From assembly GCF_000735695.2 (NCBI RefSeq), contig NZ_JASZ02000018.1, positions 1 to 48,203 of the forward strand: DNA of 48,203 bases. The letters run 5' to 3'. Below the pieces are notes generated by a model. It was not told where the DNA came from. It saw only the letters and a list, made by a program, of their open reading frames with translations, and did no database searches. How positions within the stretch are numbered: position 1 is the first letter of the stretch; every line of letters starts with the position of its first letter. The stretch comes from Kaistella haifensis DSM 19056 (GTDB taxonomy: Bacteria; Bacteroidota; Bacteroidia; Flavobacteriales; Weeksellaceae). Shown here piece after piece: positions 1 to 48,203 of this stretch. The translations under genes and the position numbers were made by a program.

Positions 1-45
1 GTAACAGCATAGCCGAGTAGTACTAATTACCCGTAGATTTATAGC
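1..45 (+). rRNA. rrl: 23S ribosomal RNA, 3' end (partial)
   Basis: The window opens on the conserved 3' terminal region of 23S rRNA: the stretch GCCGAGTAGTACTAATTACC matches the universal end of the molecule (compare GGTACTAATGAACCG in E. coli). The 5S gene follows about 145 bp downstream in the same direction, as in a normal rRNA operon. The exact 3' end is set by processing and is approximate here. Confidence 0.9.
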
Positions 46-108
46 CTAATAAGGCGCACCGTAAGTGCATCAAAGGTTTACTCTTTGTGAAAGTTTTTAT
101 CGATAAAT

Positions 109-179
109 AGACATCAGATGTAAGACATCAGAAATCAGACCATAAAGTCTGAAATCTCTTATCTGAAATCTGCCATCTA
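109..179. repeat. Imperfect palindromic repeat in the 23S-5S spacer
   Basis: The spacer carries a run of ATCAGA/TCTGAAATCT words that reads as an imperfect inverted repeat. The core CAGAC at 136-140 pairs with GTCTG at 147-151, and AGATGTAAGACATCAGA on the left partly matches TCTGAAATCTGCCATCT on the right. It could fold as a long RNA hairpin that helps processing, or it may be one copy of a dispersed repeat. No tRNA is seen in this spacer. Confidence 0.5.
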
Positions 180-188
180 AATACATAT

Positions 189-297
<109 letters not shown>

Positions 298-303
298 TTT
301 TTT

Positions 304-338
304 AAAGCTCAATCATTTTTTTGATTGAACTTTTTTTT
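304..338 (+). terminator. Rho-independent terminator of the rRNA operon
   Basis: AAAGCTCAATCA (304-315) pairs with TGATTGAACTTT (322-333) with one mismatch and is followed by a run of T residues to 338. It lies directly after 5S and closes the rRNA transcript. Confidence 0.8.
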
Positions 339-382
339 GTGCCTAAATTACTACTATTAAAAAATAATAGAAGGTATTATAC

Positions 383-420
383 TAAAAACCCCTTCGATTA
401 AGATGATCGAAGGGGTCTTT
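383..420 (-). terminator. Terminator, strongest on the minus strand, for the DUF2059/hutH unit
   Basis: A perfect 11-bp stem (ACCCCTTCGAT 388-398 with ATCGAAGGGGT 406-416) is followed on the minus strand by TTTTTAG. It sits just after the stop codon of the minus-strand gene that ends at 438. The plus-strand side has only a short T run, so it may also act as a weak backup for the rRNA terminator. Confidence 0.8.
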
Positions 421-437
421 ATAATCTGCTATTCTAC

Positions 438-902
438 TTATTTAGTATTCATCGGAGGTGGTGAGGAATATTCTACTTTCGTAGAAACCGAAACTTCTTT
501 TTCAATTTTTTGAGCCAATTCAATACCCCATTTTCTTCCAACTTCCATACTTTCTTGAAGGACTGTAGGCATTTTTTCAATCATCTTCTTTCCGGTCGAT
601 GTATTGTAAAAATTCAAAAGATCGACAATTTCCTGCTCTGTAAAATGTTTTGAATATACAGGAACCAGCTTTTGCACGAGTTCATTATAGTCAACATGTT
701 TTAAGGAATTATCCCAATATTCTGACGAGATTTGTGGATTATTTTGTTTGTAATAGTTTATCATATACTCAAATGATGTTTTCATCGCTTGAGTACTGCC
801 CATTGTTTCTAGCAATTCGGCAATTTTGACGTCTTTGCTAGATTGTGCATTTGTAAAAACTCCGAACACCAGAAAAGCGATTGCTAAAATATTTTTCTTC
901 AT
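438..902 (-). CDS. DUF2059 domain-containing secreted protein
   Basis: A 154-residue protein with a cleavable signal peptide (about residues 1-19, ending TNAQ) and one helical DUF2059 domain. The domain is recognised from the spacing of the helices around LVPVYSKHFTEQEIVDLLNFY and the STGKKMIEKMP segment. DUF2059 proteins are small periplasmic or outer-membrane-associated proteins of unknown function. The start lies 3 bp after the hutH stop codon, so the two genes are almost certainly one transcript. The hairpin at 388-416 ends that transcript. Nothing links it to histidine breakdown beyond position. Confidence 0.85.
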   Translation of the reverse strand: MKKNILAIAFLVFGVFTNAQSSKDVKIAELLETMGSTQAMKTSFEYMINYYKQNNPQISSEYWDNSLKHVDYNELVQKLVPVYSKHFTEQEIVDLLNFYNTSTGKKMIEKMPTVLQESMEVGRKWGIELAQKIEKEVSVSTKVEYSSPPPMNTK

Positions 903-905
903 CTT

Positions 906-2393
906 TTAAATTACTTCAAATTTTCTTTCACGAATTAATTCAGCAATAGCCAACATATCTTCGCCTATAAGTCGGTCATCTTCTAATTTTTCCACTTTTG
1001 TGCGGATGAGAGCGTATGCATTTTCAACATATTTCGAACATTTTGCGGGTCTTCGGAATTCTAATCCTTGCGCTGCAAACATCAATTCTACCGCGAGTAT
1101 ATTCTCTAAATTTCCTAAAACCTGATTGAATTTTCGTCCCGAAATACTACCCATCGAAACATGATCTTCTTGCCCTAAACTTGTCGGAATAGAATCCGCG
1201 GATGCCGGAAAGCATAAAGTTTTATTTTCGGTAACCAACGCAGCAGAGGTGTACTGTGGAATCATAAAACCTGAGTTTAAGCCCGAACTTTCGGTTAATA
1301 ATCTTGGTAATCCAAATTTACCTTCAAGGAGCAAATAGCTTCTTCTGTCAGAAATATTTCCGAGTTCCGCTGCTGCCAAAGTGCAATAGTCTAACGGTAA
1401 AGCGAGCAATTGACCATGAAAATTACCGCCTGAAATAGATTCTTCAGCACTTAAAACAATTGGATTGTCGGTAACTGAATTTAGTTCTATTTCAGCAAGA
1501 TTTTTCAGGTGCTCGTACGCGTTTCGGCTTGCGCCATGAACTTGTGGTACACATCGCATAGAATAAGAATCTTGTACGCGATGACAAAATTCGTGTGCGT
1601 GTAGATTTTCAGAATCTTTCAAGAATTTTAGCATTCTGGCTGCGACTTTTTTGCTACCGGAAAAAGGGCGAATATCGTGAAGTTCTTTTTTGAAAGGACT
1701 TGCGCTTCCTCGATATGCTTCTAAACTTAAAGCTGCAGTTAAATCTGCCAAATCAAGAAGATATTCGAATTTATTTAAACCTAAAATTGCATGAGCCAAG
1801 ATAAATTGAGTCCCATTGATGAGTCCTAGACCTTCTTTTGGTCCTAATATTAAAGGTTTAATTCCTTTTTCAGCTAAAACGTCAGCCGTATTTCTGATTT
1901 CATTATTTTGCCAAACTTTTCCCAGTCCTAAAAGTGGTAAAACTAAATGAGCCAAAGGCGCCAAATCTCCGGAAGCTCCCACGGATCCTTGTTCTGGTAC
2001 TACCGGAATAATATCCTCTTGAAGCATGAAAATTAATCTTTCAATAACTTCCAACGAAACTCCCGAAAATCCCTTTGAGAGGGCATGAATTTTCGAAATC
2101 ATCATTACTTTTGAAAGTTCTTTCGCAATAGGTTTTCCAACGCCCACTGCGTGAGAAATAATTAAATTATGTTGAAGTTGAGCAGTTTCTTCCTCAGATA
2201 TTTTCACATCGCATAAAGGTCCGAAACCTGTATTAATCCCATAAACAGTACGATCCGACGCGACAATCTGTTGCACGTTTTGCTGCGATTGCAGGACTTT
2301 TTGTTTGGATTCTTTGGTAAGTTTTGCTTTTTTGGGATCATCAAGGATCGCCATGATATCAGAAATTGTAAAGGTATCGATGCCGTAAATCAT
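906..2393 (-). CDS. hutH: Histidine ammonia-lyase
   Basis: This 495-residue aromatic amino acid lyase (HAL/PAL family) removes ammonia from L-histidine to give urocanate in the cytoplasm, the first step of histidine degradation. The self-forming MIO cofactor comes from Ala140-Ser141-Gly142 in GSVGASGDLAPLAH. An N-terminal YGINTGFGPL and the GNFHG and SSGLNSGFMIPQYT motifs are also typical. Length fits family members of about 500 residues. No other hut genes lie in the window, and a DUF2059 gene follows 3 bp downstream. HAL is preferred over phenylalanine or tyrosine lyase because of overall resemblance, but substrate cannot be proven from sequence alone. Confidence 0.93.
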   Translation of the reverse strand: MIYGIDTFTISDIMAILDDPKKAKLTKESKQKVLQSQQNVQQIVASDRTVYGINTGFGPLCDVKISEEETAQLQHNLIISHAVGVGKPIAKELSKVMMISKIHALSKGFSGVSLEVIERLIFMLQEDIIPVVPEQGSVGASGDLAPLAHLVLPLLGLGKVWQNNEIRNTADVLAEKGIKPLILGPKEGLGLINGTQFILAHAILGLNKFEYLLDLADLTAALSLEAYRGSASPFKKELHDIRPFSGSKKVAARMLKFLKDSENLHAHEFCHRVQDSYSMRCVPQVHGASRNAYEHLKNLAEIELNSVTDNPIVLSAEESISGGNFHGQLLALPLDYCTLAAAELGNISDRRSYLLLEGKFGLPRLLTESSGLNSGFMIPQYTSAALVTENKTLCFPASADSIPTSLGQEDHVSMGSISGRKFNQVLGNLENILAVELMFAAQGLEFRRPAKCSKYVENAYALIRTKVEKLEDDRLIGEDMLAIAELIRERKFEVI

Positions 2394-2521
2394 GAATATA
2401 AAATTTGCTTAAAAATACAATTATTTGCATAAAAACCTAAATCTTCTTTGCAGGTTTAAAATGATCTTATCTCCATCATAATCGATGACCAAATCAAAAA
2501 TCAATTCCTTATTTTTGTAAG

Positions 2522-4324
2522 ATGAATCCCGACCTTGAACTTCAACTCAAAACTTTGCCTTCGGAACCCGGAGTTTATCGTTATTACGACAAGAATAATC
2601 AGCTTTTGTATGTAGGAAAAGCCAAACATTTGAAGAAAAGGGTACTTTCTTATTTTAACAAAAATCTTTCAGGTTACCGAACCCGCATTATGGTTGGTAA
2701 AATCCATCGCTTGGAAACCACGATTGTTCCTAGTGAATATGATGCACTGTTGCTTGAGAATAATCTTATCAAAGAACATCAGCCATTTTATAATGTGATG
2801 TTGAAAGATGATAAATCGTATCCGTGGATTTGCATTAAAAATGAAGATTTTCCGAGAATATTTTTGACCAGAACAAAAATTAAGGATGGTTCGGAATATT
2901 TCGGACCTTACGCAAAAGTTCGTCCTGCGAAAGTTTTGCTCGATACCATTAAACATATTTACAAAATCCGCACCTGTAATCTGAATCTAGCTCCGGCAAA
3001 AATTGCAGAAGGAAAATATAAGGTTTGTCTGGAATATCACATCAAGAACTGCGAAGGTCCGTGTGAAATGCTCGAAACCAAAGAAAATTACGACCAGAAA
3101 ATTGATGCAATACGGGGAATTATCAAGGGAGATTTCCGTCAGGCGAAAGAGTATCTGGTAAAGCAAATGACAAGGTATGCTGAGAATCTTGAATTCGAAA
3201 ATGCCCATATCATCAAGGAAAAAATTGATCTCCTCGAAAATTATCAGCACAAACACACCGTGGTGAATCCAAATATTGATGATGTAGATGTTTTCGGGAT
3301 GACGAGTGACGAAACTGCGGCGTATGTAAATTACTTCAAAATTCAGAATGGAAGCATCATCCAAAGTTTTACCACAGAAATTAAAAAAGTGTTAGAAGAA
3401 ACTGATGAAGATATTTTGGAAGAAGCCATGATAGAAATTCGTCAGAAATTTAATTCTGATTCCAAAGAAATATTGATCCCGTTTCATCTGAGTCTGGAAA
3501 TTCCCAATGTAAAATTGATTGTTCCAAAAGTTGGCGACAAAAAAAGAATCGTAGAACTATCTGAAAAAAATGCGAAAGAATACCGGATTGAAAAACTGAA
3601 AGCAGTACAGATTATAGATCCGGAACGTCACACCAACCGCATCATGGCGGAGATGCAAAAACTTCTGAGAATGCCCGAAGAACCGCGTCATATTGAAGGT
3701 TTCGATAACTCGAATATTCAGGGAACTAATCCTGTTTCTGCGTGTGTAGTTTTCAAGAATGGAAAACCAAGCAAGGAAGATTACCGTATTTTTCACCCAA
3801 AAACGGTGGTGGGACCGGATGATTTTAAAACGATGGAGGAAGTGATTTATCGCAGATACAAACGGCTTCTTGATGAAAATGATCCGCTTCCGCAACTGAT
3901 CTTAATTGATGGAGGAAAAGGGCAGCTTTCCTCGGCGGTGAAAAGTTTAAAATTGCTAGGACTTTATGGAAAAATCACGATTATAGGCATTGCAAAACGC
4001 TTGGAAGAAATTTATTTCCCTGAAGATTCTATTCCTTTATATTTAGACAAAAAATCGGAAACGTTGAAAGTTTTGCAAAGAGTGCGCGATGAGTCGCATC
4101 GTTTTGGAGTGAGACACCACCGAACGCGAAGAAAAAATTCGACGATTAAATCTGAACTCGAAGAAATTCCAGGAATTGGCGAAAAAGCGATTAAACTTTT
4201 GCTCTCTAAACTGAAATCGGTGAAAAGGGTGAAAGAATCTTCCAGAGAAACTTTAGAGGAAATTTTGGGAAAAAGCCGTGGTACAAAGGTTTGGGAGTTT
4301 TTTAATCCTTCCGAAAACGGATAA
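2522..4324 (+). CDS. uvrC: Excinuclease ABC subunit UvrC
   Basis: The 600-residue dual-incision nuclease of nucleotide excision repair; with UvrB it cuts on both sides of a DNA lesion. An N-terminal GIY-YIG domain (GVYRYY...LLYVGKA, about residues 17-35) makes the 3' cut. A UvrB/UvrC interaction helix pair follows near residues 205-240. The RNase H-like 5' nuclease carries Asp395 (GFDNSN) and Asp463 (LIDGGKGQ). The C-terminus has a helix-hairpin-helix region (EIPGIGEKA, about residue 545). A TATTTTTG box ends only 4 bp before the ATG, which would give a nearly leaderless mRNA, but no good -33 element was found. Converges with the next gene (12-bp gap). Confidence 0.97.
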   Translation: MNPDLELQLKTLPSEPGVYRYYDKNNQLLYVGKAKHLKKRVLSYFNKNLSGYRTRIMVGKIHRLETTIVPSEYDALLLENNLIKEHQPFYNVMLKDDKSYPWICIKNEDFPRIFLTRTKIKDGSEYFGPYAKVRPAKVLLDTIKHIYKIRTCNLNLAPAKIAEGKYKVCLEYHIKNCEGPCEMLETKENYDQKIDAIRGIIKGDFRQAKEYLVKQMTRYAENLEFENAHIIKEKIDLLENYQHKHTVVNPNIDDVDVFGMTSDETAAYVNYFKIQNGSIIQSFTTEIKKVLEETDEDILEEAMIEIRQKFNSDSKEILIPFHLSLEIPNVKLIVPKVGDKKRIVELSEKNAKEYRIEKLKAVQIIDPERHTNRIMAEMQKLLRMPEEPRHIEGFDNSNIQGTNPVSACVVFKNGKPSKEDYRIFHPKTVVGPDDFKTMEEVIYRRYKRLLDENDPLPQLILIDGGKGQLSSAVKSLKLLGLYGKITIIGIAKRLEEIYFPEDSIPLYLDKKSETLKVLQRVRDESHRFGVRHHRTRRKNSTIKSELEEIPGIGEKAIKLLLSKLKSVKRVKESSRETLEEILGKSRGTKVWEFFNPSENG

Positions 4325-4336
4325 TTTCCAGACGAT

Positions 4337-5086
4337 TTATTTCTTCAGAAACTCTTCTTTTGTATAACTTCCATCGGAATTAGGAATTTCAATCACGATT
4401 TTTCCGTTTTCCCAATAACCCAAAGTGTGGCTTCCATTTTCCAGTTGAACGTGGTAAACATCTTTTTTCGTAGATGTTTTAAAAATGGCAAAAGGAACGG
4501 AATTGTTTGGATTGGCAAGGATAAATTGATTTGGAGAAATAGTGATTTTGTTGAAAGTGAAAGTTCCGTTGCTGAAACTTTCTGCTTTGTTTTCTGTTGG
4601 AGCTTCGTTTTTTAGATTAGAATTTTCTGCTTTGGTTTCAGGTTTTTTTTCAGAAATTGGTTCCGATTTTTCTTTTATAATAGTTGTTTCAGTACTTTTT
4701 GGAGCTGAAACTGCAACATTATTTAGAGCAAACTGCAATGCTTCCTTCATTCCCGGTTCGAATTCTTTGATGCCCGATTTTCCTTCGTAGTTTGCAATCA
4801 CTTTATCATTACAATCTTTAAAACTAAGCTGCACTTTATTTTTTATAAAATTGCTCGTATCCGAGACTTCCGCTTTAAGCATTTCGCAGCTAAATTCGGC
4901 TGCATTTTCTACGATGACGAACTTTTTTGCTTTCAATTTGCTTTTCAAGACATCTTTCAAACCATATTTGTTGGCCTTTGCATCAGCGAATTCTTTCGGA
5001 ATGTAGATAGATCGATAATCTGAAATATTTTGGCTAAAAGCCGTTGTGAAAATCATCAACAAGGAAAAAGACATCAATTTTTTCAT
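4337..5086 (-). CDS. Secreted protein of unknown function
   Basis: A predicted exported protein of about 249 residues; I do not recognise a family. It has a signal peptide (MKKLMSFSLLMIFTTAFSQ). A first domain of about 110 residues resembles small alpha/beta lipoprotein-like domains. A low-complexity Glu/Lys/Asn linker follows (about residues 140-175), then a C-terminal beta-rich domain with a repeated phenylalanine/valine pattern. The ATG at 5086 is chosen over an in-frame ATG at 5137 because it starts a clean signal peptide and avoids overlapping the preceding gene by 26 bp. It lies 25 bp after the PorV-like gene and probably shares its transcript. Confidence 0.75.
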   Translation of the reverse strand: MKKLMSFSLLMIFTTAFSQNISDYRSIYIPKEFADAKANKYGLKDVLKSKLKAKKFVIVENAAEFSCEMLKAEVSDTSNFIKNKVQLSFKDCNDKVIANYEGKSGIKEFEPGMKEALQFALNNVAVSAPKSTETTIIKEKSEPISEKKPETKAENSNLKNEAPTENKAESFSNGTFTFNKITISPNQFILANPNNSVPFAIFKTSTKKDVYHVQLENGSHTLGYWENGKIVIEIPNSDGSYTKEEFLKK

Positions 5087-5111
5087 GAATAAAATTTTAA
5101 TTAAAGATAAA

Positions 5112-6197
5112 TTAATTTCTGAAATCTCCCATATCAAGTTTCAGGGAAAAGAAATTGGAGAAGAAATTAGAGCCTCCAACTCCGGAATTGGTAATTGCAT
5201 AATCCAAAGTTAAACCGTGATATTTAATGCCGATTCCGCCACTTGGCTGAAAAGAAACTTTACGTTTTAAATCTTCCATATCTGTTACCGTTTGGAAGCG
5301 ATTTACTCCTAAACGCACAAAAATCATATCTTGAAATTTCAGTTCAGCTCCGGCATATGGGGTGATACTGGCAAAATCTGTGGAAATTACTGCTGCTGTT
5401 TTTGCGAAATCGATGTTTAGACCAGCTTCTGGTTGCAATGTCAAATCTCGGTTGATTTCGAAATTTCTACTTATTCCTACATTGAGTTTTGGCATGGTGA
5501 TTTCCATCTTATCTTTTGGAGCAGGGTTAAATTCTTCGCCATTTACCACTGCGGAAAGCTCTTTTTGGTTTACTGTCCAGAAATTAACGGTGGTAGTTGC
5601 ATCTCTCAACATCGCTCCATAATTCCATCCGGAATCGGCATTATAGAGAACTCCGGCATCAAATCCGAAACCGTAACCGCTCGCAAATTTTCCCACATTT
5701 CGATATACCAATTTGGCATTCACCCCAACAGAAAGCCGATGATTGCCACCAGGACGAAACGCATAAGAAAGTAACGCTGCATAATCGGATTGGGAAAAAC
5801 TGGTAATCTTATCGTAGTCAATATTTCCTTCAGAATCAATCATTTGTGTGGTGTTCAAAATATTATCAACACCTAGTCGAACCACGGAAATGGCAAAAAC
5901 ACCACTGTTATTATCTAAAGCTTTTGCATAAGCCAGATAATCATATTTTGCGATAGATTCGAAATATTCGGCGTGCATCGCTGCTCCTTGCCAATCTCTG
6001 TCGACTCCTATCAAACCAGCTGGATTCCACATCGGAGCATATACATCATTTTGGTTGGTAATTACTGCCCCGCCCATTGCAAGGCCTCTCGCGCCGGCTC
6101 CGATATTGAGAAATTCATTAGAATATTTTCTGATGATTTGCGCATCGGAAAATATACCGTAAAAAATAAAAAGGGTAAAGAGTATTTTTTTCATCAA
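5112..6197 (-). CDS. PorV/PorQ-family outer-membrane beta-barrel protein
   Basis: A 361-residue protein with a signal peptide ending SDAQ and the family hallmark near its mature N-terminus, NIGAGARGLAMGGAVIT, followed by alternating hydrophobic strands and the WNPAGL motif. PorV-like proteins are FadL-type barrels. In type IX secretion PorV shuttles cargo to the sortase PorU, while other paralogues have unknown roles. This copy is not next to other por/gld secretion genes, so I call the family only. It overlaps the upstream EamA gene by 4 bp (ATGA), which indicates translational coupling. A TonB-type or phospholipid-transport barrel is less likely. Confidence 0.82.
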   Translation of the reverse strand: MMKKILFTLFIFYGIFSDAQIIRKYSNEFLNIGAGARGLAMGGAVITNQNDVYAPMWNPAGLIGVDRDWQGAAMHAEYFESIAKYDYLAYAKALDNNSGVFAISVVRLGVDNILNTTQMIDSEGNIDYDKITSFSQSDYAALLSYAFRPGGNHRLSVGVNAKLVYRNVGKFASGYGFGFDAGVLYNADSGWNYGAMLRDATTTVNFWTVNQKELSAVVNGEEFNPAPKDKMEITMPKLNVGISRNFEINRDLTLQPEAGLNIDFAKTAAVISTDFASITPYAGAELKFQDMIFVRLGVNRFQTVTDMEDLKRKVSFQPSGGIGIKYHGLTLDYAITNSGVGGSNFFSNFFSLKLDMGDFRN

Positions 6198-7081
6198 ATT
6201 TCTATTTTTTTATTGGCTTTTCTTGCTTTAATGATGCCATTTGCAATAATTGCCAAAATCATTACCGACGAAGCGGCATAAAAAATCGGGCTCATTTCTT
6301 CGGATTCTCCAAAGATAAAAAACGCAAGGATAATTCCGTACACGGGCTCTAGGTTTACCGTAAGAATGAGGGTGAAAGGAGAGATGTATTTCATCAGTTT
6401 CACCGATTCCAACATCGGAAATGCCGTAAAAAGACTTGCCAATAATATGATTAACGCTAAATCGCGGTAACTTATTTCATAGACTTGCGAAAGTTGGCCT
6501 GTAAAAAGATAAAATACCGAAAGAATTAGAAATCCTGAAAATATTTCGTAAAAAATGATATTTTCGGCAGAGGTTTTTCCGTAGATTTTTCCATTGAAAA
6601 CTGAAAATATAGTTCCGAAAAGTGCTGCCAACACCCCAAAAAAGATTCCTACTTTATAATGAAACTCTGTTTTGAAAATAAGTCCCATACAAATCACGAT
6701 TACGATTCCCATGATCACTTCAGAAATATCGATTTTGCGCCGGAAGATTATGGGTTCCAAAATAGCTGCAAATAGCGTGGAAAGCGACAAACAACTTAGC
6801 GCAATCGCCACATTGGAAACTTTGATTGAATAGAAAAAACATAACCAGTGAAACGCCATGAAGCCACCAATTACTGCCAATTGTAAGAACAGCTTTTTAG
6901 AAATTTTTAAGCGAACTTTCTTCACGAAACGGATGAAAATATATAAAAAAACCGCTGCAAAAAACATCCTGTAAAAAACCAAGACATGAGCATTGGCATG
7001 AATGAGTTTTCCTAAAATGGCGGTGAATCCCCACAAAAAAACAATAAGATGTAAACGAAATAGCGCAGAATTTTTGAACAC
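6194..7081 (-). CDS. EamA-family (DMT superfamily) transporter
   Basis: An inner-membrane permease with about ten hydrophobic segments arranged as two five-helix EamA repeats; these carriers export or take up metabolites such as amino acids, but the substrate is unknown. A TTG at 7108 keeps the frame open further upstream. However, a near-perfect promoter (-7 box TAGATTTG at 7106-7113) overlaps that TTG, so the TTG would lie upstream of the likely transcription start. I therefore place the start at the in-frame GTG at 7081, which gives about 295 residues and keeps all membrane segments. The 3' end overlaps the PorV-like gene by 4 bp. Confidence 0.85.
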   Translation of the reverse strand: MFKNSALFRLHLIVFLWGFTAILGKLIHANAHVLVFYRMFFAAVFLYIFIRFVKKVRLKISKKLFLQLAVIGGFMAFHWLCFFYSIKVSNVAIALSCLSLSTLFAAILEPIIFRRKIDISEVIMGIVIVICMGLIFKTEFHYKVGIFFGVLAALFGTIFSVFNGKIYGKTSAENIIFYEIFSGFLILSVFYLFTGQLSQVYEISYRDLALIILLASLFTAFPMLESVKLMKYISPFTLILTVNLEPVYGIILAFFIFGESEEMSPIFYAASSVMILAIIANGIIKARKANKKIEI

Positions 7082-7105
7082 AGATTTTTTAGATTTTATT
7101 TCTTG

Positions 7106-7137
7106 CAAATCTACAATTCCGTTTTAAATTATAGCAA
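7106..7137 (-). promoter_or_regulatory. Bacteroidota-type promoter for the EamA/PorV-like operon
   Basis: On the minus strand TTTTG (TTG at 7135-7137) is followed by 21 nt and TAGATTTG (7106-7113), an exact match to the flavobacterial consensus TTG-N17-23-TAnnTTTG. Transcription should start near 7099, about 18 nt before the GTG at 7081. Confidence 0.7.
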
Positions 7138-7443
7138 AATTATCCGTTCAATTCCCGATTATTCCATAAAAAACCCCAAAAATCTTTGCAACTTTTGGGG
7201 TCTTCAAATAATAAACTATTAAAAAAATAAACTAGGAACCGGTTTGCTCAAACAAAAACCAAGAAACTATTTTAGGATTTCATTTCTATAAACGAAAAAT
7301 CCGGAAAAATATTTTACAGAAATTATTTTTATATTTATTTTATGATTTAATTAAAATATTGAGATTCAGAATGTTAAACTCTGAGATTATTCTGCAAAGA
7401 AATATCCGCAAAAAACTTATCTTTAGACAAATTTTTTTCAACA
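7138..7443. other. 306-bp intergenic region with one minus-strand hairpin
   Basis: Very AT-rich region between the divergent EamA and carboxylase genes. The only clear structure is the hairpin at 7173-7201. A weak TATCTTTA box at 7418-7425 may serve the plus-strand carboxylase gene, but no matching -33 element was found. I see no credible small ORF or RNA gene. Confidence 0.5.
7168..7201 (-). terminator. Orphan terminator-like hairpin on the minus strand
   Basis: ACCCCAAAA (7173-7181) pairs perfectly with TTTTGGGGT (7193-7201) and, read on the minus strand, is followed by a T-rich tract. It lies upstream of the EamA promoter, and no minus-strand gene feeds into it, so its job is unclear. Confidence 0.6.
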
Positions 7444-9072
7444 ATGGATTTAGAATTTAATAAAAGAGAAGATAAAAACAAATTAAAACTCGCAGAAATC
7501 AACCGATTGCTTGCCGAAATAAAGAAAGGAGGCGGTGAAAAACGTTTACAAAAACAAAGAGACGAAGGAAAACTAACTGCTCGCGAGAGAATTGAATATT
7601 TACTCGACAAAAATTCTGAATCAATTGAAATCGGCGCTTTTGCAGGTTTCGAAATGTATGAGGAACAAGGTGGTTGCCCAAGTGGAGGCGTGGTTGTGGT
7701 GATGGGATATGTTTCCGGGAAGCAATGTTTGGTGGTTGCCAATGACGCTTCGGTGAAAGCTGGCGCGTGGTTTCCGATCACGGCGAAGAAAAATCTCAGA
7801 TCTCAGGAAATTTCGATGGAAAATAAGTTGCCTATCATTTATCTTGTGGATTCTGCGGGAGTTTTTCTGCCGATGCAAGATGAAATTTTCCCGGATAAAG
7901 AACATTTTGGACGAATTTTCCGAAATAATGCCAAGATGAGTTCAATGGGAATTATTCAGATTTCTGCGGTGATGGGAAGTTGTGTTGCCGGTGGCGCGTA
8001 TCTTCCGATTATGAGTGATGAAGCGATGATTGTGGACAAAACTGGATCTATATTTTTGGCAGGAAGTTATCTCGTGAAGGCTGCAATTGGCGAAACCATT
8101 GATAATGAAACTTTGGGCGGAGCAACTACCCATTGCGAAATTTCGGGCGTTACCGATTATAAAGCGAAAGATGATAAGGATGCACTCGATAGAATTAAAA
8201 ATATCATGAAATCGATTGGCGATTACGAAAAAGCCGGTTTCGATCGAATAGAAAGTGCACCTCCGAAAGAAAAAATTGAAGATATTTTCGGACACATGCC
8301 GGTTTCTCGAGCGGATCAGTATGATACTTTTAACATCATTAAATGTTTGGTTGATCATTCCGAATTCGAAGAGTACAAGCCCGATTATGGCAAATCGATT
8401 ATTTGTGCAACCGCAAGAATTGATGGTTGGAGTGTAGGAATTGTTGCTAACCAAAGAAAACTGGTGAAAAACGGAAAAGGGGAAATGCAGTTCGGAGGCG
8501 TAATTTATTCCGATTCTGCGGATAAGGCAACAAGATTTATCGCGAATTGTAACCAAAGAAAAATCCCGTTAATTTTCTTGCAAGACGTGACCGGTTTTAT
8601 GGTTGGGTCGAAATCTGAACACGGCGGAATCATCAAAGACGGAGCGAAAATGGTGAATGCAGTTTCAAATTCAGTCGTTCCGAAATTTACTGTAATTACT
8701 GGGAATTCGTATGGAGCAGGAAATTACGCAATGTGCGGAAAAGCGTATGATCCAAGGTTGATTGTAGCTTGGCCATGGGCAGAACTTGCGGTGATGGGTG
8801 GTGCACAAGCAGCAAAAGTTCTTGCACAAATACAAACTTCGACTTTAAAAAAACAAGGAAAAGAAATTTCAGAGAAAGAACACCAGGAAATTCTGGATTC
8901 AATCGCAAAAAAATATCAGAAACAAACCGAAGCTACGTACGCAGCTGCAAGATTGTGGACCGACGCAATTATCGATCCTGTTGATACCAGAAAATGGATT
9001 TCAATGGGAATTGAAGCGGCAAATCACGCTCCGATTACCGAAAAATTTAATTTGGGGGTAATCCAGGTTTAA
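7444..9072 (+). CDS. Acyl-CoA carboxylase, carboxyltransferase (beta) subunit, methylcrotonyl-CoA carboxylase type
   Basis: A 542-residue biotin-dependent carboxyltransferase that moves the carboxyl group from carboxybiotin to an acyl-CoA. It has two crotonase-like halves: an N-terminal one with KLTARERIEYLLD and GGVVVVMGYVSGKQ, and a C-terminal one with GGVIYSDSADKATRFI and NSYGAGNYAMCG. The segment DEIFPDKEHFGRIF plus MGSCVAGGAYLP is closest to methylcrotonyl-CoA carboxylase beta, used in leucine breakdown, rather than to propionyl-CoA carboxylase. The alpha subunit with biotin carboxylase and biotin carrier is not in the window, so the acyl substrate is not certain. Confidence 0.9.
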   Translation: MDLEFNKREDKNKLKLAEINRLLAEIKKGGGEKRLQKQRDEGKLTARERIEYLLDKNSESIEIGAFAGFEMYEEQGGCPSGGVVVVMGYVSGKQCLVVANDASVKAGAWFPITAKKNLRSQEISMENKLPIIYLVDSAGVFLPMQDEIFPDKEHFGRIFRNNAKMSSMGIIQISAVMGSCVAGGAYLPIMSDEAMIVDKTGSIFLAGSYLVKAAIGETIDNETLGGATTHCEISGVTDYKAKDDKDALDRIKNIMKSIGDYEKAGFDRIESAPPKEKIEDIFGHMPVSRADQYDTFNIIKCLVDHSEFEEYKPDYGKSIICATARIDGWSVGIVANQRKLVKNGKGEMQFGGVIYSDSADKATRFIANCNQRKIPLIFLQDVTGFMVGSKSEHGGIIKDGAKMVNAVSNSVVPKFTVITGNSYGAGNYAMCGKAYDPRLIVAWPWAELAVMGGAQAAKVLAQIQTSTLKKQGKEISEKEHQEILDSIAKKYQKQTEATYAAARLWTDAIIDPVDTRKWISMGIEAANHAPITEKFNLGVIQV

Positions 9073-9090
9073 TCATTAAAAAAAATTAGC

Positions 9091-9696
9091 ATGAAAAAGT
9101 TTTTACTATTTTTTGTAGTATGGAATGGTATTTTGTCTGCTCAATGTACCATCACCGGTGCAGAAGCTATTGAAGTTGGAGAAAAACAGATTTATAAAGT
9201 AACTGCACAAGGCGATGCTTGCGCAGATTGTTATGATTGGAGTTATCCTGATGAAAAGATTATTTTCGAAGCAGAAACCAACAAAAGTGAAATTAAACTA
9301 AAAGGATCGGTTCCCGGAGATGCTGTATTTTCGGTAAAAATTAATGCAAAAAATAATCCTTTAATATGCAGCAAACAAATTACAGTTATCGAACCTGCTA
9401 CCAAATTCAGAGCGGGCGATACTGAGAAATGTGAAATTCCGGTTACGGATTTCAAAGAAATAAAAGTTGGGGACAAGAAGGTAGCTTTCGAAGCGGTAGC
9501 AGCCGAAGAAAATTATACTTATCTCTGGACCGCTTTTTACAGAGATGGAACTCAAAAAAAATCGACGGATCGGAAGCCGCAATTCGAAGTTACCAATGAT
9601 CATGTGATCGATAAAGTAGAAGTTCAGGTAACCTTAAAGACCTGTACCAAAAAGATTTCGAAATCTTATCATTCCAATTTTTGGTATTTTTTCTAA
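9091..9696 (+). CDS. Small secreted protein with PKD-like domains
   Basis: A 201-residue protein with a signal peptide (MKKFLLFFVVWNGILSAQ) and two Ig/PKD-like beta-sandwich modules. The first has an aromatic core (CYDWSYPD), the second repeats it as YTYLWTAFYRDG. Cysteines in each module (CADC, ICSK, TCTK) could form disulfides. It starts 18 bp after the carboxylase and ends at a strong terminator, so the two may be cotranscribed. There is no type IX sorting domain. Function unknown; cell-surface or periplasmic binding is a guess from the fold. Confidence 0.75.
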   Translation: MKKFLLFFVVWNGILSAQCTITGAEAIEVGEKQIYKVTAQGDACADCYDWSYPDEKIIFEAETNKSEIKLKGSVPGDAVFSVKINAKNNPLICSKQITVIEPATKFRAGDTEKCEIPVTDFKEIKVGDKKVAFEAVAAEENYTYLWTAFYRDGTQKKSTDRKPQFEVTNDHVIDKVEVQVTLKTCTKKISKSYHSNFWYFF

Positions 9697-9701
9697 TAAA
9701 A

Positions 9702-9739
9702 AAAGAGACTGTCACGAAAAGGCAGTCTCTTTCTTTTTT
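9702..9739. terminator. Bidirectional terminator between convergent genes
   Basis: A 10-bp perfect stem AAAGAGACTG (9702-9711) / CAGTCTCTTT (9723-9732) has a T-rich tract on the plus side and the complementary A run upstream, so it can end both the secreted-protein gene and the minus-strand dioxygenase gene. Confidence 0.85.
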
Positions 9740-10566
9740 TATCCGATTTTCACACTGGTCATGCTCAAACTTCCGCCGATGAGTTCGTCATTAAACAACG
9801 AAAGCGAATCAGATTTTTCTTTTAAACCTAAAGAATAAATCAAAGGTAAATAATGATCGGGAGTTGGTACCGCTGTTTGCAGTGCAACTCCGTGTTTTTG
9901 GTAATCTATTAAATTCTGAAAATTACCATCCAAAAGCCAATTGTTGGTTTTTTCGCGAGCTTCAATTGCCCAATCCCAACCTGCTCCAACAGTGTTGATG
10001 TTTTTCCAATCCACCATTCGGAGGTTGTGAACGATATTTCCACTTCCTATGATCAGGATTCCTTTTTCTCTCAGTTTTTGGAGTTTTTTGGCAAGATCAA
10101 AATGATATTGAGGTGGCTTGGTATAATCGATGCTCAGCTGAATCACAGGGATTTCAGCATCCGGATAAAGATGTCTAATAACACTCCAAGCTCCGTGATC
10201 CAAACCCCAATTGTGGTCTTCTTCTACAATTTCCGGGAGCAGAAGGGTGGCGGTTTCGCGGGCAAGTTCCGGACTTCCCGGAGCGGGATATTCTACCTCA
10301 AAAAGTTCTTTCGGAAAACCATAAAAATCGTGGATGGTTTTGGGCATATCCATCGCCGTTACAAAGGTTCCGTTGGTAAACCAATGCGCAGAAATACAGA
10401 GAATTGCGTTGGGTTTAGGAATTTCTTTGGAGATATTCCGGAAACCCTGTACAAACTGATTTTCTTCAATTGCATTCATCGGGGAACCGTGGCCCAGAAA
10501 GAGAACAGGCATTTTTTCAGTATTTTGAAATTGGCCTGAAATTTTGGTTAAATCGTTGATATTCAT
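9739..10566 (-). CDS. ygiD: YgiD/4,5-DOPA-extradiol-dioxygenase family protein
   Basis: A 275-residue class III extradiol ring-opening dioxygenase (LigB superfamily). Metal-ligand histidines are visible in the N-terminal FLGHGSPMNA, in ISAHWF, and in the SGNIVHNLR segment; the DHGAWSV motif is also characteristic. E. coli YgiD opens the ring of L-DOPA and similar catechols with oxygen and a divalent metal, but the real substrate in most bacteria is not known. It follows yceI on the same strand, but a terminator at 10589-10625 suggests separate transcripts. Confidence 0.9.
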   Translation of the reverse strand: MNINDLTKISGQFQNTEKMPVLFLGHGSPMNAIEENQFVQGFRNISKEIPKPNAILCISAHWFTNGTFVTAMDMPKTIHDFYGFPKELFEVEYPAPGSPELARETATLLLPEIVEEDHNWGLDHGAWSVIRHLYPDAEIPVIQLSIDYTKPPQYHFDLAKKLQKLREKGILIIGSGNIVHNLRMVDWKNINTVGAGWDWAIEAREKTNNWLLDGNFQNLIDYQKHGVALQTAVPTPDHYLPLIYSLGLKEKSDSLSLFNDELIGGSLSMTSVKIG

Positions 10567-10581
10567 GATATATTCTTATCT

Positions 10582-10625
10582 AAAAAAATCAAAGTTCATC
10601 ACAAGAAATCCCGGATGAACTTTGA
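10582..10625 (-). terminator. Terminator after yceI
   Basis: A 12-bp perfect stem (TCAAAGTTCATC 10589-10600 with GATGAACTTTGA 10614-10625) is followed on the minus strand by seven T residues. It lies between the yceI stop and the ygiD start. Confidence 0.85.
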
Positions 10626-10648
10626 AAAAAAATAAACTATGAAATTAT

Positions 10649-11158
10649 TTACGCTTTCACGTATTGCAGTTCCCCTGCAATTTTCACTTCATCGGAAACC
10701 ATTACGCCTCCTGCTTCCAGTGCAGCATTCCAGTTCAGTCCGAAGTCGCTTCTTTTTATTTTTCCTTCAAAAGAGAAACCTGCTTTGGTATTTCCCCAAG
10801 GATCTACATTAATTCCTCCGAATTCTACGTCTAAAGTAACCGGTTTTGTAATACCATTAATGGTTAAATTACCAGTAATTTCATCATTTAAAGAATTGGA
10901 TTCAAAAGTAATCACAGGATTTGCGGCAACATTGAAAAATTCTTCACTTTTCAGGTGGTTGTCACGATCGGCGTTGTTGGTATTTACAGAATCTGTTTTA
11001 ATGATAGTTTTTACCGTAACGTTTTTAAAAGTATCATCTTCACTTTCCAATTCCGAGGTGAAATCAGTGAAAGAACCTTTTACGTTAGAAATCATCATGT
11101 GTCTTACTTTGAAAGTAATTTCGCTATGAGTTGGGTCTAAATTCCATTTTGTAGCCAT
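10649..11158 (-). CDS. YceI-family lipocalin-like protein
   Basis: A 169-residue protein made of one YceI domain: an eight-stranded barrel that in homologues binds polyisoprenoids or other amphiphiles. The start MATKWNLDPTHSEITFKVRHMMI contains the typical D-x-x-H-S and F-x-V-R-H motifs, and DRDNHLKSEEFFN and DFGLNW are conserved downstream. No signal peptide is present, so this copy is probably cytoplasmic, unlike periplasmic E. coli YceI. It appears to be a single-gene transcript with its own promoter, an upstream palindrome and a terminator. Confidence 0.92.
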   Translation of the reverse strand: MATKWNLDPTHSEITFKVRHMMISNVKGSFTDFTSELESEDDTFKNVTVKTIIKTDSVNTNNADRDNHLKSEEFFNVAANPVITFESNSLNDEITGNLTINGITKPVTLDVEFGGINVDPWGNTKAGFSFEGKIKRSDFGLNWNAALEAGGVMVSDEVKIAGELQYVKA

Positions 11159-11198
11159 AATTTTTTATTTTTTTGATTAATATTTAAATTTCTTGATG

Positions 11199-11238
11199 CA
11201 AAGATAGTTCAGTCTGTCAACTCGCTACATTGATGTAG
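11199..11238 (-). promoter_or_regulatory. Promoter -7 box with a 14-bp palindromic operator candidate for yceI
   Basis: On the minus strand TATCTTTG (11199-11206) matches the TAnnTTTG -7 element, about 40 bp before the yceI ATG. In place of a clear -33 box, 18 bp further upstream, lies the perfect palindrome CTACATTGATGTAG (11225-11238; two 6-bp arms around TG). A dimeric regulator bound there would overlap the -33 region. The regulator is unknown. Confidence 0.5.
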
Positions 11239-11428
11239 GTTAAGAAAGTATTTTTTAATTTTTTTTAATGGTATAAAATTTTTCATTAAAACCTTAATTT
11301 CTTTATTTAAATTAATTGAATATAAAATTGCAGCATTTTATTGATTAGCAGTGGTATTCCAACTAATCTTAACATTTTTTTAACAACTCGTTTTTATTTC
11401 TTACTTTTAGCCATCTAATTCTTAAGTA

Positions 11429-13567
11429 ATGAAATTCTCAAAATTTTCTTTATTATTCCTAGTTGCAGGAAGCTCTTTATTTGCTCAAAGCCAAAAATTC
11501 ACCATCGCAGAAGCAGTAAATGGTTTGAGGAGCAATCTCGCAACTAAAAACATTTCCCAATTTTCTTGGAGTGATGATAACAAATCCTTTTATCAATCAA
11601 CTAAAAATGCGTATTTAACCACTGAAGTTGCCAATTTGAAACAGGATACTTTGGTTTCCCTTTATCAAATTAATAAAAATCTTGCACCAAACCTCCAACT
11701 GAAAAGTTTTCCAAGAATTACTTTTATCAATGGAAATAAAGGATATTTTACCCAAAATTCTCAGTATTTCTGGATTGAAAAAACCGGAAAAGATTGGAAA
11801 GTAAAAGAATGGATTGCGCTCGACAAAGCTGCGGAAAATGTAGAAATTCTCGGGAATAATCAAGGTTTTGTTTATACTATTAATAACAACCTTTATTTAA
11901 ATTTAAACGGAAAAATCACCGCAATTACCAATGATGAAAACGAAGATATCGTCAACGGACAAGCGGTTCATCAGCGCGAATTCGGAATTGACAAAGGAGT
12001 TTTCGTGTCACCGGACAATTCGAAAATTGCATTTTACAGAATGGATCAAACGATGGTCACTTCTTATCCAATCATCGATTGGAGCGTAACCCCTGCGGTC
12101 AACAATAACATCAAATATCCTATGGCGGGAGCGCTGTCGCATCACGTTACTTTAGGAATTTTCGACATTAAATCCGGTAAAACTACTTTCTTGAAAGTTG
12201 ATGGCGATCCGGAGCAATATCTCACCGCAATTACTTGGAATCCGGATTCGAAATCGGTTTTTGTGGGAGTTCTCAACCGTGATCAAAATCATTTGAAGAT
12301 GAATCAGTACAATGTTGCTTCAGGTGATTTAACGAAAATAATTTTTGAGGAAAAATCTGAAATTTATGTGGAACCGCAACATCCTTTGTTATTTTTTCCG
12401 AATTCTACCACCGATTTTATTTGGCAAAGTCAGCGCACCGGTTACAATCATCTTTTTCATTATAATTTAGAAAAAGGTTTGGTTGCGCAATTGACTAAAG
12501 GCGATTGGTTGGTGACTGATGTTTTGGGATTTAATGAAAAAAAGAAAGAAATTTATTATACTTCAACTCAGGAAACGCCTTTGGAAAGGCATCTTTATAA
12601 AATCAATTGGAGCAATTTCAAAACACAAAAATTGGATGCCGAAGCCGGAATGCACTCCGGAATTCTTAGCAAAGATGGTTCTTGGTTGTACGATTCTTTT
12701 AGCAACGCTAATTCGCCAAGAGTTGTAAATTTAATCAATACCAACACCACGAAATCTAAAAATATTTTGACATCCGAGAATACTTTAAAAAATTATCAGA
12801 GACCGGAAATTAAAAATGTAACCTTAAAAGCCGATGACGGAACTCCACTTTACGGAAAAATAATTTTGCCAACGGATTTCGATCCCAACAAAAAATATCC
12901 AACCCTTGTTTACCTGTACAACGGTCCGCATGTGCAGTTGGTAACCAACAGTTTTCCGGCATCCGGGAATCTTTGGTACGAATTCATGGCGCAAAGAGGA
13001 TACATCGTTTTCACCATGGATGGAAGAGGATCTGCAAACCGAGGTTTAAAATTTGAACAGGCCGTTTTCCGCCATTTGGGCGAAGTAGAAATGAAAGACC
13101 AACTGAAAGGCGTGGACTATTTGAAATCTTTACCTTATGTAGATGCCGATAAAATGGGGATTCATGGATGGAGTTTTGGTGGTTTTATGACGACGAGTTT
13201 TATGCTTAAACATCCGGAAGTTTTCAAAGTTGGAGTTGCGGGTGGACCGGTAATCGACTGGAAAATGTACGAAATTATGTACACCGAAAGATACATGGAT
13301 TCGCCACAAAATAATCCTGAAGGTTACAAGCAAGCCAATCTTTTGGATAAAGTTCAGAATTTGAAGGGCAAACTATTAATGATTCATGGTGCGCAAGATA
13401 ATGTCGTGGTTTGGCAACATTCAATGAAGTTTCTGAAAGCTGCCGTGGATAATGGTGTTCAACTGGATTATTTTGTTTATCCCGGCCACGAGCACAATGT
13501 TTTAGGGAAAGATCGGGTACATTTGATGCAGAAAATAACCGATTATTTTGATGAATATTTAAAGTAA
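11429..13567 (+). CDS. Dipeptidyl-peptidase IV family serine peptidase (S9B)
   Basis: A 712-residue exported peptidase that removes X-Pro or X-Ala dipeptides from peptide N-termini. It has a signal peptide (ends SSLFAQ), a beta-propeller DPPIV domain (roughly residues 90-450) including the Glu-containing AVHQREFGIDKG loop, and a C-terminal alpha/beta-hydrolase. The catalytic triad is Ser582 in GWSFGG, Asp657 in HGAQDN, and His689 (possibly His687) in PGHEHN. GWSFGG replaces the commoner GWSYGG. Probably periplasmic, feeding peptide use. Single-gene unit with a downstream terminator. Confidence 0.93.
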   Translation: MKFSKFSLLFLVAGSSLFAQSQKFTIAEAVNGLRSNLATKNISQFSWSDDNKSFYQSTKNAYLTTEVANLKQDTLVSLYQINKNLAPNLQLKSFPRITFINGNKGYFTQNSQYFWIEKTGKDWKVKEWIALDKAAENVEILGNNQGFVYTINNNLYLNLNGKITAITNDENEDIVNGQAVHQREFGIDKGVFVSPDNSKIAFYRMDQTMVTSYPIIDWSVTPAVNNNIKYPMAGALSHHVTLGIFDIKSGKTTFLKVDGDPEQYLTAITWNPDSKSVFVGVLNRDQNHLKMNQYNVASGDLTKIIFEEKSEIYVEPQHPLLFFPNSTTDFIWQSQRTGYNHLFHYNLEKGLVAQLTKGDWLVTDVLGFNEKKKEIYYTSTQETPLERHLYKINWSNFKTQKLDAEAGMHSGILSKDGSWLYDSFSNANSPRVVNLINTNTTKSKNILTSENTLKNYQRPEIKNVTLKADDGTPLYGKIILPTDFDPNKKYPTLVYLYNGPHVQLVTNSFPASGNLWYEFMAQRGYIVFTMDGRGSANRGLKFEQAVFRHLGEVEMKDQLKGVDYLKSLPYVDADKMGIHGWSFGGFMTTSFMLKHPEVFKVGVAGGPVIDWKMYEIMYTERYMDSPQNNPEGYKQANLLDKVQNLKGKLLMIHGAQDNVVVWQHSMKFLKAAVDNGVQLDYFVYPGHEHNVLGKDRVHLMQKITDYFDEYLK

Positions 13568-13575
13568 GAAAACGC

Positions 13576-13612
13576 AAAAATCCGGAGGTTAATTCTGCCG
13601 GATTTTTTTATT
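13576..13612. terminator. Terminator between convergent DPP IV and Sua5/YrdC genes
   Basis: AAAAATCCGG (13576-13585) pairs with CCGGATTTTT (13598-13607) and a T run extends to 13609. The T tract on both sides allows use by the minus-strand gene too. Confidence 0.8.
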
Positions 13613-13640
13613 GAATGATTTTAAAAATTGTGAATTTGAA

Positions 13641-14189
13641 TTACTCACGCAACACTTTCACGCGGCCATCGTTCCACATTCGGATAATCGAAGAGCCTGC
13701 ATATTCTGAGATTTTGTCGTGGTTTTCATCTGAAATTGCATCTACAGAATTGATGATTTCATCGTTGATGTCCGAAAATTTCATCGGAGATTTGTCGCCA
13801 CTTAGATTTGCTGATGTAGAAACCAGCGGTTTGTTCAGTTTTCCGATGAGTTTTTTCAGGTAATTATCCTTCACCAAGCGAATTCCGATACTGCCATCTT
13901 CCGCAAGAATTTCTTTAGGCAAACCTTTCGGATTGTCGTAAATAATCGTCACTGGCTTTTCCGATAAATCCATAATTTCCCAAGCCAATTCCGGAACTTC
14001 CACCAAATCTTGCAAACGCTTTTCGTTTTCCACCAAAATAATCATTGACTTGTTTTTTTCACGCTTTTTAATTTCGAAAATTCGGTTGATTGCTTCAATA
14101 TTTGTTGCGTCACAGCCGATTCCCCAAATCGTGTCGGTAGGATAAAGAATGGTGCCACCGGATTGTAAGGTATTGATGAGATTTTGCAT
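13641..14189 (-). CDS. L-threonylcarbamoyladenylate synthase (Sua5/YrdC/YwlC family)
   Basis: A 182-residue YrdC domain enzyme that makes threonylcarbamoyl-AMP from threonine, bicarbonate and ATP, the first step of the universal t6A modification of ANN-decoding tRNAs. The signature GGTILYPTDTIWGIGCDA at the N-terminus and KKREKNKSMIILV, plus the C-terminal PLVSTSANLSG, are diagnostic. Length matches the short single-domain TsaC type; the Sua5 C-terminal extension is absent. No other t6A genes are nearby. Confidence 0.93.
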   Translation of the reverse strand: MQNLINTLQSGGTILYPTDTIWGIGCDATNIEAINRIFEIKKREKNKSMIILVENEKRLQDLVEVPELAWEIMDLSEKPVTIIYDNPKGLPKEILAEDGSIGIRLVKDNYLKKLIGKLNKPLVSTSANLSGDKSPMKFSDINDEIINSVDAISDENHDKISEYAGSSIIRMWNDGRVKVLRE

Positions 14190-14290
14190 GGATTTTTGTT
14201 TATACTAATGTTGCCACAAATTTACAATATTTGCAGAGAAAAAAGTTTTAAACTTAACATTAAATTTTATCAGTATTTTTACCAATAATT

Positions 14291-14539
14291 ATGGAACAAC
14301 AATCGAAAGATCCTTTACACGGAAAACGTTTAGACGCAATTTTAGAAGAATTGCTCGAATATTACGGAGGTTTTGAAGAGTTAGGAAAACAAATCAACAT
14401 CAAATGTTTCACCGATAATCCGAGCATCAATTCCTCGCTGAAATTTCTTAGAAAAACGGATTGGGCAAGGGCAAAAGTGGAAAGTCTTTATCTCTACGTT
14501 TTAAGACAGAAAAAGAAGCAGGAGAAACGGAATCAATAA
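14291..14539 (+). CDS. VF530 family (DUF2132) small protein
   Basis: An 82-residue protein recognised by KDPLHGKRLDAILEELLEYYG near its start and the IKCFTDNPSINSSLKFLRKTDWARAKVE core, the hallmark of the VF530/DUF2132 family. The solved family fold is a small helical, putative DNA-binding domain; its biological role is not established. The tail is strongly basic (RQKKKQEKRN), compatible with nucleic acid binding. Its stop codon lies 1 bp from that of the convergent YchJ-like gene. Confidence 0.88.
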   Translation: MEQQSKDPLHGKRLDAILEELLEYYGGFEELGKQINIKCFTDNPSINSSLKFLRKTDWARAKVESLYLYVLRQKKKQEKRNQ

Positions 14540-14540
14540 A

Positions 14541-14915
14541 TTAATCCATAAATTTTCCGGAAACATAATACCATCTTCCGTTCAAATTTTTAAAAAGCGA
14601 ATGTTCATGATGAATTTGCGGTTTTCCATTTTCATCATTATAGTAAGCATTAAATTCTACTTGGTTTAAAGTTGATTTCAAGATTTCCAATTTCGTCCAT
14701 TCATTGATTTCTCCCCATTCCTGCAAATCTTTTTTGTTATGGAATTTTTTTTTTGTAGAGAGCGTTGTTTTCATTAAATATTCCCCATTCGGAATTGCAA
14801 AAGCCGAAAATCTCGAACGCATCAAAGCTTCCGCAGTGGGAGCGTGTTGTTCTCCCGTGTGAAAGGGTTTACAGCAATTTTCGTAAAGTTTTCCGGAGCA
14901 ACAGGGGCAGTTCAT
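14541..14915 (-). CDS. YchJ-family SEC-C/NTF2-like protein
   Basis: A 124-residue protein with an N-terminal metal-binding SEC-C-like motif (MNCPCCSGKLYENCCKPFHTG: cysteines 3, 5, 6, 14, 15) and an NTF2-like domain starting at APTAEALMRSRFSAFA. YchJ proteins are widespread and of unknown function; the SEC-C motif suggests zinc binding, as in the SecA tail that contacts SecB and ribosomes. Transcribed convergently with the VF530 gene. Confidence 0.9.
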   Translation of the reverse strand: MNCPCCSGKLYENCCKPFHTGEQHAPTAEALMRSRFSAFAIPNGEYLMKTTLSTKKKFHNKKDLQEWGEINEWTKLEILKSTLNQVEFNAYYNDENGKPQIHHEHSLFKNLNGRWYYVSGKFMD

Positions 14916-14955
14916 ATTTCTTTGCTGTATTTATTTCAATTAAGATTTAGATAAA

Positions 14956-15393
14956 CTATGTTGTTGAATTTTGAAAATTATATTTTTCTATAAATTCTTG
15001 GTATTCTGTTGAAAAAGTTTTTTTTAGATGATGTTTTTCCTGATTTTTAATATAATTTCTCATATTTTCAACCATCGATTCAGAAACAGATACGGCAAAA
15101 TATTCACTTTGCCAATTGAATTTTTCTTTGGTTAATTGATTTTTGTTAATCCAATGCGAGCTTTCACCTTTGATTAATTGAACAACAGTCTCGATATTTT
15201 GATTTGAACTTAACGAAATCAAGCAATGACAATGATCTGAATATCCATTAATCATATCAATAAAAATGCCTTTTTTGGTAGCATTTTCCTTAATATGTTT
15301 CCACACAGAAACCCTCAATTCTTTGGAATTAAGAAGTGGTTTTCTTTCTAAAGTTGAAAAAACAATATGTACATAAATTTTAGTAAATGACAT
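14956..15393 (-). CDS. REP-associated tyrosine transposase (RAYT; IS200/IS605-like TnpA)
   Basis: A 145-residue Y1 transposase that works on single-stranded DNA. The HUH motif is His54-Cys55-His56 in GYSDHCHCLIS and the likely nucleophile is Tyr114 in MRNYIKNQEKHH; KFNWQSEYFAVSVS is also typical. The ATG at 15393 begins the conserved MSFTKIYVHIVFST; an upstream in-frame ATG at 15459 would add 22 residues running into palindromic DNA. No accessory TnpB is present. Four REP-like palindromes lie just upstream (15432-15623), so this is better called a domesticated RAYT than a complete insertion sequence. Confidence 0.88.
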   Translation of the reverse strand: MSFTKIYVHIVFSTLERKPLLNSKELRVSVWKHIKENATKKGIFIDMINGYSDHCHCLISLSSNQNIETVVQLIKGESSHWINKNQLTKEKFNWQSEYFAVSVSESMVENMRNYIKNQEKHHLKKTFSTEYQEFIEKYNFQNSTT

Positions 15394-15431
15394 GACAATT
15401 GGTTTATTCAAATATAGAAAATTTTGTAGGT

Positions 15432-15623
15432 TTTGGCTAAAGCCAAATTTAGAGTTCACAAAAAAAACGGGCTAAAGCCCGTTCCTATTGAATTTCGTAA
15501 ATCTTCTAAGCGAAAAAATTATTAAAATTTCAATCGAATTTTAAGTTTCTGATTAAAAAAACATCAATAGGGGTGGGCTTTAGCCCACCTTTCAATTTGC
15601 GGATTAATTTGGCTTTAGCCAAA
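15432..15623. repeat. Nested array of four REP-like palindromes (BIME-like) next to the RAYT gene
   Basis: Four hairpins share the core GGCTAAAGCC: unit 1 at 15432-15447 (TTTGGCTAAAGCCAAA), unit 2 at 15466-15483 (AACGGGCTAAAGCCCGTT), unit 3 at 15572-15589 and unit 4 at 15608-15623. The AA or TT loop shows that units 1 and 2 point one way and 3 and 4 the other. Units 1 and 4 are the same variant, and units 2 and 3 the GGGC variant with the outside word CCTATTG/CAATAGG. Both pairs are separated by exactly 18 nt, so all are symmetric around 15527.5. Confidence 0.85.
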
Positions 15624-15635
15624 ACTTATAAAAAA

Positions 15636-16139
15636 TTAAAATTTTGATAAATACCTCTCCTCAATAATATTCAAATGGTGAATCGTATGACCTACTATTA
15701 ATTTCCCTATCGTTTCTACCGAAATTTCATTTCCGTTCGCAACTCCTGTTTCCGAAAGTTGAATTTCATTTAAATTTTTGAAAAAAAGACTTGAAGATTT
15801 TCTCACTGTTTCAAATTCATCGATAAGACTTTGCAACGATCTCTCAGTAGAAAAATAATGTTTTGCGTAGGTTTCTTCATCCCAACCCGGAAGATCGGTT
15901 TTGTCTTTTCTGGCAAAACGAAGAGCGCGGTAAGCGAAAATTCTTTCCGCATCAATTAAGTGTTGCAAAAGTTCTTTCAGGGTCCATTTTCCTTCCGCAT
16001 AAGCGAAATCTGATTGTTTTTCTGTTAAATATGAATAAAGTGAAGCGGTCTTTTTACCTGTTTTTTTCATTTCTTCCAGCCAATTTTCAGTTGGAATAAG
16101 GTCTAAATATCGTTGAATGTATTTTTGAAATTCTGTCAT
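15636..16139 (-). CDS. DinB family protein
   Basis: A 167-residue four-helix DinB/YfiT-type protein. Three metal-binding histidines expected in this family can be placed in LLQHLIDAERI (first helix pair) and in GHTIHHLNIIEER near the C-terminus. The WTLKELLQHLIDAERIF segment is diagnostic. Many DinB proteins are thiol-dependent transferases or are stress-induced; the role here is unknown. The ATG at 16139 (MTEFQKYIQ) is preferred to one 24 bp upstream. It is bordered on both sides by palindromic repeats. Confidence 0.85.
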   Translation of the reverse strand: MTEFQKYIQRYLDLIPTENWLEEMKKTGKKTASLYSYLTEKQSDFAYAEGKWTLKELLQHLIDAERIFAYRALRFARKDKTDLPGWDEETYAKHYFSTERSLQSLIDEFETVRKSSSLFFKNLNEIQLSETGVANGNEISVETIGKLIVGHTIHHLNIIEERYLSKF

Positions 16140-16155
16140 TAGTGAACGATAAAAA

Positions 16156-16293
16156 AACCACAAAAGTCACAAAAGCTTAATTACATGAAAGCCGTTTTAT
16201 TTAACTTTTTAAAGTAAAAATAAGTTCAACTTTCTGCGCTTTAAAAAGAATTAATTCATCTTTTCAAAAAACAACTTTTGTGACTTTGTGGTT
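16156..16293. repeat. MITE-like 138-bp inverted-repeat element
   Basis: AACCACAAAAGTCACAAAAG (16156-16175) is the reverse complement of CTTTTGTGACTTTGTGGTT (16275-16293) apart from one extra A. Inside it, CTTTTTAAAG (16205-16214) is the exact inverse of CTTTAAAAAG (16239-16248), on nearly the same centre. There is no ORF in it. It fills the gap between the DinB gene and the PLP enzyme and could fold as one long hairpin or be a short non-autonomous mobile element. Confidence 0.7.
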
Positions 16294-16307
16294 AAAAAAT
16301 ATTAATG

Positions 16308-17447
16308 TTAAGAAAAAGCTTTTTCCAAATCTGCAATCAAATCCGCTTCATCTTCAATGCCGACACTTAGTCTTACCAAATCGTCGGTAATGCCCAATTC
16401 TGCACGTTTTTCTGCAGGAATCGAAGCGTGAGTCATCAACGCAGGATGATTTGCCAAAGATTCTACACCGCCTAAAGATTCTGCCAAAGTGAACACTTTC
16501 ACTTTTTCTAAAAATTTGATGGCATCTTCTTTTTTTCCAGATTTAAAGGTGAAAGAAACCATTCCACCGAAATCTTTCATCTGTTTTTTTGCCAAATCAT
16601 GTTGAGGATGAGATTCCAAACCTGGATAAATCACTTTGTCCACGGCTGGATGAGATTCCAGATATTTTGCAACAGCCATTCCGTTTTCCGAATGTCTTTG
16701 AACTCTTAAAGCCAAAGTTTTAATGCCTCGAAGCACCAAATAAGAATCGTGTGGACCGAGAATTCCGCCGCTCGCGAACTGAATGAAATGTAATTTCTCT
16801 CCCAGTTCTGCAGTTTTTGCAACCAAAGCACCGGCAATTACATCGGAGTGCCCGCCGAGATATTTTGTCGCCGAGTGCATCACGATATCGGCGCCTAAAT
16901 CAATTGGTCTTTGTAAATATGGAGTCGCGAAAGTGTTATCAACCGCGACCAAAATATCTTTTCCTTTTGCTAAGTCGGTCACTGCTTTGATGTCAACCAA
17001 TTTCATCAGTGGATTTGTTGGAGTCTCAATCCAGATTAATTTAGTTTTATCATTAATTAAATCTGAAATTTTCGAAACATCATCAAAATTCACGAAGGTA
17101 AATTTCAGTTGGTATTTTTCGAAAAGTCGGGTGAACATTCGGTAAGTTCCGCCGTAAAGATCGTCAACCGCGATAACTTCATCGCCCGGATTTAATAATT
17201 TAAGAACACAATCAATTGCCGCCAAACCGGATCCGAAAGCCAAACCTCGCGCGCCGTTTTCAATGCTTGCCAAACTGTCTTCCAAAGCTTGTCTGGTAGG
17301 ATTTGCCGCTCTGGAATATTCGTAACCGGAATGAATTCCCGGCGATTTCTGCGCATAAGTTGAGGTTAAAAATACAGGTACATTCACCGATCCTGTCGCG
17401 GATTCGTGGTGTTGCCCACCGTGGATTACTTTGGTATTAAAATTCAT
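16308..17447 (-). CDS. Cystathionine gamma-synthase/gamma-lyase family PLP enzyme
   Basis: A 379-residue member of the Cys/Met-metabolism PLP family. It starts with NFNTKVIHGGQHHESATGSV, has YEYSRAANPTRQALE and the cofactor lysine in MHSATKYLGGHSDVIAG (about residue 195), and ends with VRLSVGIEDEADLIADL. Family members join O-acyl-homoserine with cysteine (MetB) or cleave cystathionine (MetC/Mgl type). MetB and gamma-lyase cannot be told apart by eye; MetB is usual for close flavobacterial homologues. Transcribed alone, with the inverted repeat just downstream. Confidence 0.9.
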   Translation of the reverse strand: MNFNTKVIHGGQHHESATGSVNVPVFLTSTYAQKSPGIHSGYEYSRAANPTRQALEDSLASIENGARGLAFGSGLAAIDCVLKLLNPGDEVIAVDDLYGGTYRMFTRLFEKYQLKFTFVNFDDVSKISDLINDKTKLIWIETPTNPLMKLVDIKAVTDLAKGKDILVAVDNTFATPYLQRPIDLGADIVMHSATKYLGGHSDVIAGALVAKTAELGEKLHFIQFASGGILGPHDSYLVLRGIKTLALRVQRHSENGMAVAKYLESHPAVDKVIYPGLESHPQHDLAKKQMKDFGGMVSFTFKSGKKEDAIKFLEKVKVFTLAESLGGVESLANHPALMTHASIPAEKRAELGITDDLVRLSVGIEDEADLIADLEKAFS

Positions 17448-17534
17448 GATATTTTTTATTATTCAATTTGAAGTTTAAATCATCTGGAAATACTGAATTT
17501 GCATCTTTTAAATGATTTATTTTTCAAATTTGTT

Positions 17535-17861
17535 TTACATTTTTATAGCTGATCTTTGGGCAAATTCTTCTGCAATTTCCTCCATCCATGCGGCTACATC
17601 TTCCTCACCGGTGGCTCTTTGGTAAGTGTGGCTCATAGAAATAAGGATTTGGTGAAGAAACATTTTCATTTGATCAACCGGCATCTCTTTCGTCCAAAGA
17701 TCAATTCGTAGGGCTTCCATTTTTTTGTCGTCCCATACTGAAATCATGGTGGCTTTGGTTTCTTCTTTTTCTATTCCGCCGTCTTGTGCGTGCCACATCA
17801 TTTTTTCGGGAACGTGGTTTTCGTCAAGCTCTACATCTATGGTGATTTGGGTTTTTTTCAT
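17535..17861 (-). CDS. gldC: Gliding motility protein GldC
   Basis: A 108-residue soluble protein recognised by ITIDVELDENHVPEKMMWHAQDGG, the repeated ATMISVWDDKKMEALRIDLWTKEMPVDQMK and the acidic C-terminus. GldC is a small accessory protein of Bacteroidota gliding; in Flavobacterium its loss only impairs gliding, and its biochemical role is not clear. It follows gldB by 35 bp on the same strand, the standard gldB-gldC pair. Related Chryseobacterium strains keep these genes although most do not glide visibly. Confidence 0.93.
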   Translation of the reverse strand: MKKTQITIDVELDENHVPEKMMWHAQDGGIEKEETKATMISVWDDKKMEALRIDLWTKEMPVDQMKMFLHQILISMSHTYQRATGEEDVAAWMEEIAEEFAQRSAIKM

Positions 17862-17896
17862 GTCTTTTTTATGAGAATTAAAGGGCTTTTCAGCAA

Positions 17897-18877
17897 TTAA
17901 TTTTTAGGTTTGTATTTACTTTTGTTAAAGATTTCCTGCGCATCCATTTTTAGGAAATCTGCCAATTTTACTTCCGGATTTTCCTGGAAAAATTTTCTGC
18001 AGATCTGCCATCCGGTAAAAATACCAATTTGTGGCGATGAATCGTTGTCGATTTCGGTATAGAATTTCGAGAAAGGTCCAGGATTGATAAATCGCTCGTT
18101 CAATCGCAAATCATCGCTGAAAACCAAGTTGTTTTCTACAAAATAATTCCAAATATTCACCTCGTTTTCTACCGCCCATTCGTATTGTTTTTGGGTGTAG
18201 TTCATTTTCAAATAATCGGGAAAACTCGGTAAAAATGCATCCTGAAGGGTTACTATTTTTCCGTTATAAATTAATTCATCAATAAATTTTTGATTTTTAA
18301 TGTTTCGTGGAACAAAAGACTGCGCGAAAACTTCCGAAACTTTCGGAACTATGTTTTGCGGATTCATCGATTTCTGGAAATAAAGTTCCAAACCTTGATA
18401 ATTTGGATTGTTTTCTCCCATAAATGCAGAAATATCGATAAACAACATATTTTCTTCAGGTTTATAGAAAATAGGTTCCATAATTCCTTGCAACGCCGAT
18501 GAATAAAGATATACTTTCGGGGCGATAAATTCCGGGAAATAATGATGAATGTGAGAAAATAAACTCGATAAATCTTTGTTGAGTTTGGCAACATCGATTT
18601 TTGCAATGGCTTCTTTGTAAATTTTGGCTTCGTTGGCGTCCGCTCTTCGCACCGCATAATCTTCATCAGAAACGGTTCCCTGAAACCAAGGAAATTTATT
18701 TTTAAAATCTTCTAAAGGAACATTGGGATCGTAAAATAGCCTGGAAATATCGACGATTTCTATCTTTTTTGTGGAATCTTCTATTTCGATTTCCCAAATG
18801 TTTTCAGGATTTTTTTTGCAGGCAACTGCTCCAAAAACGAAAATACATGAAAACAATAAATATCTAAAAAACTTCAT
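17897..18877 (-). CDS. gldB: Gliding motility lipoprotein GldB
   Basis: A 326-residue lipoprotein: signal sequence and lipobox ending VAC, lipid-attachment Cys20, then a globular domain with EIVDISRLFYDPNVPLEDFKNKFPWFQGTVSDEDY, the region that identifies GldB. It lacks the DUF/enzymatic motifs of other lipoproteins. GldB is needed for gliding in Flavobacterium johnsoniae and is found throughout Bacteroidetes; its exact function in the type IX secretion/gliding machinery is not known. First gene of gldB-gldC; a TATTTTTG -7 box lies at 18903-18910 on the minus strand. Confidence 0.93.
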   Translation of the reverse strand: MKFFRYLLFSCIFVFGAVACKKNPENIWEIEIEDSTKKIEIVDISRLFYDPNVPLEDFKNKFPWFQGTVSDEDYAVRRADANEAKIYKEAIAKIDVAKLNKDLSSLFSHIHHYFPEFIAPKVYLYSSALQGIMEPIFYKPEENMLFIDISAFMGENNPNYQGLELYFQKSMNPQNIVPKVSEVFAQSFVPRNIKNQKFIDELIYNGKIVTLQDAFLPSFPDYLKMNYTQKQYEWAVENEVNIWNYFVENNLVFSDDLRLNERFINPGPFSKFYTEIDNDSSPQIGIFTGWQICRKFFQENPEVKLADFLKMDAQEIFNKSKYKPKN

Positions 18878-19002
18878 TATTTTTACATCAAAATTTATGT
18901 GGCAAAAATAAGGATATAAATATAAACTTATGCTGAAAAAGGTTTTTTTTGAAGTGATGCAAGTTATATTTAACTAGGTACAATAAAATATATTTAAAAA
19001 TC

Positions 19003-19533
19003 ATGGAGGTCCATATCGAAACAGAAAGACTGATTCTTCGAAAATTTGCAGAAGAGGATATCGAACGTCTTTTTTTGCTAGATTCCAATCCGGAAGTGAT
19101 GAAATATATTGGAATGCCACCACTTTCTGCAGTTGAAGAATCCAAAGAAGTGGTAAAGATGATCATGCAGCAATATGAAGAAAATGGAGTTGGAAGACTT
19201 GCTGTGATAGAAAAGCCAAGTGGACTTCTAATTGGTTGGAGCGGACTAAAATTAAATACTTCATTGGTGAATAATCATCAAAAGTTTTATGAGCACGGTT
19301 ACCGATTTCTGCCAAAAACTTGGGGAAAAGGTTATGCTACCGAATCGGGAAGAGCATCTTTGAAATATGGTTTTAATGATTTGAAAGTGGAGATAATTTA
19401 TGCTTATGTACATTCTCACAACGAAGCTTCAAATCAGGTTTTAAACAAACTTGGTTTCGAGAAAACAAGTGAATTTACGGAACCGGATGGAGTTTGTTTC
19501 TGGTATGAATTAAAGAAAGAAAATTTTAAGTAA
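19003..19533 (+). CDS. GNAT N-acetyltransferase (RimJ/RimL-like)
   Basis: A 176-residue acetyltransferase of the GNAT fold with the RimJ/RimL-type start VHIETERLILRKFAEEDIERLF. The acetyl-CoA pyrophosphate loop appears as LPKTWGKGYATESG (about residues 104-117), followed by the NEASNQVLNKLGFEK motif. The acceptor could be a ribosomal protein, another protein N-terminus or a small molecule. The gene lies between gldB and nadE, 8 bp before nadE, so nadE is probably cotranscribed with it. Confidence 0.88.
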   Translation: MEVHIETERLILRKFAEEDIERLFLLDSNPEVMKYIGMPPLSAVEESKEVVKMIMQQYEENGVGRLAVIEKPSGLLIGWSGLKLNTSLVNNHQKFYEHGYRFLPKTWGKGYATESGRASLKYGFNDLKVEIIYAYVHSHNEASNQVLNKLGFEKTSEFTEPDGVCFWYELKKENFK

Positions 19534-19541
19534 TAAAATAC

Positions 19542-20333
19542 ATGCAAAAAGAAAAAATAACAGAAAAGATCGTAAACTGGCTGAAAGATTATGCCGAAAA
19601 AGCACATGTGAATGGTTATGTAATCGGGGTTTCCGGAGGTGTAGATTCCGGTGTGGTTTCTACGCTGTGTGCGATGACTGGCTTAAAAACACTTTTGATC
19701 GAAATGCCGATTCATCAAAAGGAAGATCAGGTAAGTCGCGCGTTGGATCATATCGAAAATTTGAAATCGAGATTTCCAAATGTGGAAGCTATTTCAGTGA
19801 ATTTAACTAGCACTTTCGATGAGTTGTATAAATCTTTTAATGTAAAAGATGGAGATTTTCCTAACGAAAAACTTGCTTTAGCCAATACCAGAGCGCGTTT
19901 ACGAATGCTTACCTTATATTATTTTGGGCAGCTGAATGGTCTTTTGGTTTGTGGAACCGGCAATAAAGTGGAGGATTTCGGGATTGGTTTTTACACCAAA
20001 TATGGCGATGGTGGAGTAGATGTTTCCCCAATTGCGGATTTGTACAAAACGGAAGTTTATGAACTTGCGAAGCATTTAAATCTAATAGAATCTATCCAAA
20101 ACGCTATTCCTACCGACGGTTTGTGGGATGTGGACAGAACCGATGAGCAACAAATTGGTGCAACTTATCCGGAGCTAGAAAAAATTCAGAAAGAATGGGG
20201 AACAAAAACTGAAGCGGATTATTCGGGAAGAGATTTGGAAGTGTATAAAATCTTCAGCAGAATGAATAAAGCTGCACAGCACAAAATGCAACCCATACCG
20301 GTTTGCGACATCCCTGAAGAGTGGAGGAACTAA
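19542..20333 (+). CDS. nadE: NAD(+) synthase, ammonia-dependent
   Basis: A 263-residue enzyme that adenylates nicotinic acid adenine dinucleotide and amidates it to NAD. The PP-loop SGGVDSG at residues 31-37 binds ATP; GTGNKVEDFGIGFYTKYGDGGVDVSPIADLYKTEV is the conserved active-site region (quoted here by position about 139-173). The glutaminase domain of larger NadE proteins is missing, so ammonia is likely used directly. It is preceded closely by the acetyltransferase gene and followed by the barnase-like gene 28 bp later. Confidence 0.95.
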   Translation: MQKEKITEKIVNWLKDYAEKAHVNGYVIGVSGGVDSGVVSTLCAMTGLKTLLIEMPIHQKEDQVSRALDHIENLKSRFPNVEAISVNLTSTFDELYKSFNVKDGDFPNEKLALANTRARLRMLTLYYFGQLNGLLVCGTGNKVEDFGIGFYTKYGDGGVDVSPIADLYKTEVYELAKHLNLIESIQNAIPTDGLWDVDRTDEQQIGATYPELEKIQKEWGTKTEADYSGRDLEVYKIFSRMNKAAQHKMQPIPVCDIPEEWRN

Positions 20334-20361
20334 GATTGACAAACAATTTTAACCCATTAAA

Positions 20362-20871
20362 ATGAATAAAAATAGCGCGAAACTGGCTCTTTTTTTCATC
20401 ATCGGAATGCTAAGTGCATTTCTGGTTATGTATCTGATTGGTAATTACAGAATCGAAAAGAGAAACCAAGACTCGGAAATTGCTGAAAATACCATTGGAA
20501 AAGATGAAAAAGCTAATCGTGAGGAAATTTCACTTGAAGAACATTCGATTCAAAATTTAACCAATGAAGTTAAAGTCATCAATTATGTAAAATCTAACCA
20601 CGAATTACCCGAATATTATATTACTAAAAGTGAGGCAAGAAAGCAAGGTTGGGTTCCTTCTGAAGGGAATCTTTGCGATGTTTTGCCGGGAAAAGCCATT
20701 GGTGGTGATAAATTCAGTAACCGTGAAAAAACTTTACCTTCCGGAAAACAATATTTCGAAGCCGACGTAAATTACAATTGCGGAAACCGGAATGCCGATC
20801 GCATCGTTTTTACAAAAGAAGGTGAAGTTTATCTCACAAAAAATCATTATAAAAGTTTTCAAAAACAATAA
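20362..20871 (+). CDS. Membrane-anchored barnase-like ribonuclease
   Basis: A 169-residue protein with one N-terminal membrane segment (about residues 8-27), a polar linker and a C-terminal barnase/RNase Ba domain from about residue 85. All catalytic residues align with barnase: Glu133 (EADVNY), Arg143 and Arg147 (NRNADR) and His162 (NHYKSF), equivalent to E73, R83, R87 and H102. Two cysteines (C102 region and C140) may form a disulfide. The anchor predicts export with the nuclease outside the cytoplasm. It is followed 31 bp later by a barstar gene, so the pair is a ribonuclease plus immunity protein. Confidence 0.9.
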   Translation: MNKNSAKLALFFIIGMLSAFLVMYLIGNYRIEKRNQDSEIAENTIGKDEKANREEISLEEHSIQNLTNEVKVINYVKSNHELPEYYITKSEARKQGWVPSEGNLCDVLPGKAIGGDKFSNREKTLPSGKQYFEADVNYNCGNRNADRIVFTKEGEVYLTKNHYKSFQKQ

Positions 20872-20902
20872 AAAACAGATTTCTTAATCTAAAAATAATT
20901 TC

Positions 20903-21193
20903 ATGACAAATACGGTATATATCGACTTCGCAGAGCTTGGTGACTATGATGATTTCTATGTTCAATTAAAAGAAAAGCTGAAGCTTCCGGAATTTTTTGG
21001 TGATAATTTGGATGCATTGTACGATTCCATTACGGGGTTTGTCGCATTACCACTTCATTTGGAATTTGTAAATATGAGTGTGGAACAACTCGAAACCTTC
21101 GAAGATTTATTGGTCACTTTAGAAGATGCCGATGACGAATTGGACGATTTCACGTTTGCTTATTATCTGGAACAATATGAAGATGAGGAATAG
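20903..21193 (+). CDS. Barstar family ribonuclease inhibitor
   Basis: A 96-residue acidic protein. The barnase-binding helix FGDNLDALYDSITG (residues 32-45) matches barstar: Asp37 and Asp41 equal D35 and D39, which plug the barnase active site, while Tyr40 replaces the barstar Trp38. The tail is rich in Asp and Glu. It is the last gene of the acetyltransferase-nadE-barnase-barstar run and ends at a strong terminator. Its likely job is to protect the cytoplasm from the ribonuclease before or during export. Confidence 0.92.
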   Translation: MTNTVYIDFAELGDYDDFYVQLKEKLKLPEFFGDNLDALYDSITGFVALPLHLEFVNMSVEQLETFEDLLVTLEDADDELDDFTFAYYLEQYEDEE

Positions 21194-21217
21194 GATTTTT
21201 TTTAATAAATTTAAATC

Positions 21218-21250
21218 AAAAAACCACCTGAAAGCAGGTGGCTTTTTTTT
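21218..21250. terminator. Bidirectional terminator between barstar and the beta-helix lipoprotein
   Basis: CCACCTG (21224-21230) pairs with CAGGTGG (21235-21241) around a GNRA-like AAAG loop, with T8 on the plus side and A6 on the other. It sits between two convergent genes. Confidence 0.9.
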
Positions 21251-21271
21251 GATATGAAAGAAAAGAAGAAC

Positions 21272-22492
21272 TTATTTCAATGCAGCTAAAAGATCTACAC
21301 CGTTTACATTTGCCCAATTTCCTGTAGTTAATGTTACTTTTTTCACATTAGAATCGCTGGTGAAAGTTTTCCCTCCATTCGGAGTAAAGGCATATCCCCA
21401 AACATTTAGGTTATCAGAATTCACATGGTTAGCAGGCTCTACTTTAATTTTCCCTTTGTTTACTTGCTCAGTTTCTGTTGCCGAATCTTGGATTAAAACA
21501 GCGTAAGCATTTTTGCTATCAGTGTTTTTGTATCCATCCATATACACGTTAGAGAAAATTCCAGAACCATGTTTTTTGAATTGAATTGCGGTAATTTCTA
21601 TAGAACCAGCGGTTTCAGGTTTTGTACCAGTTTCGCGAATAAGGGTAATGTTATTAATTTTTGGAGCTGTATTATCAGCATTTCCTGAAGATTCAATTTC
21701 CATTCCGAAATTTCCGATAGCTGTTTGGAACGCAAACCAGTTGCTGTTGCTTTGTCCACTCCAAGAATCTTGCCAGTCGAAAGAATCATCATAATTTCCG
21801 TAAGAAACCAAGTTTTTTCCGCTTACTGTACCACCAAAAAATTCATAACCATCATCTGTTCCTTTATAAGAAACTAGATTTTCCAACACTGTACCAGCTC
21901 CTACAGCATAGAAAGTCATTGAATTGGTTTCGGATGTTCCGTCTCCAATTTTTTTACCACCGTATTCAACTCTTACATATTTTAAAACACCTGAATTATC
22001 ATTAGGGTTATCTCCACCATAATAAACATTGTTTCCGTCTTCCGAAAGGGCTCTTGTAGCTCCGTTTATAGCTTTGATAGGTGCATTACCGTATAGAGTA
22101 ACTCCTCCCCAGTCACCAGGTTTTTTGTTGTCTGAAGTGAATACAATTGGCTCAGATGCAGTACCTTCAGCTAAAATTTTACCACCTTGTAGTACTACCA
22201 AACTGCTTCCTACAGATGTTTTTGCGGTGAAAGTTGCGCCAGCTTCTATAGTAAGAGTGATTCCTTCAGGAACTTTTACGATTCCTTCTAGTGTGTAATT
22301 TCCTTTTTTTACTAATGTATTTTGAGTTAAAGTTCCGGTAAGAGTTCCTGTTCCGTTCAATACAGCTCCTGTAGTTCCTGTATTGGTTTGCCCGTTTCCA
22401 TTAATATCGGCATCTTCACGGATTTCTACCGTACAAGATGTTACCGAAAGTACCATTGCTAAAGTAAGTAATGATAAGATGTGCTTTTTCAT
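21272..22492 (-). CDS. Right-handed beta-helix lipoprotein
   Basis: A 406-residue protein with a lipobox (signal peptide ending TSC, Cys20), a Gly/Thr/Asn-rich spacer, and then a beta-helix built from short repeats such as GITLTIEAGATFTAKTSVGSSLVV, GKILAEGTASEPIVFTSDN (positions about 80-125), GDWGGVTLYGNAPI and NLVSY.GN.DDSFDW. No sugar-lyase catalytic set could be recognised, so it may be a binding or surface protein rather than an enzyme. The gene starts 32 bp after the TonB receptor stop on the same strand and must be its partner. Confidence 0.8.
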   Translation of the reverse strand: MKKHILSLLTLAMVLSVTSCTVEIREDADINGNGQTNTGTTGAVLNGTGTLTGTLTQNTLVKKGNYTLEGIVKVPEGITLTIEAGATFTAKTSVGSSLVVLQGGKILAEGTASEPIVFTSDNKKPGDWGGVTLYGNAPIKAINGATRALSEDGNNVYYGGDNPNDNSGVLKYVRVEYGGKKIGDGTSETNSMTFYAVGAGTVLENLVSYKGTDDGYEFFGGTVSGKNLVSYGNYDDSFDWQDSWSGQSNSNWFAFQTAIGNFGMEIESSGNADNTAPKINNITLIRETGTKPETAGSIEITAIQFKKHGSGIFSNVYMDGYKNTDSKNAYAVLIQDSATETEQVNKGKIKVEPANHVNSDNLNVWGYAFTPNGGKTFTSDSNVKKVTLTTGNWANVNGVDLLAALK

Positions 22493-22524
22493 ATTATTTT
22501 ATTTTTTATTAAATTTTTTTTATT

Positions 22525-25131
22525 TTAAAATGTATATCCTGCGGTGAAATTTACAGAGGTTCCGCGTTTGTAATCAGTATGGAGGTTGGTTCGTACATCC
22601 AAAGGAATTGTGCCGTCTTCGCCTTGTTCTAATTTATAAGTACTGTTCAGAATGTTGAGGATTCCTAGTTTTACGTTCCAGTTTTTGGTAAGTTGTGCAT
22701 TGTACACAAAATCTAATTGATGGAAAGGTCTTTCATATATATGATCGAGACCTGACGTTCCTACCGTGAAGATTTTAGATCCCGAAACATTATATACCAA
22801 AGATGCTGTATGTGGTAGGTTTTGTCCGTTTTTGAATTCATACTTCAAATCAGCGTTTACTGTCCATGGTGCTGCACCTTGAAGTTTTCTTTCTTTTAAA
22901 GTTCCTGTGAAGTTTACTGGCTTTTCCTGATCGAGTTGTTCTGGACTTCTTTCAACTTTAGAGTACATAAAAGTAGCATTGGCTCCTAAGCTCCATTGGT
23001 TTAGAGATTCTGATAACCTAGATAAATCTAATATTCCTTCTAATTCTGCACCTCCTAAGATTGCGTTTTTTGCATTTAAGAAAGTAATAGCAACACCGTT
23101 TGAGTTTCCGGAGGCTGTATAACTTCTTTCGATAGCATTATTTATTTTTTTAGCAAAAAGATTGATGGCAAAAAGTTCTTTATTGGTAGGGAAAATTTCG
23201 TATTTCAAATCGAGGTTATAATTTTCGCTATTCTTCAGATCTTTATTTCCAATAATATTTTCGTTATCTGGATTGATATATACAATCGGCATATATTCAA
23301 TAAGAATAGGTCTTGTAATGGTTTTACTAGCTGCGAAACGAATATTGGATTTGGAATTGAGATTTTTCTTTATTGAAAGCGAGGGCAAAATAAAATACTG
23401 GTTTCTGGTAAGATTATTGAAGTTTAAGTCACTCTGCTCTTTGTATCGTGTAATATTGATATTGTTTTCTACACGACCACCAACCAATATATCCCAAGAA
23501 TCATCAGGTTTATAATTAAGGTTAAGATACCCCGCATTTACGAATTGATAAAGATTAGAACGGTAGCCATTTTCATTAGTATCTTCTTTGAAATGGAAAG
23601 CGCCGTTCAAAATATAGTTGTCATAAGTTTGCTGTGGGTTATCAATATCCACAACTACGGTTCTTAAAGCTACATTGTCGAGGTTAGAGGCGATGAATCG
23701 GTAGGAGTTGCTTCTTTGGTCGAAAAAACCATTGTATCCTACTGAAAGTTGCCAAGGATAACTTTGACGGTCTCCCTTTTCTCCTAATAGAACTGAATAT
23801 TCAGCCAATCCGGAAAGGTAGTTGTTTCCATCAACATCCAAATACTGGCGAATGAGGTTGTTTCCACCGAAAGTCATTTCTACTTCATTAGGTCTTCCGG
23901 TAAGGAAACCTTCAGAAATTTTTCTGTCGGGCTGTTGAAAATTATTTTTCACCCAGCTTCCACCTATTTTGAAAAGATGTCTTTCTCCGATTTTCTGGCT
24001 TGCCCAAAGTTGCACATCCAAAAATTTAGAAATATCCATTTGATCTACCCTGAAAAAACGTTTTCCTGCATCCTGCTCCTTCTGATCTTTGTAACCTGTA
24101 AAATCTGAAATTCTGTTGGATGAATTTTGTAAGAAAATAGCGTTTAAAGCTACATTTAAACCTTTATTTTTGTATCCCAAACCTACCATTGCAGAAGACT
24201 CCAACTCATAGATGTATTCTTTTCGGTAAAGATCATTATTCATTTTTCCTACCGTTTGCAAAGAGATAAACTGGTTTTTGTTCCCCGAAGTAATTTCATA
24301 TTTTGTACCTTGGTTCAGGGATAATAATAATCCTAATTCTCCGGTATCACTAACTTTGAATTTTTGCGATGTTGTGAAACCAATATTGGTATTGGGTAAT
24401 GCTTTGATTTGATCTGCATTCCACCCATCTTTAAATGATTTTACTGATTCTTCCTGAGTGAAATTATAGTTGGAAGGTACATAATTTCTTACTTCACCCG
24501 GAAGTTGGCGGTCTTGTGAGTTGAGCCCTAAATATCCGTTCATCGTGTATGCATTTGGATTTACTTTGAAATCCTTAAAGCTAGATTGGGTATTGTAACC
24601 AAAACCGAATTCTACTTTCGAGAAAGAACGATCAATAGTAAGCGTTTCTATATCGAAGGTAGCTCCTGCAAAATCAGCATACAAATTGGTGTTAAATGTT
24701 TTATAAATATTAAGTTTTCCTACTACATCTGTCGGAAACTGTTTCAAGGCAATAATTTTTTGGAAAGGGTTATTCGATGGTGATCCCAAACCATTCACAA
24801 GCAAGGTATTGTATCTCTCTTCCAAACCTCTTACGAATAATCCTCTGCCTTCTACGGTGGTAATCCCCGTTACTTTAGTCAATCCTTGCTCTACATTCGA
24901 TATTCCTTTTCTTGTAATTTCCTCTGCACCAATTGATTGTTTCTGTATGATTGCTTTTTTTTGATCCAGCAGCAATGCTGTTTCCGATTTTTTATTTCCA
25001 TTACCACGAATAATGACACCTTCGAGGTTTTTCTCCTTTTTCACTGTATCATTTACTACTTGCTGGCCGTAAATCATCCCAGATGAAGTAAGTAAAAATA
25101 GGACCGCAACGCTCAGTTTTCTTATTTTCAT
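22525..25131 (-). CDS. TonB-dependent outer-membrane receptor
   Basis: An 868-residue receptor with signal peptide (ends IYGQ), a TonB box-like LEGVIIRGNG near residues 35-44, a plug domain (about residues 55-200, with ISNVEQGLTKVTGITTVEGRGLFVRGLEERYN) and a 22-strand barrel ending in an aromatic (TAGYTF). It lacks the carboxypeptidase-regulatory-like domain of SusC transporters, so it is a simple substrate-binding TonB receptor. Downstream is a beta-helix lipoprotein, not SusD. Divergent from a two-component system, so its expression may depend on that system. The ligand is unknown. Confidence 0.9.
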   Translation of the reverse strand: MKIRKLSVAVLFLLTSSGMIYGQQVVNDTVKKEKNLEGVIIRGNGNKKSETALLLDQKKAIIQKQSIGAEEITRKGISNVEQGLTKVTGITTVEGRGLFVRGLEERYNTLLVNGLGSPSNNPFQKIIALKQFPTDVVGKLNIYKTFNTNLYADFAGATFDIETLTIDRSFSKVEFGFGYNTQSSFKDFKVNPNAYTMNGYLGLNSQDRQLPGEVRNYVPSNYNFTQEESVKSFKDGWNADQIKALPNTNIGFTTSQKFKVSDTGELGLLLSLNQGTKYEITSGNKNQFISLQTVGKMNNDLYRKEYIYELESSAMVGLGYKNKGLNVALNAIFLQNSSNRISDFTGYKDQKEQDAGKRFFRVDQMDISKFLDVQLWASQKIGERHLFKIGGSWVKNNFQQPDRKISEGFLTGRPNEVEMTFGGNNLIRQYLDVDGNNYLSGLAEYSVLLGEKGDRQSYPWQLSVGYNGFFDQRSNSYRFIASNLDNVALRTVVVDIDNPQQTYDNYILNGAFHFKEDTNENGYRSNLYQFVNAGYLNLNYKPDDSWDILVGGRVENNINITRYKEQSDLNFNNLTRNQYFILPSLSIKKNLNSKSNIRFAASKTITRPILIEYMPIVYINPDNENIIGNKDLKNSENYNLDLKYEIFPTNKELFAINLFAKKINNAIERSYTASGNSNGVAITFLNAKNAILGGAELEGILDLSRLSESLNQWSLGANATFMYSKVERSPEQLDQEKPVNFTGTLKERKLQGAAPWTVNADLKYEFKNGQNLPHTASLVYNVSGSKIFTVGTSGLDHIYERPFHQLDFVYNAQLTKNWNVKLGILNILNSTYKLEQGEDGTIPLDVRTNLHTDYKRGTSVNFTAGYTF

Positions 25132-25272
25132 TTCTTCTTTTAAATTAGTTTCTATTTCGATGCAAAGGAAGATATTGTATTGCGATTGGGTGTTGCCTCA
25201 CTTTTAATTTTACATTAAAGATTTTTGAACAAAAACAATCGAATGTTAATTATTTGTAAATAAAGATCAGTG

Positions 25273-25305
25273 TTGCCTTTGCCTTGGTATTTTTTATTAA
25301 TTTTG
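25273..25305 (+). promoter_or_regulatory. Promoter of the two-component operon
   Basis: TTG (25273-25275), a 22-nt spacer and TAATTTTG (25298-25305) match the flavobacterial consensus. Transcription should begin near 25312, leaving only about 12 nt before the ATG at 25324. It lies in the 192-bp gap that also must hold the minus-strand receptor promoter, for which only a weak TTCCTTTG box was found. Confidence 0.55.
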
Positions 25306-25323
25306 AAAGGTTAAAACGTAAAA

Positions 25324-26001
25324 ATGAAACAGAAAAAAATTCTTTTAATTGATGATGAACAGGATATTTTGGAAATTCTTTCCTATAATTTAGAAAAAGA
25401 AGGATACGATGTTTCTACCGCCCAGAACGGAATTGAAGGAATCGAAAAAGCCCGCGAAATTATTCCGGATCTCATCCTTCTGGATGTGATGATGCCAGAA
25501 AAAGACGGCATCGAAACGTGCCAGGATTTAAGAAAAATTAAAGAATTACAACAAACCCTCATCGTTTTTCTTTCCGCAAGAAGCGAAGAGTTTTCCCAAT
25601 TAGCCGGTTTCCAGGCAGGTGCCAACGATTATATCGTGAAAATCATTAAACCAAAAATTCTTATTTCTAAAGTAAATGCACTTTTGCAGCTTACTTCCAG
25701 AGTTTCAGATTCTTCCAAAAACATCGAAATTGGTGATTTAATTATCGATAAAAACAACTTTCGCGTTTCCAAAGCCGGTCAACAATTTTTGCTTCCTAAA
25801 AAAGAATTTGACCTCTTGTATCTGCTTGCTTCCAATACCGACAAAGTTTTCAAAAGAGAAGAAATCCTCGAAAAAGTTTGGGGAAATGACGTGATCGTGG
25901 GCGAAAGAACCATCGATGTACACATCCGAAGACTTCGCGAAAAACTCGGCTTGCGAACCATTCAAACACTGAAGGGGATTGGTTACAAATTAGTTGTGTA
26001 A
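25324..26001 (+). CDS. Response regulator, OmpR/PhoB type
   Basis: A 225-residue cytoplasmic regulator. The receiver has Asp10, Asp11 and the phosphorylated Asp54 (LLDVMMPEKDG), Ser84 and Lys106. The C-terminal winged helix (about residues 128-225) has the ELKGI-type wing TLKGIGYKL and the recognition region VGERTIDVHIRRLREKLG. Unusually, the proline that normally follows the conserved receiver lysine is Ile107 (YIVKIIKP). The gene is 9 bp upstream of its sensor kinase and divergent from the TonB receptor. Resemblance to PhoB is general; no pst or phoU genes are nearby. Confidence 0.92.
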   Translation: MKQKKILLIDDEQDILEILSYNLEKEGYDVSTAQNGIEGIEKAREIIPDLILLDVMMPEKDGIETCQDLRKIKELQQTLIVFLSARSEEFSQLAGFQAGANDYIVKIIKPKILISKVNALLQLTSRVSDSSKNIEIGDLIIDKNNFRVSKAGQQFLLPKKEFDLLYLLASNTDKVFKREEILEKVWGNDVIVGERTIDVHIRRLREKLGLRTIQTLKGIGYKLVV

Positions 26002-26010
26002 ATTTGTGGA

Positions 26011-27045
26011 ATGAAGTTTCACAAGCTTACTTTAGTAGCATCGGTTTTTTTAACCGTCGTGATGTCGATTATCGCAATGATTTTCGATTATTCCAACGAT
26101 GTCGTTTTCCATGAAAAAAACAATTTCTACCTCACACTTTTGCTTTGTGTGATTTTTATTTTTGTCCTTAATTATTTGATTTTAGAATATCTCTTTAATT
26201 ATTACGGCAAAAAACAAATTAAAAAAATCTCTACGATTTTGCCCGGCGATTTCTTACCGCAAGATGAGAATGATATGAACTTTAAGGAATTGGGAGAAAG
26301 AGTTTCCGAATTCAGCCAGAAAAATGCCACCGAAATCGATACCATGAAGGAAATGGAAACCTATCGGAAAGAATATATCGGAAACGTTTCTCATGAACTG
26401 AAAACACCGCTTTTCTCCATTCAAGGTTATGTAGAAACATTGATCGACGGCGGAGTAGAAAACCTCGCAATCCGCGATAAATATTTAGAAAGAATCGATA
26501 AATCCGTCGAGCGACTTCTGAATATCGTGAAAGATCTCGATATGATCAACCAATACGAATCCGGCGAAATTACTTTAAATTTAAGCCGATTCGAACTTAA
26601 TTCATTAATCCGCGAAGTAATCGATTTACTCGATTTGGAAGCGCAACGAAAAACTTCTGTTGTTCAACTCCAAAGTTCTGCAAATCAGATTTTTGTGAAT
26701 GCCGACAAGCAGAAGATTTCTCAAGTTTTGATTAATTTAATCTCAAACGCAATTCACTACGCCAACCGGGAAAAAGCGCAAATCATCATCCGAACTCATG
26801 TCCTGAAAAATAAAGTTTTAGTAAAGGTAGAAGACAACGGAATGGGAATAAAACCGGAAGTTCTGACCCGTATTTTTGAACGGTTTTATCGGGTAGAAAC
26901 CAGCCGAAGCCGGAACGAAGGAGGATCCGGTTTAGGGCTTGCTATTGTGAAGCATATTTTGGAAGCTCATGGTGAGAATATTTCCGTAGAAAGCGTATAT
27001 TTGGAGGGCACGAAGTTTAGTTTTATGCTCAAAAAAAGCATTTAG
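26011..27045 (+). CDS. Sensor histidine kinase, PhoR-like
   Basis: A 344-residue inner-membrane kinase with two closely spaced membrane helices (about residues 8-27 and 39-62) and almost no periplasmic loop, so it has no clear extracellular sensor domain. Its H-box NVSHELKTPLFSIQGY holds His128, the N-box is LINLISNAIHYA, and the ATP lid has VEDNGMGI and GGSGLGLAIVKHI. It sits 9 bp after the response regulator and the pair form one operon. It may sense an intracellular or membrane signal, or a partner protein. Confidence 0.93.
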   Translation: MKFHKLTLVASVFLTVVMSIIAMIFDYSNDVVFHEKNNFYLTLLLCVIFIFVLNYLILEYLFNYYGKKQIKKISTILPGDFLPQDENDMNFKELGERVSEFSQKNATEIDTMKEMETYRKEYIGNVSHELKTPLFSIQGYVETLIDGGVENLAIRDKYLERIDKSVERLLNIVKDLDMINQYESGEITLNLSRFELNSLIREVIDLLDLEAQRKTSVVQLQSSANQIFVNADKQKISQVLINLISNAIHYANREKAQIIIRTHVLKNKVLVKVEDNGMGIKPEVLTRIFERFYRVETSRSRNEGGSGLGLAIVKHILEAHGENISVESVYLEGTKFSFMLKKSI

Positions 27046-27098
27046 AAAACGGCAAAATGTAAGCAAAACTTTTTTAATAAAAACGCTTAAAATTTTTT

Positions 27099-27127
27099 TT
27101 TGTCAAATTGCAATTGTTTTATATTTG
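27099..27127 (+). promoter_or_regulatory. Strong Bacteroidota-type promoter
   Basis: TTTG (27099-27102), 17 nt, TATATTTG (27120-27127): a full match to TTTG/TAnnTTTG, about 45 bp before the ATG at 27172. Confidence 0.7.
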
Positions 27128-27171
27128 CACCCTAATTCATACTAAAACTCATCTTAAACTTTCATACTATA

Positions 27172-27759
27172 ATGGTTTATAAAATCCGCATTATTTTAGA
27201 TACCAAGGACGATATTTTCAGAGATGTCGAAATTAAAGATAAGCAAAATCTTTGGAATCTCCATTTGGGAATCAAAAGTGCATTTTCTCTTTTGGGTGAA
27301 GATTTATCGCTCTTCAATATTTTGGATCAAGATGGTACCGTGACAAAAACGGTTCCATTAGAAGATATGAGCGACGATGGCGACGGAGAAATCATGTCCG
27401 ACGTATATATTAATGAAGCATTCGAGAAAGTAGGCGACAAGATACATTTTCAATATGGTTTCTTAGATTTGTGGGAATTTTTCTGCGAATTGGTTGAAAT
27501 TATTGACGAAAAACCAGCCGTAAATTATCCGATCACTGTGTTCCGTTTCGGCAATATGCCTCTAAAAGCACCGAGCAAATCTGGTGGAAAAAAAGGAACC
27601 AAAAACGCTGCAATTCCTTTGTTGGATGATGATTTTGAGAGTTTTGATGATAATTTCACTTCCAGAACGTTTGCTGATGAAGACGAAGGGTTCGATGATG
27701 AAGAAGAAGATGATTTCAATGACGATTTCTTCGAAGAAGAAGATGCCGACGAAATTTAA
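27172..27759 (+). CDS. Plasmid pRiA4b ORF-3-like protein (IS1096 passenger TnpR-like family)
   Basis: A 195-residue protein whose N-terminal part (VYKIRIILDTKDDIFRDVEI... to about residue 135) matches the pRiA4b ORF-3 fold seen in IS1096 passenger and many unlinked proteins. The last 50 residues are strongly acidic (DDDFESFDDNFTS...EEEDDFNDDFFEEEDADEI, given by position 145-195). No mobile element is visible around it, and the family name reflects where the first member was found. Its function is unknown. It has its own promoter and terminator. Confidence 0.82.
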   Translation: MVYKIRIILDTKDDIFRDVEIKDKQNLWNLHLGIKSAFSLLGEDLSLFNILDQDGTVTKTVPLEDMSDDGDGEIMSDVYINEAFEKVGDKIHFQYGFLDLWEFFCELVEIIDEKPAVNYPITVFRFGNMPLKAPSKSGGKKGTKNAAIPLLDDDFESFDDNFTSRTFADEDEGFDDEEEDDFNDDFFEEEDADEI

Positions 27760-27769
27760 AATACATACA

Positions 27770-27797
27770 AAGCCCCGAAATGTCGGGGTTTTTTTAT
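27770..27797 (+). terminator. Terminator after the pRiA4b ORF-3-like gene
   Basis: CCCCGA (27773-27778) pairs with TCGGGG (27783-27788), extended by G-T and A-T pairs, and a T tract follows. Confidence 0.85.
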
Positions 27798-27898
27798 GCT
27801 CGGTTACTTGAGTTCATTTTTTTTTTAAAATTGATTTTTAATAATCTATCGTTCGGATTTTCCATTTAAAAATAATACATTTGCTACAAATCATTAGC

Positions 27899-29251
27899 AT
27901 GAAAAAACTGATACTTTTAGCCATCATTGGATTAGGAATTATTTCCTGCACTACCCAAAAATCAACTAAAATGAACGATTTGCCCAAAGAATGGAAGCAT
28001 ACCACCAATATTTACGAAGTTAATATCAGACAATATACCAAGGAAGGAACTTTCCGCGCGTTCGAAAAAGAAATGCCGCGACTGAAGGAAATGGGCGTGA
28101 AAACGCTTTGGTTTATGCCGATCACACCGATCGCTCAAAAAAACAAAAAAGGACCTCTCGGAAGTCAGTACGCAGCACAAGATTACACCGCAATCAACCC
28201 GGAATTCGGGACCATGGAAGATTTCAAACACATGGTGGATGAAGCACACAAAATGGGTTTCAAAGTCATTATCGATTGGGTGGCGAATCATACCGGTTGG
28301 GATCATGTTTGGACTAAAACCAATCCCGATTTTTATTTGATAGATCCAAAAACAAACGATTTCCAAAAAGCTTCCGGAATGGATGATATCATCGAACTGG
28401 ATTACAAAAATCCGAAAATGCGTCTTGCAATGATCGATGCCATGAAGTTTTGGGTTCGTGAAACCAATATTGATGGGTTCCGTTGCGATTTAGCATCATG
28501 GGTTGAGGTTGATTTCTGGCAACAAGCAAGACCGGAAGTTGAAAAGTTGAAACCTCTTTTCTGGCTCGGCGAATTCGATGAGTTGGAAAATCCGGAATAC
28601 GGAAAGGTATTCGATGCAAGTTATGTCTGGAGTTGGATGCACAAAACCAAAGATTTCAACGAAGGAAAAGCTTCTTTTGGTGAATTGAAAGACCTTCTCG
28701 GGAAATATTCAGCAATCGGAAATGGCTCGATGAGAGCTTGGTTCACTTCCAACCACGATGAAAATACTTGGAACGGAACTGAATATGAAAAGTACGGCGC
28801 TCTGGCAAAACCTTTGGCAGTGTTTTCCATCACTTGGAACGGTGTTCCGTTGATGTATAATGGACAGGAACTTCCTTTAAAAACCAAAAGATTAGAGTTT
28901 TTCCAGAAAGATCCAATTCCATGGACAGGAAATAATGAATTGCACAATTTCTATAAAACTTTGCTCCAGCTCAAATCGAACAATCCTGCGCTTCGAGGTG
29001 GTGATGACGCTGCAGAAACCTATATCCTGAAAACTTCTGCAGACGATAAAGTTTTGGCTTATGTTCGAAAAAACGGCAAAGATGAAGTTTTAGTGGTGCT
29101 GAATTTTTCTAAAGATAATGTTTCTTTTACCATTGATGATGCCAATGCTGCAGGAGTTTTTTATAACGTTTTCAGTGGACCGGTGAAAGATTTTTCGTTG
29201 GATAAAAATTTCTATTTACCAGTCGGAGGTTATGCGGTGATGAAAAAATAA
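27899..29251 (+). CDS. GH13 alpha-amylase family lipoprotein
   Basis: A 450-residue alpha-glucan-active enzyme predicted to be an outer-membrane lipoprotein (lipobox ISC, Cys17). The four GH13 regions are visible: VIIDWVANHTGWD, GFRCDLASW with nucleophile Asp197, LGEFDE with acid/base Glu225, and SNHDENTW with Asp287. The start at 27899 is chosen over an in-frame TTG at 27881 because it begins the lipoprotein signal. It could be a maltogenic or alpha-amylase type enzyme; specificity is not clear. It is not part of a SusCD locus. Confidence 0.9.
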   Translation: MKKLILLAIIGLGIISCTTQKSTKMNDLPKEWKHTTNIYEVNIRQYTKEGTFRAFEKEMPRLKEMGVKTLWFMPITPIAQKNKKGPLGSQYAAQDYTAINPEFGTMEDFKHMVDEAHKMGFKVIIDWVANHTGWDHVWTKTNPDFYLIDPKTNDFQKASGMDDIIELDYKNPKMRLAMIDAMKFWVRETNIDGFRCDLASWVEVDFWQQARPEVEKLKPLFWLGEFDELENPEYGKVFDASYVWSWMHKTKDFNEGKASFGELKDLLGKYSAIGNGSMRAWFTSNHDENTWNGTEYEKYGALAKPLAVFSITWNGVPLMYNGQELPLKTKRLEFFQKDPIPWTGNNELHNFYKTLLQLKSNNPALRGGDDAAETYILKTSADDKVLAYVRKNGKDEVLVVLNFSKDNVSFTIDDANAAGVFYNVFSGPVKDFSLDKNFYLPVGGYAVMKK

Positions 29252-29257
29252 TATTGG

Positions 29258-29698
29258 ATGTACAAACCCGAAATCCTGAAAATCATTCATGATAAATTAT
29301 CTGAAAAAATTGATCATTTAGAATATCTAATTGCCGAAACCCGCGCTGCAAATAACGAAACCAAAAGTTCGATGGGCGACAAATACGAAACTTCTCGAGA
29401 AATGGTTCAGCAGGAAATCAATAATCTGCAAATCCAATTGAATGAAAATATTCGGTTGAGAAATTCTCTGAAATCGATCAGTGTAAATCCACATCAGAAC
29501 GTAGGTTTGGGAAGCTTGGTGGAAACGGATAAGGGTTTATTTTATATCGCAGTTTCATTGGGAATGATCGATTATGAAAAAAAGAAAATATTTTTAATTT
29601 CTCCGGAAAGCCCATTAGCACAAGCCATGAACGGAAAAACGGAAAGCGAGATATTTTCAATGAATAGAACTCAACAAAAAATTATAAAAATTTGGTAA
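29258..29698 (+). CDS. GreA/GreB-like protein
   Basis: A 146-residue protein with a long N-terminal coiled-coil (about residues 1-72) and a C-terminal FKBP-like domain; ESPLAQAMNGKTESEIF matches the C-terminal signature of GreA/GreB. Gre factors reach into the RNA polymerase channel with the coiled-coil tip to trigger cleavage of backtracked RNA. The coiled-coil tip acids D41/E44 of GreA cannot be assigned with certainty. This group is often mis-named 3-oxoacyl-ACP synthase in flavobacterial genomes. It starts 6 bp after the amylase stop. Confidence 0.8.
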   Translation: MYKPEILKIIHDKLSEKIDHLEYLIAETRAANNETKSSMGDKYETSREMVQQEINNLQIQLNENIRLRNSLKSISVNPHQNVGLGSLVETDKGLFYIAVSLGMIDYEKKKIFLISPESPLAQAMNGKTESEIFSMNRTQQKIIKIW

Positions 29699-29770
29699 AT
29701 TTGAGCAGTCATATTCGCATGAATTTCAATTTCCGAATGGACTGATTATGACCTTTTCAAACTAATTTCA

Positions 29771-30565
29771 ATGCAAAACTATCTTAATCTTCTGCAGCAT
29801 ATTTTAGACAAAGGAACAGTTAAAACTGATCGAACCGGAACCGGAACCAGAAGCGTTTTTGGGTATCAGCTTCGGTATGATCTGTCAGAAGGTTTTCCGT
29901 TGGTTACCACTAAAAAAGTTCATCTAAAATCGATTATCTACGAGCTGTTGTGGTTTTTGAAAGGTGATACCAATATTAAGTATTTAACTGATAACGGCGT
30001 CTCCATCTGGAACGAGTGGGCCGATGAAAACGGAGATCTAGGTCCGGTTTACGGCGCGCAGTGGCGAAGCTGGAAAGGTGCTGATAATAAAATTGTTGAT
30101 CAAATTTCTGAAGTGATCGACCAGATTAAAAAAAATCCGGATTCGCGACGATTAATTGTTTCCGCATGGAACGTTGCAGAAATCCCGAATATGGCTTTAG
30201 CGCCTTGTCATGCGATGTTTCAGTTTTATGTAGCGAACGGAAAATTGTCGCTTCAATTGTACCAAAGAAGTGCCGATGTTTTCCTCGGAGTTCCGTTTAA
30301 TATTGCGAGTTATGCGCTTTTATTGATGATGGTTGCGCAGGTTTGCGATTTGGAAGTGGGCGATTATGTTCACACTTTCGGCGATGTGCATATTTACAAT
30401 AACCATTTCGAGCAAGTCAATAAACAGCTTCAAAGAACACCAAAAGCTTTACCAAAAATGAAATTGAACCCGGAAATCAAAGATATTTTCAATTTCGATT
30501 TTGGAGATTTTACTTTAGAAGATTACGAACCTTATCCGGGAATTAAAGCGCCGGTTGCGATTTAA
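29771..30565 (+). CDS. thyA: Thymidylate synthase
   Basis: A 264-residue enzyme, the same length as E. coli ThyA, that methylates dUMP to dTMP using methylene-tetrahydrofolate. The nucleophile is Cys146 in [20 protein letters not shown] and [19 protein letters not shown] bind phosphate and dUMP. The folate-site end is [15 protein letters not shown]. An imperfect hairpin (29706-29744) lies in the gap before the gene. Confidence 0.97.
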
Positions 30566-30636
30566 TATTTTCTATTTTATTCTTTTTCAGTGATTTAGAA
30601 AATTATTTTCTAACTTTGAATTAAAATTTAAACAAA

Positions 30637-30879
30637 ATGGAACTTACCATTCAATTAGAAGATCATGCGGATTTGGCTTTTATCAAAAAACTTTTGACAC
30701 AAATCAAAGGCATAAAAAGCGTGCAAGTTTCAGAAGAAGATAAAACCTATTCCTGGGAAGAAATCGAAAATTCCAAATATTTCGGGAAAGTGATGGAGCA
30801 AAGCCGTGAGCAGATAAAAAAAGGAGAATATATTGAGCATTCCGAAGAATTAATGAATTCTATTTTTGGAAAAAAATGA
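30637..30879 (+). CDS. DUF2683 protein, putative antitoxin
   Basis: An 80-residue protein with an alternating-hydrophobic N-terminal strand (MELTIQLEDHADLAFIKKLL) and the central motif LTQIKGIKSVQVSEED, followed by SREQIKKGEYIEHSEELM. These fit DUF2683, which often sits upstream of ParE/RelE-like toxin genes. Its stop overlaps the start of the toxin remnant at 30876 by the ATGA arrangement, the usual coupling in toxin-antitoxin operons. A TAACTTTG -7 box lies at 30611-30618. Relation to the antitoxin role is inferred from context. Confidence 0.8.
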   Translation: MELTIQLEDHADLAFIKKLLTQIKGIKSVQVSEEDKTYSWEEIENSKYFGKVMEQSREQIKKGEYIEHSEELMNSIFGKK

Positions 30880-31184
30880 AAGTAATATATTCGAAAATTG
30901 CTTTATAATCGCTTCAAGAAATTATTGAGTTTTTGGAAAATAAGTGGACGGATAAAGAAATCCGAAACTTAAATAATGATTTGGAAAATTTAATAAATTC
31001 TTTAAATGATAGAATTATTTCGTATCCAAAAATAAATTCTAAGGATAATTTAAGATTTGCTTTAATTGGAAAGAAACAAGTAAAAGTATTTTTTGAATTA
31101 AAAGACGATTGTGTTGAAATCTTATTATTCTGGGCAAATAAAAAGAATCCCGAGAATGTAAAACATTTATTGAATATCAAATAG
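30876..31184 (+). pseudogene. ParE/RelE-type toxin gene with an internal stop codon
   Basis: Translation from the ATG at 30876 reads MKVIYSKIAL and then hits TAA at 30906-30908, after which the same frame continues as SLQEIIEFLENKWTDKEIRN (positions continuing) to 31184. The whole frame is about 102 codons, the size of ParE toxins, and MKVIYSKIAL/SLQEIIEFLE is a normal ParE N-terminus. GAA to TAA would be one base change. Restarting at an internal codon would lose the first strand and helix. The gene lies directly downstream of and overlaps the DUF2683 antitoxin gene by 4 bp. Called a pseudogene, but a sequencing error or readthrough cannot be excluded. Confidence 0.75.
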
Positions 31185-31199
31185 AATATTCAAAATTAT

Positions 31200-31227
31200 A
31201 GTGAAGTTTCATACTTCACTTTTTTTG
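31200..31227 (+). terminator. Terminator of the toxin-antitoxin unit
   Basis: AGTGAAGT (31200-31207) pairs perfectly with ACTTCACT (31213-31220), followed by T7 (31221-31227). Confidence 0.85.
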
Positions 31228-31261
31228 TAACTTTTCCTGAAATTATAAGACTTATTACCCA

Positions 31262-31489
31262 ATGAAATCATTAAAAATAAATCTTGATGAAAATGCCAGT
31301 TTCGAAAAACTGACGGAACTTTTGCTTCAGATCAAAGGCATCAAATCTGTAGAAATCATCGATGATGAAAACACAGAAAGCGATCTGAAAAAAGCATTTA
31401 CCAAAAGCAAAGAACAATTGAAAAAAGGAGAATATGAAAGCATCGTCAACGATATTTTCGATATCCTAATTACCAAAAAAGCAAAATAA
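31262..31489 (+). CDS. DUF2683 protein, second antitoxin-like paralogue
   Basis: A 75-residue protein that resembles the DUF2683 gene 380 bp upstream: both have LLxQIKGIKSV and a C-terminal SxEQxKKGEY. It carries an N-terminal beta strand (MKSLKINLDENASFEKLTEL) and no toxin gene follows; the M1 peptidase starts 15 bp after it. It lies just after the terminator of the first pair. It may be an orphan antitoxin, or the remnant of a second toxin-antitoxin pair. Confidence 0.7.
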   Translation: MKSLKINLDENASFEKLTELLLQIKGIKSVEIIDDENTESDLKKAFTKSKEQLKKGEYESIVNDIFDILITKKAK

Positions 31490-31504
31490 AAATTATTATT
31501 TCAA

Positions 31505-34015
31505 ATGAAGAAACTTATCCTATCCATCAGTTTACTCGGAATTTTGTTTACCGGAAATGCCTTCGCGCAGACCGAAACTTCCGGACGAGCAAAAGTGTAC
31601 CGACAAACCCATACCAAATCTACCGAACTGAAACATACGAAACTGAAGGTGAGTTTCGACTATGCGAAAGAGCAGATGAGTGGCGAAGAATGGTTGACTG
31701 CAAGTCCGTATTTTTACCCATCGGATTCTTTGGTTTTGGATGCAAAAGCCATGTTGATTCACGAAGTGGCTTTGGATAAAAATGGTTCGAAAACGCCTTT
31801 AAAATACGATTATAAAAATGATGTCCTGAAAATTAATTTAAACAAAACTTATAATCGAAACCAGGATTATACTGTTTACATCAAATATACGGCTCGTCCG
31901 AATGAGGTTAAAGACAAAGGAAGCGCAGCGATAACTGATGCAAAAGGACTTTACTTCATCAATGCGCAAGGAAAAGACACCGATAAACCAACTCAAATCT
32001 GGACTCAAGGAGAAACCGAAGCTAGTTCCGCGTGGTTTCCAACGATCGATAAACCCAACCAAAAAACCACTCAGGAAATCTACATGACTGTTCCGGATAA
32101 ATACGTCACTTTATCCAATGGTTTGATGAAATCTTCAACCAAAGAAAACAACGGAATGCGCACCGATCATTGGGTGATGGACAAAAAACATGCGCCATAT
32201 TTATTCTTCATGGGAGTAGGCGAGTATGCTGTGGTAAAAGATAAATGGAGAAATATTCCTGTAGATTATTATGTGGAGAAGGAATACGAACCTTACGCAA
32301 AACAAATTTTTGGAAATACTCCGGAAATGATAGAATTTTTCTCGAAGCGATTGAATTATGATTATCCTTGGGCTAAATATTCGCAAATTACTGCAAGAGA
32401 TTATGTTTCCGGAGCAATGGAAAATACCACAGCGGTTCTTCATCAGGAATCTGCTCAACAAAAACCTGGAGATTTAATCGATGAAAACAAATGGGAAGAT
32501 GTGATTTCTCACGAGCTTTTTCACCATTGGTTCGGCGATTTGGTTACCGCGGAAAGCTGGAGCAATCTTACTGTTAATGAGTCTTTCGCCAATTATTCCG
32601 AATACCTTTGGAACGAATACAAATACGGAAAAGATTTTGCCGATTATACTTTAATGAAAGCATCCGAAGGGTATTTCCGCGATCCATCCAATGTTTCCAA
32701 AGATTTGGTAAGATTCGATTATCATTCCAGAGAAGATATGTTTGATGCAGTTTCTTATAACAAAGGAGGTTCAATTCTTCATATGCTCAGAAATTATTTG
32801 GGTGATGATGCATTTTTTGAAGGATTAAATGATTATTTGAAAACCAATGAATACGGAACGGGCGAAGCACAGCAAGTTCGTCTTTCTCTGGAAAAAGTTT
32901 CCGGTAAAGATCTTAACTGGTTCTTCAATCAATGGTATTACGGAAGCGGCCATCCGAAAATTTCTTACACCACATCTTTTGAACCGGTGAAGAAAACGGT
33001 AACTGTGACTATTAATCAAAATCAAATTGGAGAAAATTTCCAGTTTCCATTGGCGATTGATGTGTACGAAAACGGAAAACCAACCAGAAAAAATGTTTGG
33101 GTTGCAGCGAGAGAAAAGAACGATTTTACTTTCCAAGTTGCCAAAAATCCTGATTTCATCAATATTAATGCAGAGGGAATTTTGTTAGCAGAATTCACCG
33201 AAACCAAAACACCGGAACAGTATTTCACGCAATATACCAACTCCAAAGAATTTTTGAGTAGATATAAAGCAGTGGAAAATGCGGTAGAAAACAAAGGTGT
33301 AAACCCGGCTTCACTCAAAACATTGGTTGCTGCGTTGAAAGATACCAACTTTAGAATCCGAATGAAAGCTTTGAGCGGATTAGATCTTTCGAAACCAGAT
33401 CAGGCAAAAGCAGCGCTTTCGGAAGTTGAAAAAATGGCTTCTAACGATCCGAAAACTTTGGTTCAAAGTGCAGCGATTTCAGCTTTAGCAAAAACAAAAG
33501 ACAAAAAATATTTGCCGCTTTTCGAAAAAGGAATGAATGCTATTTCTAATTCGGTAAAAGGAAGTTCACTCAGCGGGATTTCGCTTGTAGATCCTGCGAA
33601 AGTTGCCACGTTGGCCGACAAAATTGATTTGGAAAGCGCTAGTGAGGATTTAATTTCCGAACTTTTACCGGTTATCGTAAAAAACAAAATCGAAAAACAA
33701 ATGCCTGCAATTGCTTCTACAGCGGCGTTTTATCCTTTCATTAAATTCCAGAATCCGGAATTGGGAGCAGCAGCTGAAGAAGGTTTTAATTGGATTATGA
33801 GTTCCGATAATTTGAAAGCTACGGAAAATGTAACTAAAATTTTAACCCAAGTGAAAAAACAAATTGGTGAAAATCCACAAGCCAAAATGATGATTTTACA
33901 AATTTTGAAAGATGGACTTGCCAAAAAGATGACTATTTTAAAAGTAAATCCTTCGAGCCCAACCATCAATCAACAGATTGATGCGCTTAATAAAGCGATT
34001 GAAGCATACAAGTAG
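31505..34015 (+). CDS. M1-family aminopeptidase, secreted
   Basis: An 836-residue zinc metallopeptidase with a signal peptide (ends NAFAQ), an M1 N-terminal beta domain, the substrate-binding loop GAMENTT and the zinc motif HELFHHWFGD...NESFANY (HExxH-x18-E). The C-terminal 200 residues are helical, resembling HEAT repeats. It trims N-terminal residues from peptides, likely in the periplasm. Followed by a terminator; the short DUF2683 gene directly upstream is probably not functionally linked. Confidence 0.95.
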   Translation: MKKLILSISLLGILFTGNAFAQTETSGRAKVYRQTHTKSTELKHTKLKVSFDYAKEQMSGEEWLTASPYFYPSDSLVLDAKAMLIHEVALDKNGSKTPLKYDYKNDVLKINLNKTYNRNQDYTVYIKYTARPNEVKDKGSAAITDAKGLYFINAQGKDTDKPTQIWTQGETEASSAWFPTIDKPNQKTTQEIYMTVPDKYVTLSNGLMKSSTKENNGMRTDHWVMDKKHAPYLFFMGVGEYAVVKDKWRNIPVDYYVEKEYEPYAKQIFGNTPEMIEFFSKRLNYDYPWAKYSQITARDYVSGAMENTTAVLHQESAQQKPGDLIDENKWEDVISHELFHHWFGDLVTAESWSNLTVNESFANYSEYLWNEYKYGKDFADYTLMKASEGYFRDPSNVSKDLVRFDYHSREDMFDAVSYNKGGSILHMLRNYLGDDAFFEGLNDYLKTNEYGTGEAQQVRLSLEKVSGKDLNWFFNQWYYGSGHPKISYTTSFEPVKKTVTVTINQNQIGENFQFPLAIDVYENGKPTRKNVWVAAREKNDFTFQVAKNPDFININAEGILLAEFTETKTPEQYFTQYTNSKEFLSRYKAVENAVENKGVNPASLKTLVAALKDTNFRIRMKALSGLDLSKPDQAKAALSEVEKMASNDPKTLVQSAAISALAKTKDKKYLPLFEKGMNAISNSVKGSSLSGISLVDPAKVATLADKIDLESASEDLISELLPVIVKNKIEKQMPAIASTAAFYPFIKFQNPELGAAAEEGFNWIMSSDNLKATENVTKILTQVKKQIGENPQAKMMILQILKDGLAKKMTILKVNPSSPTINQQIDALNKAIEAYK

Positions 34016-34040
34016 TTTTTACTTTGCCCATAATTTTTTT

Positions 34041-34067
34041 GCCGGAGCTTGTAGTTTCGGCTTTTTT
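34041..34067 (+). terminator. Terminator after the M1 peptidase
   Basis: GCCGGAGC (34041-34048) pairs with GTTTCGGC (34054-34061) using two G-U pairs and is followed by T6. Confidence 0.7.
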
Positions 34068-34117
34068 ATTTTTCAGTGGAAAATATTTTTCAGAAATTTG
34101 TTTAAAATTTAAGCAGT

Positions 34118-35443
34118 ATGAACTATGGTATTGAGGCGGCAAGCTTCCACGTTCCTTCCCTTTATTTGGAAATTAAGGAGTTAGCAGAAAAAAGAAATAT
34201 AGAACCCGCAAAACTCGAGAAAGGTTTGGGTTTACACAAAATGGCTTTACCCGATGTACATGAAGATGCAGCTACATTCGCAGCAGAAGCTTTACTGAAA
34301 CTTATTGAAGATAACCAGCTTAACCCCAAAGATATTTCCCGAATTTATCTCGGAACCGAAAGTGCTTTAGATGCGGCAAAACCGACAGCGACTTACGCAA
34401 TGCAAATGGTGGAAAACGTTTTGGAAAAAGATTTCGGGAAACGTTGTTTCAAAAATTGCGATGTGGTGGACATGACTTTCGCGTGTGTAGGCGCGGTAGA
34501 TGCGCTCCAGAATTGCTTAGATTTTTGTAGAGTAAATCCAGGAAAAAAAGCCGTTGTTATTGCTTCTGATTATGCAAAATATGAGTTGGCAAGTTCCGGA
34601 GAATACACCCAAGGTGGCGGTGCAGTAGCACTTCTTTTGTCCAATAATCCTCAGCTTTTAGAAATAGAAAATGTGTACGGAGTGGCTACAGAAAGCGTTT
34701 TTGATTTCTTTAAACCAAGAAGAATTGCCTTGAAATCCGATTTAGCTTCAGCTACAGAATTCATGCCCGATAAAATTGAGATTTTCACGGATGAACCGGT
34801 TTTCGACGGACAATATTCCAACCAATGTTATCAAGACAGAATTCGCGAAGCTTACGAGCATTATAAAGAACAAACAGGAATTGAAAAGCCCTATGAAAAC
34901 TGGCGTTACCTGATTTTCCATTTGCCGTATGCATTCCATGGGAAAAGGGTTTTTACCGAAATTTACAGCTTAGAAAACGGACTTTCTTACCAAAGCCCAG
35001 AAGAGCAAAAAGCGGTTGCCAAATCCGAAGATTATATAAAATTTATTAATGAAAAAATAGAACCTTCGCAGCGCGCTTCTTCGGAAGTTGGGAATATGTA
35101 CACGGCTTCTATTTTTATGGCTTTGCTTTCTGCGATGCAGGTGAGCTACGATCAAAATGAAAATTTAGAAGATCAAGAAATCGGATTTTTAGCTTACGGA
35201 AGCGGTTCGAAAGCTAAAGTTTTTGTCGGACAAGTTGGAAAATCTTGGCGAGAAGTGGTTCAGAAATGGAATATTTTCGAAAATCTGAAAAACAGAAAAG
35301 CTATTGATTTTGAAACCTACGAAAAACTCCACCGAAAACAATTGGAATCATCGGTAAATCCGAATTATAAAGGATTTGGACTGAAAAGTATCGAAACTGA
35401 AAACCCACTTTCTTTGGGAGCAAGATTTTATCATTATCAATAA
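34118..35443 (+). CDS. mvaS: Hydroxymethylglutaryl-CoA synthase
   Basis: A 441-residue thiolase-fold enzyme that condenses acetyl-CoA with acetoacetyl-CoA to HMG-CoA, the entry to the mevalonate route of isoprenoid synthesis. The acylated nucleophile is Cys123 in DMTFACVGAVDAL, with Glu82 in LGTESALD as the general base. FHLPYAFHGKR gives the histidine of the oxyanion site and the PxxFHxGKR motif. Flavobacteria use the mevalonate pathway, so this fits. The rest of the pathway is not in the window. Confidence 0.93.
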   Translation: MNYGIEAASFHVPSLYLEIKELAEKRNIEPAKLEKGLGLHKMALPDVHEDAATFAAEALLKLIEDNQLNPKDISRIYLGTESALDAAKPTATYAMQMVENVLEKDFGKRCFKNCDVVDMTFACVGAVDALQNCLDFCRVNPGKKAVVIASDYAKYELASSGEYTQGGGAVALLLSNNPQLLEIENVYGVATESVFDFFKPRRIALKSDLASATEFMPDKIEIFTDEPVFDGQYSNQCYQDRIREAYEHYKEQTGIEKPYENWRYLIFHLPYAFHGKRVFTEIYSLENGLSYQSPEEQKAVAKSEDYIKFINEKIEPSQRASSEVGNMYTASIFMALLSAMQVSYDQNENLEDQEIGFLAYGSGSKAKVFVGQVGKSWREVVQKWNIFENLKNRKAIDFETYEKLHRKQLESSVNPNYKGFGLKSIETENPLSLGARFYHYQ

Positions 35444-35465
35444 TTTTTAGTTTTTAAAAGAGAAA

Positions 35466-35493
35466 AGCCGTTTCAGTTGAAGCGGCTTTTTTT
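35466..35493 (+). terminator. Terminator after mvaS
   Basis: A nine-pair stem (AGCCGTTTC 35466-35474 with GAAGCGGCT 35479-35487, one G-U pair) is followed by T6. It can also serve as the minus-strand end of the next gene. Confidence 0.85.
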
Positions 35494-35522
35494 AATTAAT
35501 GATATTAAATATTTTTAAAAAA

Positions 35523-36752
35523 TTACACCGCAAATTCCTTTGGTTCCTGAAATTTTTCCCCGGAAATTTTGGTGACAAACATTGCGGCAACGGTGTCTCC
35601 GGTAGAATTGAGAACAGTCGCCAACGGATCCACCAAAGTTCCAATAATCATCACCGCCGGAATGGCTTCCACAGGAAGTTGGTAAACGGAAATCATCAAC
35701 ATTTCGCCGATGTAGCCTCCATTCGGGATTCCGCCCGCAACAATACTCACGAAAATGGTAATTCCTAATGCTAAAAGCAAATTCATTGGATCGAAAAAAT
35801 CGCGCCCAATAATGAGAAATGCAACATAAATTTTAATAATAGAAGACATCGACGAACCGTTTTTGTGAAGCGTACTTCCAATCGGAATTACGATATTGGC
35901 GATGGCATCGGGAACGCCAATTCTTGCGGCTGCTTGAAGATTTGCGGGCATCGTAGCGAAACTACTGCAAGTGGATATTGCCGTTAAACTTGGGTAAATA
36001 TTGTTTTTCCAAAAGATTTTTACACCATCTTTTCCTTTTGCTACAAATGCATAAATCGAGAAAAAAACAAGAAAATAAACCACGCCGGCTGCGTAATACA
36101 AACCGAGCGGTTTAGCATAAAAGCCAAAAAGTTGAGGTCCAACCGTCGCGACCTGATAAGCGAAATAAGCACCCAAACCAATGGGAGCGGCCTTCATTAC
36201 TAATAATAAAAGTTCTTTCATCACTTTGTAGCCGGAAGCGAGAAAAAGGGTAAAATGTTTTCCTGCATCACCGGTTTTTCTGGCTGCGGTTCCGGTGAGA
36301 AAGGCGAAAATCAATAATGCAAGCATATTTTTTCGAGAAAAAAGTTCGGTAAATTCTCCGACTGTGAAGAAACTTACAATTCGATCGCCCCAAGTTGCGT
36401 TGTTGCCGGTTTCCAGGATTTCTTTAGAGGTTGAAGGCAATGCTTCAGTGGGAGAAAAATACACCGCGGTAATCGTAAAAAGAGCTGCAATGATGATGAA
36501 TAAAAGAAATGTAAAAATCATTGAGAAAATAATTTTACCAAATTTCGATTGCTCTTCCAGTGAAGCAATGGAATTAGAAACTGCGAAAAAAACCAATGGA
36601 ACGACACTTACAAACAATAAATTAAGGAAAATATCGCCAAGTGGTTTAAGAAAATCCACCGCTTTTGGAAAGAAAATCCCAATGAAACTTCCGGCGGTGA
36701 TCCCGATAATCAGAAGTATAATTCCTGAATAATTTTTTATTAATTGTTTCAT
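35523..36752 (-). CDS. Dicarboxylate/amino acid:cation symporter (DAACS)
   Basis: A membrane carrier of about 409 residues with eight or more hydrophobic segments and the family's substrate-binding hairpin loop with the serine-rich motif AISTCSSFATMPANL (about residues 258-272) and GSTLHKNGSSMSS. These proteins take up glutamate, aspartate, succinate or related acids with sodium or protons. The ATG at 36752 is chosen over an upstream TTG at 36761, and a clear promoter lies at 36774-36801. It faces the giant secreted-protein gene divergently. Confidence 0.9.
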   Translation of the reverse strand: MKQLIKNYSGIILLIIGITAGSFIGIFFPKAVDFLKPLGDIFLNLLFVSVVPLVFFAVSNSIASLEEQSKFGKIIFSMIFTFLLFIIIAALFTITAVYFSPTEALPSTSKEILETGNNATWGDRIVSFFTVGEFTELFSRKNMLALLIFAFLTGTAARKTGDAGKHFTLFLASGYKVMKELLLLVMKAAPIGLGAYFAYQVATVGPQLFGFYAKPLGLYYAAGVVYFLVFFSIYAFVAKGKDGVKIFWKNNIYPSLTAISTCSSFATMPANLQAAARIGVPDAIANIVIPIGSTLHKNGSSMSSIIKIYVAFLIIGRDFFDPMNLLLALGITIFVSIVAGGIPNGGYIGEMLMISVYQLPVEAIPAVMIIGTLVDPLATVLNSTGDTVAAMFVTKISGEKFQEPKEFAV

Positions 36753-36773
36753 AAAGTTCAAAATTTAACCTTG

Positions 36774-36801
36774 CAAATGTAATTGTTTAGAACGACATCA
36801 A
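36774..36801 (-). promoter_or_regulatory. Promoter of the dicarboxylate symporter gene
   Basis: On the minus strand TTG (36799-36801), 17 nt, then TACATTTG (36774-36781) is an exact Bacteroidota consensus match; transcription should start near 36767, 15 nt before the ATG. The divergent plus-strand gene has a TACATTTG box at 36819-36826 but no well-spaced -33 box. Confidence 0.7.
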
Positions 36802-36843
36802 CTTGGTGAGAATCTTTATACATTTGCATATATATTTTTTAGT

Positions 36844-39800
36844 GTGAAGAATTTTTTTACTTTTTTAGTGGTCCTCACTTCATTTTGGCAATCTTTTTAT
36901 GAAGCTCAGGTTTGTCAGTCGCTTTCTGTAACCGATGCAGTGGGAAATAGTGATGTTTTGGTGGATTGTAATTATCCGTTGGTGAACAATAATCGGTGTT
37001 TGACTCTTAATGCTTCTGCGCCTACAACTCGCGCAACCGATACATATTCGGTATCTTCGACTGCTTATTCGCCGTATATTCCTTATAATAGTGGAACCGC
37101 TCTAAATGCAGATTATGATGATTTATTTGCTTCTTCGATTGATATTCCGTTCACGTTTTGCTTTTTCGGAAAATATTATAACAAAGTTGTTGTGGGTTCC
37201 AATGGTCTCATCACTTTTGACCTTTCTCAATTAAATAAAATCAGTTTTCCAAATATTGCGCATAATAATCCGCATCCTTTGTTACCTGGAAATTCAATTT
37301 TCGGAGTGTATCAGGATTTAACTTTCCCGGCTTCGGAACCTTCGGAAATTTATTATTCGGTGATTGGAACGGGTTTTTGTAGAAAATTGGTCATTAATTT
37401 TTATCAAGGAAGATTGGTTGGTTGTGATGAAAGAGTTTCTACGCAGATTGTACTTTCAGAATTCACTAATGAAATTGAGATTTTTGTTGAAGATAAAAAA
37501 TTACCGTGTTCTACAGCCAGATTTTCGAATTCACTTTTAGGAATTATGAATGAGGACGAAACGCTCGGATATTCGCCTACCAATAGGAATACCGGAGTTT
37601 GGGCAGCACAGAATGAAGGCTGGAAATTTTCACCAAACGGAGCTGTAATCGGTCCGGTCATTGATTGGTTTGATGTTAATAATTCTTATTTGGGAACTGG
37701 AAATTCTATTTCGGTTTGCCCGGAAAACAACACGACTTATCGAGCTAGAGCGACTTATAATATTTGTGGAGCACCACAGGTTTTCACGGATGATATTAAT
37801 GTCAATTTTGCTCCGGATTATCCGCTTGCCAAAAATTTCACCAAAACTTTTTGTATAACCAGCGGAGCTTCGGAAAGCATCAATTTGGATGATTATCAAC
37901 AAAATGTAACTCCCCAAAATGTTGGAAATTTTAATTTTACTTATCATAATTTAGCAACCGATGCGGGAGCTGGGAATAATCCAATCGGTGCGAATGTTTC
38001 CATAAATAGCAATACGACTTATTTTGTAAGAATTCAGAATAAGACGAATCCAAACTGTTTCCGAGTTGCTGAGTTGATGTTCGAGTTCATCAGTAATGTA
38101 CTTTTGGGAACAAGGGTAAATTTATGTGATTCAAATAACGATGGAGTTGAAAATAATTACCAGCTTTCGAAATTCGATAATCAATTATTTACTCCCGGTT
38201 CTGGCGCAACAATCAGTTATTACGCCAATCAAGCAGATGCAGATAATGCGATAAATCAAATTACAGTTGCGGATATTACGTCAACTACGCAATTTTGGGT
38301 GCGATATGCTACAAGTTCTTGCTCGATGGTTTTTGGTCCTATTTCAATAAGTTTTACTCCTGGACCGGCGGTGACTACGCCGATTAATTTTCCGGTAACC
38401 ACTTGCGATTTTAATGATGATAAACAAGAATCTTTCGATTTTTCTACCAATCTCGATAGTTTGGTGACCAGCGAAACTGGTGTTACAATTTCGTATTATA
38501 GTACTTTTCAAGAAGCGTATGATGGTTTTGGGTTCAGTTTGAGTACCATTCATAATGGGCAATATTCTGTATTTGCAAGGGTTGCTTATCCGGGAGGATG
38601 TTTTTCTATTGCAGAAATTAAATTTGATGTTACTTTTACAAATGTTCCTGCCACTGCGAAATCGATTTCTATTTGTTTTAATGGTACAGACGATGTTCCG
38701 GTAGATTTGGTAGCGCTTTCCCAAACAATGTACAACAGCACAGCTCCCGGAATTACGGTTACCTTTTACAATAATCAGAATGATGCTGAATTTCCTCAAA
38801 ATGCAATTTCACCATCTCAAGTGATTACAGGTGATGGATATCAAGTGTACAAAACTTTTTATGTGCGTTTTGAGAATGCGGATCATTGTTATACTGTTCG
38901 GCCTTTAACTATTTCTCTTATTCATCCCGTTGCGATGAAAACCGATTTCGGTGTTTGTGATACAGGAAATAATGTTAGCGAATCCGTAAATCTTACCGAC
39001 TATAGTTGGCAAATTGCAGGTTCGCAAACCGCAACGATTTCTTATTTCCTAAGCAATGCGGATGCAGTAAGTGGAGCTAATCCTCAAACGAATATTCTTT
39101 TATCGGACACTCAGATTTATTATGTTAAAGTTCAGGTCGAAAGTTGTGTGGAAATTTATCCGATTACCGTTAAATTAGTGGCTGCTCCGAATGTCAATTT
39201 TAATAATAATTTTACGGCAAATAATATTTGCGACAACAATAACGATGGACAGGAACCTTTTGATATTACTCAATATGAAAGTTCTATTTATAATGATACG
39301 GCGTCCGTTTATTTTAGTTATTACCGAAATTATGATCCGTCATATCAATCTTTAAATAACCCAATTTACAATCCGAAATCTTATTTAGCTTCTGCCAATA
39401 ATACGGTTTATGTGAAAGTTCAATTCACCGCAAGTGGATGTTTTTCGATTGTTGCATTAAATTTGAAAATTAATTTTTTACCTACGATTATCCTTTCTGA
39501 AGCAACTTTAAGAAGATGCGATCCGTCTTTTGATCTTAATGAAAGCTTTAATCTGAATGAGGCAACTTCTACGATGTTTGATCAGTCGCAAAATTCAGTT
39601 CAGCTTTCCGATACTAAAATCACCTATTACAAGACGTTAGCGGAAGCGAATGCAGGTTTGGTTTCTTCCCAAATTCCTTCTTCTCAAACTACCGATAATG
39701 CGCTTACCACAATCTATGCGAGGTTTGAGTCTTTACTGACGGGTTGTTTTTCGGTACAAGCAATTCATTTGAAAACTTATTTTCCGCCAAAAGCGATTAA

Positions 39801-41067
39801 TTCAGTAATCAGTGGAATTTGCGATAGCAATTTGAATGGTAAATATGAAGTTAATCTTTTGAATTATACTTCTCAAATGGTTGATTTCTTTGATCCTGAA
39901 AACCATTTTAAATTTTATTTAAATGAAACAGATGCTCAGAACGATCAGAATGAAATAACCAATCCTCCCAATTTTGAAATTGCTGCTTTGCCTGCGAGAA
40001 TTTGGGTGAAAGTTGAAAATGTTCCGGGATGTAATGACCTCGCATTCATCGATTTACAAGCTAGAGCTAAGGTTGTATTGGCTAATTCTGGTCCGTTTAC
40101 TTCGGAATCTTGCGATGCTGGAAACGATGGAAGTGAAGTGGTAGATTTAACCCAATTTGAAGCGCAAATGCTTGCAGGCGGAACCTTTACTTATTATCCG
40201 TCGCTTGCAGATTTGAATAACAATACCAATGCGATCACCAATCCGAAAGCGTTTCTGTTTAAAATTGGTCCCGGCGAAAATCGTATTTATGTGAAAGTGG
40301 ATTCAGCGGGTTTTTGTCCGGAAATGACAATTATTAATGTTCGTTTCAAAGTGACACCGTTTTTTTCTATTCCTGATCATTATTTTTGTCCGTACGATGG
40401 CGATGCTGTTGACATAAAACCAAATTTTTCAGGATTAAATCTCGTTTCTTATGAATGGAAAAATCCAGCAGGAGAAGTGTTTTCTACAGATTCGGAATTG
40501 CTTGGTGTGAATCTCGTGGGTACTTACTCAATCACGGTTACAGCTGAAAATGGTTGTCCTTTCACCACAACTTTTGAAGTGAAAAATTATGAAGTTCCGA
40601 TTATCACGCAACTTGTTCCGAACGATAATTCGTTTACGGTAATCGCCACAGGAAGCAAACCTATTTTATATTCCATTGATGGAATTAATTGGCAAACGAG
40701 CAATGTTTTTGTGAATTTACCGAAAGGGGTAACAACTTTTTATGTGAAGTTTGAAAATGAAGAATGCAGAGGATTACCAAAAAAAGGCGTTGTTCTAGAT
40801 ATTCCGAATGTGTTTACTCCAAATGAAGATGGAATTAATGATTTTTGGACGATCAAAGGTTTGGATGTTTTTGAAGGTCAACAATCTTCGATTCAGGTTT
40901 TTGATCGTCAACAAATCATGGTTTTCGAGCAGAAATCGGCGGATCAATTTGTTTGGAACGGAAAATGGCTCGGTCGTCCGGTTCCTACCACAACTTATTG
41001 GTATGTTATCACGCTTCCCGATGGGCGACTTTATAAAGGTTGGGTAGTGGTGAAAAACCGAAATTAA
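36844..41067 (+). CDS. Giant type IX-secreted protein with about ten repeated modules and a type B sorting domain
   Basis: A 1407-residue exported protein (GTG start; signal peptide to EAQ). A first region (to about residue 240) has cell-surface beta structure. Then a module recurs about every 90-100 residues, each starting with a Cys-Asp and an acidic/Asn-rich turn such as CDSNNDG, CDNNNDG or CDAGNDG (residues 336, 427, 520, 610, 704, 795, 891, 992, 1089 and 1181). The end, NVFTPNEDGINDFWTI and TYWYVITLPDGRLYKGWVVVK, is the gliding-associated type B C-terminal domain that directs type IX export and attachment. Probably a surface adhesin or glycan-binding protein. Confidence 0.9.
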   Translation: MKNFFTFLVVLTSFWQSFYEAQVCQSLSVTDAVGNSDVLVDCNYPLVNNNRCLTLNASAPTTRATDTYSVSSTAYSPYIPYNSGTALNADYDDLFASSIDIPFTFCFFGKYYNKVVVGSNGLITFDLSQLNKISFPNIAHNNPHPLLPGNSIFGVYQDLTFPASEPSEIYYSVIGTGFCRKLVINFYQGRLVGCDERVSTQIVLSEFTNEIEIFVEDKKLPCSTARFSNSLLGIMNEDETLGYSPTNRNTGVWAAQNEGWKFSPNGAVIGPVIDWFDVNNSYLGTGNSISVCPENNTTYRARATYNICGAPQVFTDDINVNFAPDYPLAKNFTKTFCITSGASESINLDDYQQNVTPQNVGNFNFTYHNLATDAGAGNNPIGANVSINSNTTYFVRIQNKTNPNCFRVAELMFEFISNVLLGTRVNLCDSNNDGVENNYQLSKFDNQLFTPGSGATISYYANQADADNAINQITVADITSTTQFWVRYATSSCSMVFGPISISFTPGPAVTTPINFPVTTCDFNDDKQESFDFSTNLDSLVTSETGVTISYYSTFQEAYDGFGFSLSTIHNGQYSVFARVAYPGGCFSIAEIKFDVTFTNVPATAKSISICFNGTDDVPVDLVALSQTMYNSTAPGITVTFYNNQNDAEFPQNAISPSQVITGDGYQVYKTFYVRFENADHCYTVRPLTISLIHPVAMKTDFGVCDTGNNVSESVNLTDYSWQIAGSQTATISYFLSNADAVSGANPQTNILLSDTQIYYVKVQVESCVEIYPITVKLVAAPNVNFNNNFTANNICDNNNDGQEPFDITQYESSIYNDTASVYFSYYRNYDPSYQSLNNPIYNPKSYLASANNTVYVKVQFTASGCFSIVALNLKINFLPTIILSEATLRRCDPSFDLNESFNLNEATSTMFDQSQNSVQLSDTKITYYKTLAEANAGLVSSQIPSSQTTDNALTTIYARFESLLTGCFSVQAIHLKTYFPPKAINSVISGICDSNLNGKYEVNLLNYTSQMVDFFDPENHFKFYLNETDAQNDQNEITNPPNFEIAALPARIWVKVENVPGCNDLAFIDLQARAKVVLANSGPFTSESCDAGNDGSEVVDLTQFEAQMLAGGTFTYYPSLADLNNNTNAITNPKAFLFKIGPGENRIYVKVDSAGFCPEMTIINVRFKVTPFFSIPDHYFCPYDGDAVDIKPNFSGLNLVSYEWKNPAGEVFSTDSELLGVNLVGTYSITVTAENGCPFTTTFEVKNYEVPIITQLVPNDNSFTVIATGSKPILYSIDGINWQTSNVFVNLPKGVTTFYVKFENEECRGLPKKGVVLDIPNVFTPNEDGINDFWTIKGLDVFEGQQSSIQVFDRQQIMVFEQKSADQFVWNGKWLGRPVPTTTYWYVITLPDGRLYKGWVVVKNRN

Positions 41068-41106
41068 AACCCAAATTTTCAGAATAATCCTAGCTTTTAA
41101 TAAATT

Positions 41107-41142
41107 AAAATCCGTTTCAGCAATGATTCGGATTTTTTTTTT
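41107..41142 (+). terminator. Terminator after the giant secreted protein
   Basis: AAAATCCG (41107-41114) pairs with CGGATTTT (41129-41136), with a T run from 41133 to 41142. Confidence 0.75.
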
Positions 41143-41251
41143 GAATTTAATTTTAATTTATAAATATCATGGGAAGGCTTATTAATAAAAGAATTTTCAA
41201 GGTTTATTAATTTTTTAATAAAAATATTTTTAAAAATTTCACTACTTTGTA

Positions 41252-41283
41252 TTGCATATTACTAAACTTATTTTATATCTTTG
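41252..41283 (+). promoter_or_regulatory. Promoter of the PadR-PspC operon
   Basis: TTG (41252-41254), 21 nt and TATCTTTG (41276-41283) match the flavobacterial consensus. The predicted start near 41290 leaves a leader of about 67 nt containing two tiny ORFs. Confidence 0.65.
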
Positions 41284-41314
41284 CATTGTAAGAATGAGAT
41301 TCCAAATTTAAGAG

Positions 41315-41356
41315 ATGGAAAATATTAGAAAGAAACCAATTAATAACCTCAAATAA
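41315..41356 (+). other. 13-codon leader ORF before padR
   Basis: ATG at 41315 opens MENIRKKPINNLK and its TAA at 41354-41356 lies 1 bp before the PadR ATG. Such a spacing would allow translational coupling. It may equally be chance in AT-rich DNA. Confidence 0.3.
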
Positions 41357-41357
41357 T

Positions 41358-41729
41358 ATGAACACAGAAAACACCAAAGCGCAAATGCGGAAAGGAATTC
41401 TGGAATTCTGTATTTTGAGTCTTATCGACCGACGAGAAATGTATGTTTCCGACTTGATCGACGAACTCAAAAAAGGAAAACTGGATGTGGTGGAAGGTAC
41501 CCTTTACCCTCTGCTTACAAGATTGAAAAACGGAGAATTCCTCTCGTACCGATGGGAAGAATCTACCGGAGGACCTCCAAGAAAATACTATCAGATTACC
41601 GAAAAAGGCAAACTTTTTCTCGCTGAACTGCTCAATACTTGGAATGAACTGACCGAATCTGTAAACCAAATTACTAAAAACAATAACCCGACGAACGCAC
41701 CTGAAAGCTCGTTCCAGCCAAATACTTAA
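41358..41729 (+). CDS. PadR family transcriptional regulator
   Basis: A 123-residue winged-helix regulator. The fold starts after NTENTKAQMRKGILEFCILSLI, and the wing region VVEGTLYPLLTRLKNGEFLSYRWEESTGGPPRKYY is the PadR signature (about residues 47-80). PadR proteins are often small repressors controlling a neighbouring membrane protein. The PspC gene begins 4 bp after its stop, and the two are one operon; the regulator is expected to control the pair. Confidence 0.92.
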   Translation: MNTENTKAQMRKGILEFCILSLIDRREMYVSDLIDELKKGKLDVVEGTLYPLLTRLKNGEFLSYRWEESTGGPPRKYYQITEKGKLFLAELLNTWNELTESVNQITKNNNPTNAPESSFQPNT

Positions 41730-41733
41730 AACT

Positions 41734-43431
41734 ATGAACAAGACACTCTCAATAGGACTCGCCGGTTTCTCTTTCACTATCGAGGAACATGCATACATCA
41801 AACTCAGCGATTATCTTGCAGCACTCCGAAACTCTTTGGATGCAAACGAAGCAGATGAGGTAATGCACGATATCGAAATCAGAATGGTGGAAATTTTCAA
41901 AGATACTCTTGGTAAAAGAGAAGTTATCAACGATGCTGATGTGGAGAAAGTAATTTCCCAAATCGGAAAACCTGAGCAAATCGAAGAACAAGAAGAAGCT
42001 TATTTCTCGGAAAAAAATGCCAGAAAAGAAAGTAAATCTGCAGGTAATAGCGGCCAAAAACAACTTTTCCGTGATCCTGAGAAACAAAAAATCGCTGGAG
42101 TTTGCGCCGGATTGGCTCATTATGTTGGAATGGATATCAGTGCGATGCGCGCCATTTGGTTAGGAATCGCGATTTTAGGAGTTTTCACTGCGGCAATTTC
42201 TACTTCATTAATCATTTTAATTTATGTAATTCTTTGGATCGTTTTGCCAAAAGCAGAAACTGCAACAGATTTTTTGAAAATGAAGGGAAAGCCCATGAAT
42301 TTTGACAATTTAAAAAATGAATCCAACAAATTGGTGCAATTCGCCAACGAATCTACCCAAAGAGTAGGCGAGATTTACAACGAAAATAAACCTTATATCA
42401 ACACAGCCGGAAGCGGTTTGTGGAACGTGATAAGATATGTTTTAGGAAGTCTTTTCGCTGTCATGGCATTAATGTGTATTGTAGGTGCATTTTTCCTCTT
42501 CGGAATGTTTGGGACCAATGAATTTCCACCGCTAAGAGAATTTAATTTTCTTTTTGAAGATGGCGGAATGAGCAATGTTTTATACGGAATGATGATTATC
42601 GGAGTATTGATTCCTGCACTATTATTCAGCTTGCTTTCCATTAAATTAATCTCACCGAAAACTCAATTAAAAAACGTTGGATATGTAGTTGGAGCTTTAT
42701 TTTTGATCCTTTTGGCATTCGGAACTTATTTCGGAATCAACATGGCGAAAAAAGATATGATCTACAAAGGTCATAAAGAAGACACCGAAAACGTGGCGAT
42801 CAATACCACTTCCGACAGTTTGTATGTAGACGTAAAACAGGTCGTGATTCCACAGAATTTCATCGGATATGATGACGATATTTATTCCGACAAAAAAGAA
42901 GTGTATGAAGAAGATTATCCTTACGTAAATGTAACCCGAAAAGCGGATGTGAAAACACCATATTTAATCATTAAAAAAGAAGGAGAAGGTTACAATGTTC
43001 CGATTCAACTGAACGTTCCCGTGGAAATTGAAAACAACAAAATCCTCTTGCCAAATTTCGTGAAATATCCTTACGCTCACCGTTTCCGCGATTATAATGT
43101 GAATTATGAATTGGTAGTTCCGATGTCCACAAAAGTTTTCAAACTGAAAGAAAACGGCGTAAACCTCGATGGCGACATTGATGGCGACGGAAATGATGAT
43201 GAAAATGACGACAACGGCGTGGTGATCGAAAAAGATAAAATTAAGATCAACGGTTCTACGATTCAGTACAATTCCAATGATGCCGACAGTGTAATCATCA
43301 ACGGAAAAAAAATGCCAAAAGTAGAAGCTGATAAAGTGATCGATTCCATGAAAGTAGATTTTGATAAACTTCAGGATGTGAATATTTCCATCAAAGACGG
43401 GAAGAAAGAAATCTCCATCAAAACTAAATAA
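41734..43431 (+). CDS. PspC domain membrane protein with N-terminal HAAS-like domain
   Basis: A 565-residue protein. The N-terminal 90 residues (YIKLSDYLAALRNSLDANEADEVMHDIEIRMVEIF, given by position 21-55) resemble HAAS/DUF1700-type domains found beside PadR regulators. A PspC domain follows (about 111-173) with RDPEKQKIAGVCAGLAHYVG and a membrane segment. More membrane segments lie near residues 235-258, 283-302 and 312-333. The remaining C-terminal part (about 340-565) is a soluble domain with a very acidic stretch. PspC senses envelope stress in Enterobacteria; the role here is inferred. Confidence 0.85.
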   Translation: MNKTLSIGLAGFSFTIEEHAYIKLSDYLAALRNSLDANEADEVMHDIEIRMVEIFKDTLGKREVINDADVEKVISQIGKPEQIEEQEEAYFSEKNARKESKSAGNSGQKQLFRDPEKQKIAGVCAGLAHYVGMDISAMRAIWLGIAILGVFTAAISTSLIILIYVILWIVLPKAETATDFLKMKGKPMNFDNLKNESNKLVQFANESTQRVGEIYNENKPYINTAGSGLWNVIRYVLGSLFAVMALMCIVGAFFLFGMFGTNEFPPLREFNFLFEDGGMSNVLYGMMIIGVLIPALLFSLLSIKLISPKTQLKNVGYVVGALFLILLAFGTYFGINMAKKDMIYKGHKEDTENVAINTTSDSLYVDVKQVVIPQNFIGYDDDIYSDKKEVYEEDYPYVNVTRKADVKTPYLIIKKEGEGYNVPIQLNVPVEIENNKILLPNFVKYPYAHRFRDYNVNYELVVPMSTKVFKLKENGVNLDGDIDGDGNDDENDDNGVVIEKDKIKINGSTIQYNSNDADSVIINGKKMPKVEADKVIDSMKVDFDKLQDVNISIKDGKKEISIKTK

Positions 43432-43530
43432 TGAGAGTGGATAAGCAAAGGCGGAGGTATTTATCAATATAAAAAATCCGCTTTTCGCTTGTTCCTCCAA
43501 TGCAAATTTTAATAAAATTTAACACCGGAA

Positions 43531-43563
43531 TTTGTATTTTAATTAAAAAAAATGCTAATTTCG
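43531..43563 (+). promoter_or_regulatory. Promoter candidate for the 20-codon gene
   Basis: TTTG (43531-43534), 21 nt and TAATTTCG (43556-43563) match the flavobacterial pattern with one mismatch in the -7 box. Transcription would start near 43570, giving a leader of about 43 nt. Confidence 0.5.
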
Positions 43564-43612
43564 TACAGTTAATTTCGATCAGCTATCAGTTAACATTTAA
43601 AAACATCAAATC

Positions 43613-43675
43613 ATGGTACAGTTCGTTATTGAAATCGCAATCAAAATCATCGATTTCGCAAGCAGTTTATTTTAA
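43613..43675 (+). CDS. Candidate small gene: 20-residue amphipathic peptide
   Basis: The ORF ATG 43613 to TAA 43675 encodes MVQFVIEIAIKIIDFASSLF. Polar residues Q3, E7, K11, D14 and S18 fall at i, i+4, i+8, i+11 and i+15, which is one face of an alpha helix, with an otherwise hydrophobic face. This resembles phenol-soluble modulins or small type I toxins. The ORF has its own promoter candidate 50 bp upstream and a 12-bp perfect terminator 27 bp downstream, and lies between, not inside, the flanking operons. It is too short to be sure; it could instead be an sRNA that happens to contain a short ORF. Confidence 0.45.
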   Translation: MVQFVIEIAIKIIDFASSLF

Positions 43676-43701
43676 TTAAAATATTAATTCAATATATTTG
43701 T

Positions 43702-43734
43702 AAAGTATAACCAATATATGGTTATACTTTTTTG
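43702..43734 (+). terminator. Terminator of the 20-codon transcript
   Basis: AAAGTATAACCA (43702-43713) pairs perfectly with TGGTTATACTTT (43719-43730), loop ATATA, followed by TTT and G. It ends 16 bp before the next start codon (43750), so it belongs to the short upstream unit, not to the PspC gene, which ends 270 bp earlier. Confidence 0.85.
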
Positions 43735-43749
43735 TTTAAATATTTCAAA

Positions 43750-44316
43750 ATGAAAAAATTCTTCGGAAAACTAATCTTAAAACTCCTCGGGTGGAAAATC
43801 GCTCTCGAAGGCGATGTCGATAATCTCAACCGATGCATTCTCGTGGTAGCTCCACATACTTCTAATTCCGAATATATTTTAGGGAATTTGGCATATTGGG
43901 CGCTAGGTAAGCCGCTGAAAATCATCATCAAAGATGCGCATACCAAAGCTTGGTATGGCTTTATCGTAAAAGCTTTGGGTGGAATTGGGATTGATCGTTC
44001 ACAGAAAAACGATTTGGTCAATTTCGTAGCCAATGAGTTTAAAAAAGACGATTTCAGCCTCGTAATCACTCCCGAAGGAACCAGAAGTTGGGTGCCGAAA
44101 TGGCGCAAAGGTTTTTATCACATGGCGCTCGCTGCGAAAGTTCCGATTGTAGTTGCTGCAGGCGATTTCAAACACAAAGAAATTCACCTCGGGTACAAAA
44201 TTTCCGTAGAAGATTTAGAGACCCGAACCTTCGAAGATATCATGCAGGAAATGGAAGATTATTACAAAAAAATCACTCCGAAATATCCTGAAAAATGGAA
44301 TCCTAAAATCTATTAA
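43750..44316 (+). CDS. PlsC-like 1-acylglycerol-3-phosphate acyltransferase family protein
   Basis: A protein of about 188 residues with the acyltransferase block arrangement: VAPHTSNSE (His36), KDAHTKAW and LVITPEGTRS. Family members move an acyl chain to a lysophospholipid at the inner membrane. The first motif reads HTSNSE, so the usual Asp of HX4D is Glu41, which is unusual. An upstream in-frame TTG at 43732 lies within the preceding terminator, so the ATG at 43750 is used. It is 15 bp upstream of the thioesterase gene, but the other genes of that run concern menaquinone. Confidence 0.85.
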   Translation: MKKFFGKLILKLLGWKIALEGDVDNLNRCILVVAPHTSNSEYILGNLAYWALGKPLKIIIKDAHTKAWYGFIVKALGGIGIDRSQKNDLVNFVANEFKKDDFSLVITPEGTRSWVPKWRKGFYHMALAAKVPIVVAAGDFKHKEIHLGYKISVEDLETRTFEDIMQEMEDYYKKITPKYPEKWNPKIY

Positions 44317-44331
44317 TCTCTAAAATTCAAC

Positions 44332-44760
44332 ATGGAAGACAGCAAAAAAAACGAAATATTACATCGATTAAATAACTGGGGTGGCGAAAATTTAGGCAAA
44401 ACGTTAGAAATTATTTTCACCGATGTTACCGACGAATCGCTCACTGCGACGATGCCGGTTACTCCAAAAGTTCATCAACCTTTCGGGATTTTGCACGGTG
44501 GTGCGAGTTGTGTTTTGGCGGAAACTTTGGGATCTTGTCTTTCGGTTTTGCACGTCGATACCGAAAAAGTTGTTCCGGTGGGAACCAATATTAATTCCAA
44601 CCATTTGAGAAGTAAAAAAGAAGGAATCGTCACCGGAACCGCACGATTTATCAGAAAAGGAAATACCATGCACGTTTCCGAAATCGAAATTCGTGACGAA
44701 AAAGGAGCACTGATCAATCACACCACGATGACCAACAATATCATTCCAAGACCGCAGTAG
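44332..44760 (+). CDS. menI: Hotdog-fold thioesterase, likely 1,4-dihydroxy-2-naphthoyl-CoA thioesterase
   Basis: A 142-residue PaaI/MenI-type hotdog protein. The motif QPFGILHGGASCVLAETLGS (about residues 46-65), with the catalytic glutamate in AETLGS, is the family signature. It sits 2 bp before an isochorismate synthase gene, which points to removal of CoA from 1,4-dihydroxy-2-naphthoyl-CoA in menaquinone synthesis. A general acyl-CoA thioesterase cannot be ruled out by sequence alone. Confidence 0.8.
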   Translation: MEDSKKNEILHRLNNWGGENLGKTLEIIFTDVTDESLTATMPVTPKVHQPFGILHGGASCVLAETLGSCLSVLHVDTEKVVPVGTNINSNHLRSKKEGIVTGTARFIRKGNTMHVSEIEIRDEKGALINHTTMTNNIIPRPQ

Positions 44761-44762
44761 AT

Positions 44763-45740
44763 ATGGTTTTTTTTAGATTTCCTTTCTCCGAAACGTTGTG
44801 GACAACCGAGAAAAACTCTGCTCCGCAAAATGTTTCTTTTCATTCTTTTGATCAATCCGAAAGAATTGATTTTGAGGGAGATTTAAAAGAAATTTCGTTT
44901 TCTGATTTTCAAAATCTGAATTTTTTAAGTTCAAATTTATCAAGTGAATTATTTGATTTTCAAGAAGAAAATCAGGTTGAATATCAGCAAAAACTGGAAA
45001 ATGTAATTGATTTTATTAAAGAAAATAATCTTTCAAAATTGGTGATTTCCAGAAGAAAATTGGTTGATTTTGAAGTATTTCCCGTTGATTTGAACCAAAC
45101 TTTCTTGAATTTATGCGAATCTTATCCGAATGCTTTTGTCTATTTTTTTATAAAAGATGATCGTTGTTGGATCGGTGCATTTTCCGAAGTTCTTGGGAAA
45201 TTCAATAAAAAAACTTCCGAATTTGAAACCATGAGTCTCGCGGGAACGCTTCCTGTCGAAGAATCGTGGACTTCAAAAGAGTTGGAAGAACAAAAACCGG
45301 TCACACTTTTCATTAAAAATATTCTTAAAAACTTGGCTTCAGAAGTCAATGAATCGGAAACTTACGACCACATTTCCGGAAATATTAAGCATCTGAGAAC
45401 AGATTTTAAAGCTAAAATAGAAAAAACTGACCTCGAAAATCTCATCGCAGAACTTCATCCAACGCCGGCTGTTTGCGGAATACCGAAGGATTTTTGCCAA
45501 AATGCAATTGAAAATTTCGAATCTCACCCTCGAAAATTTTATGCTGGATATATTCAAGTTGAAACACAGGAAACGATTCAATATTTTGTCAATTTGCGAT
45601 GTGCTGAGTTTTTCAAAAACGCAGCTTTAATCTATGTTGGAGGTGGTATTACTGCGGAAAGTTCACCTGAAAAAGAGTGGCGAGAAACCGAATTAAAATC
45701 TCAAGCGATTTTGAAAAATCTGGAAATTAAAAAACATTAA
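44763..45740 (+). CDS. menF: Isochorismate synthase (chorismate-binding family)
   Basis: A 325-residue chorismate-binding enzyme, shorter than E. coli MenF because the N-terminal part is reduced. SKLVISRRKLVDF, MSLAGTLPVEE, HLRTDF, HPTPAVCGIPK and the end YVGGGITAESSPEKEWRETELK are typical of the isochorismate synthase/anthranilate synthase fold. Converting chorismate to isochorismate would start menaquinone synthesis. Neighbours: the thioesterase 2 bp upstream and a VOC protein 1 bp downstream. An aminobenzoate or salicylate route is less likely. Confidence 0.82.
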   Translation: MVFFRFPFSETLWTTEKNSAPQNVSFHSFDQSERIDFEGDLKEISFSDFQNLNFLSSNLSSELFDFQEENQVEYQQKLENVIDFIKENNLSKLVISRRKLVDFEVFPVDLNQTFLNLCESYPNAFVYFFIKDDRCWIGAFSEVLGKFNKKTSEFETMSLAGTLPVEESWTSKELEEQKPVTLFIKNILKNLASEVNESETYDHISGNIKHLRTDFKAKIEKTDLENLIAELHPTPAVCGIPKDFCQNAIENFESHPRKFYAGYIQVETQETIQYFVNLRCAEFFKNAALIYVGGGITAESSPEKEWRETELKSQAILKNLEIKKH

Positions 45741-45741
45741 A

Positions 45742-46122
45742 ATGTACATTCATCATATCGCGATTATTTGTTCGAATTACGAAATTTCCAAAAAATTCTA
45801 TACCGAAATTTTAGGACTTCGTATTTTACATGAAGTTTACCGCGCTGATCGTGATTCATATAAATTGAATTTGGGTATTGAAAATCAGTATGTTATCGAA
45901 TTGTTTTCTTTTCCTAATCCGCCGAAAAGGCCTTCACGACCAGAAAGTTGCGGGTTGAGGCATTTGGCATTTGCGGTAGAAGATGTGGAGGAAAAACGAG
46001 CGGAATTGGTTTCAAAAGGATTGATTTGTGAGGAAATTCGGGTGGATGAATTTACCAACAAGAAATTCTTTTTCACTCAGGATCCGGACGATTTGCCGCT
46101 GGAATTTTATGAAATGAATTAA
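45742..46122 (+). CDS. VOC family protein (YaeR/SMU1112c-like)
   Basis: A 126-residue member of the vicinal-oxygen-chelate superfamily, with two beta-alpha-beta-beta-beta modules. Probable metal ligands are His4 or His5 (YIHHIAI), a Glu in VIELF, His in LRHLAF and Glu in LEFYEMN. It is closest to the YaeR-like group, for which an enzymatic function is not well established. It begins 1 bp after isochorismate synthase and ends the run. It may be unrelated to menaquinone or act on an oxygen-sensitive intermediate. Confidence 0.85.
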   Translation: MYIHHIAIICSNYEISKKFYTEILGLRILHEVYRADRDSYKLNLGIENQYVIELFSFPNPPKRPSRPESCGLRHLAFAVEDVEEKRAELVSKGLICEEIRVDEFTNKKFFFTQDPDDLPLEFYEMN

Positions 46123-46165
46123 AAAAAGGAATAAATTATTTTTAAATAAAATTGAATCTATAAAA

Positions 46166-47281
46166 ATGAAAATCGGAATTTTAGGAGGTGGTCAATTGGG
46201 CCGAATGTTTATTCAAGAAGCGTTGAAATACGACGATGAATTCCATGTTTTGGATCCAAATCCCGAATGTTCGTGTGCTGGAATTTCTCGTTTTGTGAAA
46301 GGTGATTTTAATGATTATGATGATGTTTTAGCCTTCGGAAAAGACAAAGATGTCGTAACGATTGAAATTGAACATGTAAATGCGGAATCTTTGGAAGCTC
46401 TTGAACAACAAGGTATTAAAGTCGTTCCGAATTCCGGAAGTGTAAAAATCATTCAACAAAAAATCCTTCAAAAATCCTTTTATTTGGAAAATGAAATTCC
46501 AAGTCCGGAATTTCAAGCGATTCAAAATGCTTCGGAAAGAAATTTTTCACTTCCGTTTGTTCAAAAAATGAACACCGGTGGATATGATGGAAAAGGCGTT
46601 CAAATCATTAAAACAGAAGAAGATTTGCTGAAAATGTGGGATGTTCCGTCGGTTTTGGAGCATTTGGTAGATATCGATAAGGAATTGTCGGTGATTATCG
46701 GAATCAACGAATCTGGTGAAAGCCAAACCTTTCCGGTGACTGAAATGGTGGCTGATCCGAAACTGAATCTTTTGGATTTTAACATTTGTCCCGCGGCAAT
46801 TTCTGCGGATGTTGAAGATCAAATTGCCAAAATTGCGGAACGATTTACAAAAGCCATTGCATCGCCAGGTTTGTTTGCTATCGAACTTTTTTTGGATAAA
46901 AACGGAAAAGTTTGGGTAAATGAAACTGCGCCGAGACTGCATAATTCCGGTCATCAAAGCCAAGAAGGAAATGCCAATTCCCAGTTTGAGCAGTTTTATC
47001 GCGTGGTGAAAAATTTACCTTTAGCAGATACCACAAACTTTGGGTTTTCAGGAATGTTGAATTTGGTAGGAGAGGAAAATTACTCCGGAAAAGTGAAATA
47101 TGAAGGGTTAAATGAAGTGATGAAACTTCCTCAAACTTACATTCATCTTTATGGGAAAACCGACACAAAAGCCGGCAGAAAAATGGGCCACATCAATGTT
47201 CTAGCCAATTCCCGAGAAGAACTTTTAGAAAAACTCACTCACATTAAATCTTTGGTGAAAGTGAAGGCGGAAACAATATAA
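46166..47281 (+). CDS. purK: 5-(carboxyamino)imidazole ribonucleotide synthase
   Basis: A 371-residue ATP-grasp enzyme that uses ATP and bicarbonate to make N5-carboxy-AIR in purine synthesis. The start KIGILGGGQLGRMFIQEA, the LPFVQKMNTGGYDGKG ATP-binding loop, and VNETAPRLHNSGHQS are diagnostic. Its partner purE lies 78 bp downstream on the same strand and completes the conversion to CAIR. Confidence 0.95.
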   Translation: MKIGILGGGQLGRMFIQEALKYDDEFHVLDPNPECSCAGISRFVKGDFNDYDDVLAFGKDKDVVTIEIEHVNAESLEALEQQGIKVVPNSGSVKIIQQKILQKSFYLENEIPSPEFQAIQNASERNFSLPFVQKMNTGGYDGKGVQIIKTEEDLLKMWDVPSVLEHLVDIDKELSVIIGINESGESQTFPVTEMVADPKLNLLDFNICPAAISADVEDQIAKIAERFTKAIASPGLFAIELFLDKNGKVWVNETAPRLHNSGHQSQEGNANSQFEQFYRVVKNLPLADTTNFGFSGMLNLVGEENYSGKVKYEGLNEVMKLPQTYIHLYGKTDTKAGRKMGHINVLANSREELLEKLTHIKSLVKVKAETI

Positions 47282-47359
47282 CAAAGGTCGAACGTCCAAG
47301 TTTTATTTTTGTAAATTTGAAAATATTATCTTTTTAACGATAGAAAAAATTAAAAAAAA

Positions 47360-47860
47360 ATGGTAGGAATTATAATGGGGAGCAAAAGCGATTTGCCGGT
47401 GATGCAACAAGCAGCGGATTTTCTGAAATCTCTTGAAATTCCTTATGAATTAACGGTGGTTTCGGCTCACAGAACGCCCGAAAGAATGTTTGAGTATGCA
47501 AATTCTGCTAAAGATCGCGGTTTGAAGGTAATTATCGCCGGAGCGGGCGGAGCGGCTCATTTGCCGGGAATGGTGGCGAGTTGCACTACTTTGCCGGTAA
47601 TTGGTGTGCCAATTTTATCGTCAAATTCTATTGATGGTTGGGATTCTGTTTTGTCGATTTTGCAGATGCCATCTGGAATACCGGTGGCAACTGTAGCGCT
47701 GAACGGAGCCGCAAATGCGGGAATCTTAGCTGCGAAAATCATTGGAACTTCTGATGAAACTGTCGCAGCCAAATTGCAAAAATATCAACATTATTTAAAA
47801 AATAAAGTCCTCGATACGGTAGATGAAATCAAGCAATTCCATCCGAATTCGTTTGATTGA
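47360..47860 (+). CDS. purE: N5-carboxyaminoimidazole ribonucleotide mutase, class I
   Basis: A 166-residue mutase that shifts the carboxyl group of N5-CAIR to form [38 protein letters not shown] and [13 protein letters not shown] mark a class I PurE. It follows purK on the same strand by 78 bp, and an IS-type transposase gene lies 130 bp beyond it. Confidence 0.96.
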
Positions 47861-47978
47861 TCTGCTGAAATTATCTAAATAGTCTCTCCTTAAACCACTT
47901 ATAATTTACTGATTATTAGTATTTTGGGTTTAAAATAGCTTGTTTTTTATTGCAAGAATTTGTATATTAGAGCTTTAA

Positions 47979-48203
<225 letters not shown>

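Follow-up and report, generated by a model that had tools for sequence, protein, structure and literature searches.

What is encoded in the short interval between a pspC gene and an acyltransferase gene of Kaistella haifensis DSM 19056, and what might its product do? The interval lies in a stretch of 48,203 nucleotides (the window), which is one of the 96 contigs that make up a 2.85-Mb source genome. All features described here are on the forward strand. A neighbouring module begins with a gene for a PadR-like winged-helix regulator (41358-41729; Pfam PadR 66.8 bits, cut-off 27). It is adjoined by pspC (41734-43431), which encodes a multidomain membrane protein with PspC (58.7 bits) and LiaI-LiaF-TM (39.3 bits) matches, both above the Pfam cut-offs, and with HAAS (18.4 bits) and Toastrack (21.5 bits) matches, both under the cut-off of 27. 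The PlsC-like acyltransferase gene follows at 43750-44316 (Pfam Acyltransferase 42.2 bits, cut-off 23); we regard it as a neighbour and do not think it part of the function of the gene described below.

An earlier note, made from the sequence alone, had described in this interval a promoter-like TTTG-N21-TAATTTCG, a 20-codon open reading frame (ORF) and a 12-bp perfect hairpin with a T run, and all of these are present where it placed them, between the two genes that it named. The TTTG stands at 43531-43534, 21 nt ahead of the predicted -7 box TAATTTCG (43556-43563). After another 49 nt comes the ATG of the ORF (43613-43675; 20 codons plus stop), which encodes the peptide MVQFVIEIAIKIIDFASSLF. 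The stop codon is followed, after 26 nt, by the hairpin (43702-43730; loop of 5, then the T run), the putative intrinsic terminator of the peptide RNA. Two further elements flank this unit: a TTTAACA element (43518-43524), 31 nt from the -7 box and possibly a regulator or upstream promoter site, and TATATTTG (43693-43700), which is probably the -7 box of the acyltransferase promoter and lies outside the peptide gene proper.

Homologues of the ORF were collected from 166 loci by a script that demanded ATG-[AG]T-[ATC]CA-[AG] and 19 to 24 residues, a filter that biases the length as well as positions 2 and 3. Some genomes occur twice in this set, as a named record and under a handle of our own, and all tests were run on distinct sequences. 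The 109 distinct ORFs (81 distinct peptides) are 20 (102), 21 (6) or 22 (1) residues long and end in three different stop codons. Because the start-motif filter affects positions 2 and 3, pN/pS was recomputed on codons 4-20. For 45 independent close pairs it is 0.20 in the peptide frame compared to 1.18 and 2.45 in the +1 and +2 frames. In these pairs 109 of 195 changes are synonymous and 86 are not; permutation gives an expectation of 59 +/- 5 synonymous changes, with a maximum of 77 (n = 2000).

The sequence ahead of the start codon points the same way. An A is found at -3 in 119 of 138 distinct loci, and positions -11 to -14 are most often A. In Flavobacterium johnsoniae such a context is reported to promote initiation, with adenines at -3, -12 and -13 acting as positive determinants of translation (PMC6847099).

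The homologues show what the earlier note had proposed to look for, conserved residues with synonymous changes (pN/pS 0.20, and a peptide in 36 of 36 Kaistella genomes) together with a conserved terminator (134 of 138 loci). It had also named the pattern that would speak for a small RNA or a chance ORF, a frame lost while the hairpin is kept. This pattern occurs once, at locus L184, and there the hairpin also adjoins the promoter of the acyltransferase gene. The reverse, a frame kept without the canonical hairpin, was seen more often (L167, L169, L246, L262, L263 and group g11). That the locus is a pure non-coding RNA or carries a chance ORF, for which L184 would be the example, is extremely improbable given the low pN/pS, the constant length and a frame that is maintained where it overlaps a drifting pspC frame. 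We rejected both candidates, chance ORF and sRNA, on this codon evidence, including that from the overlap with the end of pspC, and we consider it nearly certain from the comparison of homologues that the peptide gene is real.

The peptide itself has a simple design. The earlier note had given polar residues at positions 3, 7, 11, 14 and 18 only; those five stand, and S17 has to be added to Q3, E7, K11, D14 and S18. On a helix the six positions still cover a single face, an arc of 120 degrees. They are polar in 75-79 of the 79 distinct 20-residue forms (counting G, Y and H as polar), and every other position is polar in 0-1. The hydrophobic moment of the window peptide is 0.46, compared to 0.19 +/- 0.09 in 20000 shuffles (fraction as high 0.0047), and the mean over the 79 forms is 0.49. 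Net charge is -1 in 67 of the 79. The pairs E7-K11 and K11-D14 would be suitably spaced for intrahelical salt bridges.

Next, we asked how widely the gene is distributed. A protein search finds the peptide in all 36 Kaistella genomes, that of the window included, with one match each, no stops and E values from 4e-7 to 0.008. When a collection of named genomes is scanned for the acyltransferase instead, 78 of the 80 loci examined (the best of 148 encoding a relative) have a peptide ORF upstream, in Kaistella, Chryseobacterium, Epilithonimonas, Cloacibacterium, Soonwooa and Halpernia; only L058, at a contig end, and L092 lack one. A profile of 38 peptides matches 271 of 320 Weeksellaceae genomes at E up to 0.1 (263 of 306 good-quality genomes), with a single match in 253 of the 271 and more than one in 18. 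Matches at E < 1e-6 were taken as sound, and individual inspection covered part of the 271.

More distant members were found by position in genomes that lack a profile match, and were accepted on position, length and hydrophobic pattern rather than on score. They include G048, G277, G281, G041 and G039, 14 of 14 genomes of group g11, 3 of 3 of g33 and 3 of 6 of g24, and also G305-G307. Profile and position combined, the peptide is present in 27 of 33 Weeksellaceae genera. It was not found in g9, g16, g21, g25, g26 and g31; genome completeness is 79% in g21 and 83% in g26. An order-wide profile search matched 70 of 395 genomes, 69 of them Weeksellaceae; the sole match outside the family (G399, E 0.006) covers residues 6-19 within a 49-aa frame.

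Some additional matches were inspected individually. One in G028 (contig C33) is a true second copy beside pspC. The second profile matches L174 and L175 have no such ORF, nor do the weak matches in G046 (L172), G307 (L170) and G317 (L171); G307 and G317 have copies elsewhere. G049 carries a further copy (L169) with a promoter-like box of its own, near neither pspC nor the acyltransferase gene. A mobile origin was considered and rejected, as tblastn of the peptide against plasmids and phages gave no match, a weak test for a 20-mer. Taken together, our computations show a coding sequence under purifying selection, for an amphipathic peptide, in most of the Weeksellaceae.

The signals around the ORF are conserved as well. 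A TAnnTTyG box lies upstream in 130 of 138 distinct loci compared to 5.8 +/- 2.3 in shuffles, and a terminator-like hairpin lies no more than 140 nt past the ORF in 134 of 138 compared to 5.7 in shuffles (the four exceptions are L165, L167, L169 and L072). Both agree with the self-contained transcription unit of the earlier note, with a predicted transcript of about 165 nt. Its promoter was right in one half: the -7 box TAATTTCG is exact in 33 of 36 Kaistella copies, and the TTTG (-33) half is poorly kept, with TTyG or TTG in place in only 16 of the 36. A TTTAACA-like element (TTTAACA, ATTAACA, TTTAAAA or TTTATAA) starts 37-39 nt before the start of the -7 box in 35 of the 36. This conservation of the TTTAACA-like element in 35 copies, set against TTTG in 16, suggests that the peptide promoter is regulated. 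As a spaced pair, TTTAACA and TAATTTCG occur once in the genome. There is also an inverted GTTAAT/ATTAAC near the predicted transcript start, which with the TTTAACA-like element resembles a regulator site.

The hairpin appears to serve two genes. A TAnnTTTG box stands within a few bases 5' of it in 132 of 134 relatives that have the hairpin, and at just 1 of 95 terminator-like sites in the window is such a box found directly ahead. With its probable -7 box in this place, the acyltransferase mRNA would start with the terminator of the peptide gene, the hairpin supplying its first bases. In this segment (43693-43733, -7 box included) the leading hairpin might act in attenuation or as a 5' stabilising stem. 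The same arrangement of -7 box and hairpin is present without a peptide in L184 and L178. An inverted repeat serving as an operator was disfavoured: the arms lie at variable distance from each other while the T run is retained, and pairing is preserved chiefly by G-U changes, 1 of 17 pairs having changed on both sides.

The hairpin sequence is nearly constant across Kaistella and Chryseobacterium and unique in the genome, which raises the question whether the transcript is also a small regulatory RNA, with a hairpin conserved beyond the need of a terminator. We hold such a dual-function RNA to be improbable. The constancy may instead stem from the double use of the sequence as terminator and as start of the acyltransferase transcript. 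Furthermore, the 5' UTR is less conserved than the ORF, the window has no Rfam match at gathering score, and the copies beside relocated pspC genes, described below, carry other hairpins.

To which neighbour, then, is the peptide gene tied? Among loci found by the peptide, pspC is upstream on the same strand in 80 of 88 and the acyltransferase gene downstream in 85 of 88 (88 of 91 loci counted; L170-L172 dropped for having no ORF). The genomes in which pspC and the acyltransferase gene are apart separate the two: in 7 of 9 such genomes examined (G049, G283, G305, G306, G307, G010 and G028) a peptide gene lies directly behind pspC. The exceptions are G281, with the peptide beside the acyltransferase, and G285, with a pspC fragment and no peptide. 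In G010 and G028, both Kaistella, the relocated pspC (L262 and L263) has a divergent peptide of its own, MAQLFFEIVLKIVAFVTSFLN, with a different terminator, and the canonical copy is still beside the acyltransferase gene. The peptide gene is mostly linked to pspC.

The linkage is not uniform. In six g12 genomes viewed, whose peptides equal or resemble those of named Epilithonimonas, about 2 kb separate pspC from the peptide, which remains on the side of the acyltransferase. A peptide-like ORF occurs in G041, where pspC gave no match, and pspC adjoins the acyltransferase gene without a peptide between them in L177, L178, L182, L184, L191, L193 and L195. Outside Weeksellaceae, none of 20 pspC loci (50 genomes searched) has an M[VI]Q-type ORF behind pspC; other short ORFs passing the filter occur at 4 of these 20 (L228, L229, L231 and L235). 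In L259 and L260, where pspC is missing, frames of 1921 and 1343 open codons lie on the opposite strand upstream of the peptide.

These data bear on the possibility that the ORF is a leader peptide, whose translation would control, by attenuation, whether transcription passes the hairpin and enters the acyltransferase gene. Promoter, short ORF, terminator and gene order, with the acyltransferase downstream in 85 of 88 loci, all have the form expected of a leader. Against it, the acyltransferase appears to own a -7 box behind the ORF, G049, G283 and G305-G307 have copies without an acyltransferase, and G010 and G028 have second copies behind the relocated pspC. Conservation of amino acids extends over the entire peptide, and the consensus fold shows the terminator and a weak helix inside the ORF. 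We consider a leader peptide very unlikely, largely refuted by the copies that are decoupled from the acyltransferase.

In some groups the peptide gene and pspC overlap. The start of the peptide precedes the stop of pspC by 41-53 nt, and its frame differs, in g11, g33, g24 and two of the three g29 genomes. For g11 and g33 (16 of 17 ORFs pass the prefix filter; L218 dropped) the overlapping part has 5 synonymous and 2 other changes in the peptide frame; the two remaining frames, of which one is that of pspC, have 1 and 5 apiece. These numbers are small. The whole peptide frame in these groups has 19 synonymous and 11 other changes (12 distinct ORFs, 6 pairs). In L215 and L217 pspC stops earlier and the peptide frame is still open. 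From these small numbers it looks as if the peptide frame is the constrained one in the overlap.

In a midpoint-rooted PspC tree of 56 hand-picked loci, one clade (support 83/80) unites the overlapping and abutting forms with the peptide-less PspC of g25. Another (100/100) contains all 26 stand-alone forms, interspersed with four that have no peptide. Read in the other frame, the pspC tail D-x-T-D yields the M[IV]Q with which the peptide begins. Origin of the peptide by overprinting is therefore possible. A fuller scenario, which we offer tentatively and with more doubt than conviction, is that a microprotein of 20-21 residues originated in a Weeksellaceae ancestor through overprinting of the pspC 3' end, later became a separate regulated unit in the Chryseobacterium group, and is a new small subunit of the PspC stress sensor.

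For the function of the gene, our preferred reading, held with moderate confidence and built on sequence comparison, is a 20-residue membrane microprotein acting together with the product of the adjacent upstream gene, the PspC-type envelope-stress sensor. The peptide would form a helix whose polar face spans 120 degrees, sit in or on the inner membrane, bind the PspC/LiaI-LiaF transmembrane part and tune the signal that would run through HAAS to PadR. Against this reading count, besides the exceptions to the linkage, the HAAS and Toastrack matches that fall under their cut-off. In the overlap clade it would presumably be translated from the pspC message. With a promoter of its own, as predicted in the Chryseobacterium group, the dose of the peptide could be adjusted apart from pspC.

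The main rival has the peptide acting freely on the bilayer, like a type I toxin or a stress depolariser, with PspC as sensor or protector rather than partner. Its size, narrow polar face and hydrophobic moment would suit such a role, as would its own promoter and terminator and the extra copies in G010, G028 and G049. PSP systems guard against envelope stress (PMC11237479), which is in keeping with a protective PspC. We nonetheless judge a free membrane-active peptide unlikely. The gene is mostly single-copy and spread over most of the Weeksellaceae rather than patchy, and it has no plasmid or phage match (again, a weak test for a 20-mer). No antisense -7 box is conserved: on the minus strand, TAnnTTTG, the one box type searched, occurs at no position in more than 3 of 138 loci. 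Finally, a net charge of -1 in 67 of 79 forms is unlike that of most lytic peptides.

Genome annotation misses most protein genes of 20 codons. The gene described here has strong evidence of selection over most of the Weeksellaceae, is fixed in length and is genetically tied to an envelope-stress sensor. It offers a defined entry point, simple to delete, for studying how PspC/HAAS-PadR systems are set in Bacteroidota. It may also be a case of gene birth by overprinting, and if that reading is true the peptide would be among the shortest conserved protein genes.

The gene is apparently undescribed. Three family members gave no match in Pfam or NCBIfam at E up to 10 (HMMER filters can lose such short queries), in line with the earlier note, which knew of no described family of this form. 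A PADLOC scan gave nothing like the peptide gene, and no such peptide is named among the matches listed from open-licence PubMed Central.

The earlier note had likened the peptide to phenol-soluble modulins and type I toxins, a likeness that is not supported beyond size and amphipathicity for a gene that is mostly single-copy, present in most of the family and usually beside pspC. Staphylococcal phenol-soluble modulins are similar in length and amphipathicity; the present peptide matches no Pfam or NCBIfam model, belongs to a different phylum and is mostly a single gene beside pspC. Type I toxins of the TisB kind likewise have a short amphipathic helix, charges on a narrow polar face and a short transcript of their own, whereas the gene described here is present in most of the Weeksellaceae and gave, in the search for minus-strand TAnnTTTG boxes, no sign of an antisense antitoxin. 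Small membrane proteins such as MgrB, CydX, AcrZ and KdpF, which bind a larger membrane protein, are alike in having one conserved hydrophobic helix encoded beside or overlapping a membrane-protein gene. Compared to them, our peptide has only 20 residues, is amphipathic rather than uniformly hydrophobic, and has a partner that is putative. Among described systems, those combining HAAS-PadR, PspC, LiaI-LiaF-TM and Toastrack (PMC11237479) include no peptide of about 20 residues in the accessible parts of that account, and it is their theme (i), as set out there, that padR and pspC of the window resemble.
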